Program-made: the position numbers and the translations under genes
Shown here: piece after piece, positions 1-64,000 of the stretch
Position numbering within the stretch: position 1 is the stretch's first letter
Layout: each line of letters begins with the position of its first letter
Notes under the pieces: generated by a model
What the model saw: only the letters and a program-made list of their open reading frames with translations
What the model was told of the DNA's origin: nothing
Databases searched by the model: none
Source: Pseudocercospora fijiensis CIRAD86
Lineage: Eukaryota; Ascomycota; Dothideomycetes; Mycosphaerellales; Mycosphaerellaceae
NCBI RefSeq assembly: GCF_000340215.1
Contig: NW_006921545.1
Span: 942,786 to 1,006,785 of the forward strand
Length of the DNA: 64,000 nucleotides
Reading direction: 5' to 3'

Positions 1-1220
1 CTCTCTACTTATAATATAAACCGCCTTAGTAGTATCGCTACCCTATACGATAATCTCGTCCTTAATACCGCCTTCTTACTCGTCTAGAGTAGCTTCTTAC
101 GCTTAGGTAAAGTTACTTATAAAGAGAAGGGTTTATTTATATAGAGGCTAGTAACGTTTATATTAGCGTAAAGTAAGACTACCTCTCTTTAAGGTTAAAG
201 AGGTCTAGGATAGACGTCGGGGATAAAGATACTATAGTCATAATCGGTACTATATCTAGATATACTAACGCCGTTCTAAATATAATACGGTAATTCTAGT
301 AGTACGATATAGGTAGCTCCTATATTATAGTAGCGCCCCTATTCTAACTAAGCGAGGGAGGCTCCTTAAGAGCGGTAGTACAAAAGTACCTAATAGAGTA
401 TCGTATACTAGAGAGTATAGACTACTTACGTTATACTAGATTTTCGCTTCGCTATAGCGTTATATAGTATATATACGATAATAGGATAATCGATAATTAG
501 ATTATAGTCCTCGCCCGCTAGATAAGTACTATCTCTAAGCGGTATTATAAGCCTAGTAACAAAGAGTAGCTTTCTACCCTAGGTAGCCGGGGCCGGACTA
601 GAGGACCGGTATCTATAAAGGGCCCTATAGCTATCTTCGGTTAAGATAGGCTAGAGCCGAAGGCCTAATTAAACAAACGCCTAATACTAGATTATCTATC
701 TAAAACTTAGTAACTAGAGTCGATTAAGCTACTATTTACTCAACGGCGCTCGTAAAAGTAGTTTATATTACAACGATAGCGCGTTCCTATTAGATTATCT
801 AAGGGCTTATATTCCGAGATTTACTATCGCTCTACGAGTTTAGGCTCTAAGTTCTTCTATTAATACTACTAATAGGCCTTATTAACTAGTAATTAGGAGC
901 TAATATCTAGTATCTATAGGTAAATTAAAACCCCCCTTCCCTAAACCGAGCAATTAATAGAGTAAGAGGTATATATATAGGCGATAGTAGTTATCTAAAG
1001 TAGGCGTAGTACCTCCGGGCCTAGGACTACTCCTTATACTATATAGGCGATTATTCGCTAACCCGCCCTCCTTACTCTATTTGTTTATCTATATATAATA
1101 TAGACAGTACGTAAATACTACTAAGGTCTTATTTACTAGCGGTTAGTAGCTTATATCTAAAAACTATAGGTAAATAAGAACGCCTTTTCCCTTAAACTAA
1201 GTAATAAACTTATAAGATCT
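1..1220. other. Unassigned RIP-mutated DNA
   Basis: No gene family was recognised on either strand. The stretch shows the RIP signature (TpA-rich, CpA/TpG-poor, CpG kept) and stop codons in every frame. It is probably transposon-derived because RIP acts on duplicated DNA, but nothing here names the element. Confidence 0.5.
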
Positions 1221-1701
1221 ATTAATAAACTAAAGGATCTAATAGAAGAAAGTAATAAAAATATATTTTAATAAGAGGCCCATTTTAAGTCTATAATTAA
1301 TATTACTATAGATAAAGATATAAAAACTAAAGCCTTAGATATTTTAGAACTCCTAGTAGAGAATAGCCTAACATTGCAAATATAGAATAAAGCCGACTCT
1401 AAGAATACTTTGAATATATTTTAGTAAATACATTCTTCTAAACAAGTTAATTCTAAAAATTCTTTTTTAAAACAGCTATTTTAACTCTCCTTTGAAATCT
1501 ATTTAAAGTATTAAAACATATATTAATACTATTAGCCGCTTAAAGAATAACTTAGAGCCTAGAAAGCTAAGATATTCTAAACAAGGCACAATATGGAAGG
1601 GGACCTATAGTTACTTAGAGTTTCAATTAGTCTGTAAATAGAACCTTTAAAAAACCTATTAGTATACTATTATATTTAGAACCGAAAGTTCGGGAACTAG
1701 A
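1221..1701 (+). pseudogene. Unrecognised low-GC coding relic (~160 codons)
   Basis: One frame starting INKLKDLIEESNKN reads for about 160 codons, interrupted only by TAA/TAG that can be explained as mutated CAA/CAG (Gln). It is rich in Lys, Glu, Asn, Leu and Ile, has few Gly or Pro, and looks helical. Base composition is clearly more AT-rich than the flanks and it holds few CpG, so it may have a different origin. No start codon or domain was recognised. It could be a fragment of a transposase or of an ordinary fungal gene; I cannot choose between them. Confidence 0.35.
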
Positions 1702-4042
1702 AAAAGTAACCTCTATAAAAGTATCTATAGTATCGTATCTATCCTCTTTATAAGCTACTACTAAAGGCGTAGTCTAAGAAGCTTAATACATTTATAAGGC
1801 TATTATAAGAGGAGTAAATAAATAGGTATATAGAGACGACGGAGTAGTTAGATTTCTCTATATAATAATACCTAAAGGACTCGAAAAGAGAGAGAGTAAA
1901 TAGAGAGTTTTTAAAGTACGCTAAGCCTTACGAGTAAGATACGTAGCGCTACCGAGGAGCTTACAAATTAGGCACGAATTAGGATTCCCTAATAGTATTC
2001 CCCCTCCTTTAGTAATCTATCCTAGGCTACTTAGGTAGTAGTTACTAGGGAATATAGTAGTCGTATAGGAGACGGATATACTCGGGGAGCGTTATAGGTA
2101 TAGATATACGGTAGTAAGGTAGTAGATTCGCAATCTTAGTCGATATAGGGTAGCTTCGATATAGTAATAAGTATATTGCGATATACTTTCGTCGTTACTT
2201 CTATATTATAGTTTAGAGGCAACCTCGCGCCTATTAACTATTATTGCTAGCCTTATACTATAAGCCTTAGATTAGTTACGCTACTGCCTATTCTAGACTA
2301 TAGCCTAGAGGTAACCTCGCGCCTATTGCCCGTTATTACTAGCCTCGTACTACGAGCCTTAGATTAGCTACTCTACTACCTATTACTTGCCCTTCTTACC
2401 GGTTGGCTTTAGTTACGCGGTACGTAGTCGTTACGGCTATAGCGTAGTAGCGAAGGTATAGTATTTCGCCCTTATAGGCTCTATACTTAAGGCGGTACCT
2501 TTTCCTTTAACCCTTTTTATTCTTATTTCCTATAACGAGCCTTCGGAATAGCAAATTAGTTGTCAATTACTAAACCATCTTTATAATTCGAGGCTTTAAT
2601 ACGCTATAACGTCCTATACTATTACTAATCCTAGCTAGGGATAGTATCTTTATACTTATATAGGGTCTTTAGCTCTTCTTAGAATAGATTATAGATAGGT
2701 AGCTATAATAGTAACTTACCTTCCTTAAGATCGATAGTATAGTCGTACTCTAAATTCTATACTAGGACGCCGGCTAATTCTAGGTTAGGGACGTCTTCGT
2801 ACTCGTAGTACGTATAAGGAATACTTTTAGTACTCTTTACCGAAATAATAGGATTAGAATAGACTTAGCTAGGGACTTCTTAGAGTTTAGGTTCGTTTCC
2901 CTAGAGGTTCTAGAGTCGATCCTATACCGATATAGTAGCTAGCTACTATTTGTCTAGTTTTCTTTTATCTAAATTAATAGTCGTAGGATTACAGTTACCT
3001 CCGCCTTACCTATTTATATTATAGAGTATATATTCGAGTACGAAGGAACCTATAGGCTCCGCGACTATAGCGATATTCTTATATAGAGGTACTAGAGCTA
3101 GTCTAAAGTTAGGTTTATTAGGAGAATTAGTAGATACTATATAGAGGCTATTATCTAGAAAGAGATAGCTCGTACTAGTAATAATAGACGTAAGGATAGA
3201 GGCGGCGGTCGCTTTCGCTTTAGTATTACTATTATTAGAATCCTATATAAAAGATAGCGTTCTAAAAGTAAATAGAGGGCGAGGTAGCCGCGAGCTAGTT
3301 ATATCTAAGGACTGTATTTTAGTATTAGAAGACTTCTATCTAGAAGATCTAGTTAATCCTTCGTTCTACTAAAGGATTATCTTTAATAAGGACGAAGAGC
3401 CGATACGCTTTAGGGAGCGTTATCCTATTATCGTTAAGGAGCCTTATATTTAGCGTAGATATATCGAGGGGCTAGAGCTCTAGAAGTTATAAGATATAGG
3501 TAGAGATTAAGGTTTAGCTACGCGCTATAGTTAACTAGAGCTTAAAGTAGTCTCGAAGCGCCGCTAGTACGGATATCTATATAGATATATCTCTCTCGTC
3601 TCTTTAACTCTAGCCCTAGCTATAGCTTAGATAAGTTAGTAATAGGGACATTGCCCTAGCTACTATTATCTATAGCTAAAATCTATATTTTGCTAAGCCC
3701 TTCTTATTAGCGGAGAGGGTATCCCTTTTCCGCTTTAGATACTTGTTTTTATAACGCGTTAGCTTAGTTATATAATAGCTACGTAACTTCTTAGTAGGAG
3801 AAGGATTTTTATACTATATTTTAGACTATAGAATAGAATAAGAAGGCAATTAAAAAAAGCAAGATTAAACTACTAGCAGAGCAGTATTACGTAAGTAATC
3901 TACTACGCTATATGTAATAGTTATAAGCCCGGAAATCCGTAGTATTAGAGACTTCTATAGTAGGAAATAGCAATCGGCAGTCTTAATAGCACTAAAATGA
4001 CTACTATTTAATTAAGCTTTTATAAGCGTCTATAAGATTAGT
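1702..4042. other. Unassigned RIP-mutated DNA
   Basis: No protein family recognised. The only structure seen is a short tandem duplication near 2214-2397. The part just left of 4043 should hold the 5' LTR or leader of the Copia relic, but I could not define an LTR because no 3' partner was found. Confidence 0.4.
2214..2397. repeat. Two-copy direct repeat, period 92 bp
   Basis: The copies begin TAGAGGCAACCTCGCGCC and TAGAGGTAACCTCGCGCC. They share further blocks (CTAGCC, GAGCCTTAGATTAG-type) and differ mainly by transitions, as RIP would produce. Confidence 0.6.
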
Positions 4043-6700
4043 ATGTCTTTAATAATAGCTCTCTTATTAGCTAGTTGCCTTAGCGGTACTAAATATATTA
4101 CCCTTCGAGGACTAAACGACTAGGACCGCTAGTCTAAGCAGACTAAAATATATCTAACTAGGTACGAGACTTAGATATATACTAATCCTTATTCGAAGAA
4201 ACTAGTAGATCTAGTATAACTAGTAAACCCTATACTAGATACGGCTCGTATACTAAGTAACCCTATATATTAATAAGGGGTTAAGATAGCTATAAACATC
4301 TTCGGAGTCTAGTTAGCGGAGTTTAATCGATTTAGGTTAGTACGAAGCAAGTCCGTTAAATACCTAGCTACTACTATAGACGTACGCTATTACTTAGAGA
4401 TTACCGATAACGATAATATAATAGTACTAATACTACGCATTGTTATTATATACTTAAGGGACAAGCTTGCTCTAAACACTTAATAGTAAAGAGCTATAGT
4501 TAGTAAAGAACTAGCTCGACTAATAGGATTACGATAAGTTAAGGATCTAGAATAGTAGTGTAAGGAGTAGCTTAATCTATATAAGAACATAAGACGTATA
4601 TAATACTTAGAGCTAGACAATATAGTTGTCTAGCTCTATATAGTAGTTACGAATATAGATAAAACGTATAGGAAGGGACTTTATATAATATATTAGGCCT
4701 TACCTAATACTAATTACTTCCTCTACCTAATTAGTATAGTACGGGACTATACTTGTAATATAATAGGTACTTCTACTAAGAAGGGGTTATTATTTAGCAT
4801 TATCTACGAAGAAATAGGTACAGCTAGTGCTAATACCGCTCTATAAGCTACTTGTAAAAATAATAGTAAAAAGCCTAATAAGACTAAGGGCCGTAGTAAT
4901 AGTAGCAACCGGATACTAAAGACATATACTAAGGTTACTAGTATTAGTAAGAAGAAGGCATATAAGAACCGGGGCAAATATACCGTAGTAAACTACCGCC
5001 TTCGTAAACAAGTTAAAGAGAAGGATAAGGACAATAAGTAGAAGGGCAAGCTAAAGTACTTTAAGGGATACCTACGTAAGAATAAAGGCTTCTATCTAAG
5101 ATAAGCTAAATTCTTTAAGGACCTACTAGCTATTAGAATTGCTTAAGAATGCTATAGACTAGAAAGCAACGAGGATTCTATACTAGATAAGCTCTCCCTT
5201 GCCTACTTCTTCTACTCTAATACGCTATTATTATTTGCTAGAGTAGTCGGACCTACTATCTACCTTAGTATAGTAGCATTAATAGAGTAGAATCTATTTA
5301 ATAGCCTAATATATAATAGTAGCTTAAACTGCAATATCGTTAACTATCTAGGTTGCTTTAATTTTATACTACTTCTACTACTAGTATCTTTAACCGTAGT
5401 AACCGGCCCTAGTTATAATAAGGTCGTTGCTATCGGAATAGCATCCTTTACTATTATAGTAGGTAGTAGCAAGGCCCTATAGATAGAACTAAGGGAGTGC
5501 TTATACATCCCTAATTTCTATACTAATATCGTAGGAGGTGCTCTCTTCTTCTAGCGAGGATTTAAATACTAAGAAATCGATAATACCCTATATAGCCTAT
5601 AGTATAAACTATTAGTTAAGTTTGTTAGGCTAAACTATAGAATGCCCTACTTTAATATTGTTAGCAAAGTAGATAAAACACTACTACTAACTAAGTAGCT
5701 AGTCGATTTAGATAATAAGCCGCTTAAGTACCTATTCTAACTTTCCCTATTATTATATAGAATAGCTCGTCGCTCCGTACGTCTACTACTACTAAGAAAG
5801 CTTACACTTAAGCAAATGTATAAAGCATTCAGACATCTAGATACCAAGAGAGCAGAAGACCTAGTTAATAGGGGTAATAGAATAAAAAGGGATTATATAT
5901 ATAATAATAAGATTCTAAAAACACTACTTTGTCCTATATATATAAGCAAAGAGTAAGAAGCTGTAGCCGATTTGGTGTAACCAGATATAGCCTATAATAG
6001 CGACTAGCATATCTTTTACGTATACGACCCAAATACTAGACTTTAGTTTATATAGACAATTAGTACTCGCTAGGAGTTAACTCTCCTTTAGTGCTAGAAC
6101 TAGTTAGCTACATTCGTACGTAGTATTAGAAAAGATATTATCTGTTTATTATCTAATAATAAAGGAGGCATTTTAGGCCTTCGGACTCGATCCTACTTAC
6201 GTAACAACTATACTATATAGAGGCTAATAGCCCTATATATATTAGAACAGGACCTAGCTAAGCGAGTAGGCCGTACTATTATTAAGGTAGCTCGAGCCTT
6301 AATAATATATACTAGATTTCTATATAACTTATAGCTAGAAGTAGTTTATATAGCAACCTTCCTAGCTAACAGGTTACCAAGATTACGCACTGCCGACCTA
6401 CTAATGCGTATACTATACGAGATTAGTACTAGATATAGACCTAATATAGCTTATATCTACTAATTTAGAGTAAGGGCATATCTAGTAATCTACGGTATAG
6501 AGACAACTAATAGCAAAAGGAAGGCTATACTACTAAACGCTATAAAAGTAGCCTTACGTACCTATATTAGATACCTATATAGTTATAAGGGACATTCTAT
6601 TTATAGGATATAGGTGCCCTTACGAATAATATTGCTACGTATAAGAGACGTTATATTTAACGAGACTAAGTTCTCTAATAGATATAGTAATAACGTAGGT
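4043..6700 (+). pseudogene. Ty1/Copia retrotransposon relic: gag, protease, integrase
   Basis: An ATG survives at 4043 and runs in frame into a Copia-type Gag start (TLRGLND*DR*SKQ, with stops where the family has Trp in a W..W pattern). Downstream come a Lys-rich stretch with degraded zinc-knuckle traces (about 5030-5130), a protease-like segment (about 5300-5560) and an integrase with GRTIIKVARAL and an RDVIFNE-like end near 6650. Cys/His positions read Tyr and Gln/Trp read stop, as RIP predicts. The reverse transcriptase and RNase H that should follow the RDVIF motif are missing, so the element is truncated at about 6.7 kb. Family identity is secure; exact ends and LTRs are not defined. 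Confidence 0.85.
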
Positions 6701-7979
6701 ATTGTTATAACCAATATAGTAGGGAACCTAGTTTAGTATAGGGGTATACCTTTTATATCTTCCTCCTTTATATATATATATATATATAGATAGCTACGAT
6801 AAGAATATAGAGGCAGATAGTTATAAGAATTATACCTTATCCCGCTATAATATAGCTCCCGCTACCGTCCTTTTCTTCTCATTAACAATTACAATGCCGC
6901 GTCTTAAAGGTATATAATACTATACCGACCCCTCGTAGTTACCTAAGAGATATTAAATTCGAGGCCTATAGTTCCCTATATATATACCTCTACCTACGAC
7001 TAACTCGTCCTGTCTATATTTTCTAAAGCCGAAGGTAGGGCTATCTTTATTTATTTAAAGGTATAGGTATATATATAGTTACGAAGAAACGATTATAGCC
7101 CTCGCCTAGAGCGAAAGCCGGGCTACTAATATAACGATACTATTAAGGAAATCTTAGTAGTATCGAGACGTCCTACTACTATTAAACTATTACCGACCTA
7201 AAGTAAGAGGAAAATACTATTACCGACGTAAAGCTAAAGGATTACTATTACCGATAACGATAAAGCTAACTATTTACGATATATATAATATTACGAATCC
7301 CTACCTATCTATAGTAGGAGGGACCTTATAAGAAACGACCTATACCGAAGGGAGCCTAAGGATCCTACTATAAGAAACTAGAGATCGGGATACGAAGAAC
7401 TCTAAAAAATTAATACCGCCCTCCTTCTTTGCTACTAATCGGTATAAACCTAATTTTAACTTTTACTAAGAACTCGAGACCTCCTTCCGGACTACTACGA
7501 CCCTTTCGTAGAACTATAATCTATATACTACGACTTAGTAGAAATTAGTAGCGAGGAATAAAGGGGGCCTAGAATAGGTATAGCGGATATAATAGCTAGC
7601 TAGCTAGGAAACCCTCCCTCCCCCTTTATTCCCTATATATATAGGCTAGTACCTACCTTTCCCTTACTTTGAAAAACCGGACGCGATACGTACTATAAGA
7701 TATACTATACCGCACTTACGTTCTTTATAATATACTCGCGTCCTTTACCCTAAATATATTTAATAACCTATCTAATTTTATTAATACTATATCCCTTCTA
7801 TTTATTCTAATTATCTATCGTTTTCTATAAATCGTTTATTCTATTAACGAAATAAGCTCTTAGGAGAATAATAACAACCCTCTCCCGGCCGAGCCGCCTA
7901 TATAGGCTCCCTCGGATACTACTACTTACCGAGACCTACCTCTAAATTTTATTCGTAACTACCTTAATACTAATTCTAA
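6701..7979. other. Unassigned interval between Copia and Gypsy relics
   Basis: No coding family recognised. It holds a (TA)n run at about 6770-6790 and a loosely repeated ACTATTACCGAC block at about 7188-7260. The outer Gypsy 5' LTR and leader should lie here, but no 3' LTR partner was found to prove it. Confidence 0.4.
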
Positions 7980-8099
7980 TACCGAGAGGACTACGCCCTT
8001 AGGAGGCGATAGAGATACTAGTACGGGCAATAGTAAAGCGGCTTAAGAGGGTACTACCTAAGAATATAGTACTCGAGAAGTCCCCTAATAGTTTAACTA

Positions 8100-9250
8100 A
8101 GCGGCCGGTAGACTATCCCCTTAACTTCTCTAGGGTCTTCTTTAGGCTTTCTTAGACTTAAAACCGTAAATGCCTCTTATAGGGATCGTTAAGAATCCCC
8201 TCTTTACTAGAGAAAACGTTACTAACTTTATTAAAAGGTTCTCTACTATCTTTAAGCGATATTACCCGAGGTATAAAACTACTACTATAGTAAAACTCCT
8301 AGTCGCTAATTATAGAACTAGTATCCGACTCTAAGTTATTCGGCTCCTAGGAACGGAGCCTCTTATATAGGAATCCTTCTTAAAGAAGTTTAAGCGCGAG
8401 TTTACTTACTAGGCGCGGTTCGGTTAAACTCCCGCGAATACCTTAAGTAGCTATATACTAGATAAATAACTAAGAGTAATACCCTTTGTTTTTGCTAAGA
8501 CTTCTATAGTATCGTAGAAGGGATACCGAAGAGACTTCTTAACGATATTACGAGGAGCCGTCTGTTTCTAGAGGGCTTAGGAGGCTCTATACCTACTATT
8601 ATACCTCGTATCTACGAGAAATATAGCATTTACTCTTATAATAAGGAGTTCTATACTAACTTCGAATAGATTTATCGTACTAGGTACGATCTAGCTTATA
8701 GCCGATAGGGCTTCTCGCTTCTTACTAGTAACGATAGCGGCGAGAACTAGTTAAGAGAAGAATACTAAGTACTCGGCCTACCCTAGATATCTAACGATAA
8801 GGGGTAGCCCTTAAGCCTATTACTAAGCCCGGTATCGACGACCTTATTAAATAATTCTAAGATCTAAAGCTTTACGTCCTCTTCCGAGATAATTAGAAGG
8901 CCCCTACTATAGGCCCGGTTAATACTAATACCGATTCGTACGCCTTATAGTACCCTTATCCCTTCTAGAACGATAACGCTCTTATAGCTTAGCTATATAA
9001 TAACTAGTTTATATAAGGACTAACTATTAATACTTTTGCTTTTTAGTCTATCCTTAGTATAGAGGGTCGCTATTACTATTATAGAGCTAAAGGCTACCTT
9101 CGCCTAAACTATAGGCCCTATCGGTATATATACGACTAAAGCTTCTATTATATTCGAGACCGTATATAGTACCTCGGGCCCTTAGGTACGCTATACGCTA
9201 TACTATTCCGCTTCTATAATAGCCCTACCCTCTTAAAGCTCGCTATTATA
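8100..9250 (+). pseudogene. Gypsy Gag (outer element)
   Basis: The frame with ENVTNFIKRFSTIFKRYYP near 8210-8270 and a later KKFKREFTY*ARFG segment (about 8385-8420) follows the fungal Gypsy Gag pattern of a helical capsid domain with N-V-T-x-F-[LI]. Stops are at positions explained by CAG/CAA or TGG. The low-complexity acidic/basic region after it (to about 10.5 kb) probably belongs to the Gag C-terminus or linker, but its frame was not followed to the end. Confidence 0.65.
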
Positions 9251-10559
9251 CTTCCGCTCCTCGAAGCCTATTACTAGTAGGAGTTTGTCTTTCTACCTAA
9301 ATTTAGGATAGAGGCCCTTCGAAAACAATTTAACTATTCTTCTTAGTAACTACGGCGAACTATAGCTCCTAGTACTATAGCTTAACTAGCCCCTCGAGTT
9401 CTAATCCCTCGAGGCCCTACTCCGATAATCCCTTCCTTCCTACCTTCTCTATCTTTAAGATCCCTAGAGAACCCTTATAGAGAAATCGCCTCGAACGATA
9501 CTCGTAGCGGTCTTCCTATCCCTACTACTACCCCTACTACTACTAGGCGGGTTATACTATACTAGAGGTCCTATAATCTTAGTATTATCGAAGAGGCCGA
9601 TAAAGAGTAAGATTTTAGCGATTACGAGGTAGCTATAGTTATAGATACCCTTACCTATACTTATAGCTAGGATACTCCGCTTAGGAATAGTCTTCCTATT
9701 ACCGCTACTACCGATACGAATTAGATTCGAAAGGCCGTTACTAAATAGAAGGGTACTACGAAAACTAAGGGTATTTATAATATAGTTTAAGGACTTAGTA
9801 TTCGTAAGGCGGAGGAGCAAATCCGAAAATAAACCTAGCCTCGAAGGACTATTTAAAGGTCCCTAAGCCTACTACCTATAAGGGCTTAGTCTAAGGAAAT
9901 AGTTAGTCGTAACCCTCTTACTACTAGCCCCTCCGGTATCTATAGATAGCCTACGGCTAAGTCCTTAGATAGTAACGCTAGTCTACCTAAGGGTAGTAAC
10001 GTAGAAATAGATAACGTACTATCCCCTATTCTAAGACCTACTACTAAGGAGCTATCGAAGGGGATAAATCCCCCGAGCCGGTAACAAGCTACGAGAAAGG
10101 AACCTAAGACGACTAATATTATAAAGAATCTTTAGAAATATTATAAGGATCCTAACTTTTAGGTAAAGAAGTTCCTTAGCGGAAATAATATATAGTTTAG
10201 TAATACTAAGGCCCTCGCCTATATTCCGGAGTATTAAAAGCTCGTCGCTCGCTAGCTAAATAATAACGCTCTTACCTCGATAATTCGGAAGCTAGAAAAG
10301 GATAAAACCGACAAGATTCCCTACTAGATTATAGAGATAGCTAGGAAGGTAGCTACCTTAGCTATAGGGAGGACTAGACCTAGACAATCTAAGGACTACC
10401 CTATTCTAGTCCTTACCTCTATCTAAGAATTCTTTACTAGCCTTAATAAAGAGGAGAGTTAAATAGAGTACGAGGCCGCTAACGAAGAAGTTATCTACGA
10501 CCCTAATTCGATTAGCTAGAGAAATAGACTTAACTACTATATAGTATAGGTTCTTTCTT

Positions 10560-11000
10560 TTAAAGTAGATATCCTTCCTAACGAAATACTCTATATCGAC
10601 CCTAGCTAAATATACCTTTTATTAGTCGACTATAACTTTACCCTTATTCCTAGCCTATATATTACTATTACTATTAATAGGTACCTTAAGATCCGCGCTC
10701 TTATTAATAAAGGCTCTAAGGAGAATATTCTAAATACGAAATTCCTATAGCGAGCTAGCCTTACTCTTTTAAAAGGTCTTATTCTAAATATACGAGGAGC
10801 CGGATAAAGAGCTAAATTTATTAGTATTAGTACTTCCGTTCCTATTTCTACCTTTAATATCGAGTACGAAACCGACTTCCTTATTACGCCCCTAAGAGAT
10901 AACGACCTCCCTATTATTCTTAGTCGCTCGTAGGCTCGTAAGAACCGCCTTATCGCTCGAAATATAAATAATAGCTTCTATAAAGGTATAATTTCTACGC
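10560..11000 (+). pseudogene. Gypsy aspartic protease domain (outer element)
   Basis: The frame contains a strand, then KIRALINKGSKENI, where fungal Gypsy proteases have a D-[ST/E]-G active-site loop. Here the loop reads NKGS (Asp to Asn is a single G-to-A change). The downstream VPISTFNIEYETDFL and LPIILSRS segments fit the flap and the ILG/ILSRP strand of retropepsins. The domain cleaves the Gag-Pol polyprotein in active relatives; this copy has lost the catalytic Asp and carries stops. Confidence 0.6.
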
Positions 11001-12039
11001 GTAGAGGCCGCTCTACTACCTTTACTACCCTTACTAGCTCTAAGAATTATATCCTACTTAAAGAGCTCCTTAGTCGTAATAATACCTTATAGTTAAAAGG
11101 TAGCGGACGAGAAACTAGCGTCGAGTCTACCCTAATTCTAAAACCGCTAGGTAAAGGTATTATATATACCGTCGTAGCTTATTATTTAATAAGAAATATT
11201 AGTACGGTAGTATATAGCGAAGAAATAGGTAGCCGTAGGGTATACTAGCTAGCTAGCTAGGGTATATTAATTAGTCCGGTAGCCGGCCTACCCCTACTCC
11301 TACTATCTTTTCCGACCTCGCTTAGGCTAGCCCTAGTATCCTCCGGTATTCCTATAACCCTATAGCTACCCTCTAGTAATAGCCTATATAAAGGCCGCGT
11401 AGCTAGTATCCCTATTAGAGAGTAGGTATACGGTAACGTACTAGTCGTAGCTATATAGCGCTAGTCCTTCCTTAAAAAGTAAGTATATTCCCGGTAATAT
11501 CTAACGATTAGCCTTATCCGACTCGGCCGTATAGAGGCGATTCTCGAGCCTATAATCCGAGACGATTAGATAGTAGTACTTTAGTAATCGGAAGCGAATC
11601 GATTTTATAAGTAGTATAAGCGGTACTGTAGATTTTAGGGCTTTCGGACGTTCCCTACCTAGCTACTATCTATTAAGAGAATACTTAGGGAGGACTCGGA
11701 GACTAATAGGTACCGTACGGTCGGGCTTTATAGAATATATAAAAAAAGGTAAATAAAGTAAGGCCTATAGAGGCTAGTACTATAATAATCGGAAGTATAA
11801 CAACTAGTAGCGACCCTTACTAGAAGAAGAAACGGCTTACTTAAGAAGCGCTACTCCCTCCTAGTATTAGGCCGTATAACTAGAAATACGTAATTAAGGA
11901 ATTCTCGGATATACTACGCGGCTCGCATCTTACTAAGGAGAGAAAAGCAAAACTTCTTCTTAGAATAGAGCTTCTTCCTAGAGAGCTAGATCTATTTTAC
12001 GAGATACTTTATAACCGAGAGAAAGCCCTTACCTAGAGC

Positions 12040-12830
12040 TTTACTAAAATTAGAAGGGTCGATACGGACGTAGTACCTTCTTAGCGGATCCGAATAATTC
12101 CTTATAAGCCTTAGAAAAAACTAACCTTCCGCCTCTAGTCTAGCTTAGTAAATATTATCGAAGAAATAATCTAGGAACGGATTACGAATAGAGTACTTAA
12201 AGTTAGCGAAGGAGTATATAGAAACCCCTAGTTCTTAGTTTAAAGGAAAGGAACTAAGAAGTATCGCCTAATTAACGCTACTATAGAACTAAATCGCTAT
12301 ATAATATAGGATAGAAACCTTCCTCCTAATACTAATAGCTTTACTAAGTATCTTACTACCTATACTATTTCTTCTCTAATCGATTTCCTTTCTAGACACG
12401 CCTAGGTCCCCCTTTATAAGGCCGATCGAGATATAACTACCTTTAATATCCCGCTTAGCCTAGTACGAATAACTACCCTTCTTTAAGGGGTAATAAACTC
12501 CGTTACCTAGTTTATCCGAGTTATTATAAGGATTATTTTCGATTATATTTCCTACTATACGAGGCCTTTCGTCGACGATATTAGTAGTAAGAGCCCGAAA
12601 ACCCGATATAATAATAAGGAGGTCGAGCCTAGCTTACGAAGGCTCGTTACTAAATATATCTAATAGAGAGACGGTATTCTTATAGATATCGAACGTACTA
12701 GGTATACTATTCTAGGCCTTAAATCTTAATTCCTCTATAAAAAACTAAAATATATCGGCTACGTTATTAATATCTCCGGAAGGTACCCTAATATAGAAAA
12801 GATTATAAAGATTATCGCCTAGCTAATATC
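12040..12830 (+). pseudogene. Gypsy reverse transcriptase (outer element)
   Basis: Clear RT landmarks in order: KKYRLINATIELNRY (primer-grip side, family usual RLINAAxxxNRxT), SLIDFLSRHA (motif A, usual SxIDFFSGYDQ), TTLL*GVINSVT*F (motif B, usual TTLPQGATNSVAQF) and TRPFVDDIS (catalytic VDD box). Length and spacing are normal for a fungal Gypsy pol of the L-I-D-F type. Numerous TAA/TAG at Gln/Trp positions make it non-functional. It lies in the same direction as the integrase that follows. Confidence 0.9.
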
Positions 12831-12959
12831 TAAAAAGTTAAAACTACTCGGGCGTACGAGCCTTCCTTAGGGTTTATATCTACTACTATATCTAGATCGA
12901 GGGCTTCGTAATAATAGCGAGACTACTCTTCTATCTCCTAAAGGCCGATATCGAATTTT

Positions 12960-13440
12960 CTTAGGGATTAGATTAATAGATCGCTATAGACGCCTTAAAA
13001 GCTATTATTACTACGGTACCTACTCTTATCTCGATCGATTATACTAAGGGTACTAGATTAATTATCCTCCTTTTAGATATAAGTAGATCCGGATATAGTA
13101 GTAGCCTAAACTAGTACGAAAGAGATAATATAAAGAAGCGTTACCCTATTCTGTACGAAAGCGGTCTTTAGACTAAGAGTAAAGTCCGGTAAAATACTAG
13201 TAAGCGAGAATATCTTATAGTACTTAAACTACTAAAGAAGTTTAAGAAGTATCTTATTAGATAGTACCTTCGAATCGAGATCGATACTACTACCCTTATC
13301 TACTAGCTTAATAAGTTAGCCTTAGATCTCCCTAATTTAGTAATAGCCCGCTAGATAGCCTAGATCCGGCTATTCGATTTCGAAGTTTAATATATTCCTA
13401 GAAGGAAATACTCTATAGGTAATAGGCTATCCCGTCGCGA
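12960..13440 (+). pseudogene. Gypsy RNase H domain (outer element)
   Basis: After the RT palm there is a region fitting the order of a Gypsy RNase H: a GxVLxQ-like strand, a segment equivalent to the KRHP...ESGLWTxAE region, a TKEV helix, and a final segment equivalent to LVTRWLAWIRLFDFEVRHVPG (here RW/W replaced by stops, then SRFR-type residues). Frame continuity was judged by eye and one or two small indels cannot be excluded. It precedes the integrase at about 13600. Confidence 0.6.
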
Positions 13441-13599
13441 TTCTATTAAAGAGGATATCGCCGAGCGAGATAATTAAGTCGACGACGATAATATAATAAA
13501 TAACGACTTCTTTTATAGTATAGTCTAATCCGAGCCTATTAATCCCCTAGCTAAGTCTAGCTTCCTTAAAGAGGAAGAATACTAGTTCCGAGAATTACT

Positions 13600-14236
13600 C
13601 CTTATCGGATACTTTAAGTCTACCCTTCGTTTTCTACGGGATATCTCTCGTACCGAAGCTCGAAAAGTTCGACATAATATCTAGAAATATATTATTAAAG
13701 ATCGGCTCCTATTCTACTAGCGATATCCGAACTACCCCTTCTAATAAGTAATTAATAGCGAGAAGGTTCGAGACGAAATAATCTAATCGTTTTATTAGGA
13801 TTATAGCTATAAGGGCCGGGAAGTTGTATATTATCTAGCCTCTAAAAGATACTTCTAGTATAGTATATAGTCCTAAATCGCTACGTAGGTTCGGTCCTAT
13901 CGGATATACTAAATACGAGAAGGATATAGAATTACTAGAACACTTTACCCTACCTCTATTCGGGTTATTAGCCGTCGCTAGGTTACCGATATACTCTATA
14001 TCGCTAATAAGGGATCTATTGCCTTAGCCTACGAGGTTATTAGTAGCTAGGTTAAAGGGAGGATATTAAATTATATAGATAAATCGGTTACTACGAACTA
14101 AATAGCTAAGATCCTATATAAGGAGGTCTACTATAGATATAGCTACCTAGATAAATCCGTTATAGATAATAGTACTAAAAACCGAAAGGATACTAAGGAG
14201 TTACTCGAGCGAATAGCTATCTACTAAGTCTAGATT
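13600..14236 (+). pseudogene. Gypsy integrase, 5' part (outer element)
   Basis: The frame shows the zinc-binding HHCC region (GYKGREV-type segment near 13810) and the catalytic core up to a Y*V*I sequence that ends at the insertion point. His/Cys ligands now read Tyr. The frame continues at 21512 after the nested element, with the AGATT/GGATT repeat counted once, into ISPYYLEVNS*IEV. The core is thus split between the second and third catalytic residues. Family assignment is secure; the catalytic residues were not all traced. Confidence 0.8.
14232..14236 (+). repeat. Target-site duplication of inner Gypsy, left copy
   Basis: AGATT here matches GGATT at 21512-21516. The first base differs by G-to-A. 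In this copy it is preceded by T, so a TpG to TpA RIP change explains it; in the right copy it is preceded by A and was spared. Confidence 0.8.
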
Positions 14237-14382
14237 TGTTAAGGGGTCGGTAACTAAGTAAATAGTTTAAAACGAGTTTTTAAGGATAGCTATCTACGAG
14301 AGGCGCGAGAGCGTAGAAGAAGTATAAAAGCTAATACCTTAGGTATCTAAGCAACTATAGTATAGTAGGTTATCTTATAATA
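14237..14382 (-). repeat. 3' LTR of inner Gypsy
   Basis: Begins TGTTAAGGGG on the plus strand and aligns end to end with 21366-21511. The differences are nearly all C/T or G/A. On the element's strand the LTR ends fit TGTTA...TAACA after allowing for RIP. Confidence 0.9.
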
Positions 14383-14395
14383 CTATCCCCCCCTT
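14383..14395 (-). other. Polypurine tract of inner Gypsy
   Basis: On the minus strand the sequence AAGGGGGGGATAG lies directly before the 3' LTR, where plus-strand cDNA priming takes place in LTR retrotransposons. Its position fixes the element's orientation independently of the coding sequence. Confidence 0.8.
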
Positions 14396-14499
14396 AAGGC
14401 GGAGGCAACGAAGCTATCTTAATAGTATATAAATCGTTATAATAGGCGTTATCGGAAGTCCTTAGTAGACTAATCGTCGGTAGTAGTAAGTAATAGGCG

Positions 14500-17400
14500 T
14501 AACGTAGTTTCCTACGGACGATATAAGAGGTAAATAGTATGCTTACAGCTAGAGCCGCAGCTAGGGTCTCGAAGAGAGCTATACTAGAGGGCTATACCGG
14601 TAAGGTATTTAATACTTCGGCGGACGGGTTAAGCTAAAGGCGTATTATATACTAACTAACGAAGAGGTACTGCTAGCGGAAGCTTCTCGATATCCTTATA
14701 TAGTATCTAATCTTCTAGCTTCTTCTAACCCGGCGGAGGCTCTACTACTTAAGGGTTATTATAATACTAATTAGCGATAGCGTCCTTAGTAGTGCCCTTT
14801 AAGTCCTTATACTTATTATCTATAAGCGCTCTACTAGCCTACTATATAGTATAGATTATAATCTTCTTAGAGCGGCTATTCTTCTATTTGCTTACTACGA
14901 CCTTATCGACTTCCTATTTCTTATTTCCTTCTTCGTCGGCTTCGGGCGGCGGTTCGGTATTAGTCTAGTTAGTATATAGCTTACCGTTATCGAGCCGTAG
15001 AAGGGAGGTATAGAAGCGGTCGTAAATGCGTATTATCTTAGGTAGGGCGAGTTAATATACGTCTAGTACGATAACGCGAATAATCTCGAAGGGACCGACG
15101 TATTTATAGTTAAGTTTCTTTACTAGTCGCTTAGTCTAAATATTACGTATATTAAGCTATACCTTCTCTCCGAGCTTATACGCGCGCGCTAGTCTATAGC
15201 GCCTAGGCTTATCGTTAGCCGCTATAGTACGTACCTAAGTATACTATATCTATATAATAAGGTGTTTATATAAGAGCTCTATTTGCTTCGTAAATTCGTT
15301 AGCTTTAAGCTCGGACGTACGTACGGGTCCTACTATAGGTAGGTCTAGTTTTATAGGCTTAGCGGATCGGGTACGAGGGTTGCGGCCTATAGTTATAAAG
15401 AAGCTACTTACGCTAGTAACTAACGATTAAATACTGTTAGCTACGAATTTAGTATTAGGTATCTAATTAACCTAGTCGTCTTATATATAATTAATATAGG
15501 CGCGAAGGTACTACTCGAGTTCTTTATTCGTATTCTCGGATTGCCTATTAGTCGTAGGGTAGAAGGCCGTAGATAGTCGTTATTCTATACTAAGGTTCTT
15601 TATTAAGCGTTTATAGAAGGCTAATATCTACTAGGAGCCGCGGTCGGAATAGATAACGTCTATATACCCTATATCCTTCTATATATACTAGTACTAGAGG
15701 TCGCCGGTATACTCGGCTATTATATTTAGCGTAGGTAGGAAACGCTTACGCTTCGATAAGCGGTAAGTTCCTATTAGGATATTCTCTTAGACGTTGTTAT
15801 TAAGCCGATAGAGGCTAGGTAGAAGCTCTACGATATAGTCGAGAGTAACTTAGGTCTAGACTCCGTCCGGAAGTAGTAGCTAGCGAATATTACCTTAATA
15901 TTAATCGCGCTACGACTTTATATGCCTATAAGTAGCGTATACGTATACGTATCGCCGGATATCGTTATATATACCTAGCTAGTAGAAGTCTCTAGTAATT
16001 AGCTTATAAGTCTTCTCCCTACCCGGGTATCCGGCTAATAGCTCGTTATAGTAGATTCGTATAACCTCTTAGCAGAGGTCTCCTTCTAGAATATATACCT
16101 TGTCTTATATATAGATCTATCCTTCGTCGCCTATACGGCAATCTACTAGAGAGATACCTATATTAAGCTTAGCTAATATAGACTACTTTATACGATCTTA
16201 CCTAGTATCTAGAGCTTCGCGGATAGCTATTATAAGGGGATTATCGTCGTATATAGCTTTAATAAGTTCTTTCTAAAGGAGCGTTACTATAGATATTAAG
16301 GACTTCGAGCGCTAAGAGAGCTAACTAATATTAATTATAAGCGATATTAGTAGTAGAGTAAGAGTCGATACTTAGATACGCGATTTAGAACGTATCTAGC
16401 GCTATACTATCTAATAGATTGTAAGCTTTAAAGACGACTTGTTAGCGATTACGAACGTTATCGGTACTATCTTAGTCTTACGACCTTCTAGTAAGAGCGT
16501 TAGCTTTAGTATTGTCCTTACCTAGCTAATAGTCGATTTTAAACTTAAAAGCGGAGAGGAATTTACTCTATCTCGCTTACCGTCGATTAAGCTACTTAGT
16601 CGTTATAAAGTGTTATAGGGTACTATAATTAGTAAGGACTTTAATAATATAGTTAGACCCTATTAGCTCCGGTCTCTATTCTTCGAATGCCTTTACGATA
16701 GCTATAAGTTCTTTATTATAGATCTTATAGTTATACTTAGTAGGTAGTATCTTCTTAGAGTAGAAAGCGACTAGGCGTAGGGCGCTAGTATCGTCTAGCT
16801 AGGATAAGACTCTACTTATAACGCAGTCTAAAGAGTTAGTTTTAACTATATAGGGCTTATTAGGATTATAGTATATAAGAACTAGTACTAATATAAAGGC
16901 TTCCTTAAGCGCTTCGAAGGACTACTAGTACTCCGTAGTCTAGACGAAGGGAGCTCTCTATTTAGGGTCCTTCGAGTATATACCCTTCGTAAGTACGGTT
17001 ATTAGCTATACGAGGTACGAGAAGTTCTCGATAAACCTATAGTAGAAGTTTGCTATTCCTAGAAATGCTAATATATCCTTAATATTCCGTAGCGTAGCCT
17101 AGCTTAATATTGCTTCGTCTTTAGCTAGGTCTATCTTTAAGCCTTCCTAAGTAATAATAATACTAAGGTACTTTACTTCCTTAGCGAAGAACTTACTCTT
17201 AAAGATATCGAGCGGTAGTTCGAATTCTTTAAATCGCTAAAGCACTACCTTAATATACTAGATATATAACTCTCTCTTACCGTCGGTATAAACTATAGTA
17301 TTATCGAGATAAGCTAAGTAGAACTCGTCTAGGTAGTCGTAGAGTGCTTTATTAATATAACGTTAGAACGCCGTAGGTACGTTATAAAGGCCGAATAGTA

Positions 17401-18780
17401 CTACTAGGTACTCGTAGGTACCGTAACGAGTCGTAAATGCTATCTTCTATTTATCGCTAGCTTTAATACGGATTATATTAAAAGCGGCGATAATATTAAG
17501 AATAGTAAACTACTTAGCTCGAGCTATTCGACCGAGCGTCTCCCTTACTATTAGAATCTAATATCGGTCCTTTAATATAATCTTATTAATAGTACGATAG
17601 TCTACGTGAACTCGGAGACCTCGGCTAGGCTTCTTTATAATAAGGACTAGTAAAGCGACCCTAGTAGCTAACTCCTTAATAGTACTATTTGCCCTCTATT
17701 CGTTAATATGCTTCTTAATTACTAAGTTCTTAAGTGCGCTTATCGGCCGCGGCCTCGCAAATAGTAGCTTAGCGTCGTCTTTAAAGTTAATTTCGAGGTC
17801 TATACCCTCTCTATATAGTAGTAGTCTCTTAGCGCGCTCTTATTAGAAACATTCCTAGTACTCCCTAAACTCTAGTAGTAGTATGTCTTTTATAACTTTC
17901 TCTATAACGGGCTCCTTACCTTTTATATAAATCTCTACGTCCCTAGGCGTAAGTATATAGGCGTAGATACCGACTATATAAAGCGCGTCCTTAGTAGTAT
18001 AGGTATCGTCGTCGAAATCCTATATAAGATAGGCTTTATCGTTTTCGGAAGGCGGATCGTAATATGCTTCGCCGATAGTTATAGCGGAGATAATAGAAGT
18101 CGGACTTAGTATAGAAGCGGGAAGTTAGCGGCGCGTATTAGAAGTAAGAGTTAGAGTAGGCATTATACTATCTACGGTAGAGCATTTAATCTAGTAATAT
18201 AATCTTAGCGTAATAATGCCGGCTTGCTAGTTAATATTAGTAGGACGATACCGTATCTACTAATCTATTCCTAGTATAAAGTCGTATTCTCCTAGGTTAG
18301 TAACCTTAACGTTAATATCTTCTTTTATACTATTAAGGTCTAAGCTCGTATAGAGGACTCGTAATATCTTACTACCCTTAGCTTACTTATAGTCTCTAAC
18401 GCCTACTAGCTATAGTAATCTTATCCGAGATACTAAGTGTCTTACGAACTACGAGTAGCTAAAGGAGGTCGTATAACCGATATCGATAAGGCATTTAGCT
18501 AGTTTACTATCTACTAGTCCGGTAATAATAACGTACCTACCTATCTTAGGTATAAGGGTAGGATCGATATTAATAGCGGTAGCGTCGATAATAGTTAGTA
18601 AGTTATCGTTATATATAATAAGTTACTACTTTAATTAAGGCTTCGGTAGATCTTTCTAGATATACGAATAGGATAAGAGTCGCCCTAAGTACTATATATA
18701 TACTTAGAGCTTACTCTTTTAATTGCTCTTAGTAAGATAGTAGTATCTCGACCGACGTAGTAGCGTTCGTTAGCTTGCTA
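14500..18780 (-). pseudogene. Gypsy Pol (inner): protease, RT, RNase H, integrase
   Basis: On the minus strand, RT motifs are clear between about 17640 and 17280: VDYRTINKIILKDRY, FTILNIIAAFNIIRIK (motif A region), VLFGLYNVPTAFQRYIN (usual PFGLxNAPATFQ) and YLDNTIVYT at about 17300 for the catalytic YLDD (second GAT to AAT fits TpG to TpA). The integrase core is at about 15700-15470 with VIYSDRGS (catalytic Asp) and TTNRQSENTNKELE (catalytic Glu). Protease should lie between about 18780 and 18000 but was not resolved. In active relatives this polyprotein copies and inserts the element; this copy has many stops. Confidence 0.9.
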
Positions 18781-18829
18781 CTACTACTACTATTATTATT
18801 ATTCGCGCTATTCCTACTCTTACGCTTAT

Positions 18830-20640
18830 AGAAGGGGAAGAGAGGGCAGTCCGGCTTAGTACGAATATAATTGCTATCGTAGTATACGAAGTAGGAGTTC
18901 TTATCCTCCTATAGCTTCTCTAAGATCGGCTTATAATAATATATCTTGCTATTAATAGTAATAGGCTAGTTGTAGTCGGTACGCATTTCCTCGTTAGTCT
19001 AATATATAGTCTTCTTCGATCGTAGAGGAGTCTCGCTATCTTTGTCCTTTTTCTTCTAGCTAGTCCCGCTACCTCTACTACCTCCGCTACTCTTCTTCTA
19101 TAGCTTGCTACGGGTAGTATTAATATCGTAGATACGTAGCTTATTTCTTATACCCTTAAGCGTTATAAAGAACTTAGAACGGATTAACTACTCGAACTCC
19201 GTATTTAGCTTATCGCGTAAGTAATCTATTATTATCTCGTCGTTAGTATATCTACTACTTAGGAATAGCTAATAGTAGATAAACTTTAGCTAGAAGCTAG
19301 AAAAGGCTTTATCTTTGCCTTATTATAGAACGGCGAACTTAGTACGCTTAGTATACTTCTAGTATTAATCGCCCTATCGCTCTTCTATAAAGTCTAGAGC
19401 GGCTACGTATATCTTAAAGGTATAGATAATAGGCTCGAGATAGTTCTACGCGTTAGATATCGTATTGTCTAAGATAGCGTAGACCTTCTTCTTCTTAGAC
19501 TTCTTACTCTAGCTAAGAGTAAATATTATCTTACTCTTCTACTTACGGAAGGGAATATCCTTATCTTTAGAGCTCTTACTCTTGTCCTTCTCCTCTTTAG
19601 TAGCGTAGACTAGTAGGAGCTTTATAGACTTGTCTTTATACTTATAAGTACGATCGCGGCTTTAGTAATAGCCTCGATAGTCTCGATCGTACTCGTTAGA
19701 TTCGGAGTCGGAGGGACTAGAGCTAGAGTTAGGGTCGGAGCCGCGATCGGTATTAGTAGAAGTAGTATAAACGTTCTCGAGACGACGTCGATCTGCCGTT
19801 TCTCTACTACTCTCCTTTCTATAACTAGCTAGGCGGTCTTTTAGCGGCGTATTATAGGCGGTCTTAGTATCTAATACGCTATATAACGCCTATACCCTTA
19901 TTCTAGCGAGCTATATAGAAGACGGTATCTTTATCGTCGGTCTCCTTATTTAAGTCGTTAAGGAGAGCTGCGGCTAGATCGTTAGTATCGTCTTAATCTC
20001 TATAAATCCGCTTAGGGTAGCGGCGGCGAGGTATATAACCTATAGTACTCTACTTAGCTTTATCTAGCTAGAGAATTAATTACTTAATCTCGTTACGTAG
20101 GGAGGTATTAGCCGTCTCTAGTCTCTATATCTCTACTTTATCCTTCTACTTCTAGTCCTATATTTACGCGAGCTTATCCCGCGCCGAAGAGATAGCCTTA
20201 TTATACTTATATACCTTAGAACCGAGTAGGTATAACTAATTTACCTTCTCGTTTAAGTCCTTAGCTATAGTAGTATTAGTATCCTTAAGATAGCCTATAC
20301 GCTTTACTAGTAATAACGCTTCCTTCTTAGCTTATCTCTCCTTATCTATAGCTTCTTAGAGGATTGCTAGCTAATTAGACTATAGTAAGGCGGCGTTATC
20401 TAATAAGTTAAGCTACTTCTTAGGGTACTTCTATACGCGCTCTACTAAATCTTAGCTAGTAGAGATGTCTTTAAAGTGCTTCGGGTTATACTAGAGGATT
20501 TCTTCGCCTCGCTAGTTAAAGTCGATTAGTATAAACTTAGAGTAGTCGAGGTATTAACCGGGTCTAGTACGAGTTCCTTGCTCTTAATTAAGGACTGTCC
20601 TACCTCCGCCTAATCCGGATATACTGTCTCGTAGTCGAGG
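18830..20640 (-). pseudogene. Gypsy Gag with zinc knuckle (inner element)
   Basis: Near 18900-18850 the minus strand reads YFVYYDSNYIRTKPDC, the CCHC knuckle C-x2-C-x4-H-x-C pattern with Cys and His turned to Tyr by RIP. Upstream on the same strand (to about 20640) lies a charged, helical Gag-like region with SD/E-rich and R-rich patches at about 19700. The Gag start was not identified because ATG becomes ATA under RIP. Confidence 0.7.
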
Positions 20641-21365
20641 GCGTAATCCTAATCTTAGCGATCTAATAGATCGAGCTAGAGATATAAGTTACGACTCTTT
20701 ATCTCGGCGGAACTTCCGCGCGCGAGGATTAGGTTCGAGTAGATTGCCGTCGGTATCGTATAGTTAAAGAGCTAGGTCTTAATCGTTATCTAGAGGCTCT
20801 AGTATATAGTAGCGGTAGGCTATCTTATTAGAAGATAGCTCGACGAAGGCGTCGTTAATACGTAGGTCGGTACGGCCTATTACCTCCTTATATTTGTCTC
20901 GCGTATACTACCCTAGCTTAGGTACGCCGACGGGAGCTCTAGGACCTCCCTTATTGTCGTCTATATTATCGAGACCTTCTTTAACGTTAAATAACCTACC
21001 GTCCTTATCGTCTAGAGGTTCTTAAGGCTACTATTCTACTATAGAAGCGTATAATTCTTACTATAGAGTTTAAGACTAAGACTAAGTACTATACTATAGT
21101 ACTAGCGGAGGTATAAAGCCGTCCTCTAGTTAAAGCGTAGATATACCGTTATTACCCTTACCTTACTAGTTATTAATATAGAAGAATGTATCTTTAAGCT
21201 AAGAAGAGTCTATTTAGATACTACTAATAGCTCTATTTATACTATACCGTTTATATAGCGATACGTTATTCTTAGGATCTAAGGCGTCTAGTCTACGCTA
21301 TAGGACCGAGATATAACTATAGACCTAAAAGTCGCGTCTCGATCTATTTAGAGATCTTCGAGAAA

Positions 21366-21511
21366 TATTAAAGAGTCGGCAACTAAGTAGATAATATAAA
21401 ACGAGTTCTCGAAGATAGCTATCTACGAGAGGCGCGAGAGCGCGGAAGAAGTATAAAAGCTAATACCTTAGGTATCTAAGTAACTATAGTATAGTAGGTT
21501 ACCCCGTAATA
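21366..21511 (-). repeat. 5' LTR of inner Gypsy
   Basis: Partner of 14237-14382; about 146 bp, with nearly all differences transitions. Short for a Gypsy LTR but within the range seen in fungi. Confidence 0.9.
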
Positions 21512-21516
21512 GGATT
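21512..21516 (+). repeat. Target-site duplication of inner Gypsy, right copy
   Basis: GGATT, partner of AGATT at 14232-14236; see that entry for why the copies differ. Confidence 0.8.
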
Positions 21517-21616
21517 TCCCCGTACTATCTAGAGGTAAATAGTTAGATAGAAGTCGGGAACCTACCTATCCTTACTATCCTTTCTAAGCGAACTAATAGT
21601 ACTATAAAGTAGACCC
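21512..21616 (+). pseudogene. Gypsy integrase, 3' part (outer element)
   Basis: The frame GG-ATT-TCC-CCG reads ISPYYLEVNS*IEV followed by NLPILTILSKRT, corresponding to the conserved SPYHPxANGxVE region at the end of the integrase core. It continues the frame broken at 14236. Similarity is lost after about 21616, so the C-terminal integrase domain is absent. Confidence 0.8.
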
Positions 21617-21620
21617 TATA

Positions 21621-22015
21621 GTAGTTCGGGTTAGTTTAGTTTAGTTTACTAAGCCGAAGATCTAGTTTAATTTAGGTTAGTTTGCTAAGCAACTATAGGA
21701 TTAGCTAGTTCGAACTATAGAATTTATCGGTTTCTAAGAAGTATAAGAATGTCTACGTAACTTGAAGCAAGCCCTTTATAAGATACGAGAGTATAGCCGG
21801 TAGTATAGCCGGCATTTTTTAGTTATAGGAAGGTACTTATATAACCCTAAATCTATAGACAATTAGCTAAGGGCACTAACTAATTAAAAGCATACATATA
21901 TATAAGCTATTATAGTTTAGTTTAGAAACTACACTTATTACGTATAAATTTTATCTTTCCGCTCGCTATTTAATTCCCTAACTACTCGGTAGAGTATTAT
22001 TATCTAGATCTAGGT
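21621..22015. other. Unassigned; GTTAGTTT-type repeats
   Basis: Contains short GGTTAGTTTAG / TTAGTTTGCTAAGC repeats at about 21627-21705 and two AGCCGG-type units at about 21793-21813. No gene recognised. Confidence 0.4.
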
Positions 22016-22480
22016 AGAACTTATCGATTTCCCTAGAAGCCCTCCTTAAGAAGTTCTAATACTTTCTAACTAAACTATTCTCTAATATTAAGTACTAGGA
22101 TAGCTCCTCCTTCGGTATTAGTATAGTATATAAAAGAGCTATAAGGCAGCTCTATATAACGTTCTACTAGTTACTCGCTATACTAAGGCCGAATACTAGT
22201 TCGTTCCTTAGAACTCTTAGTTATTTAGGAGATATTAAGGGTAGGGTAGGTAGTAACTTCGTATTATATAAGGAGGTAGAGGCTGCTATAGAGGAGTCCT
22301 TTAACCTATAGAAGATAGTAAAAGATATAGAGGTAGCTATAGGTCTAGGTACCTAGTTAAATTTCTAGTAGGTAGAGTATAAGGATATTTAGAGGGAGTA
22401 TTAGATAGAGTTACGAAGGCAGGTATATAATATAGTCTAGAAAATAGGGATAATGCCTATAAGTATAAGTATTAGGCTCT
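22016..22480 (+). pseudogene. Unrecognised coding relic (~155 codons)
   Basis: One frame from about SISLEALLKKF to QVYNIV*KIGIMP stays readable for about 155 codons; its stops are all TAG/TAA, consistent with RIP of Gln codons. Composition is that of a soluble helical protein (EVEAAIEESFNL, VKDIEVAIGLG). It lies between two blocks of AGCCGG-type repeats, so it may belong to the same mobile family as the hAT relic at 26.4-28.9 kb, but no domain was recognised. Confidence 0.35.
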
Positions 22481-22580
22481 TTAACCTTCCTTATCTTTCC
22501 CTATTTTCTTTTTATAAAACTCTAAACTAATATAAATTAACCGGAATATCTATCTTCTTTTAGTTCTTTAAAAAAACCTA

Positions 22581-22629
22581 GTAGCGTAGCCGGTAGCGTA
22601 GCCGGTAGCGTAGCCGGTAGCGTAGCCGG
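22581..22629. repeat. 12-bp tandem repeat, GTAGCGTAGCCG x 4
   Basis: Four consecutive identical units starting at 22581, 22593, 22605 and 22617. The same 12-mer occurs inverted at 23207-23238, so the two blocks flank the second exon of the H3-like relic A as an inverted repeat. Confidence 0.9.
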
Positions 22630-23172
22630 CCTTTTTACTCCTTAGTACTAACGGGATTTTCGAAGACTTCTATTCCGTACGGCTAATAAAGCATACTATA
22701 CTATATATATATACTTAGAGAGTATTTAGAGCGCGGTATATAGCGCCGTATAATAGCGGCTTATTTCGTATATAGAAAAGCTTATAGACGATACTACGAA
22801 TATCCTTCCTACTAGAATATCTATCCTACCTAGCACTATCTCGAATATAGATATTCTAGCCTTTTAGAATCTAATCGAGTGCTTTAAAATTCTTCTCTAT
22901 AATCGTTATACGCTTCGCGTAGATAGCTATAAGGTTAACCGCTAAAATAGTATTAGTATAGTCTAAAAAGAGGTAGAAGAGAAACATATATTCGAAGATA
23001 CGAACTAGGTAGGCTTCTATAGCCTCTTAAAGGGCGCCTATCGCGGAGGCTTAGAAGCGAAGGTCTACTCTATAAATCTAGGCAATTTCGCGAATAAGTC
23101 GTTAGAACGGAGCTTTACGGATTAGGAGATTAGAACTCTTCTAATACTTCCGAATCTTATAGAGGGCTACGG

Positions 23173-23251
23173 CTAAAGAAGGATTAGTAAAAAGATAGTA
23201 AGAATACCGGCTACGCTACCGGCTACGCTACCGGCTATAAATAGGACTTAC
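23173..23251 (-). other. Predicted intron of H3-like relic A
   Basis: Donor GTAAGT (23251-23246), ACTAAT branch-like motif near 23186, acceptor TTTAG ending at 23173. Removing it restores the H3 GTVAL motif in frame. The intron contains about 2.6 copies of the 12-bp CCGGCTACGCTA repeat. Confidence 0.75.
23207..23238. repeat. 12-bp repeat, inverted partner of 22581-22629
   Basis: CCGGCTACGCTA repeated about 2.6 times, the reverse complement of the array at 22581. Located inside the predicted H3-like intron. Confidence 0.85.
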
Positions 23252-23600
23252 TTCCTAGGCGCTATCGACGCTTCGTACAATTGTTACTACTAGTAGTAGA
23301 AGCGCTAGTCGTCGTCTTACGTAGAGCCTTACTCGCCGTTATCTTATACGGAGCCTTACTCGCGACGCCCTTTCTAGTACCGGAGCTAGCGGTAGTAGTA
23401 GTAGCCTTCTTACGTTAATATACTATACTAGTTCTCCTATTTCCGGTCTTATTACGACCTATAGAAGTAGTAGGTCCCTTCTTACGAGGCGTCGTAACTT
23501 AGTTAAGTAGACTCGGTATTATAAAAGTCGTCGAATTAAGGAAAAAAGTAGGTTATAAAGGTATACGAAGGCGCGGGCGGAGCGAGGGTATTACGGAGGT

Positions 23601-24048
23601 AGTAGATATAAAGCGTAGAGGTATAGGTATCGATACGAAGGTTAAATATAGCAAGAGAGGTAGTATTGCGGTATCGCTAGGTAATAGAGTAAGCGTCGCG
23701 TAAGCCTATATTATAGTAACGTTAGAGTAAGGAAAGAAGGTAGATATAGCTAAAAAAGGCAGGTACGGCAAACTTTGAAATATAGCCGGTATATATAGCC
23801 GGTATAGTAATAGGCGAAAGCCTCCTTTTAATAAATAGCCGGCGTAATAATAGTATCCTACTATAGTATAGATATTCTTTAGTAATTCCCTTACTAGCTA
23901 TAGTAATCTTATAAGTAACCTAGGCCTATTACTAGGAAATATAAGAAATATTAGGTAGGCTATACTAAACAAGCTAGTTATTTAGTAGGAAAAGGCCTAC
24001 TAGCGTCTCTATATACCGGCTACGAGTACCGGCTATCGCTCTAAATTT
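23601..24048. other. Spacer with AGCCGG/CCGGCT motifs
   Basis: Holds AGCCGGTATATATAGCCGGT at about 23780-23800, another unit at about 23841, and ACCGGCTA twice at about 24015-24035. No gene recognised. These resemble the multi-unit ends of the hAT element and may be ends of non-autonomous copies. Confidence 0.4.
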
Positions 24049-25114
24049 AACTCCGCCCTATCTCGGAGGCTAAGGTACCGAGCGGAAACCCTATAGCTTA
24101 TATTTACTCGGTTATCGCGGAGCGCTTATAGGTAAGGTATTAGAAAAGAGTATAAAAAGTATGAGAAGAGTATCCTAGGATATAGGTCGTAAGTAAATAA
24201 GAGTAGTACGCCTAGTTATTTATATAGTACGTTATTCTATACGACTAAGAGCCTATATAGTCTCGTACTTCGCTTATAAGACCTCGACTCTACTAATATA
24301 CTATTAATCTCCTACTCGGTCGCTATCTTAATTCTTCTTCGAGTTGCCGGACTTAGTACGTATCTATCGCTATATAATAGCGCTACGTATTATAGAGAAT
24401 TAACTCCGCCGTATCTCGAAGGCTAAGGTACTAAGCGGAAATCCTATAGCTTATATTTACTCGGTTATCGGGGAGCGATTATAGGTAAGGGATTAGAAAA
24501 GAGTATAAAAAGTACGAGAAGAGTATCCTAGGATATAGATCGTAAGTAAATAAGAGTAATACGCCTAGTTATTTATATAGTACGTTACTCTATACGACTA
24601 AGAGCCTATATAATCTCGTACTTCGCTTATAAGACCTCGACTCTACTAATATACTATTAATCTCCTACTCGGTCGCTATCTTAATTCTTCTTCGAGTTGC
24701 CGGACTTAGTACGTATCTATAGCTATATAATAGCGCTACGTATTATAGAGAATTAACTCCGCCGTATCTCGAAGGCTAAGGTACCGAGCGGAAATCCTAT
24801 AGCTTATATTTACTCGGTTATCGCGGAGCGATTGTAGGTAAAGTATTAGAAAAGAGTATAAAAAGTACGAGAAGAGTATCCTAGGATATAGGTCGTAAGT
24901 AAATAAGAGTAATACGCCTAGTAATTTATATAGTACGTTACTCTAAGTAACTAGGAGCCTATAGTATCTTATACTTCGCTTATAAGACCTCGACTCTACT
25001 AGTATACTATCGATCTCCTCCTCGGTCGCTTATACGCTATCTTAATTCTTCTTCGAGTTACCGGACTTAGTACGTATCTATAGCTATATAATAGCGCTAC
25101 GTATTATAGAGAAT
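24049..25114. repeat. Three tandem copies of a 353-bp unit
   Basis: Units begin at 24049, 24402 and 24755, each with AACTCCGCC. The first two periods are exactly 353 bp; the third unit ends at GAGAAT (25114) and has a small insertion (TTATACGCT) near 25027. The copies are nearly identical even though RIP has saturated the region, so amplification probably came after most of the mutation. 353 is not a multiple of 3, so the array does not preserve a frame. Confidence 0.93.
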
Positions 25115-25117
25115 CTC

Positions 25118-26146
25118 TCGTTAAAGTTTCTCTCTCGTAGGCTTACTATCTGCCTCGTAGTATAGAGGATTAAAGTACTAATACTAAAGAATCTCCTTAT
25201 AGTTAGGATACTAGTACTCCTTAGGACCTTTATATTTTAGGTCTAAATAGAGACGTATTATAAACGTTCTATCGCCCTTTAGCTTACTATCCGCTAGGTC
25301 GCGATATACGAAGAAACTAATCTAAATATAGCTCGTCTCTATAATAGCTAGGTAAATATAGAGCGCTAGGTTTCTACTTCGTACCTTAGATTTAGGGACG
25401 GCGCGGAGATAAAATTAGAAATATAGCTAGTACCTATAGCCGGTAAAAGGATACGAAAATAGGCCTCCTTCTAGGTTAATCTAACGACTAAATACAATTT
25501 CTAACTAATCCGCTATAAACCGACGCCGAATTTTAGCTAGAAGCTATATATCTTTATTTTAAAGAGTAACCCGCTTCGTATAGGAAGTAAGTAGGTTTAA
25601 AAGCTTAAGCTTAGTTACGAGAAATGCCTCCGTAGCTTTCTAAAGAGTACTAATCGCCTTAGCCGTAAATCGTATACTAGATCGAAAATCTAATATAATT
25701 TCTCGGACGAGTCGCTAGAAGGGAGTCTTAAGGATTAAAAGCTTAGTCCCTCTTTTGTTTTAGAAAAGCCGGATCTAGCGAAGGGTAATAGTACCTAGTT
25801 TAAAGCGCCGCTTCTTTATCGTCGAGTCCTATCTTATTTCCTTTTTTTTAATAGAAATATAACTTTTCTTCGTAACAGCCTTCGTCCGCCTACTCTTTTT
25901 AGCCTTCTCCTATCTACCTAAAGCCTTCTTGTTTTTTAGTACTATTTTCCGAGGAACCCCTTTCCTTCGTATATACTATAGAGAGTCTTATTCTTCCGAT
26001 ATCTCGTTCTCGCTACGGTTTCCCTATACCTAGCTTACTTTACCTTTACCCTTTAGGCTCTAAAGATATTTATCTACGCGTTTAGGCGACGAAGGTATAT
26101 CGGTAGGACCTAGAAAATTAATAAGCCTATAATCGTAAAGAGACAT
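25118..26146 (-). pseudogene. Histone H3-like relic B, with N- and C-terminal extensions
   Basis: Minus strand, surviving ATG at 26146 (MSLYDYRLINFLGP). One frame without indels reads: a Lys/Arg-rich tail of about 110 residues; an H3 fold at residues about 111-215 with KKRRFKLGTITLR*IRLF*, LLILKTPF*RLVREI, IRFTAKAISTL*KATEAFLV and YTKRVTL*NKDI*LLAKIR; and a further ~120 residues with YRDLADSKLKG that are not histone. The stops in PF*RLVREI, TL*KATEA and KDI*LL sit exactly on conserved H3 glutamines. Loop 1 length is canonical; two extra residues occur after the RYQ-equivalent. The extension may be read-through of the ancestral stop or a real fusion. Distinct from relic A, so the two are not simple copies. 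Confidence 0.88.
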
Positions 26147-26426
26147 TTATACTTCTTACTTTCTAGAATAAATAGTCTTCTATTAAACCGCCTTAGTAGG
26201 TTATCTTTAGATTCGTATAAAGGATAGTAGCTTAAGGAAGGGGAGGTAGCCGGCTTAGGAAGGCCCGAAGAGCTAAATCCTTAAGGTATATTTGTCTTTA
26301 AAAATATAGGGAAAGGAAAGAAAGAGAGGAAGAGTAAATAGAGAATTAGAAATAGTCCGTAGGTAAGCGGAGTAAGTTGCTATAGTAACTAGTCTATTTA
26401 GGTCCTAGGAATTCGGAATATATTAA
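26147..26426. other. Spacer between H3-like relic B and hAT element
   Basis: 280 bp with no gene recognised; includes one GTAGCCGGC unit near 26250. The promoter of the H3-like gene would lie here; no motif stands out. Confidence 0.3.
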
Positions 26427-28896
26427 AGATATATACCGGCTATATACGCCGGCTACGTTACCTTCTACGTAAACGCTTCGTCTCCTTAAAGCTACTCTAA
26501 GCCTATATACGTTTCTACTTCTCGACCTAGTATCGCCTTCTACCTCCGCCCTCCTTCTCTTTATTATCGCTAATTAGGGTTTCGCTTAGACTAAATTTCG
26601 TATTCTCTTCGCGCTCCTAGGTTTCTTCGATTCTAAGGTTTTCTAATTCCTCGATTAAGTCCTTTAGTATAATCTTTAGTATCTTACCTTAGTAACTCTA
26701 GTAGAGGAGATAGTATCGGAATACTATAATAGATTCGAAGGTAGTAGGCGAGTATATTCGATTAAAGCGGCCCTAGTAACGAGCGATACTAAAAGACCTC
26801 TTATAGCTTATATCTACGCTCGGTATAGCGAGAACGTCCCGAGCGACCGACGCTATTATTAGAAACTTAGGCTCTAACCGCTACTATATAGCGAGAATGT
26901 CGTCTTCGAATTCGTCTAGAAGACCGGTAAGATCTAGAGATTATTAGCCCTCTTTCCAAGCCTATAGGTTTAGTACGTACCCGCGCGCTAATAGAGATCG
27001 AACTCTTTTTTATTTACTTTAGTAGTTGCTTCCTTTTCTGCCTCTACTTCCTACCTACGAAATAGGTATAATATCGGAGCCTTCTAAACCTTCTTTTTCT
27101 TTATAGGAGCTATATTTAGACTAGTTTCTTTCCGACGCTCGTAGAATATCTTTTCTAGAATAGTCTAGTAATACTTAGGCTATTCCTCGTCGCCTTTCTA
27201 TTCCGGCTTCTACTAGTATATATCCTTTTCTACCGGGTTAAGTAAGTACGTAACGCTATAGATATCTCTAAACGACTAAAACGTAGCACTATAATATTTA
27301 TATAACTTAGTATAGGAGGTATCTATAGCTTTTATTATAGCTACTTTCTAGGGAACGCTCTTCTTAGCTAGCTTAGCTATAGTTTCGTTAAGCTCGTTAA
27401 AGAGCTAGTTATAGTACGTAAAGATAAGGTAGATCGTCGGTCCTCGGGTTCTTCTAATTATAGTAGTAACCTTCGCGTAATACTTACTAATATCGACGAG
27501 ATACTCTACTTAGCGCTATTCGGCGGTAGTAAGCGTAAGCTACTTAATACCTTCGGAACTCTAATAGATCTCGAGAGCGGTCTATAAAGTATATTCCCTT
27601 ATAACTATATAGAAAGTCGAATCGAACTAGGTCTTAACGTCTTAGGTAAAACGGAGTAGGCGCTAAGGAGTCCGCTTTTACTATCGCTTATTCTATACGA
27701 TATTCTAGGGATCGGTTTTAGGGCGCTCGATTAGGTTCTTTTAGATAGCCTTAAATCGGTTATATCTCTATAAGCTCGAGTTCGTATATAGTACTAGACG
27801 ACGAAGCTAGAGAAAAAGAGTTAGAACTATACTAGGTTGCCGGCTATAGGTACTAGCTACGGACAAAAGTTATACCTTATATAAAACGAGAGTAAGGCTC
27901 TCTACCTTATCCCGTCTTATTACTATAACGAGTTTCTCGACTTTCGACTTTGCTTTATCCTTATCTAGGATCTTCTATTAGTCGTCGTTTAATAGTGCAA
28001 TTTTAAGCGTCTTAAAGAGGGCTTAGATCGCGATTTAAACTATATAAGCGAGGTAGGGAAACTTCTATAGGTTTATAACTAGTATCGACGTCGGCTCCGA
28101 TTTAATAGGGCTAGGGCTATTAGTAGGCTCCTCTTTATCGTTATTATCGTACGTATTATCGTACGTATCTAGAATCGTAGCGAGCTTAATATTCGGAAGA
28201 TTAAGCTAGATTATAGACCTTATAATCTCCTCTCTATACTTAACCCTATCGATACGATTAGTAATTTTAAAGATATATACGAGTAAATTGTATATATAAC
28301 GCCTTATATAATATCCGATTATTAATAGCGTTATCCGTAGTAATCGAGATTAGTTTCGTTATTACGCTAACCCTATCTATTACCGTATAGATAAGCTTCG
28401 CTATATCCTTACTAGTATAGGAACCTAGAATTTTAGGGAATCCGATTATAAGTTCCTAGAGTTTCTAATCCTAATTAATAAGGTATAGTATAATCGAGGG
28501 GAAGGAGGCTCTTATAGTCCGGCTTAACTAGCTATCGATAGTAATAGCTACTCGGCGAGTATTACGGAGGATCTCCTAAATATCGTATAACGTAGCCTCT
28601 TTATTCTTTTCGAATATAATACGCTATATTATCGCGCCGAGAAATAGAGGAGGGTAGTTTATAAGATATAGGTATATCTTCTATATAGACTCCCTTTCGT
28701 AGAAGTCTTCTAGAAGACCGTTTATAGCTAGTATTTCGTTTACTAGTTACTTAAAGTCTTCGGGAGAGAAATCGGTAGCTTTTAATCCTAGAGCTTCCTT
28801 AAGCGTAGCCTATAATTATTAGCTAGATCTCTATAGTTAATTAAAGTAGCCGGAATCTATAGCCGGTAGCTATAGCCGGCAGCTATAGCCGGTATT
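26427..28896 (-). mobile_element. hAT-family DNA transposon relic
   Basis: Left end TACCGGCTATATACGCCGGC (26427-26455 region) and right end with inverted GTAGCCGG / TATAGCCGGTAG units (28846-28893) enclose a minus-strand transposase. Terminal inverted repeats with several transposase-binding-like units fit hAT elements, which use short subterminal motifs. An 8-bp target duplication, usual for hAT, could not be seen. Confidence 0.75.
26700..28840 (-). pseudogene. hAT transposase
   Basis: Minus strand. The catalytic region near 28530-28330 reads VAITIDS*LSRTIRASF (family usual ITIDxWTSPNxxA), then IIGFPKILGSYTSKDIA (usual LGFPxLxGxHTGENIA) and ISITTDNAINN (usual ITTDNASNN). The C-terminal dimerisation domain near 26930-26720 reads PKFLIIASVARDVLAI and YKRSFSIARY, matching the hAT PxLAxxARDxLAIP...ERxFSxA signature with Cys/His/Gln altered by RIP. 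The enzyme cuts and pastes the element in active relatives; here there are many stops. An N-terminal BED-type zinc finger is not obvious inside the element ends. Confidence 0.9.
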
Positions 28897-29645
28897 TTAG
28901 AAGACGTACCTCTTTCTAGAACGCTATATCTATATTAACTCTCCTCTCTCTTTAAGATTCCCGATACTGTTTAGAATAGAGATAGTTCGTAGGCGATAAG
29001 TTCCTATCCCCTAGTTTCGGGTATTTTAAGATTAAACCGTAGAAGTTATAGACAATTACTAGTTAACCTTTAAGTCGAGAAGTCGTATAACGGTATAATG
29101 CCCCCTTTATAAAGAACTTCTAGAATATATCCGTTCGCTCCTTACTCTCCTATCGTATCGAGTACTTCCGGAGTTTATACTCCTTCGAACGTAAGTATAA
29201 AGGGAACTATATCTTATAGACCTATTAATTAAACTACTATATATACTCGGGTTTCTAAAGATATACCTAGCTAGCCTTTTCGAAGATTTCCGGGTTAATA
29301 CTCGATATTCTTATATCTCTAAATAACCTTCTACTTAGACTCCGTAAAGGTAAGGACTAGGTAGTAGTATCCTATAATAAATTCCTACTACTAGGATTCG
29401 GAGAGGATAAATCTAGCCCTAATCGTCGTTTAGGACTTAATAGGCTCGAAGGTAAGTATACTACCTCCTCTCGACGTTATCGTAATCTCGCTCGTATACT
29501 AGACTATTTCTACTATCGTCTCGTTATTACCCTTCCTAGTATAGCGCCTAGTATATATATAATATTAGTCGGTATATTTTAAAGTTTCGTATAGTAAGGT
29601 AAGGACTTAGGAGTAGTAGATATATACTAGTAGCTATAGGGAAAC
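28897..29645 (-). pseudogene. Coding-like stretch, possible zinc-finger trace
   Basis: On the minus strand near 29130-29050 a segment YRYTTSRLKG*LVIVYNFYG could be a degraded C-x-T-S-x-L-x-x-H-L-x3-H zinc finger (His/Cys to Tyr), like the N-terminal fingers of fungal hAT transposases. It lies outside the hAT right end defined at 28896, so either the element is longer than drawn or this is a second relic. No other domain recognised. Confidence 0.3.
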
Positions 29646-29669
29646 ACCCTTTCTTTTATAGTATCGTAT

Positions 29670-29815
29670 CGTTAGGAATAGCTAGGTAGTAAATAGCTAG
29701 CTACCTTTTTTTTTCCCTAGCTACCTAACTACTAGATTTTTTTTCCTAGCTACCCTAGCTAGCCTAACTACTAGAATTTCTTTCCTAGCTACTCTAACTA
29801 CCTAAATTTTGCCTT
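29670..29815. repeat. CTAGCTACC/CTAACTACTAG simple repeats with T-runs
   Basis: Irregular repeats of TAGCTACC and AACTACTAGA separated by runs of T. No coding content. Confidence 0.6.
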
Positions 29816-30740
29816 CTATACGGCGGCTCTCTCCTACTAACGGAACCGAGCTACTATATCTAACGAATCTAAGCTCGTTTTTAGTCTTAATCTATCCTCT
29901 TTCGGTATAAGATACTCGATAAGCAAATGCTTAGGCCGAGTCTAACTGCGAAACCTAAGACTAACTAATAGCTCTATTAACTAATCCTAATCCTCGAACT
30001 CCTTCCCCTTCTTAGTAAAGACTTTAAAAAGCGCTCGAGCTTCGTCGGGTATCTACGAACTAGTCGAGATAAAGCCGTATCGCTAAAATAGGTAATCCTT
30101 CGGGGGCTTATATAGAGATTTAGAGAATTCTAACGCTAACCTATCCTACTAGTAGCTTAGATTCCGGATATAAGCCCTCTCTGCCTTAGTAAAGATTTTA
30201 TATAGTAGTAGTACTCTATCCTCGAGAAACGCTTTCTATTTAACTATTATTATCTACTAGCTACGAACGCCGGCTATATATACCGACTATAGAATAATTA
30301 CCTGTACCCCTTCCTCCTTTAGTAATACTTCTACCGTTCCTAGATACCTAGCCCCGATTGTATTAATCGTAAGCTACTTTGCCTTTATAAACGTAAAGGC
30401 TTCGCTCTAATACTAATAAAGAAACTTCTACTCTATATCGAGGATATAAAGACGACTAGTCTCGATTCTAATCCTTGCTAGCTTTTCGTAGTAGCTTTAA
30501 CTATAATTTTCTAGATTAATAGGACTTATACCTTAGCCCTTTACTAGTGCCTCGTCTCTTTAACTATATTCTACTAGTAAAAATCGGGCTTAGGGCTAGT
30601 ATAAAAAGTAACTAAATTTAAGTAATTAGTATAGTTCTAGAAGGGTTATAGGTCCTAAACGACGGCTAGAATAGTCTAGTATTTAATAGGGCCTTGCTAC
30701 GTCGTCGTCGCTATTATTTGTTTTTAAGTTTCTCGGGCTA
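29816..30740. other. Unassigned, possibly coding on the minus strand
   Basis: About 0.9 kb of CpG-rich RIP-type sequence. The minus strand has codon-like composition but several frames compete and no family is recognised. Confidence 0.3.
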
Positions 30741-30742
30741 GG

Positions 30743-31560
30743 GCTGCTAAGCGTTACACTAGGGTTGCTAAGCGTTATACTAGGGCTGCTAAGCGTTACA
30801 CTAGGGCTGCTAAGCGTTACACTTGCCTAGAAGTATTTTTAATAAATTAATAAAAATACTAGAAAGCTTTCTACGTATTATACTCGATATATTAGGCCTA
30901 GAGCTAGGACCTAGAAGTAGTATACTAGTAGTAAAAAGGGTTATAAGGGTCCTACTACTATATAGGGTAGCTAAGCGTTACACTCGGGCTGCTAAGCGTT
31001 ACACTTGCCTAGAAGTATTTTTAATAAATTAATAAAAATACTAGGACGCTTTCTACGTTTTATAGTCGATATATTAGGCCTAGAACTACGACTTATAAGT
31101 ATTATACTAGTAGTAATAAGGGGTGGAAGTGTCCTACTAGTTTCTAGGGCTACTAAGCGTAACACTCGAGCTGCTAAGCGTTACACTTGCGTAGGAGTAT
31201 TATTAATAAATTAATAAAAATACTAGGACGGCTTCTACGGATTATACTAGATATATTAGGCCTATAGTTGCAACATACACGTATTATACTAGTAGTAATA
31301 AGGGTTATAAGTGTCCTACTACTATATAGGGTTGCTAAGCGTTATACTTGCCTATAAGTATTTTTAATAAAGTAATAAAAATACTAGGACGACTTCTACG
31401 TATTATACTCGATATATTAAGCCTAGAACTACGACTTTGAAGTAGTATACTAGTAGTAATAAGGGTTATAAGTATCCGACTACTATATAGGGCTACTAAG
31501 CGTTATACTTGCCTAGTAGCTTTTCTAGTAAATAAATAAAAGTACTAGGACGACTTCTAC
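30743..31560. repeat. Tandem repeats with 21-bp and 182/161-bp periods
   Basis: Four 21-bp units of the GGGCTGCTAAGCGTTACACTA type (30743-30821) lead into larger units starting at 30822, 31004, 31186, 31347 and 31508. The spacings are 182, 182, 161 and 161 bp; the 21-bp difference equals one GCTGCTAAGCGTTACACT unit. Several units keep CpA (TTACAC), unlike the RIP-depleted surroundings, and others show TTATAC. Open frames across the units (for example 30823-31032 and 31005-31214) are copies of the repeat, not genes. Confidence 0.92.
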
Positions 31561-33296
31561 GTAAAGGTATAGTTATATAGAAATTCTATAGAATATAGAA
31601 TAATACTTACTCCTAAGACCTAAGTACTATAATCTATACGTAGTAAAGTTAAACATTTTTAATCTTGTATTACTAATTGTTAGTATACTAGGAATAGCAA
31701 AAAGATCTAGTAGGGGTTATAGTATAGCAATATAGGATAACTAGAATAAACTAGGATATATAGTAAATTATTTATAGGTCTTTATCTAGAAAAGTATTCT
31801 AGTAGAACTAAGTAATATAAGAGCGGTAGTAGCGTAGCGTTTGCTTAGTATCTATAAGGCTTAGACTTTGCTCGTACTCCTCTAAATACGTACTACTCGC
31901 TAGAAACAATATAGTACTAGAAACGGTTTAGTATATCTTTAAGATACTTCGTATTATAAGTATTATTCGTATTAGTTATCTAATATAGCAACCTAGTAGA
32001 TTTAGGAAATATCTAGAGTAAGAGTTTATATATTAATAAAAAACAGGATACTAAATAGCTTAGAGCTATATAATAGAAGATACTACAAGTCTAGTAGGAT
32101 ACTAGGGTTGAAATCTAACTTGGATTGTAGTATAGAAAACTAATATTTATTTTACCTTTCTTCTGTTTTAGATTTATTATTATATTAATAACAAGGACTA
32201 GCTTATATATAGGAATAAAATTAATCCTAAGCGATAGAAAGTATTCTTAAGCGAAAGTATAACAAATATATATTTTCAATACTAGCTTAGATAAAGATAG
32301 ACTTCCTCGGTAAAATAAGGTATTTATATAGAAATAGGACATTATATACTACGTTTATATCTAGGCTTATATCTTTCTTTTTAATCCTTATTAATCTAAA
32401 TTAACCTAAAAGGTTTTAAGCTAAAGAAGTATTAGGATATACTCTCGAAGAGAGCCTACTAAGCCTAGGAAAGAATAGATAAAAGAAGATCTTTAGAATA
32501 GCTAGCTAAGCTTATCTTTTTAAAGAAAAAGAAACTTACGCTTAGTATATAGACTAAGGTATAGATAGGTTCTATTTCCCCTCTAGTTTTGTTATATAAT
32601 AGGTATTCGGATATATCATTTAGCTTATAGATTATATAATCTTAGGGGTATATATTTCCTTATATTATTGCTACTTAGGTATAAGGGTTTAATTGCTAGG
32701 TCTATACTAATTTTAACAAAAAACAAAATATATTTAGTGTAATATTAATATACTATAAAAATTATTAGATAGCCTAAGTAGGGTTTTGTATATAATACTT
32801 AGGGTAACTCTTTAGGAAAAGAGGATATATTAAGAAGGCAAATTAGCTTAGAAGTTCCTTAGGGAGGCTATTTTTTGTCTATATTATATATTCTTTAGAA
32901 ATAATATAATATATTTAAATAAATTATTACTAGGAGATAACTTCTTAATAGCTAGACTTTTATTGGTTTATTTTATATTCTACTAGTAGTATTTTAGATC
33001 TATAGAATTTTATTAAATAAGGTATATCTAGAAGATTTCTTTAATATAGATGCCGTAAAACTCCCGCTTAATAGCTTACCTAGTACGTATACTAATTAGA
33101 TATAAGTTTAGGACTAGTAATTCTCTACTAGCTTTAGAAAGAAAAGCTAGAATTCATTTTATATTTATTACAAAGATATCCTTACCTCTACTAAGGCTTG
33201 TTTTAAAGAGATAGGAATATCTACCTTGTAGCTAAATATTACTATAATTTTCTATAAGAGTCCTTCTTCGGCCTAGTACTAGGGCTAGATCCTAGA
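31561..33296. other. AT-richer spacer without recognisable genes
   Basis: Lower in CpG and richer in A/T than the flanks, with A and T runs. No domain recognised on either strand. The change in composition suggests older, more decayed DNA or a segment of different origin. Confidence 0.4.
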
Positions 33297-33400
33297 GCTA
33301 AACATTCTAGTATTACAATGTTCGAGCATATAGCGTAGGCGCGGCCGTGCGTCCTCTAAATACTAAATAGGGATATTAGAATGTTTGTACTAAAACGTTT
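33297..33400. repeat. Inverted ACATTCTAGTA / GAATGTT motifs
   Basis: AACATTCTAGTATTACAATGTT and, 60-80 bp on, ATTAGAATGTTTGTACTAAAACG form imperfect inverted repeats. They could be an end of a small transposon; no partner was found. Confidence 0.35.
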
Positions 33401-33759
33401 GCTTTCTATTAGTAGACCTCGCCTACGGCCGTAGAATTCGCCTATAGCCGTTTCTTCTCGTTGCCTCTAAGAGTCGGTTATATACCTACGTATTGTTTAT
33501 ATACGACTCCCTTTACGTCGCTTCTACGCAAAGTTTAGACAATCTACCTTTGCGTCCTAAGTCTTACTAATCTATCTTAGCGTAAATATAGCTACTAGAC
33601 AATCTACTCTCTTTATTAGTAGCTTGTTACTTTATACTATTACCTTACTATTATAGCAGATTACTAGCCCCTTTATTATATATAAGTATAGGTTTCTTCT
33701 TTATAAGTATAACGCGCGTTTAATAGAGATATCTCGACCCGACTTAATCTTATTACCCC
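33401..33759. other. Spacer upstream of the RecQ-like gene
   Basis: No gene recognised. It should contain the promoter and possibly the start of the helicase gene; the start ATG would be ATA after RIP and cannot be chosen. Confidence 0.3.
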
Positions 33760-36700
33760 TACGTAGTGTAAAGATTTCCTCGTAGTATAAAAACTAACCG
33801 ACGAGAACGTAATAGCTCTTAAAATCCTACGCGGACCTAAAGAACCTAGAACTACGAAGGCAGATACACTTAGGTATATATTCGAATAGATCGGTAATTC
33901 TATCGAGAGTAACTCGGTTAGAGCGACTATACTCTAGCGGTACGCTCTATAGTATAAGCTCTAAGAGACTAGTACTAATCCTTTACTCCGTATATCCTAA
34001 GCCTTCGTTCGAAGCCTCGACTAGTACGGCCTAATCTATTACGCCGTCGTCCTCGGAATATCTATAGACGCCTCCCGCCGAGTAAGTAACCGTATTATCG
34101 AAGCCGCCTAGGGCGAAGATTAGTTTACTTAAGCCTCGGAGCTTGTCCGGCTTCCGTTTAGCGCTCTACTTTTAGTACCTAAACGTATTCTCGCCGATAT
34201 TATAGCACTACTCGGATTAGACTTAGTCTCGAAGAGGCCTATCGCTTCTAGATATAAGGTAAACAGAAGAGGCTCGTAGAAGCCTAGAACAGTCGCGTTA
34301 ATAAGAGGAAGAGCGCTCTTTATAATTTTATTACTAGTAGTAATATTACCGCTATAAGAGACGCTTATAAACCGAAACCTAGCAATAAACGTACGATATA
34401 GGCCTACCTACCTAACATTCCTAAAGACTATATTATTCTCTAAGGCTTTAAGATAGGGCGCAATTTACTAGCGCCGAAAAAAACACCTATTACGCGCGTT
34501 ACGTAGAAAACGTCTAAGGAAACCTAGGGTTAAAGTAGGTAGTAATATACTAGTACTAGATTTATAGCTAGAAGACGATAGCGTAGAATCCGATCTGCTA
34601 GTATTAGACGATAAAGAGGGGAAAGGTACCTAGGATAATCCTCTTAACGTAGATAGAGATTCGGCTCCTAATTTTCCTAATATATACGATAGATTAGAGC
34701 TCTGTTTATAATGTCGCCGGCTTAGCTATAGAGAAGGGATAGAAGCCTACTATACCTACTACCGTAAATAGTAGATAGACTTTACCTATACTCTACTACC
34801 GAATATTAGAGAGCGTCTCGCTACGTTAGGCCGGCTACCGTATATACAAACTTTAATTATTGCGTCTCTATATCTTATACCTTTTACTTAATCTTACAAC
34901 CGCCTTACTTAGAAGCTCGGAATATATACGTATATAGCTCCCTAATATCCTAAGGCCGATTAGCTCGTAGCTATATACTATCTATACTAACCGCCTACCC
35001 GGATTTCTAACTAGTTTATACCTACGCTATACTAAGTTATATTCTACGCGACCTTCGCCTTATTATCTTCCTATATACTGTTTGTAGTAGATACGGCCTC
35101 TATAGAGATACTATTAAGGTTTAGGTTAGACAATCCGCGCCTTAACTACTTCGGTCTATAAAGGAGGCGATAGATATACGTCGGTTAACGCGCTCTCGCG
35201 ATTAATGTATTATTGCGATCGAGATTATTAGGGTTATATAAACTACTCCTAATACCTAGGAACCTATATACCGGAAAGATACTATTTCGAGGATTACTTC
35301 TATTAACTTCTTTAATATTGTATTATTAAGTACGTAACTTGCTAATACGCCGTACCTTCTCGCTATTTTTATACTTACCTTAGCTACTAATACCGATATA
35401 CTATTCCTAATACTATCCGTCGCCTTCTTATCGAAGAATTCGAGTCGCTCCCCGATATTACTATAATACCCGACTAGGTAATTTAGCCCTAGCTAACCGA
35501 CGATTAAGCTCCGGAGTTTTTGCTCTACTTCGATTGTTTCTAATATACTACTATCGACGAATAGGGCGAATAATATACGGCTGTCTTTTATAAGTATACC
35601 TCGATATAAGAGTATTATAAAACGCGATATAAGTAGACTAATACCTAGACTCGGGGCGGTAGTAGAAAAGCCCGCCTATAAGAGATACCTAATCGCCTAT
35701 AGGAGAGTAATATCTATATATAGCAATTCTTCTACCCTAAAGCTAGATACGAACTAAGATAGAATTGTATATTCTAGGTCTATCGTCGCGCTTATATAGT
35801 ACCTATTCCCTCCTTATCGTATAACGACTAATTTACGTCTACCCTAATTAAAGCCTAGGCTAATATCTAGGAGAAACTAGACGAGGATCGAAATATCGTT
35901 TACGATAGCTTAGCCTACGTATCTGCCCTCCCCCCCTAGATTTAGTAACTCTTTATCGATCTTTACGTCGTCTTACTCTATAAAGACGAAATATAAGCCG
36001 CTATCTACCTCCTTAAAGAAGATAATAAGCCCTATACTATAGAAGTTATCGCTATCGCTTGCTAAGCGTTCTCTTATACGATAAGGTATTATAGTAAAAG
36101 TAGCCCCTATTTTAACCTTACTAATTCCTATAAGTAAGCCCTCGCTAACTTTTATAATATAATATAGAAGTCTAACTATTATAAACATTTTCGCTTTTAG
36201 CGCTATAAAACCCGCTCGAGCGAACTTAAATATACTAACGCTATACTATACGCGCTAGTATATTTTATTCGTTATATCTTCCCTAAAGTTCTATTTTTCC
36301 TTTCTATAATATCGCCTACCGATAAAATTAACGACGACGTTAACGGCGAAGTCGCTAGTTAAGTAAGCGATAAAGTCGATAAAAAAGTCGACTATAGCCC
36401 TACCTAAGTAACGCTAACCGACAAATAGCGCGAACTCTAGAATAAACTTAGCGACTACGTCCGAAGCGGTATTACCGAGGTAGAAGAACTAGAATTATAT
36501 CCTCTTATTTCCTAGTTATTACTCTTTCTATTCTAGTACCTAATTAGTAGTCGTTAGTTCTACTTTCTACTTCTTAGCTACCTCGCCCTTTATATAGTAT
36601 AACCGTATTTAAGCGTATAGTAGGAGCCGAACGACTTTAATTACTATCTCTCCGCTATTATTTAGATAGGGTAACTCCTCGTATTTAACTACTCCTAGCG

Positions 36701-39700
36701 TTATAACTAGGGCTTCGACCGCGACGACGAAGTTTTAAAGGCTATTTAGTACGAGATAGAGTTACTCTTTACGCGAGAGACCGCTATCTAAGAAATTGTC
36801 CGCTAGCGTAGTATCCTCTTCGCCTTTACTAGTAACTATATATCGACTAATTAGGCTATCTAGGCCGCCGACGGTAAATCCGTTTAATTTAGAGACGTCG
36901 TACTACGAGTTATAAACCTAACTACCCTACTCGAGTATTACTATCGATAGGCGTATAAGATCCTACGGCGCGACCTCCTTTTCGGACTCCTATATAACTC
37001 TATTCCCCTTACCGACTTTTATAACTGCCTCGAAGAAACTATCGTCTACTCTAGCTTTCTTTAAGATAAGCGCAATACTACTATCGTTAACCTAGCTTAG
37101 ACGTTCGTTATTAACGCTATCGCTAGTAATCCGGCTCTATTATATTTATACTTAGAGGCCGGTTTAGATATACTCCGCTTTAGCTCGGTAGTTAGCGCGT
37201 ATAAGTATTACGTCTAAGAGTTCTTTTAGCTACTTAGCGTCCTTATATTTGTTAGTAGCGGTTAGCCCGCTCGCGAACCCGAATTCTTCTCGGCGATATA
37301 GTATAATACTTAGTCGGTCCGCTCTATTACTATCCGAAATAGATACGTTATAATTTACCTAACCTATACTAAGCTCCGCTAGAAGCTAAATAATAAATAA
37401 AACATCCGCTTTCTATTTAAGCTCGGCCGCCTACTTAGCGATTACCTTATATATATTTAACTATTTCGCGAGCTCTACTAGTATTAATCTAACCCTAGGT
37501 AGGTACTTAGTCCTTTCCTCTAGTCTAAGGACAACCTCGTCTAGTCGGATAATACTATAACCCGATACCTTCGTCGATAGACCGTAGCCGCTAGCCTATC
37601 TACCTTCGGTATTAGCGAGTAGCGTTACTTCTCCGTCGCTATTATTAAGAAATTCTTTAGTAAGTTTATAGGCTTTAATTAATCGGACGTAGACAATAAG
37701 GGCGACGAGGTTAATAATATAGAGATAGCTATAGCTAGATAGTATAACTATAGTCTCTATATCGCTAATATTTTATATACTAATACTAATCTATTCGCTA
37801 CGTCGTCTAACTTATAGAATAGCTTAATTTAAGGTAGGTACCGCGCGTCTCGTATCTAGTCGAACTTCCTCTAGCTTTCTATCGCTATTACTCGCTACTA
37901 GGGGACCTAGCCGTTACTAGGTAGCTCTATTAGCAACCTCTTAGTACTTAAGAATAGTAGTCTTACCCCTGTTTTTACCCTCGATAAAGCCCTATAGTAT
38001 ACGCGCGAAATTATATAAAACCCGTAGCTATAGTAGAAGAGCGAGGGTTAAGCGATCGCTATACGATAGATTCTCTCTCTCGAGGCCTAACTACTTATCG
38101 TCCTCGGTACTAGCGCTAGTAAGAGTCTCCTCTTTATAGTTCCTTACTATATAAAAGGTACGCGGACTACCGTACTTATCTTTCCTCTAGTTACTCTACG
38201 AGTTAATATACTCGCCCGACTTAAAGCCGCTAAAGTGTCCTACGTAGTATAGTAACTAGGAATAGAGCGCCCCGCTTCCTTTATTCTAGTTAGCGCTAAG
38301 GCCGCCTACTTTATCTAATTTATTATATATATATAGCGTCTCGGTATCTAGAACTAGCTCGATTATATCTTTGTCGACGAGTGCTATTTAACTATAACTA
38401 TATTACTATACCGCTCTATTTTTCGCTAATTTAGCTATCTTAGGTCGATTAGTACCTAAGTCGTCTATCTAACTACTACTCTATTCCTATCGATAGAACC
38501 TAAATTCCTATAGCGTAACGTTATCGCCTAGCCTATAATAGTATAGTAGAGTACTAATCGCGCTAATATTATATATCGTGTTTCCTTATACTAGTAGGTA
38601 TAGTTACTACTTATAGCTATACGACTTATTAGGAAGTAACCTAGGGCGAGTATATTTATACCTAGCGATCGCGTCCTAGTATTCGTATATAGTCTCGACT
38701 ATACCGAGTAGCTAGCGAGAGAAATTAATTGCCTATACTTTACCGCTACTAGTAGAACTACTAGCGAGAAAGAATAGCTACTCGACGCCTAGCTTAATAG
38801 TACTAATAATCTATTTCTTGTCGCTACTTCTACGCTTAGTAAAGGATTCGACGTACTACGTATTCGGGTTATTATCTACGTCGGCCTCCTATTTTTACTA
38901 ATATTATTCGTAGAATAGTCTAGTAGTGCTAGGCGAGATAGAAAGCTAGTACTATCTTACCTCCTACTACTAACCGAACTAACTATACTAGTAATAGTCG
39001 ACTAGAGTAAGCTTAGCTTCGATTAATACTCTTACGTAGATAACGTTAGTTATATATAGTAGCGCGAGAGGCAAGCTATATAGTAATATACTCGTATAGG
39101 TAAATGTTTACGTCTAATTATATCTAATTACCTCGATAGTCCCTAATTCCGCCTAATATATATATCTAACCTAGATAATAGTAACGAGCTCTATTAACGA
39201 TATATATACCGACTAGTACCGGCTCTAACCTAGCCCGAAACGCCGTAGGCTTAGGCGCTCCGTCGGTAGACTACCTATTTCTAGCGTATCTAGTAAAACG
39301 AAGCTAGTAGTATAATATAGTTCGACCGCAACCTCGCCGTTATCTAATAATTATATACTATCTACCGCTTCGTTAATCCCCGCCTCCCTATATACTAATT
39401 CTCTTAATGCCTACGCGCTAACTTCGTAGTTATAAAGAAGAGGTAAGCGCTCTAGGCTAAGCTAATCGAGAGGTACTATACCTACTTCTACTACTATTTC
39501 CCTTTTACTATATACTAGGAATATAGCAAGCAAATACGGAGTTATTAACGGCTAGACGTTATATAGCTAGTCGCTATCGGCGTATTCTAGTCGCTATAGA
39601 TAGGTCCTACTTAGATCTAGGATAAATTCCGATACTAATTTAAAACGCTAGAGGAATACCTCGAGTAGATAACTTAGAGTACTATATAGGATAGAGAAAA

Positions 39701-40130
39701 GGCTATCTAAGGTATTCGTCTCTACGCTATTACTATCGAGTACGTTCTAGCTAGGAACGTTAAACTAGATCTAGTACCCGCTAATAACTATATAAAGTAG
39801 GAATTCTAGACGCTAACTATTTCGCTAGCTAGAAAAAAAACAGTAATATACCGGTTATACTATTTACTTTTCTATCTAGCGAAATAGTCGGTACGTACCT
39901 ATATTATCGCTATATTAACTTAGTAGTTAGGCGAGAGTAATAGTCTCTAATCTACTAACGATATTATTATACTAGTATCCTTATTAAATTAATAACGCTA
40001 TAGTGTCGCTACGCTCGTATACTATAGTATAAGATATCTACTAACGTTAGAAGTAGAGTATATAACTAAATAGTTATAGCTAGCATTTACTTATATCGGC
40101 GGACCGTTTAAGTTAAATACGGATAGAGCG
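33760..40130 (+). pseudogene. RecQ-type subtelomeric helicase (telomere-linked type)
   Basis: A long plus-strand frame. An N-terminal part near 34700-34760 reads C*CRRLSYREGIEAYYTYYRK, a degraded Cys/His zinc-binding motif often found in fungal proteins of this family. The SF2 helicase domain starts near 38095: LLIVLGTSASKSLLF (motif I, usual PTGxGKSLLF), TTVLIFPLVTLRVNI (motif Ia, usual VVVPLxALRxDM), FILVSAKAA, DYIFVDECYLT (motif II, DECH with His to Tyr) and VVYLTTTLF (motif III, TAT). The later helicase half and a C-terminal region follow to about 40130. It runs toward TTAGGG repeats 1 kb downstream, as telomere-linked helicases do. Walker A Gly to Ser and stops rule out function. Exact ends are approximate. 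Confidence 0.88.
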
Positions 40131-40728
40131 TAGTTAGTCGAGATCTAAAATATAAACTATCTATATACCGAACTACTATTACTCGATATATTCTACTCTC
40201 TCTATTCTTACTCTAACTACCTCCTCGTCGCCTTTCGCCTACGTCGTATATTAACCTACTAACGATAATATACTAATAGTATCGTCGCCCTTTATTAGAG
40301 TATTTCCGTCTATAGACTTATTATCTCTACTACTATCTTTACGATCTATTCCTCTAGTATCTCTATACTTAGCTACTTTTTATTTATTGTTCGCCCTTAT
40401 ACTATCTAGCTACTCTACGTAGCTATAGGGTTAGGGATAGGCGTCTAGTAGGGGGGTAGGGGTCTAGCTAATTAGCTATAACCGGCGATACGATAAGGGC
40501 CGCGAGCTAATTAGCTATAACTAGCGATAGAAACACTTACTTCTATATATAACTACGTATTATACTATAACCTAGGAGTATTATACTAGTAATACTAAGT
40601 TTCTAAGTAGCCTATTACTATATTTAGTACTTAGTTTATATATAAATTAGCTAGGGTATCTAAGGAATTTAAATAAAATCTCTAAGTAATAAAGTAAAGG
40701 GTTTCGAAGGCGAGATTTTACTATAGAG
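40131..40728. other. Spacer between helicase relic and telomere-derived zone
   Basis: No gene recognised. From about 40455 it carries CTAATTAGCTATAACTAGCGATA-type units, shorter relatives of the subtelomeric unit that follows. Confidence 0.4.
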
Positions 40729-41079
40729 CACTTTAGAGTTAGAGTTAGATATATAGCGGGCGTATAGTAGAGCGCCGGTATCGGGCTAATTAGCTATAAC
40801 TAGCGATACGGTAAGGGCCGCGGGCTAATTAGCTATAACTAGCGATAGGAACGCTCGCCCTCGTACGCGATATCGATAAGCCTTATTTACTATTTATCGC
40901 CTCCCTTATAAAACTATTCTTTATTTATTCGATATTATAATATCGAAGGTATAAAAGAATATATTCTTATGCCTACTCGTAGGCCGCCTACGTATATTAC
41001 GAGCTAAATAAGAAGGCGGTCGTATTCTAAGTTATATCTCGACTACGCCCGCGTCGGGCTAATTAGCTATAAGCTTAGA
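40729..41079. repeat. Subtelomeric unit S, copy 1
   Basis: Matches 46380-46725 closely, including TATAGCGGGCGTATAGTAG, the GGGCTAATTAGCTATAACTAG pair and CGTATTCTAAG...TCGACTACGCCCGCGT. In this copy an internal GGGTTAGGG-like site reads GAGTTAGAG. It lies directly next to a TTAGGG array, consistent with a subtelomeric repeat. Confidence 0.85.
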
Positions 41080-41121
41080 GTTAGGGTTAGGGTTAGGGTT
41101 AGGGTTAGGGTTAGGGTTAGG
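41080..41121 (+). repeat. Interstitial telomere repeat (TTAGGG x ~6)
   Basis: TTAGAG followed by six TTAGGG units and a partial one. The G-rich strand is on the plus strand, so it was once the right-hand end of a chromosome. TTAGGG contains neither CpA nor TpG, which explains why it survives RIP intact. Confidence 0.95.
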
Positions 41122-42678
41122 AATAGCTTTACTCTAAATAAAGCCGTAAAAGAATAGGAATAAGAATAAGTTTATAGAGTCCTAAATAAATATAAAAGTA
41201 GTCCTACTACTTTTATAGAAATAAAGAAGTAGTTTCGCTTATTAGATACTCTTTAGGGACTATATAGGCTTGTCTCTATATATCTACTCGTCGCGCGGAG
41301 TTAGATTGCTCCGACGGCGTAATATTAGGCCGTCGGATAGCTATAATACCGTCGGATAGACGTATAGCCGTCGGATAGCGATCTTTCCGCGTCCTAGTAA
41401 GATTAGGGCTAAACTACCGTTATCTACTTTAGATAGGTATAATTTCGGTAGTTGTTTTTAGCTTAGAATCCTTCCGGGAAGGATTAGTTCCGGTTCTAGA
41501 CTCGTACGGGGAAGCGTACGGGTCCGGGAACGCTTAGTTCCGATCCTCGGTACCTTAGTACCCTTATAGGGCGGCGTAGTAAGTAGAGTAGATCTATACG
41601 GAGGGGTCTTTCCTCTATTAGCCCTTTAATTTAGCCTAGTATCTATAGATTATAGGTTAATATATATTATTAAAAGCCTTTTACGCGGTATATTCCCCTT
41701 ATACGTATCTACCTAGTATCTAGATTAACTAGAGCCTAGGTAAATAGCTAAGGTCTACTCTTAGAAGGAAGGAGAAAGGGGTTATAAAAGGTTTTAAGTT
41801 CTATCTATCTCGCTATAAATAGGGTATACCTCCCTATTACTAGGGGTAGTATAAGTCCTAATCTATAGGCTTTATTCTACTCCTCTATAGATAGTAATCT
41901 AATAGTAGGGTAGGGAATCGACTATTAATATCGTCTAAGAATATTTTAGATAGAAAGGGTTTCGAGGCGAACCTCTTACTATCCCTATTACCTATACTAG
42001 TTCTTAGATATTAATTTATACCTCTATTCCTCTCTATTCGAGGGTATAGTAGTCTTATATTCTACTTCTCTTAATTCCGTTAAGAGTTAAAATGTTTATA
42101 GTAGGTATCTCGTTCGAGATAGCTATATTTCGATCCCTAGTTATCTCTCGGTAAAACCGAGTTTAGATTCGGAATTAGCGGAAAAAATAGGCCTATTTTC
42201 GATATTAAACGTCTAAATTCGGCTAACTTCCGGGGGGGTCCCCGGGGACGTTAGCTAAGCTAATACCTAGCTAATACCTAGCTAATACCTTCCCGATCGG
42301 GAAGTCGAAAATAGAAACGTAGATTTCTCGGTTATCTAACGTCGCCTACTAAAAAATAGAATAGTTTTAGAATCGTCGAGTCGTCTACTTTTAGATAATA
42401 TAAAAATATCTACTACTTCTAGGGGGGTACCCTACCGTACTATAAAAAACAGCCCGTAATATAAAAACTAGCCTATACTATAAAGTATAGCCGTACTAAG
42501 AAATACACTAAAACGTAGGGGGGGGCCCCTAGACTAGAATATAAGTAGTCTATCGCTAAAAGCGAATATCTAGTCGTCGTATATAGATCTAATTACTACT
42601 TAAGGTAATAATAAGTATATCTAGTATAATATCTTTTATAAATAACGTCTTTTACCTACTTTAATAGGTATAGACGGG
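41122..42678. repeat. Subtelomeric unit T, copy 1
   Basis: Starts AATAGCTTTACTC immediately after TTAGGG repeats and recurs at 42767 after another array (offset 1,645 bp). Non-coding as far as can be seen. Includes three CCGTCGGATAG units (about 41330-41375), an AAGGATTAGTTCCGG / CGTACGGGGAAGCGTACGGG inverted section (about 41460-41525) and a CTAATACCTAG x3 block (about 42258-42290). Confidence 0.9.
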
Positions 42679-42711
42679 CTAGGGTTAGGTTAGGGTTAGG
42701 GGTTAGGGTTT
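42679..42711 (+). repeat. Degenerate interstitial telomere repeat
   Basis: AGGGTTAGGTTAGGGTTAGG-GGTTAGGG type, with one short and one long unit. An identical variant array occurs at 44706-44738, showing the two places derive from the same junction. Confidence 0.9.
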
Positions 42712-42734
42712 TAAACCTAGTAACTATTCGACTA
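42709..42734 (-). mobile_element. 26-bp 3' remnant of the Penelope-like element
   Basis: The 26 bp between the degenerate array and the next TTAGGG array (TTTTAAACCTAG...TTCGACTA) equal the extreme 3' end of the Penelope-like element at 44736-44761. Here the element stops after 26 bp and is capped by TTAGGG repeats. Confidence 0.75.
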
Positions 42735-42766
42735 GGGTTAGGGTTAGGGTTAGGGTTAGGGTTAGG
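42734..42766 (+). repeat. Interstitial telomere repeat (TTAGGG x ~5)
   Basis: Regular GGGTTA units on the plus strand, capping the 26-bp element remnant and leading into unit T copy 2. Confidence 0.95.
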
Positions 42767-44705
42767 AATAGCTTTACTCTAAATAAAGCCGTAAAAGAAT
42801 AGGAACAAGAATAAGTTTATAGAGTCCTAAATAAATATAGAAGCAGTCCTACTACTCTTATAGAAATAAAGAAGTAGTTTCGCCTATTAGATACTCTTTA
42901 GGGACTATATAAGCTTATCTCTATATATCTACTCGTCGCGCGGAGTTAGATTGCCCCGACGGCGTAATATTAGGCCGTCGGATAGCTATAATGCCGTCGG
43001 ATAGATATATAGCCGTCGGGTAGCGATCTTTCTACGTCCTAGTAAGATTAGGGCTAAACTACCGTTACCTACTTTAGGCAGGTATAATTTCGGCAGTTGT
43101 TTTTAGCTTAGAATCCTTCCGGGAAGGATTAGTTCCGGTTCTAGACTCGTACGGGGAAGCGTACGGGTCCGGGAACGCTTAGTTCCGATCCTCGGTACCT
43201 TAGTACCCTTATAGGGCGGCGTAGTAAGTAGAGTAGATCTATACGGAGGGGTCTTTCCTCTATTAGCCCTTTAATTTAGCCTAGTATCTATAGATTATAG
43301 GTTAATATATATCGTTAAAAGCCTCTTACGCGGTACATTCCCCTTATACGTATCTACCTAGTGCCTAGATTAACTAGAGCCTAGGTAAATAGCTAAGGTC
43401 TACTCTTAGAAGGAAGGAGAAAGGGATTATAAGAGGTTTTAAGTTCTATCTATCTCGCTACAAATAGGGTATACCTCCCTATTACTAGGGGTAGTATAGA
43501 TCCTAATCTATAGGCNNNNNNNNNNNNNNNNNNNNNNNNNNNNNNNNNNNNNNNNNNNNNNNNNNNNNNNNNNNNNNNNNNNNNNNNNNNNNNNNNNNNN
43601 NNNNNNNNNNNNNNNNNNNNNNNNNNNNNNNNNNNNNNNNNNNNNNNNNNNNNNNNNNNNNNNNNNNNNNNNNNNNNNNNNNNNNNNNNNNNNNNNNNNN
43701 NNNNNNNNNNNNNNNNNNNNNNNNNNNNNNNNNNNNNNNNNNNNNNNNNNNNNNNNNNNNNNNNNNNNNNNNNNNNNNNNNNNNNNNNNNNNNNNNNNNN
43801 NNNNNNNNNNNNNNNNNNNNNNNNNNNNNNNNNNNNNNNNNNNNNNNNNNNNNNNNNNNNNNNNNNNNNNNNNNNNNNNNNNNNNNNNNNNNNNNNNNNN
43901 NNNNNNNNNNNNNNNNNNNNNNNNNNNNNNNNNNNNNNNNNNNNNNNNNNNNNNNNNNNNNNNNNNNNNNNNNNNNNNNNNNNNNNNNNNNNNNNNNNNN
44001 NNNNNNNNNNNNNNNNNNNNNNNNNNNNNNNNNNNNNNNNNNNNNNNNNNNNNNNNNNNNNNNNNNNNNNNNNNNNNNNNNNNNNNNNNNNATTTGTACC
44101 TCTATCCCTCTCTATTCGAGGGTATAGTAGTCTTATATTCTACTTCTCTTAATTCCGTTAAGAGTTAAAATGTTTATAGTAGGTATCTCGTTCGAGATAG
44201 CTATATCTCGACTCCTAGTTATCTCTCGGCAAAACCGAGTTCAGATTCGGAATTAGCGGAAAAAATAGGCCTATTTTCGATATTAAACGTCTAAATTCCG
44301 GGGAACTTCCGGGGGGGTCCCCGGACGAGGGCGGACGAGCTCGTCTACCCTCGTCCGCTCGTCTACCCTCGTCCGCTCGTCCGATTAAGAAAATAGAAAC
44401 GTAGATTTCTCGGTACTTTTAGATAATATAAAAATATCTACTACTTCTAGGGGGGTACCCTGCCGTGCTGTAAAAAACAGCCCGTAATATAAAAAACAGC
44501 CTACGCTATAAAGTGTAGCTATACTAAGAAAAATACTAAAACGTAGGGGGGGGCCCCTAGACTAGAGTATAAGTAGTCTATCGCTAAAAGCGAATATCTA
44601 GTCGTCGTATATAGATCTAATTACTACTTAAGGTAATAATAAGTATATCTAGTATAATATCTCTTATAAATAACGTCTTTTACCTACTTTAATAGGTATA
44701 GACGG
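42767..44705. repeat. Subtelomeric unit T, copy 2 (interrupted by a gap)
   Basis: Left part 42767-43515 aligns with 41122-41870 and the right part 44092-44705 with about 42011-42678. The copies differ by a few transitions and by one replaced block: CTAATACCTAG repeats in copy 1, CTCGTCTACCCTCGTCCG-type repeats at about 44325-44385 in copy 2. The gap as drawn is about 440 bp longer than copy 1 needs, so either its size is arbitrary or the copy holds extra DNA. Confidence 0.88.
43516..44091. other. Assembly gap (run of N)
   Basis: 576 N bases inside unit T copy 2. A gap at a near-identical repeat suggests the assembler could not resolve it, so the copy number of unit T may be underestimated. 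Confidence 1.
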
Positions 44706-44738
44706 GCTAGGGTTAGGTTAGGGTTAGGGGTTAGGGTT
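44706..44738 (+). repeat. Degenerate interstitial telomere repeat
   Basis: Same variant array as 42679-42711, immediately next to the 3' end of the Penelope-like element. Confidence 0.9.
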
Positions 44739-46345
44739 TTAAACCTAGTAACTATTCGACTAAGCGATAACCGTTTCCCTATAAGCCGAGATATCTAGTA
44801 CTACGTATTCCCTTCTAGGAACTATCCTCGGAGTATAAGTATAGGTACACTTTCGGAGGGTATAGTCCCCTTCGAGAAGGGTCTAACTCGTACTTTATAT
44901 AGTAGATCTATAGGTTTTCTACTACTATAGAGGGTACTCGATCGAAATCTTTCTCCTCTAACTCGTATACTCGCTATATTTCTACTATACTCGGTACTTA
45001 GACCCGTATATACCTAATACCTAAAAGGCTATACTATACTCGTATATACTATATCGAAGCCTATCGCTAGGGTATCGAGAGTATTAAGTCCTATTCTAGG
45101 ATTGTTAAGTTAGTCTTATTAAAGAGGTCGTAGAAATTACGAGTTCTCTTTAAGCTAAGGAGGAAGCCTTTACTAATCGAAGCCGGAAGCGTTATTTTAG
45201 CGTCGCGGTAGTTCTTTAGAAACTCCTAACTAAGCTATATAGTACTAATGTATTCCTATACTAGATTATAATAAGACGGTAGTAGAGACTTATCTTATTT
45301 TACCTCTTATACCCTTGTATTACCTAGGGGTTTAGAGAACTAGTTTAAAAGCGTCTTCTTAGGATATTCTCTCCTAAGTAGGTTTACGAAAAAGAACTTC
45401 TCTACGCTATAGAAGTCTAAGTCTTTTTAGTAAAGCGTACGTATTCTAGTCCTTTCTGCTTTAATAAAGGCCGTCTTAATACTTTCGAGGTATAACGAGG
45501 ACTACGGGATATATATATACTTATTTAGAAACTTACGATATATCGAAGTTACTAGCCTATTAGATTCGTTAAGTAGAAGTATATCTAGAAAGTGCGTACT
45601 TGTTTTCGAATGTTCCTAATTAATCGTTAGTCCTTTAATAACAAAGGCTAATTATAGGCTAATAAGTTCTTCTTCTATTCCTTTAAATAGTAAGAAGATA
45701 TCGTCTATATAGCGTTTATAGAAGCGAATCTTTAGGTATCTAGGGAGGAGAGCTCTTTCGAAAAAAGTATAGTATAGGTTTGCTACTACCGGGGCGTAGG
45801 ACGTTCCTATAGCTAAGCTACTTACTTATTTAAAGATCTCTTTCTCGTAGTAGAAGAAGTTGTATTCTAAGACAAACTATAGTAAGCTTATAATAGAATC
45901 TACCGTATAGCCTTCTAAGTTAATATCTGATTTCTATAAGAGGCTCTTATAGATTCGAATAGTATCTTTCGGGGGTATGTTTGTATATATAGCGCTTACA
46001 TCGCCTATTACAAAGTATACGCCTTCTAGGCTGTCTTAGTACTATCGTATATCGTAAATAAAAGTCTTAGTCGAATCTAAAATCTACGGATATTACGGTA
46101 GTAGTTTCTAAAGGTAGTAGTCTACTACTTCTAAGTATCGGCTTGTAATCTAACTATAAGACGGGATAATAGGTCTAGAAGCTATCGGGTTCTTATATAT
46201 TTTTAGAATTATATAGAACCTTAGTAGTTTAGTAGTTGTCGTCTTAAGCTATTTCTCTATAGACGTAGGCTATTCGAATATAAAGAGTAGTGTTCTAAAA
46301 TCTTTAAGGATCGGTTCTATTTCCTAGTTTAGGAGCTAGACGTAA
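44736..46345 (-). mobile_element. Penelope-like (Coprina-type) telomeric retroelement
   Basis: A minus-strand reverse transcriptase flanked on both sides by TTAGGG repeats on the plus strand. Its 3' end abuts the left array and its 5' end is capped by the right array (46348-46382). This is the orientation expected if the RT primed on a chromosome 3' overhang and telomerase then capped the new end, as known for endonuclease-deficient Penelope-like elements in fungi and rotifers. Confidence 0.85.
44770..46340 (-). pseudogene. Penelope-like reverse transcriptase
   Basis: Minus strand, N- to C-terminal: FYIILKIYKNPIASRPII (usual LPKIHKxP...RPI, about 46210-46165), VIGDVSAIYTNIPPKDTI (about 46015-45965, DVxSLYTNIP), YNFFYYEKEIFK*VSSLAIGTSYAPVVANLY as two adjacent motifs (GLAMGTxxAPxxAN, about 45870-45785) and YKRYIDDIFLLF (catalytic YxDD, about 45715-45690). 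A C-terminal thumb with TAFIKAERTR and LLRREYP (usual RGYP) follows. This set marks Penelope-like rather than LTR or LINE enzymes. I did not pick out a GIY-YIG endonuclease in the C-terminal ~500 bp, which fits Coprina/Athena types. Fewer stops than neighbouring genes but still broken; the N-terminus is cut by telomere repeats. Confidence 0.9.
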
Positions 46346-46347
46346 GC

Positions 46348-46413
46348 TTAGGGTTTAGGGTTAGGGTTTAGGGTTAGGGTTTTACTATAGGGCACTTTAG
46401 GGTTAGGGTTAGG
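46348..46413 (+). repeat. Interstitial telomere repeats, mixed 6- and 7-bp units
   Basis: TTAGGG and TTTAGGG units alternate at 46348-46382, then two more TTAGGG units at 46396-46413 inside unit S. They cap the 5' end of the Penelope-like element. Confidence 0.9.
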
Positions 46414-46865
46414 CGTATAGCGGGCGTATAGTAGGGCGCCGGCGTCGGGCTAATTAGCTATAACTAGCGATACGGTAAGGGCCGCGGGCTAATTAGCTAT
46501 AACTAGCGATAGGAACGCTCGCCCTCGCGCGCGACGTCGACGAGCCCTATTTACTATTTATCGCCTCCCTTATAGAACTATTCTCTATTTATTCGATATT
46601 ATAATATCGAAGGTATAAAAGAATATATTCTCGCGCCTACTCGTAGGCCGCCTACGTATATTGCGAGCTAAATAAGAAGGCGGTCGTATTCTTAGTCGTA
46701 TCTCGACTACGCCCGCGTTAGGCTAATTAGCTATAACTAGCGATACGGTAAGGGCCGCGGGCTAATTAGCTATAACTAGCGATAGGAACGCTCGCCCTCG
46801 CGCGCGACGTCGACTAGCCCTATTTACTATTTATCGCCTCCCTTATAGAACTATTCTCTTAGAGT
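46380..46865. repeat. Subtelomeric unit S, copies 2 and 3 (third partial)
   Basis: 46380-46725 repeats 40729-41079. A partial third copy (GCTAATTAGCTATAACTAGCGATACGG to CCTCCCTTATAGAACTATTCTCT) follows at about 46726-46858 and ends where the ZNFX1-like frame begins. A short further piece recurs at 48170-48250. Confidence 0.88.
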
Positions 46866-46867
46866 AC

Positions 46868-48125
46868 TCTCTATAAGCTATACCGCGAAGATGCCCTCCG
46901 CGGCCTTCGCGAAGTAGTCTTAATAACTCGCTATACTCTATATGCCGCTAAGGACGCATTTAATAGCAAAGTCGGTATCTATACTAAGATAAGTCTCGCC
47001 TTTACCCCTTTAACGCGCCGCCTATTATATACTAACCTAAGTAGGTTTATATCTACGGCGCGACTTTGTCTATATATAGCTTCGCCGTCTACGTTACTTT
47101 TAGTCTCCTCTATACTAGTAAGAAAGTTCTATAGGAACCGCGAAGATACCCTCCGCGGCTTTCGCGAAGTAGTCTTAATAACTCGCTATACTCTATATGC
47201 CGCTAAGGACGCATTTAATAGCAAAGTCGGCATTTATACGAAGGTTAGTCTCGCCTTTATCCCTTTAACGCGCCGCCCGTTATATACTAACCTAAGTAGG
47301 TTTATATCTACGGCGCGACTTTGTCTATACGTAGCTTCGCCGTCCGCGTTACTTTTAGTCTCCTCCGTACTAGTAAGAAAGTTCTATAGGAATAGTTAAA
47401 GCGCCTTATCGCCGGCAGCTTAGTCGTTCTTATACTAATAAATAACAAGTTCGTGTCTCGCGCTATTATCGCTACTATTGCCGCTCGACTACTAGAGGGA
47501 CTTTAGTAGAATCTACCTAAGCTTAATCTCGCCTTTACCCGTCCCGAGGAGTTAGAGCTAGATCCTACTATAGAATATCTTATAGTAGAGGACCGTAGCG
47601 GACTTTTCGAAGCTAATCGGTATACCTTGCTTAGCCTTTAGCGTATAATACGCGAGGGTTTCCCCTTATTAGAGTACCTCGTTAGTATATAGCCTTATAT
47701 TTCGGCGCCTAAGTATTTTAAAGCATAGCCGAAGCGAGATCTAAGCTCTATCCTAGTTAACAACTCTAACGAGAGCTTCGAGAATATTAATATAGTTAAG
47801 TACTAGCCTTCTAAGCCTAATAGTACTCTAGACGCCTCCTAACTAGAAGCGCTCCGTCGTATTCTAACGGCGCGTCTTGCTATTATTTAAGGCCTACCCG
47901 GTACTAGTAAGACCTATGTCTCTATATAAGCTATTAAAGTAATGCTCGAAAACTAGAATAAGAGAGATCTACTAATAATTATCGCTTATTAGACTAACTA
48001 CGCTATCGACTAGTTTTTACGTTATATCGCTATATTCGAGGAAGAATTTGTACGTCTCGGTAGTCGTAGTAAGGATAAGGATATCGTTAAGCCGCTTCGT
48101 TAGGATACGACGAAGCGCTTCTAGT
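46868..48125 (+). pseudogene. ZNFX1/Hrr1-like SF1 helicase, truncated
   Basis: One plus-strand frame: LYREDALRGLREVV, an 85-residue block present twice in frame, KRLIAGSLVVL (about 47397), VEDRSGLFEANRYTLLSLQ (about 47580), LDASQLEALRRILT-type helix (about 47840), LAIIQGLPGTSKTYVS (Walker A, usual QGPPGTGKT, about 47880), IIIAYQTNYAIDQFLRYI (usual ACQTNHALDQLLRH) and FVRLGSRSKDKDIVKP. This matches ZNFX1-type helicases, which in fungi (Hrr1) support RNAi-directed heterochromatin. The frame breaks at about 48100 at a hairpin repeat, so helicase motifs II-VI and the NFX1-type zinc fingers are missing. Few stops but Pro-Pro and Gly of Walker A are altered. Confidence 0.88.
46883..47392 (+). repeat. 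In-frame 255-bp direct duplication in ZNFX1-like gene
   Basis: Copies start at 46883 and 47138 with CCGCGAAGAT. The period of 255 bp equals 85 codons, so the duplication keeps the frame. The copies differ by a handful of transitions. Confidence 0.92.
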
Positions 48126-48280
48126 TAGCAAGCCGCTTCGCTAGGATACGACGAAGCGCTTAAGAAACATTAAAGTAAGAAGGCGTTCGTATTCTAAGTC
48201 GTATCTCGACCGCGCCTACGTCTAGCTAATTAGCTATAACTAGCGATACGGCCCTCGCTCCGTTAGAACGCGACGGAGCG
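48091..48280. repeat. Three hairpin repeats
   Basis: CGCTTCGTTAGGATACGACG and AAGCG arms form a hairpin at about 48093-48118. It is repeated at about 48134-48159 with one base change, and a variant (CGCTCCGTTAGAACGCGACG-GAGCG) lies at 48256-48280. The first two end the ZNFX1-like frame. A piece of unit S (48170-48250) lies between the second and third. Confidence 0.8.
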
Positions 48281-48976
48281 CTTCCGGTTAAGAAATATAC
48301 GGGGTACGTATTCCCCTACCCCTTACCCTCCGGTTCCGTAAGTAGGGATTTACCTATCTTCTTAGCTATACTTTTAGTCTTATATTAAGTATACGAGGTA
48401 CCCTTTCCCGAAATCTAGCTAACCTATCTGCCCGATATTAATTAAATATTATTAGAACCTAGCTAACTATCTAATTAAATAGCCTTCCTTCGCTATTACG
48501 GAAGGCTACTACGAACCTTACCCTATATCTCGTATTACTCCGCCTATCGCCTAGTAAGGACTTTTACCTTTAATAATAGACCTACTAGTAATGCTCTTTA
48601 GGTTTACTTATCCTACGGTCCGATAGAGGAATAACTTAAAACTTTTAGTACGTACCTAAAACGCCTAGTTTTAGGTACGTACCTAAAGTTTTAAGTTGTT
48701 TACGGTATCCTTTAATTGCTAGACTTTAGGTTTTGCAACGTCTACGGGAAGGCCGTAGGTAGTATACGAACCTGCTTATACGTACTGCTTTATACGTAAA
48801 ATATACTACGCTACTATTCCTTGCTCTCTTATATATAAAATGTATCGCTAGAAAGGGGTAGCCCTTTCTAGTATTAGTAGTTTCCGCGAGATAGAACTAC
48901 TACCTCCTCGAATTCTATACTTATTAGCGCGGCTTATATATAAGCTTTGCCCTCCGCTATTAACGGAATTAATACG
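48281..48976. other. Region upstream of the large unrecognised gene
   Basis: Contains one long palindrome (48633-48697) of the family found throughout 48.6-63.3 kb. The rest may be promoter and leader; a TATATATAA stretch is at about 48938. No other gene recognised. Confidence 0.4.
48633..48697. repeat. Long palindrome, AACTTTAGGT family
   Basis: AACTTAAAACTTTTAGTACG... and its inverted partner ...TTAGGTACGTACCTAAAGTT-TTAAGTT form a 65-bp hairpin, the longest member of the family. Confidence 0.85.
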
Positions 48977-49710
48977 ATACCGCCTAAAGGATAGCGTAAG
49001 CTACTCGGTACTAAAGAGAAAGAGCGGAAGAAGAAGGCCGAACGTACCGCGAGGAAGTTAGCGAGTACGGCTCTACGACGAGCCTAGAAGAAAGTATAGC
49101 AAGCCGAGTAAGACCTAGGCGTAGTATCTTCTTCGTCTGCGCTACTACTATATCTAGCCGCTATATCGTCTACCTCCTCGGCTACCTAACCTATCCCCTA
49201 TATTAACCCTCTACTTCGTAGCTAAATAGGCGTAGTAGGTAGTTAAACACTCTAGAGTTAGCACTATTCGGCTAGTTAGGGACAGCTACTTCTCCTAGTA
49301 CTACGACTACTACCGCTCTCTTTATAGATAGCGCCGCGTATAAACACTAGAGATAGGCTATAGCTCCTCGCTACCTATATTAACTAGCTCGAGATCGACG
49401 ATATTATCGCGATAGTCGATTAATTTGCTAGAGCTAACGCCGCTAGCTCTACTCTAAGGGATAGTACTTCTACGTCTATCGTTTAATAATCGATCGTATA
49501 GGCTATCCCTACCTACGACTAGCCTCGGTTAGCTATTCGGCGGGCTCCTCTACGTCCCCTTCTCCCTAAAATAGATAGCACTTAACTAGTATACCTATCT
49601 AATACTCTCCCTTCGTATATAGGTCCTCTTACCTTACGTAGAATAGTTTACCGCCCCGCTCCGATAGCTACTAGACCCCCTTCGTCCGCTATAGTATAAT
49701 CCCTACTAGC

Positions 49711-50066
49711 GCTAGCTTCTATACTAGCGATACCTCCCGCGCTAGCTTCTATACTAGCGATACCTCCCGCGCTAGCTTCTATACTAGCGATACCTCCCGC
49801 GCTAGCTTCTATACTAGCGATACCTCCCGCACTAGCTTCTATACTAGCGATACCTTCCGCGCTAGCTTCTATACTAGCGATACCTCCCGCGCTAGCTTCT
49901 ATACTAGCGATACCTCCCTAGCTAGCTTCTATACTAGCGATACCTCCCTAGCTAGCTTCTATACTAGCGATACCTCCCGCGCTAGCTTCTATACTAGCGA
50001 CGCCTTCCTAGCTAGCTTCTATACTAGCGACGCCTTCCCCGCTAGCTTCTATACTAGCGACGCCGC
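49711..50066 (+). repeat. 30-bp minisatellite, ~12 copies, in frame
   Basis: GCTAGCTTCTATACTAGCGA plus TACCTCCCGC at exact 30-bp steps from 49711. Variants replace CCCGC by CCCTA or ATACC by ACGCC. Encodes LASILAIPPA-type decapeptides. Confidence 0.97.
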
Positions 50067-50345
50067 CTAAGCCTAACTCCTAAGGAAGCGTAGCTTATTC
50101 TTCCCTATTACTAGCTTCGAAGTCCGCTACTTAACCTACTTCGCCGACTCCTCGAAGAAGTCTCTCCTTCCCTCCTATTTTAGAGAGCCCCTCGTTACCT
50201 ACGACGCCGCCTAAGCTAGACTCCTAAGTAAGCGTAGCTTATTCTCCCCTATTACTAGCTTCGAAGTCCGCTACTTAACCTACTTCGCCGACTTCTCGAA
50301 GAAGTCTCTCCTTCCCTCCTATTCTAGAGAGCCCCTCGTTACCTA
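50061..50345 (+). repeat. 144-bp direct duplication, in frame
   Basis: Two consecutive copies starting with CGCCGCCTAAGC at 50061 and 50205; 144 bp equals 48 codons. Differences are mainly transitions. Confidence 0.93.
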
Positions 50346-53300
50346 CTTTAAGAGACGGGACGAATTAACTACTAGCCTTAGTATAGCGTAGTCGACCGAT
50401 CGTAAGCGCGAGTATATCTAAGTCTAATTCTAGAGATAGTATTCCTAGCCCTAGCTTAAGGGGAAGCCCGTCTAGATTAAGAGATAGTATTACTAGGTCT
50501 AATTTAAAAGAGAGCTTATAAAGGCCTCGTTCTAGAGCTTACCTATCGTAGCTATAACGTAGGCTCCTACTACGTATCTAGCTAAATCCTAGAGGGCGTA
50601 ACCCGCGCCCTACCTTACTAGAACCCCTACTACCGCTACGACCTACGCTACCGCGAGGTCGGTAGGATCGAGACGATAATAGCGACGTTACGCTCGAAAG
50701 CTCGCAAGTACCTTCGGTAACTAGTAGTTTAATCTAATCGGATTTAAGTAGTCCTTCGAGTAGCGACGCTAGGGTTAATTCCGACGAGGAACTAGACAAC
50801 CTACTTATTATATCGACCCCTTATAGTCGGATAGTACTTTACTAAGCGCTCGCCGTAGATAGTTGCTCTTATAAGTATTCCTAAGACTAGGATATAGACG
50901 TAGAAGAAGAGGAGCCGATACCGCCTAAAGTTATACTCGTAGAATTTGTTACTAAGGGTACTACCGCTACCTTCGCCTAAAGTTAACTTTACTAGCTCCC
51001 GGATATACTTGCGTACGTCGTAGAGTATAGTAAGCTCCCGACGTATATATACGAGTAGCTCCGAGGCGTCGACTAGCGTAGACTCCTTACCGGGTAGGTT
51101 AATAGGGTACTTTCTATAGTCCTATTACTCGAGAAGTCGTACCTTATATCTACTAATTAGCTATTTTATATTACTCGATACTAGGACATTAACGTACTTC
51201 TCCTCCCTATAACCTTACTTACGACCTATAGAGCCGGTATTTAGTTATTCTATACGCCTCGCTTTATAAAGACTATTACTTACGAGTAGTATATACTAGT
51301 AGGCCGCTCTCCGATACGACCCGAACGCTATAAGTATATACAGATCGCGACTAGACTCGATACTTCTAGATTTAATACGTACCTCTTCTTCCCTAACCTT
51401 CTACTCCCTAAAGCGAATCGAAATCGGAAGATCGACCGGCAACGTCGCTATTATATAAACAAGCGTAAACAGGCTTACTTTGTTAATACTATCCTTATTC
51501 CTATACTTCGCGATACTTATCCTTCTCGAGTGCTCGTATATTATCCCCTATCCTTCTAGTAAGTATATAATCGCGTATACGCTCGATAGAAATAAGGCGT
51601 AGAAGGTAACAATCGTAACGTTAGTAAAATCTCTTACGATATTATAGATCCGCTACCGGTAAATTAAGACCCTATAGTCGACGTAGCTATACTACGACTG
51701 TATTATTTATAGTAGGGTATCGAACGTCGGTTACGTCGAGACTTAGATATATATTAGCGGCGTATAGAACTAGTTGTTATATAGTATAGGACTAAAATCC
51801 GTCTAGAGGTATAGACTCCCCTAGAGCTTAAAGAACTCCTCGATTAGTCCCTCGAGCGCTAGTTTAACCCTATATATCGTAATATAGACCGCGCTTAGTT
51901 CGACCTCGCGTAGGAAGACATTCCTACTAGACTAGTAGTCGAAGACGTAGTAGTATCTCCGCTTATCGCCCTTTGCTAGATAGCCTATAGTATTACGAAG
52001 ACTAGCGGCCTTAATATCGAGTATCCTTAAGTATACTAGTAGTTCGGTATATAAGAGGCTTATAGTATCTAAGGCAAACTACTCCGTAAGTCCGTAGAGC
52101 GGCTTAGTAGTATCGGCTTCTTCTAAGGATATAATATATCGAAGGATCTCTTCGCGTCTATTAACCGAACGGTAGAACCTATTTTTAGTTAGTTAATACT
52201 ACCGCTTCTTATATTCTCCTAGTCTACTATCGACTAGGTAGCCGCCGTTACTTCCCTTATTACCTAAGATACTATATTTCGCCGAGCTTGTATCTTAGAC
52301 GCCTTTAAAGCGGAAATTATATAGGCGTATAATACGCTAGATAGCTACGCCTCGAGCACCGTTCTCTTTAGCGTACGAGGAGAGGTTCGTACTTGCTAGG
52401 ACCTACTCTATTAGCCTAATCTACCTATAACTCGCCTAAGCCTAACCGAGGGAGTAGACGGGCGTCGCACTTACTAGCCTTTCTTCGTACTCGAGAGTAA
52501 GTACGTCGTCGACTTTATACGTTTATAGTTAAACCGCTAGCTCTTTATAATATGTATAGTCCTTTTATAAAAGTCCGTTAACGTAGGCGTAAATACCGCC
52601 TAACTCGATCGTATAACTCGCGCCGTTAAGGAAGCCTTTACGTCGGTAATACTTAATATACTATTCGACTTACTAACTACGACCTATAATAGTAGTTCCT
52701 TTAGTATAAAGTATAGACTCTCTCGTAATCGTTACGACTAGTTAGGCGCGGGCGATAGAGAGTAGGAAGGAAGTCGTCGGGGTTTAAATATTATAGTAAG
52801 CCTTTGTACTACGTACGCCGCCTAGCTTCTAGCCGATCTCTTTAACTAGGTTTAACTACGCTTCTATACTGCCGCGCTCTAGTAGACTGCCTATACTACC
52901 GACTTCCTCTATAGCTAGCTCTAGGCTACTAGTTTAGGAAGGCTAGAGTAAGCTTTCTATAACTATATAAAGGAGACGATCGACCAATTTGTTACCGCCT
53001 ACTAAACGTATCGAGTAGCGTATAGGGAGCGTAAGGGTAACGACTTAGAAGAGGATAATAACTCGGATTAGTACCTAGGTATCGTTAAATAGGCGCTTTA
53101 GCGATTAAGCTAGGTATATAGATACCGCTATACTAGCTATATACTCTATATACTCTTAAAGCCCGATAAGCGCCTAGGGGATTAGGTACGGTTACGCTAC
53201 TTCTTCTTAGAGGAAGTTACCGATAAAGAGAGAGCCGGTCTCTATAGCTTTTCGTACGACCTTGTATATCGGATAATAGGCGGGAGACCTAATATTATCG

Positions 53301-54034
53301 TCGCCCGGGGCGGTAGTAGTAACGCTATAAAAGGCGGCTTTACCTTATTTACCGCTATCTAGCAAACCCGCCTTTAGCTACTCTTTAACTAGGACGACGG
53401 TTTTCGCCGCAATAGCTAGGAACGCCGACTATAGCGTAGGTAGGCGAGGTACTATTTCGACGTACTCGCCTTACTTAGTCGGGATTACCTAGACATTACG
53501 CAACAGTTTAAGTATAGTATAGGGCGTTATATAATAAATTAGATACGTATCCTCCCTACTTACGATAAAAGTAAAATCTATTAAGCTATTTAATAGAAGA
53601 AAATACCCGGTACTACCGCTTAATACTAGGTAAAGTAGGTAGCCGCCGTCCTAGTTAGCGCGAGTAACCTTATCTAGAATAGCACTATCCCGTAGCATTA
53701 GTCGCTCGTTAGTACTGTAAAAAAGAAGAACTAACTTTATATAATATACCGCTATACTCCTAATCTGCTCCGCAATTAAGGATAGTAGATAATTAGCGAA
53801 GATCTTATTAACTACTTTATAGCGATGCGACAGATTTAGCGACTAAGAGGGCTAGATAATAGTAACTCTACGTCTACCGACGACGACGATAACGACGAGT
53901 AGATTCCGTCGCGAAATAGTAAGGGAAGGCTAGCCGAATACTAGGCATAGCTACCGCTTAATATAGCTACTAGATAGCGCTAATAATAGCAAAAACTTCG
54001 GGCGTACGCCTAAAACCGTAGTTATATAATAAGT

Positions 54035-54829
54035 ATATACTAATAAAGAAACTTTAGGTGCGCACCTATTTAATACGTAGAATAGGTATATACCTAAAGT
54101 TCCTTTATTTACGTATAGTCTCTATAATATTTAATCGTATAGTTAAAGAAGTAGATATAGGCCGGTTAACTAAGTAGATAGCGCTTAAATGAGATTGAAT
54201 AGCGAGCGACTAGCGTACTACTAAATAAACAGATAGCCTATTATATATAATAGCGTATAATCTAGGTTTATTGCTTTGTCGACTTTACTAGACTAGCGTC
54301 GAGAATAATAGGATTCTATTACACTATTATTGTTCTATATGCTTAGAATAACAAAATTGCTATATAGTACTAACCTCTCTTTATCCGGAAGCTATACTAT
54401 GCTATTAGAGATAGAGCCTCGTAGTATAGGTAGAAATCTCGACCTATAAAGTCGGAAATTAGTATCTCGGAAGAGGCGTTCTCTACTACTATATATAGCG
54501 ATCTATATTTACTCGGAGCTATAGAATACCGCTAGATATTCTATTACACTGTCTACTTAATATATAGATTACTATAGCTCTTAACCCTTATATATACTAT
54601 AGGGTTATCGAGGACGATAACGAGGTAGACTAACTTTACTTAATAGGCCCTAAATTCTTTATATAGTTAACTACTCGAGGAACGAAATTATTACGTAGTT
54701 GTATAAGCTAGAAGGACTATAATTGATTGAATAAAGACGTTGTTACTTATTTATATACTTATGTAATTATTTATATAATTTAATGTTACGGAGACTGTTT
54801 CTATAATCGTAGTATTATATACCTAATCT
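54035..54829. other. Intergenic region after the large gene
   Basis: Contains the palindrome at 54050-54101, then AT-richer sequence with no gene recognised. The 3' ends of the two converging genes (48977-54034 on plus, 56440-54830 on minus) face each other across it. Confidence 0.4.
54050..54101. repeat. Palindrome pair with least-mutated core
   Basis: AACTTTAGGTGCGCACCT, a short spacer, then AGGTATATACCTAAAGTT. The left core GGTGCGCACC still has TpG and CpA; converting both by RIP gives the GGTACGTACC core of other copies. Confidence 0.88.
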
Positions 54830-56440
54830 AAGAACATTACCTTTAAGTAGCGTAGGGTTCTCTTCCTCTATCGATACTTTACGTAGAGTAGCCGTACCCT
54901 CTTCTATTACTAGTAGCTCGCGTTCCTTCGCTATACTTAGTCGCTATAGTACGACGAGCGTAATGTCGTTGTTATACGCCTCCTCCCCCTCTAGAAGTTC
55001 GATTAGAGGCATGTCTACTATATCGTTCGCTAGGTAGGCGATGCGATAGCGCTACTAATATATAATCGTTCCTAAGACTTTAACGTTACCTTCGAGGTTA
55101 AATGCCCCGATTCCGATCTCGTACTCTATCTCGCTATATAGTAGTTTAAGGTTATAGCGAAGCGCCTTAATATCCGCTATCGTAACGTTAAAGTCCGGTA
55201 GATAGTAATAAACTAAGAAGCGATACTACATCGATAGCTAAGTTTTCTTATCGAGTCTATACCGAGTATAACGCTTAAGGCTAAATATACCTTTATTCTT
55301 ATTACCTAGATCGGTAACAATCTAATATAAATACTAGTACTTCCTACAATCCGGCGACCGTAGCTACGCTACGCGAGAAACTAGAATATTATATATAAAA
55401 CCGCTATATACGAGTGCGACCGATATTAAGCAAAATCTAGTATATACCGCTAATCTATCCGTACTTTGCTATACGTCTTTTAACTACCGCCGATCCTTAT
55501 CTCGTATATCCTAGAGTCTAGAACGTAAGGTCTATATAAACCGGAAATATACGAGGGCGACGTCGTAGAGTCGTAGAGGTACTAACGCCGAGCTACGATA
55601 CCCGAAGAATGCATTATAATAACTTAAGTAGAGGTTGTCTACTAGGTGCTTAACGAACAGTAATTAGTCGTATATAGATCGCGACTACTGCCTTAGTATA
55701 CTCTCCGAGCTTAAGTTAATATATTCGTCGAGCCTCCTTTAACTACGTTCTCTATCGTATAGGTAAAGGTTATTCCCGAGACTATATAGCGGTCTAAATA
55801 CAGCTAACAATTATACTATCGTGCTAGGCCTACTATTATTATAGCTACTCGCATTAATTAATACTTTATAATACGTCTCCTATAGTATATTCTCGCGCGT
55901 CGGCGCTAGCCGCTAAGGATAATAAGGTAGTAAGCAACTACCTTATATAATCGAGAGTATACGGATATATATCGTTAAACTCCGTACCGGCAATAACGAG
56001 AAGTAGCGTTTGCGCTTCTTAATAGGCAAAGGAGGATCCGACTTCGTCTTAATTACGACCTCGCTAAACCGGAGACTAGGCCGTATACTCGCTATTGCTA
56101 TCCGAACTACTTCGTCGCCGTAGTTAGTAAGTATAGGTATATATAATAAGGGTCGCAATTCGGGACTACCGTTAATATAGAGAGCGACTAGGACCGCCGT
56201 ATATATCTAATCCTACGCGATAGTTCGAGTCTAACTATCGATACCGAACCCCGCCGGCTAGCGCTTATATTGTATCTACTACTCCCTATCTATACTATAG
56301 TTATAAGCAACCTAGACTTTATAGTCTCTATGCCTAACGTTTACTAGGTAGCGTAGGATTTAATCCTTTAGCTCGATCGACAGTTCGGAGAATAATATCC
56401 TCGCCTTAATTAGACAGTAGTATAAGGTTGTTATAGTAAG
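54830..56440 (-). pseudogene. Unrecognised gene (~530 codons), minus strand
   Basis: One minus-strand frame is readable across about 1.6 kb with stops only at likely Gln/Trp positions. Segments include LRPLLYIPILTNYGDEVV, IRPSLRFSEVVIKTKSD, KGIFSLKRYTRYRLDKK, FNVTIADIKALRYNLKLL, EIGIGAFNLEGNVKVLG, NDIVDMPLIELLEGEEAY and a final EEGTATLRKVSIEEENP. It looks like a folded protein ending in an acidic helix. A palindrome (56464-56488) lies just upstream of where it should start. No family recognised; the start is unknown. Shorter open frames inside it (for example 55943-56158) are fragments of the same frame. Confidence 0.55.
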
Positions 56441-56463
56441 TAGCAATAATAAGCGTTTAATAG

Positions 56464-56488
56464 AACTTTAGGTGCGTACCTAAAATTT
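56464..56488. repeat. Palindrome, half-mutated core
   Basis: AACTTTAGGTGCGTACCTAA-AATTT. The core GGTGCGTACC is intermediate between GGTGCGCACC and GGTACGTACC. Confidence 0.85.
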
Positions 56489-56719
56489 CCTTACGTTATA
56501 CCTTATATAACCTTATATAACCTTATAGGCTATTACCTAATACTAGTACGGATAAGCGTTTAAAGCAAATATCGCTATTAGACGTAGGATATGCCGCTAG
56601 CGGCAAATACGTAGTCCGTATATAATACAACTTTTCTTCTTTTACAAACCTGCTCCCTCTTTTTAACTTAAATATTAATATTAACCTTCCGTAGCACTTA
56701 CTATTACTAGCACTAGAAT

Positions 56720-56738
56720 AGGTATATACCTAAAGTTT
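56720..56738. repeat. Half-palindrome element
   Basis: AGGTATATACCTAAAGTTT, the right half of the palindrome, in the divergent intergenic region between the minus-strand gene and the SNF2 gene. Confidence 0.75.
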
Positions 56739-57292
56739 CTTTAAAAACACTAATAGTTGAACTATTTTCGAAAGAAACATATTACTATAATCGCGAAAAA
56801 ACTGTAGCTATAAGTTCCCTACTTATCCCTAGCGCGCGTAAGCGCAAATTAGGTACTAGTCCGCTAAGCGACCCGCCCTAAACCCCGACGTCTACTGCTA
56901 AGAAGTAGTATATCCTACTACTTAGCCTCGGCGATCCTTCCCCGAAAGAATCGCTAGTAAAGAAGGCTAAGACCGCTAACACGCCTAAGAAGTTAACTAA
57001 AGCTAAGTAGGATAAGACTATCGGTATAGAGATAGACTAAGATAAGCTTAACCTAGCCGAGCAGAGGTTTAAGGAAGGTCGCGTTAATAGCTTTAAGGCT
57101 ATTATAGATAAGACCCGCGGCGTAGTAACGGCCCTGTCCTATAGTTAAGGTGTCTATATAGCCGCCTACTCCTCTAGATCTATTAAGAACGAGACTACCG
57201 TAGGAGCTATAGAGATCCTAGTCGGCGACTAGTTCGTACGTATAATAACGAAGCTCGAGCTAGCGTTTAAGTATTTCTACTTATATCGCGTC

Positions 57293-57616
57293 GTAAGTAT
57301 AATAGGCCTAAGTATACCCCCTTTTTTTATTCTTTTTTTTCCTTTACCGTTATATCGATTCTACTTAAAAGATAAAACTTTAGGTATGTACCTATTCTAC
57401 GCGTTAAATAGGTACGTACCTAAAGTTTCTTTAAAATACTACGATTTAGGTATACGCCTTAAGTTAACTCTAAAGATAAAACTTTAGGTATACACCTATT
57501 CTACGTATTAAATAGGTACGTACCTAAAGTTTCTTCGAAGGTTTATAATTTAGGTATACGCCTAAAGTTTCTATATTCTTAATTCTCCTCTTTAGAATAG
57601 TACTAAGTTATTATAG
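57293..57616 (+). other. SNF2 gene intron 1, with four palindromic segments
   Basis: Donor GTAAGTAT at 57293, TACTAAG before acceptor TTATTATAG ending 57616. At 324 bp it is long for a fungal intron. It holds palindrome members at 57375-57428, 57444-57463, 57478-57532 and 57548-57570. Confidence 0.7.
57375..57570. repeat. Cluster of palindromes in intron 1
   Basis: Two paired elements (AACTTTAGGTATGTACCT ... AGGTACGTACCTAAAGTT and AACTTTAGGTATACACCT ... AGGTACGTACCTAAAGTT) and two single ones (TTTAGGTATACGCCT). Confidence 0.85.
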
Positions 57617-59120
57617 CGAACATTTAGTAAATACGAGAGCGCGTCGGCTAAGTACGCTAGACCCCTAGCGGGCATTCGCCGTAAGGCTAGACCGACTAAG
57701 CGTAAGGGCAAATAGCCCGTTTTATTAGAATACGTTAGCGATAGCGAAGACGCCTAAGGTTTAGACGATATAGTAGAGTAAGACCCTAATAACGACGTCG
57801 ATAAGATAGATATCTACGAGAAAGATAACGGTAACTAGTAGAGCTACCGACTCTAGCTTACGCCGAATAAGATCCTTAAGACTATCTCTAGCTTTACTAA
57901 AGGCTAGATTAAGATTAAGAGTATAATCGCGGAGGACGACGACGTCGTAGATCGCGCCCTTTCTAGCCCGCGCTATCCCGATACCGTTAAGAGCAACCTA
58001 AAGCGTATAGCCTTTATCTATATCCGCGCCGTATAGAAGATAAAGGTTATTCTAGACTCCCTCGATCCTATAATCGATCGGCTAGATCTAGTATATATTC
58101 CTACGTTCTTCGTAGGCACTCCTACTACGCTTTATAGACCTACTCTCTAGCTAGTCTATCTAGTCCTAGAGCTAGATATTTACGGAGAAGACCTCTATCG
58201 AGGACTACTACTCTTATACCTATATAATAAGATAAAGAATAAGAATAATAATAATAACGCGGTTAACCTATTACTCGAGCCGATAAAGATCTCCCGCGTC
58301 GCTACTACTACTACTCCGGTCTATATTAACCCGAAAGCTAGCCGAGTAAATACTAAGGAGTAGGACGAGCGTATAGGCAATATTATAGAGTAGTTACTAG
58401 ACCTCGCTAAGAAGGGTCTCTACGATAGATCTACTACTACGGAGATACGGCGTATATAAGCTAATACCGACCCGAATACTACGCTTAAGACCTTCGATAT
58501 TTTGTCTAAGCGCGGTAATATAAATCTAGGGACTAGCCTACGCCTAGATAACTTTGCTAATAACGAGGCGCATATTACCTGTATTAACAATATTATTAAT
58601 ACTACCGGTAGCGTACGTCTATATCTATAGCTATTTAGCGATCCTACTAAGATCGAGCGCCTAGGGTTCGATACCGTAATGCCTAAGGTTAACGTAAGCG
58701 ACGTACAAGCCTTTTAATAGCGGTACGCCGAAGACACTAATAATAAGCGTACTAGCGCCTATAATACCGACAGTACCCTAGTTATCGATAGCAAGATATT
58801 TGCGCTTATTAACTCCGCTATAAACTAGAAGAGCGCTAAGGCACCTATATTCGAGGACGCCTACGCTACGCTTAGCGTTATACCCGAAACGTTAAGCGTA
58901 CTAGACGGCTTTACTAAGTTAGGATTTAAGGCTATATACTACGGGCTAAGCTTGCAGCCTTAGTAGGTGTCTAGTGCTACGTACCTTAAGCGTATAATGC
59001 TCTCTTTTGCTCGGTTCGCTATTATAGGCGACGACGTTAGCCTCGGCAAGACTATTTAGGTCCTCGTAACGATCTACGAAATAGCGAAAGAGACTACCCG
59101 CTAGATTAAGGTCTACGATA

Positions 59121-59284
59121 GTAAGTTTTCCCTACGATTTATTATAAAACTTTAGGTACGTACCTATTCTTACGAGATTTAGGTATATACCTAAAGTTTT
59201 ATTATTTCCGATCGTTGTAATCTTTAGGTATATACCTAAAGTTCCTTCCTACTAACGAAACTTTTACTAACTTCTTATATATAG
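59121..59284 (+). other. SNF2 gene intron 2, with palindromes
   Basis: Donor GTAAGTTTTC at 59121, branch ACTAAC at about 59265, acceptor ATATATAG ending 59284; 164 bp. Splicing joins GAT-A to AT-AAG in phase. Palindromes at 59146-59200 and 59221-59243. Confidence 0.85.
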
Positions 59285-60704
59285 ATAAGGTTCGTACCCG
59301 TATAAGCGTCGTAATAAATATAGCTACTACGAAGTACCTAGAAGCCTATCGCGACTAGTTTCCCCCTAACTAAGCGCCTAAGAAGCGAGATATTATCGAG
59401 AAGATATAAGCGAGCGACGAGGCATTTAATCGTAAAGTATCTATACGCTTAGCTATATCGACTCTTAGTCTACGCCTTAAGTACCGCCTACCGATTATCG
59501 TCTACCTACCGAATAGTCTTACGGCTTAGCTTACTAATACCGGTATATACTTCTACGATCTAGATAGTAACCGTTCTAAGTATATCTATATATATACGTT
59601 CTATTTACTCGGTATTAAGAAGAATTAGCGAGATAATTAGTTTACCGAGTCTATACCTATCCCTACGAACCTCGAGGCTCTAAAGAGTTAGTTAGCCTCC
59701 TAGAGCGGCGATAATAAACAAACATCGCGAAATCTAGTACTTACTACCTACTAAGTACTACCTAGATAGATCCTCGAGGTCGGATAGACCGTTAGGGTCT
59801 CTAAGAAGCGTACTATAGCTTATAACGAAGATAATAAGGACGCCGACGGCTAAGCGGGCGATATCTTAGACGACGAGGATAGAGGTACTACGCTTACCGA
59901 CCTCTAGTAGGCGGAGCTTATAATATTAAACGTCCTACTTATCCTAGAAGACTCGTTCTCTCTTATCGCGGCCGACGAGGGTTATACGGTAGGCAACCCT
60001 AAGGTAAACTAGACCGACGTACTATATAAGTTACGTCCGTAGAATAGTATAGCTATTATCTCGGCTACGGTTATTCGTAACTATATATATAATATAGTAT
60101 CGATTGTCCGCTTTAGTTAGCGCTAAGTTAAGAACCTCCTAGATTTAGGTTCTAGTATTAAGAAGAATAGCTTAGACGTCGAGGAATATAGACGTCTATC
60201 TTATAAGTTCGAGATACTCTACGACCGTAACTAGAGCAAGATTCTAGATACCCTATATAGGCTTACGGGCTACCCGAATCTCCTACTTAACCGGTACTAC
60301 TTAGCCGCGCTCTATCCTAAAGCGATCTATAAGGCGATAGGTAGTACGGCTAATATCGGCTTCGTAATACTACTACTTCTAGGTCTAGTCTAAATCCGCC
60401 GTATTAAGGGCTAAATACTTATAGCGAATAGCGTCGACTATCGTATCGGCGCCGATATCCTACCTATATACTTCTATAATATCGAGATTCGTATAGACGA
60501 TACTAGCTATACGATCTATAATATAGCCTATAGGTAGTTTACTAATACGGTAGAGACTAAGCGTCTCTATACTATAGACGAAGACGATAAGACCGGTTAC
60601 GCTACTAGCCTACGCCGTTAGCTTATACTAACCTCTAATAACCCTATTAGCTCGGTTATACTAAGACGCCGCTTAGATACGAGTACTAAGCTTATTAACT
60701 TACT

Positions 60705-60804
60705 ATAAGTTTTCTAAAACTTTAGGTATATACCTTTTTTAGCTACGGTTTAGGTATATACCTAAAGTTTCTATAATTTGGATATTGCTAACCTTTTATT
60801 ATAG
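60705..60804 (+). other. SNF2 gene intron 3, donor destroyed by RIP
   Basis: Donor now reads TATAAGTTTTC; the preceding T makes TG-TAAGT to TA-TAAGT a RIP change. Branch GCTAAC at about 60787, acceptor ATTATAG ending 60804; 100 bp. Frame is kept across it. Palindrome at 60716-60770. Confidence 0.8.
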
Positions 60805-61916
60805 GACTAATAGCTCTATCGACCCTTTTATATATATTTATATATCGCTTAAGGGTAACCTCTAGACGCTACCGCCCTCCGATCGATTTAGCTACCTTAA
60901 CTTCCTCTACTACCTATCGCCGAAGTATTATACCTTCTTAGAGATCTTCCGTAACGTCGTACTTATCTAGTTGCTAAAACTCGTAGTCTAGGCCTACGAA
61001 CCTATCTCTCTTTTAATTATCGAGGCTATATACGGCCTACTCTAGATCGAATATATTGTAATCCGCGCTAGTATTAGCAATCGTAGCTACGTCTTAGCCG
61101 AGCGCGCTTTCCTAGACGACCCTAACGTTCGCGTTATAATTATATCGTCGCGTATAGGCGCCGAGTCTGCTAACTACTAGAAGGTAGCTCGCTATATAGT
61201 TATACTCGACGCCGTCTCGTTCTATATTAAGCTTTAAGCTAGCGGTCGACTTTACCGTATAGGCTAAGAATACCTAGTAACGGTCTATACCTTAAATATT
61301 AACGAAACTATCGATTAGGCCTTATAGTACAAATACGAAGTGCGGTTCCTTAAGTAGATTCGCTCTACCTATACTCTTAGCCTAGAAGATATAGAGGTTA
61401 TTATACGAGACTATCTATTCTAAAATAATAATACTAAATAGCGCGAGAACGACGCCGCAAAGGCGCTAACTAGTCTCGTTCGAGAGTCTATCGAGACGCG
61501 TATCTATACAGTTATAGCTAACGCCCTACTACGTACTATATATAGCGTACGCTCCCCTCGTACTAACGTCTCTTAGTACGATATTAAGGATCCTATAGCG
61601 AAGAACCTATTACCTAACGAGACGCTATACCGTTTAGTATATAGTAGCGCGGTTGCCCGTAAGGTTATCGGATAGGTCTAGGAGAAGAGCAACCTAGACA
61701 ACTACCCTAATCTCGTTAACGAGGACCTAGACCCCGCCGAAGTAGATAAGCTTAATATTAAGCTAGTCGCTAAGTACGTCGAGGACCGCTAGTACCTCTA
61801 GCGTAAGACTAGGCCCTTAGTTATCGACTAAGATAAGGTTAATAGACTCGTATAGTATTACGCCGACTAGCTTACGCGTATAGATGCCGCAAAGCTAGCG
61901 CACTTAAGTAGAACCG

Positions 61917-62025
61917 GTATATTCTACTATTAAAACTTTAGGCGTATACCTATTATTATACTCTTTAAATATATACCTAAAGTTTCTTCTAAATGTTTCT
62001 AAGTTAATACTAATAATAATTATAG
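61917..62025 (+). other. SNF2 gene intron 4, with palindrome
   Basis: Donor GTATAT at 61917, ACTAAT branch-like site about 62009, acceptor AATTATAG ending 62025; 109 bp, phase 1, frame kept. Palindrome at 61932-61986 (AACTTTAGGCGTATACCT ... ATATACCTAAAGTT). Confidence 0.75.
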
Positions 62026-62583
62026 ATATCGTATCCTAGTTCTACCGCTAGGTCGACTCGCTATCTAACTATATCCTTAACGGCCTTACCTACGTAGTAG
62101 AGTAGGATAGTATAGTAGTCTCTCTATAGCTTCGATAAGAGAGACCTCCGTTCTCCCTAATATAGACTACCCCTCTTATAGAAGATAACGAAGAGTAGCT
62201 ACCCTAGAAGCCTAACCTATTATCCCTCGGCGAGGAGGTTAAGAATAGTATTATTAATAGCAAGTAGAACGAATTAGTTGCCGCGGTAAACTAGAAACTA
62301 AACGCTATAAAGGCGACCGACCTAGCCCGCGCTAAGGTTCGAAAGAGTCTACGCGAGCTTTAGAGCCTTATTAGAGAGTAGGAGGACTACGAGGATTAAC
62401 TAATAGTATTTAAGGAGCGCTAGGCGGAGAAGGTAGCCGTAGCGTAGAAGAAAGCTTATATATTACTACCGCCGCTAGATAGTCCTCTACTATCTCTATC
62501 GCTACCTCTACCTCCCCTATCCCTAGGTATAGTAAACGGCGATTTACTACTTCCTCTATCTCCGAGCCCGCGGCTAGCTACGG

Positions 62584-62667
62584 TTAACGATAATCTACTA
62601 TATAATCCTTCGCTGTCTTTAAGTATTAACGATAATCTACTACGTAATCCTTCGCCGTCTTTAAGTA
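62584..62667 (+). repeat. 42-bp tandem duplication in SNF2 C-terminal tail
   Basis: TAACGATAATCTACTA units at 62584 and 62626; 42 bp equals 14 codons (NDNLLYNPSLSLS / NDNLLRNPSPSLS). Confidence 0.85.
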
Positions 62668-62999
62668 ATAGCGAACTTACTAATCGCTTAGATATACTAC
62701 CTACTCCTCTACCTACTCCCTTATCCGGACTCTTAGAGCCGACCGCTTAGGAGATCGCTACTACTATCTCGAATACTAGAGGTCTATATAACAAGTTTAT
62801 TATTATAAACCTACCTAGTTCGCTACCTATACCTAATAGTACCCGGGCGGCTAGCGAGATAGCGTTTATAGCTAGATTCGATCGGTTAAGTATATAGGAG
62901 CGAGTTCGGGCGTACGATTACCTACGGGATCTATCGGGCGGTAGTTACTAGAAGTAAGGTAAGAACCTATTTAATAAGTAGTAGAGTATTCGGTAATAT

Positions 63000-63300
63000 A
63001 GTTGTCGGTAATATAGTTAAAGCTAGTTCGTAGTAGTAGATATCTCTCCTCTCCTATATTATATATATATATATCTACTAGTTAGTAGCTTAGGGCGGAA
63101 ATGCGTCTATAGTAATAAAAGTTTAGATATATACCTAAAGTCTCTTCCTATACTAACGTAGTATTAAAGTATCTATCTTAAAAAACATATATATTATCTA
63201 TATCGGCGAAAGTTTAGATATATACTAAAAGTTTCTCCCTCTACTAATATAGTATTAAAGTATCTAATATATATATATAATAGCTAGTTAGTTAAAAAGT
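63000..63300. other. Spacer after SNF2 gene with two palindromes
   Basis: Contains palindromes at 63118-63143 and 63209-63234 (both with the AGATATATAC core, further mutated) and (TA)n runs near 63060-63075. No gene recognised. Confidence 0.5.
63118..63234. repeat. Two palindromes, most-mutated forms
   Basis: AAGTTTAGATATATACCTAA-AG and AAGTTTAGATATATACTAAA-AG; they lie inside a larger direct repeat (TATACTAACGTAGTATTAAAG / TACTAATATAGTATTAAAG type) of about 90 bp. Confidence 0.75.
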
Positions 63301-63339
63301 ATCTATAGCTATATACGAATACGTTTAGTATATAGCTCG

Positions 63340-63836
63340 CGTTCGAGATATAGCTCGCTATCGCCTACGAGATATCGCGTTCGAGATATAGCGAGATATC
63401 GCGTTTAAGATATAGCTCGCTATCGCCTTCGAGATATCGCGTTCGAGATATCCGCTATCGCCTACGAGATATCGTATTCGAGATATCGCTCGCTATCGCG
63501 TTCGAGATATCGTATCCGAGATATCGTATTCGAGATATCGCTCGCTATCGTATTCGAGATATCGTATCCGAGATATCGTATTTAAGATATCGCTCGCTAT
63601 CGCGTTCGAGATATCGCGTTCGAGATATCGCTCGCTATCGCGTTTAAGATATCGTATTTTAGATATCGCGTTCGAGATATCGCTCGCTATCGCCTTCGAG
63701 ATATCGTATTCGAGATACGGCTCGCTATCGCAGTTCGAGATATCGTATTTTAGATATCGTATTTTAGATATCGTATTTAAGATAGGGCTACGCCTTCGAG
63801 ATATTATATTCAAGATATAGCTCGCTATCGCCCTCT
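63340..63836. repeat. Minisatellite of CGAGATATCG / CTCGCTATCGC units
   Basis: Repeated GTTCGAGATATCG (14-bp type) and GATATCGCTCGCTATCGC (24-bp type) blocks, about 20-25 units in all. The unit core GATATC is self-complementary, so the array can fold into many small hairpins. The open frame at 63493-63813 is only this repeat read on the minus strand. Confidence 0.95.
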
Positions 63837-63924
63837 TCTATTATAGTAGCTATCTAGAAAGTACCGACAAGTCCTATAAGCTAGCTACTATACTATAAAG
63901 TAATATCGGATTTAAGTTACCTTA

Positions 63925-64000
63925 GTAGTAGGTCGCCTAGGTCGCCTAAGTCGCCTAGAATACCTAGTATACCTAGTATACCTAGTACGCCTAGGACGCC
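63925..64000. repeat. 9-10-bp tandem repeat at the window edge
   Basis: GGTCGCCTA units change into GTATACCTA units and then GTACGCCTA; the array runs to the end of the window. CpG to TpA-type changes between sub-arrays resemble RIP products. Confidence 0.8.

Follow-up and report, generated by a model that had tools for sequence, protein, structure and literature searches.

A repeated palindrome in the non-coding DNA of a subtelomeric element of Pseudocercospora fijiensis: a candidate private cis-acting site

Why should one 24-bp palindrome recur in the introns and intergenic gaps of a single three-gene block? The question is raised by the right end of a Pseudocercospora fijiensis contig (C14, 1,006,785 bp), of which we analysed a stretch of 64,000 nucleotides (C14:942786-1006785), here called the window. 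An initial annotation, made from the letters of the window, reported at least 14 such palindromes between 48.6 and 63.3 kb, often as spaced pairs, and offered three readings: introner-like elements that made the introns, a MITE, or binding sites for a protein of the block.

Matches to AACTTTAGGT-N4-ACCTAAAGTT with up to three mismatches number eight in the 64-kb window, the first at 48667; shuffled sequences lead one to expect 0.02. A wider scan with the 18-mer TTTAGGTA-NN-TACCTAAA located 21 palindromes between 48.64 and 63.23 kb (Table 1), arranged as seven pairs, with centres 27-28 bp apart, and seven singles; the earlier count and its spaced pairs are thus borne out. The set comprises all 19 matches with up to three mismatches beyond 48.6 kb and two of the six with four mismatches there (54053 and 61937), each admitted as the partner of a better site. 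The other four (50569, 56524, 60529 and 63164) were omitted as background-like. Before 48.6 kb the same scan gave no match with up to two mismatches, one with three and 20 with four; the last figure implies that about six four-mismatch matches are to be expected beyond 48.6 kb. None of the 21 sites is coding in our gene models, in which non-coding DNA makes up 26% of 48633-63234; this agreement with the initial annotation hinges on the omission of 50569 and 60529, both coding. Palindromes of any kind are at most mildly in excess in the window (its counts per 16 kb are 16, 23, 21 and 23; six random sequences that share the dinucleotide composition of the first 16 kb gave 11-19). By eye, no comparable dispersed palindrome family was seen in the neighbouring repeats, and Rfam gave no match over 46-64 kb at gathering thresholds.

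Table 1. Features of the repeat element in the window (positions are those of the window)
Feature	Position	Strand	Remarks
Left terminus of repeat element	46383..46410	+	starts TACTATAGGG, then a short telomere-like TTAGGG run
ZNFX1/UPF1-like helicase remnant	47402..48600	+	inside element; stops read through
Palindrome pair U1	48637..48693	.	upstream of gene 1
Gene 1 pseudogene	50300..54039	+	~1246 codons; readable frame; true start possibly upstream
Palindrome pair U2	54049..54101	.	between 3' ends of genes 1 and 2; less-mutated centre GGTGCGCACC
Gene 2 pseudogene	54826..56458	-	~544 codons; readable minus frame
Single palindrome	56464..56487	.	just upstream of gene 2
Single palindrome	56714..56737	.	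upstream of SNF2; 250 bp from the 56464..56487 palindrome
SNF2-family ATPase pseudogene	56798..63000	+	five exons, ~1842 codons; stops read as X; outer ends approximate
SNF2 exons	56798-57292, 57596-59120, 59285-60704, 60805-61916, 62026-63000	+	consistent splice phases
Intron 1	57293..57595	+	303 nt; six palindromes, 57376-57569, in two 104-bp tandem units
Intron 2	59121..59284	+	164 nt; three palindromes, 59148-59243
Intron 3	60705..60804	+	100 nt; pair U5
Intron 4	61917..62025	+	109 nt; pair U6
Single palindrome	63119..63142	.	downstream of SNF2
Last palindrome of block	63210..63233	.	degenerate
Palindromes 1-11	48643, 48670, 54053, 54081, 56467, 56717, 57379, 57407, 57445, 57483, 57511
Palindromes 12-21	57549, 59151, 59178, 59223, 60721, 60749, 61937, 61964, 63122, 63213

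The repeat that holds the three-gene block carries several genes and is at least 17 kb long. When the window is cut into sixteen 4-kb pieces, each has CA and TG at 0.03-0.23 of their expected frequency, while TA reaches 1.65-2.09; this is the signature of repeat-induced point mutation (RIP). No open reading frame of 150 or more amino acids from ATG, GTG or TTG exists in the 64 kb. With the window so heavily mutated by RIP, the genes of the block are pseudogenes, a correction to the initial annotation, and the palindromes, too, have come down in mutated form. The element copies examined are likewise inactivated by RIP; the exon at 57596-59120 carries 18-24 stops in 23 of 23 copies and that at 60805-61916 carries 18-23 in 25 of 25. 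For P. fijiensis as a whole, 60.2% of the sequence is given as being under RIP in the accessible part of the source (PMC4981473).

Read through its stops, the helicase remnant matches ZNFX1 (1.5e-11) and AAA_11 (4e-8) in Pfam. The frame of gene 1 is supported because transversions between copies number 9, 7 and 16 at codon positions 1, 2 and 3; its Pfam matches are weak and below cut-off (E 0.08-0.1), and it has no PDB match. Gene 2 shows 10 transversions between copies, which are uninformative, and its Pfam matches, to DUF6929, DUF6910 and 2EXR, are again weak and fall short of the cut-off (E 0.08-0.12). The Pfam scan covered five of six frames from 48.7 to 54.0 kb and the gene 2 frame from 54.1 to 56.5 kb, and may have overlooked a gene in another frame. 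The third gene contains the SNF2 ATPase motifs GDDVSLGKT and RLYRIG. Its exon 60805-61916 finds fft3 as best PDB match (2.4e-4), followed by FUN30 (1.7e-3) and further SNF2 ATPases; a PDB search with exon 59285-60704 gave no SNF2 match, and the Pfam matches of the gene are below cut-off (E 0.07-0.09). Homologue searches with the read-through SNF2, gene 1 and gene 2 proteins found nothing.

The site before RIP can be approximated. At its central six positions, four of which are fixed by the search pattern and two free, every deviation among the 21 window sites is a transition, and GGTGCGCACC forms persist at window position 54053 and in further copies. Transition-only variation and these less-mutated survivors suggest that the core before RIP would have been TAGG-TGCGCA-CCTA. 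The TTTAGG part of the half site is probably original, because it never appears as a CA/TG form among the variants listed (at most eight per site).

All four predicted introns of the SNF2 gene contain palindromes, as do all four gaps around the three genes (upstream, between and downstream); the initial annotation had claimed every predicted intron and most intergenic gaps. Intron 1 had been credited with four segments; sites are indeed present there and number six, within a 104-bp tandem duplication. The introns start with GTAAGT- or GTATAT-like sequences and end in TAG, and introns 2-4 have CTAAC- or CTAAT-like branch regions. Intron 3 begins with ATAAGT in the window and with GTAAGT in another copy (L025); RIP has thus probably destroyed this 5' splice site in the window copy. 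Palindromes sit within the introns, away from their borders, which corrects the initial annotation: 13-83 nt separate the palindrome tracts from the 5' splice sites and 26-41 nt from the 3' ones, and the introns without these tracts would measure 48-109 nt.

These features bear directly on the idea that introner-like elements created the SNF2 introns. Such elements are known from Dothideomycetes, where they too place a repeated sequence within spliceosomal introns (PMC4457414, as far as the accessible part of that report goes), and here the unit occurs in all four predicted introns. According to the same part of the report, however, introner-like elements are near-identical whole introns in unrelated genes (PMC4457414). 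The introns of the block differ (100-303 nt) and share little beyond the palindromes and adjoining bases; ordinary splice sites lie outside the palindrome tracts; and the palindrome is internal to the introns, belongs to one element and also stands in intergenic DNA. Among the genome matches assigned (see below) no other gene carries it. Both defining features, near-identical whole introns including splice sites and (among the matches assigned) occurrence in many unrelated genes, are absent, and we consider this origin very improbable. The best explanation is that the palindromes are not parts of introns as such. We note as a caution that finding a repeat in all introns of a gene is no proof that the repeat created them.

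A role in RNA was also considered, in which hairpins in the pre-mRNA would bring splice sites together or would act in untranslated regions. Pairs do fold into long hairpins, and z ranges from -4.8 to -8.4 for five of the seven stretches folded (U1, -8.43), but it is -0.99 for intron 4 and 0.13 for the stretch 63105-63245, and a hairpin is a consequence of DNA palindromy. Moreover, sites lie upstream as well as downstream of genes, and these a role confined to intronic RNA would leave unexplained. We regard an RNA-level function as improbable.

Is the palindrome found elsewhere? The genome searched comprises 73.94 Mb in 30 contigs. A 16-bp core of the motif has 212 matches, and the reversed control pattern none. 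All 48 exact 20-bp matches are inside this element (44 by coordinates or reading, four fetched), as are all 50 core matches among those listed of the 212 (48 assigned; L003 and L068 read). The two sets overlap in 10 places, and 88 of the 212 core matches were examined. The less-mutated form TAGGTGCGCACCTA has 23 matches in the genome, of which 16 were assigned to the element and three read. Four places (C3:14625, C7:4548962, C23:328495 and C28:15698) fall in element stretches by coordinates, 60-299 bp from a known site. No match was assigned to any other subtelomeric repeat. The genome-wide motif search proposed in the initial annotation thus argues against random scatter, and the palindrome is private to one subtelomeric repeat element among the matches examined and assigned. 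Among the papers listed on subtelomeres under RIP, in connection with SNF2 or palindromes, and on telomere-linked helicases, none mentions it in the title or the available portion of the abstract; none was listed on subtelomeric helicases of P. fijiensis.

The pairs have structure of their own. They comprise U1 (48.65 kb), U2 (54.07 kb), U3a and U3b (intron 1), U4 (intron 2), U5 (intron 3) and U6 (intron 4). Outer half sites are mostly AACTTTAGGT, and inner ones often have an ACCTATT end, so each pair is also a longer inverted repeat; U1 is nested in one of 33 nt. In the cases listed the pairs form terminal inverted repeats with arms of 27-33 nt. This feature recalls a MITE, and brings in a serious rival explanation, possible at somewhat long odds: a short inverted repeat that spread neutrally and was tolerated only where it spared the exons. 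A fold-back or MITE-like unit of ~54-84 bp would have multiplied locally, insertions into exons would have been purged, and amplification of the element would have spread the units. In its favour, U2 and U3 have 84 nt in common at 82%, in inverted orientation and extending past the palindromes. Likeness between units at the first base outside the 24-mer is 0.68 against 0.26 expected, a figure inflated by counting the tandem units of intron 1 apart. The tandem duplication itself, one palindrome gained locally in each of two copies (L048 and L049) and one lost in a third (L010) also speak for local multiplication. On the other hand, none of the assigned matches lies outside the element, whereas a MITE would be dispersed in the genome, and no consistent target-site duplication was seen when the unit flanks were inspected by eye. 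Furthermore, both subfamilies carry the 17 SNF2-part sites, and no empty site is known. The MITE reading thus keeps its shared sequence and extra local copies and loses its dispersal, as far as the family was examined.

Conservation was compared between copies, with fragment rows L038-L041 and L050-L052 left out of the copy counts and the subfamily A majority taken without L019 and L021. If transitions and one other change are allowed, 438 of the 440 copy-by-site cells in the SNF2 part retain their site. Transversions between the two subfamilies hit one palindrome position in 408; all five exons together have 138 in 5524 positions (Fisher p 0.001) and the three middle exons 129 in 4054 (p 0.001). 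The contrast with exons persists for intronic palindromes (1/312; p 0.007) and in the divergent tract (p 0.02). It is absent against other non-coding DNA (6/936; p 0.68) and, for intronic palindromes, against other intron sequence (5/364; p 0.23). The whole non-coding DNA is thus better kept than the exons and the palindromes are not singled out, as neutral repeats would lead one to expect. Gene conversion could be an alternative cause of this non-coding conservation.

We nevertheless prefer, narrowly, to regard the palindromes as functional DNA sites, because they are confined to one element, cover every recognised gap and have a parallel in the VANC system of plants. They may be a private, repeated cis-acting site of one subtelomeric element, bound by a dimeric factor that acts on the element; we give this reading a probability of about 0.42. 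The dimeric protein might be the element's own or one supplied by the host, and would bind the palindromes as double-stranded DNA, the sites having been copied singly or as pairs 27-28 bp apart. Once bound, it might act on the element itself through expression, by opposing silencing or by tethering at telomeres, possibly together with the element's own SNF2 remodeller. The earlier suggestion of binding sites for a protein of the block fits best of the three original readings, if indirectly. No DNA-binding domain was recognised in gene 1 or gene 2 by Pfam or PDB. Further observations stand against binding sites: absence from exons is equally expected from neutral insertion with selection on coding sequence, the site scan finds no palindrome in the element's left part (46.38-48.63 kb), and palindrome conservation equals that of the remaining non-coding DNA.

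Motif-based self-recognition by transposons is already documented in plants. In the accessible parts of the report, the VANC target motifs of Arabidopsis VANDAL transposons are 8-9 bp long, lie in introns, intergenic and terminal non-coding DNA, are absent from the coding parts tested and grow in number by tandem repeats (PMC5735166). The element described here is alike in having a short motif, private to one family and restricted to non-coding parts, whose number has also grown by tandem duplication. It differs in motif length and palindromy (the word 'palindrome' is absent from the main text of PMC5735166, in the parts available), in being fungal, stacked near chromosome ends and equipped with a SNF2 gene, and in that no VANC-like gene was found. 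The resemblance is a parallel in layout and not membership. A fungal VANC-like self-marking, in which palindrome tags in the non-coding gaps of the block, introns among them, let the element's own dimeric protein and SNF2 remodeller recognise and open only its own copies against a background of silencing and mutation of repeats, we think unlikely. If true, a fungal case with a long palindrome under RIP would suggest that the same layout was reached under very different silencing regimes.

The position of the carrier element bears on a further candidate. Its SNF2 part has at least 26 long matching rows genome-wide (the window's own included), the 46-50 kb part at least 28 near-complete rows besides the window, and the 3' part (61-64 kb) at least 40, the window's own included. 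Of the 40 rows counted, 31 are no more than 100 kb from a contig end, and every one of the 31 has the SNF2 3' side toward it; another three lie over 2.8 Mb inward (two on C1, one on C6). A host telomere factor could therefore be imagined to bind the palindromes for tethering or silencing at chromosome ends, the more so as the half site TTTAGGT resembles TTAGGG and TTAGGG runs occur at the left terminus. Yet the half site is one G short of the telomere repeat, and none of the assigned matches lies in another subtelomeric repeat. We think such a factor distinctly unlikely, and return to the element-specific site as the preferred reading.

The left terminus is fixed: 25 of the 30 other rows listed start at window 46381-46384, and the remaining five up to 37 bp before it. 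Sequence to the left differs in all six junctions read. Four of these join broken copies of the same element, at 63564 (L016), 63313 (L040), 62293 (L022) and ~63.2 kb (L021); in L045 the join is inverted and falls at the first palindrome pair, and L063 has sequence from beyond 64.0 kb. Two other repeats join broken copies likewise, and for each the joining point is the same in both of its junctions (L014 and L028; L003 and L064). The junctions to broken copies suggest serial addition, with elements that would have been added successively at eroding chromosome ends. The frames scanned gave no match to a reverse transcriptase or a transposase. Terminons, which are giant telomeric retroelements, are comparable to our element in their very large size, in carrying several genes that lie on both strands and in being stacked at the ends of chromosomes; this is a resemblance only, and our element differs in the lack of a reverse transcriptase match in those frames. 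Other telomere-associated fungal elements, namely telomere-linked helicase genes and FoTeRs (PMC12857005, in its available part), are also multi-copy near chromosome ends and carry helicase genes; here the helicases are of SNF2 and ZNFX1 type, the left end is fixed and the right end variable, and again reverse transcriptase went unmatched in the frames scanned. The carrier is noteworthy in itself: it is large, its left end is fixed and its right ends are eroded and variable, and its copies stand head to tail in stacks close to chromosome ends.

The left terminus of the element is constant (window 46348-46410; loci L016, L021, L022, L040, L045 and L063, which hold copies of it). What lies to the left of this terminus at the same loci is either further copies of the element itself, truncated at differing points, or other sequence. 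Judged from sequence, the pattern of junctions looks as if elements had been added successively at eroding chromosome ends. Several copies are also clustered internally, distant from contig ends (contig C1 of the host genome, 7741000-7847000); this cluster may stem from an old fusion or from a misjoin, or it may be a genuine internal array.

Two more repeats abut broken copies of the SNF2 element, each with its own constant joining point and two junctions. The first, which resembles window 30.6-31.1 kb, is joined to broken copies at L014 and L028; the second has its pair of junctions at L003 and L064.

Comparison of copies showed that the 5′ GT of intron 3 in the SNF2 pseudogene (60705) is AT in the window copy and is retained as GT in L025. 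The AT would be the change expected from RIP.

Helicase remnant, repeats and N run in the window
Feature	Position	Location	Remark
ZNFX1/AAA_11 helicase remnant	47402-48600	within element	Pfam match spans first half of AAA_11 only
TTAGGG arrays, interstitial	41081-41116, 42738-42761, 46355-46408	inside subtelomeric repeats	
Tandem 14-bp/38-bp repeat	63337-63831	3′ side of element	TATCG..TTCGAGA
N run	43515-44092		assembly gap or masked stretch
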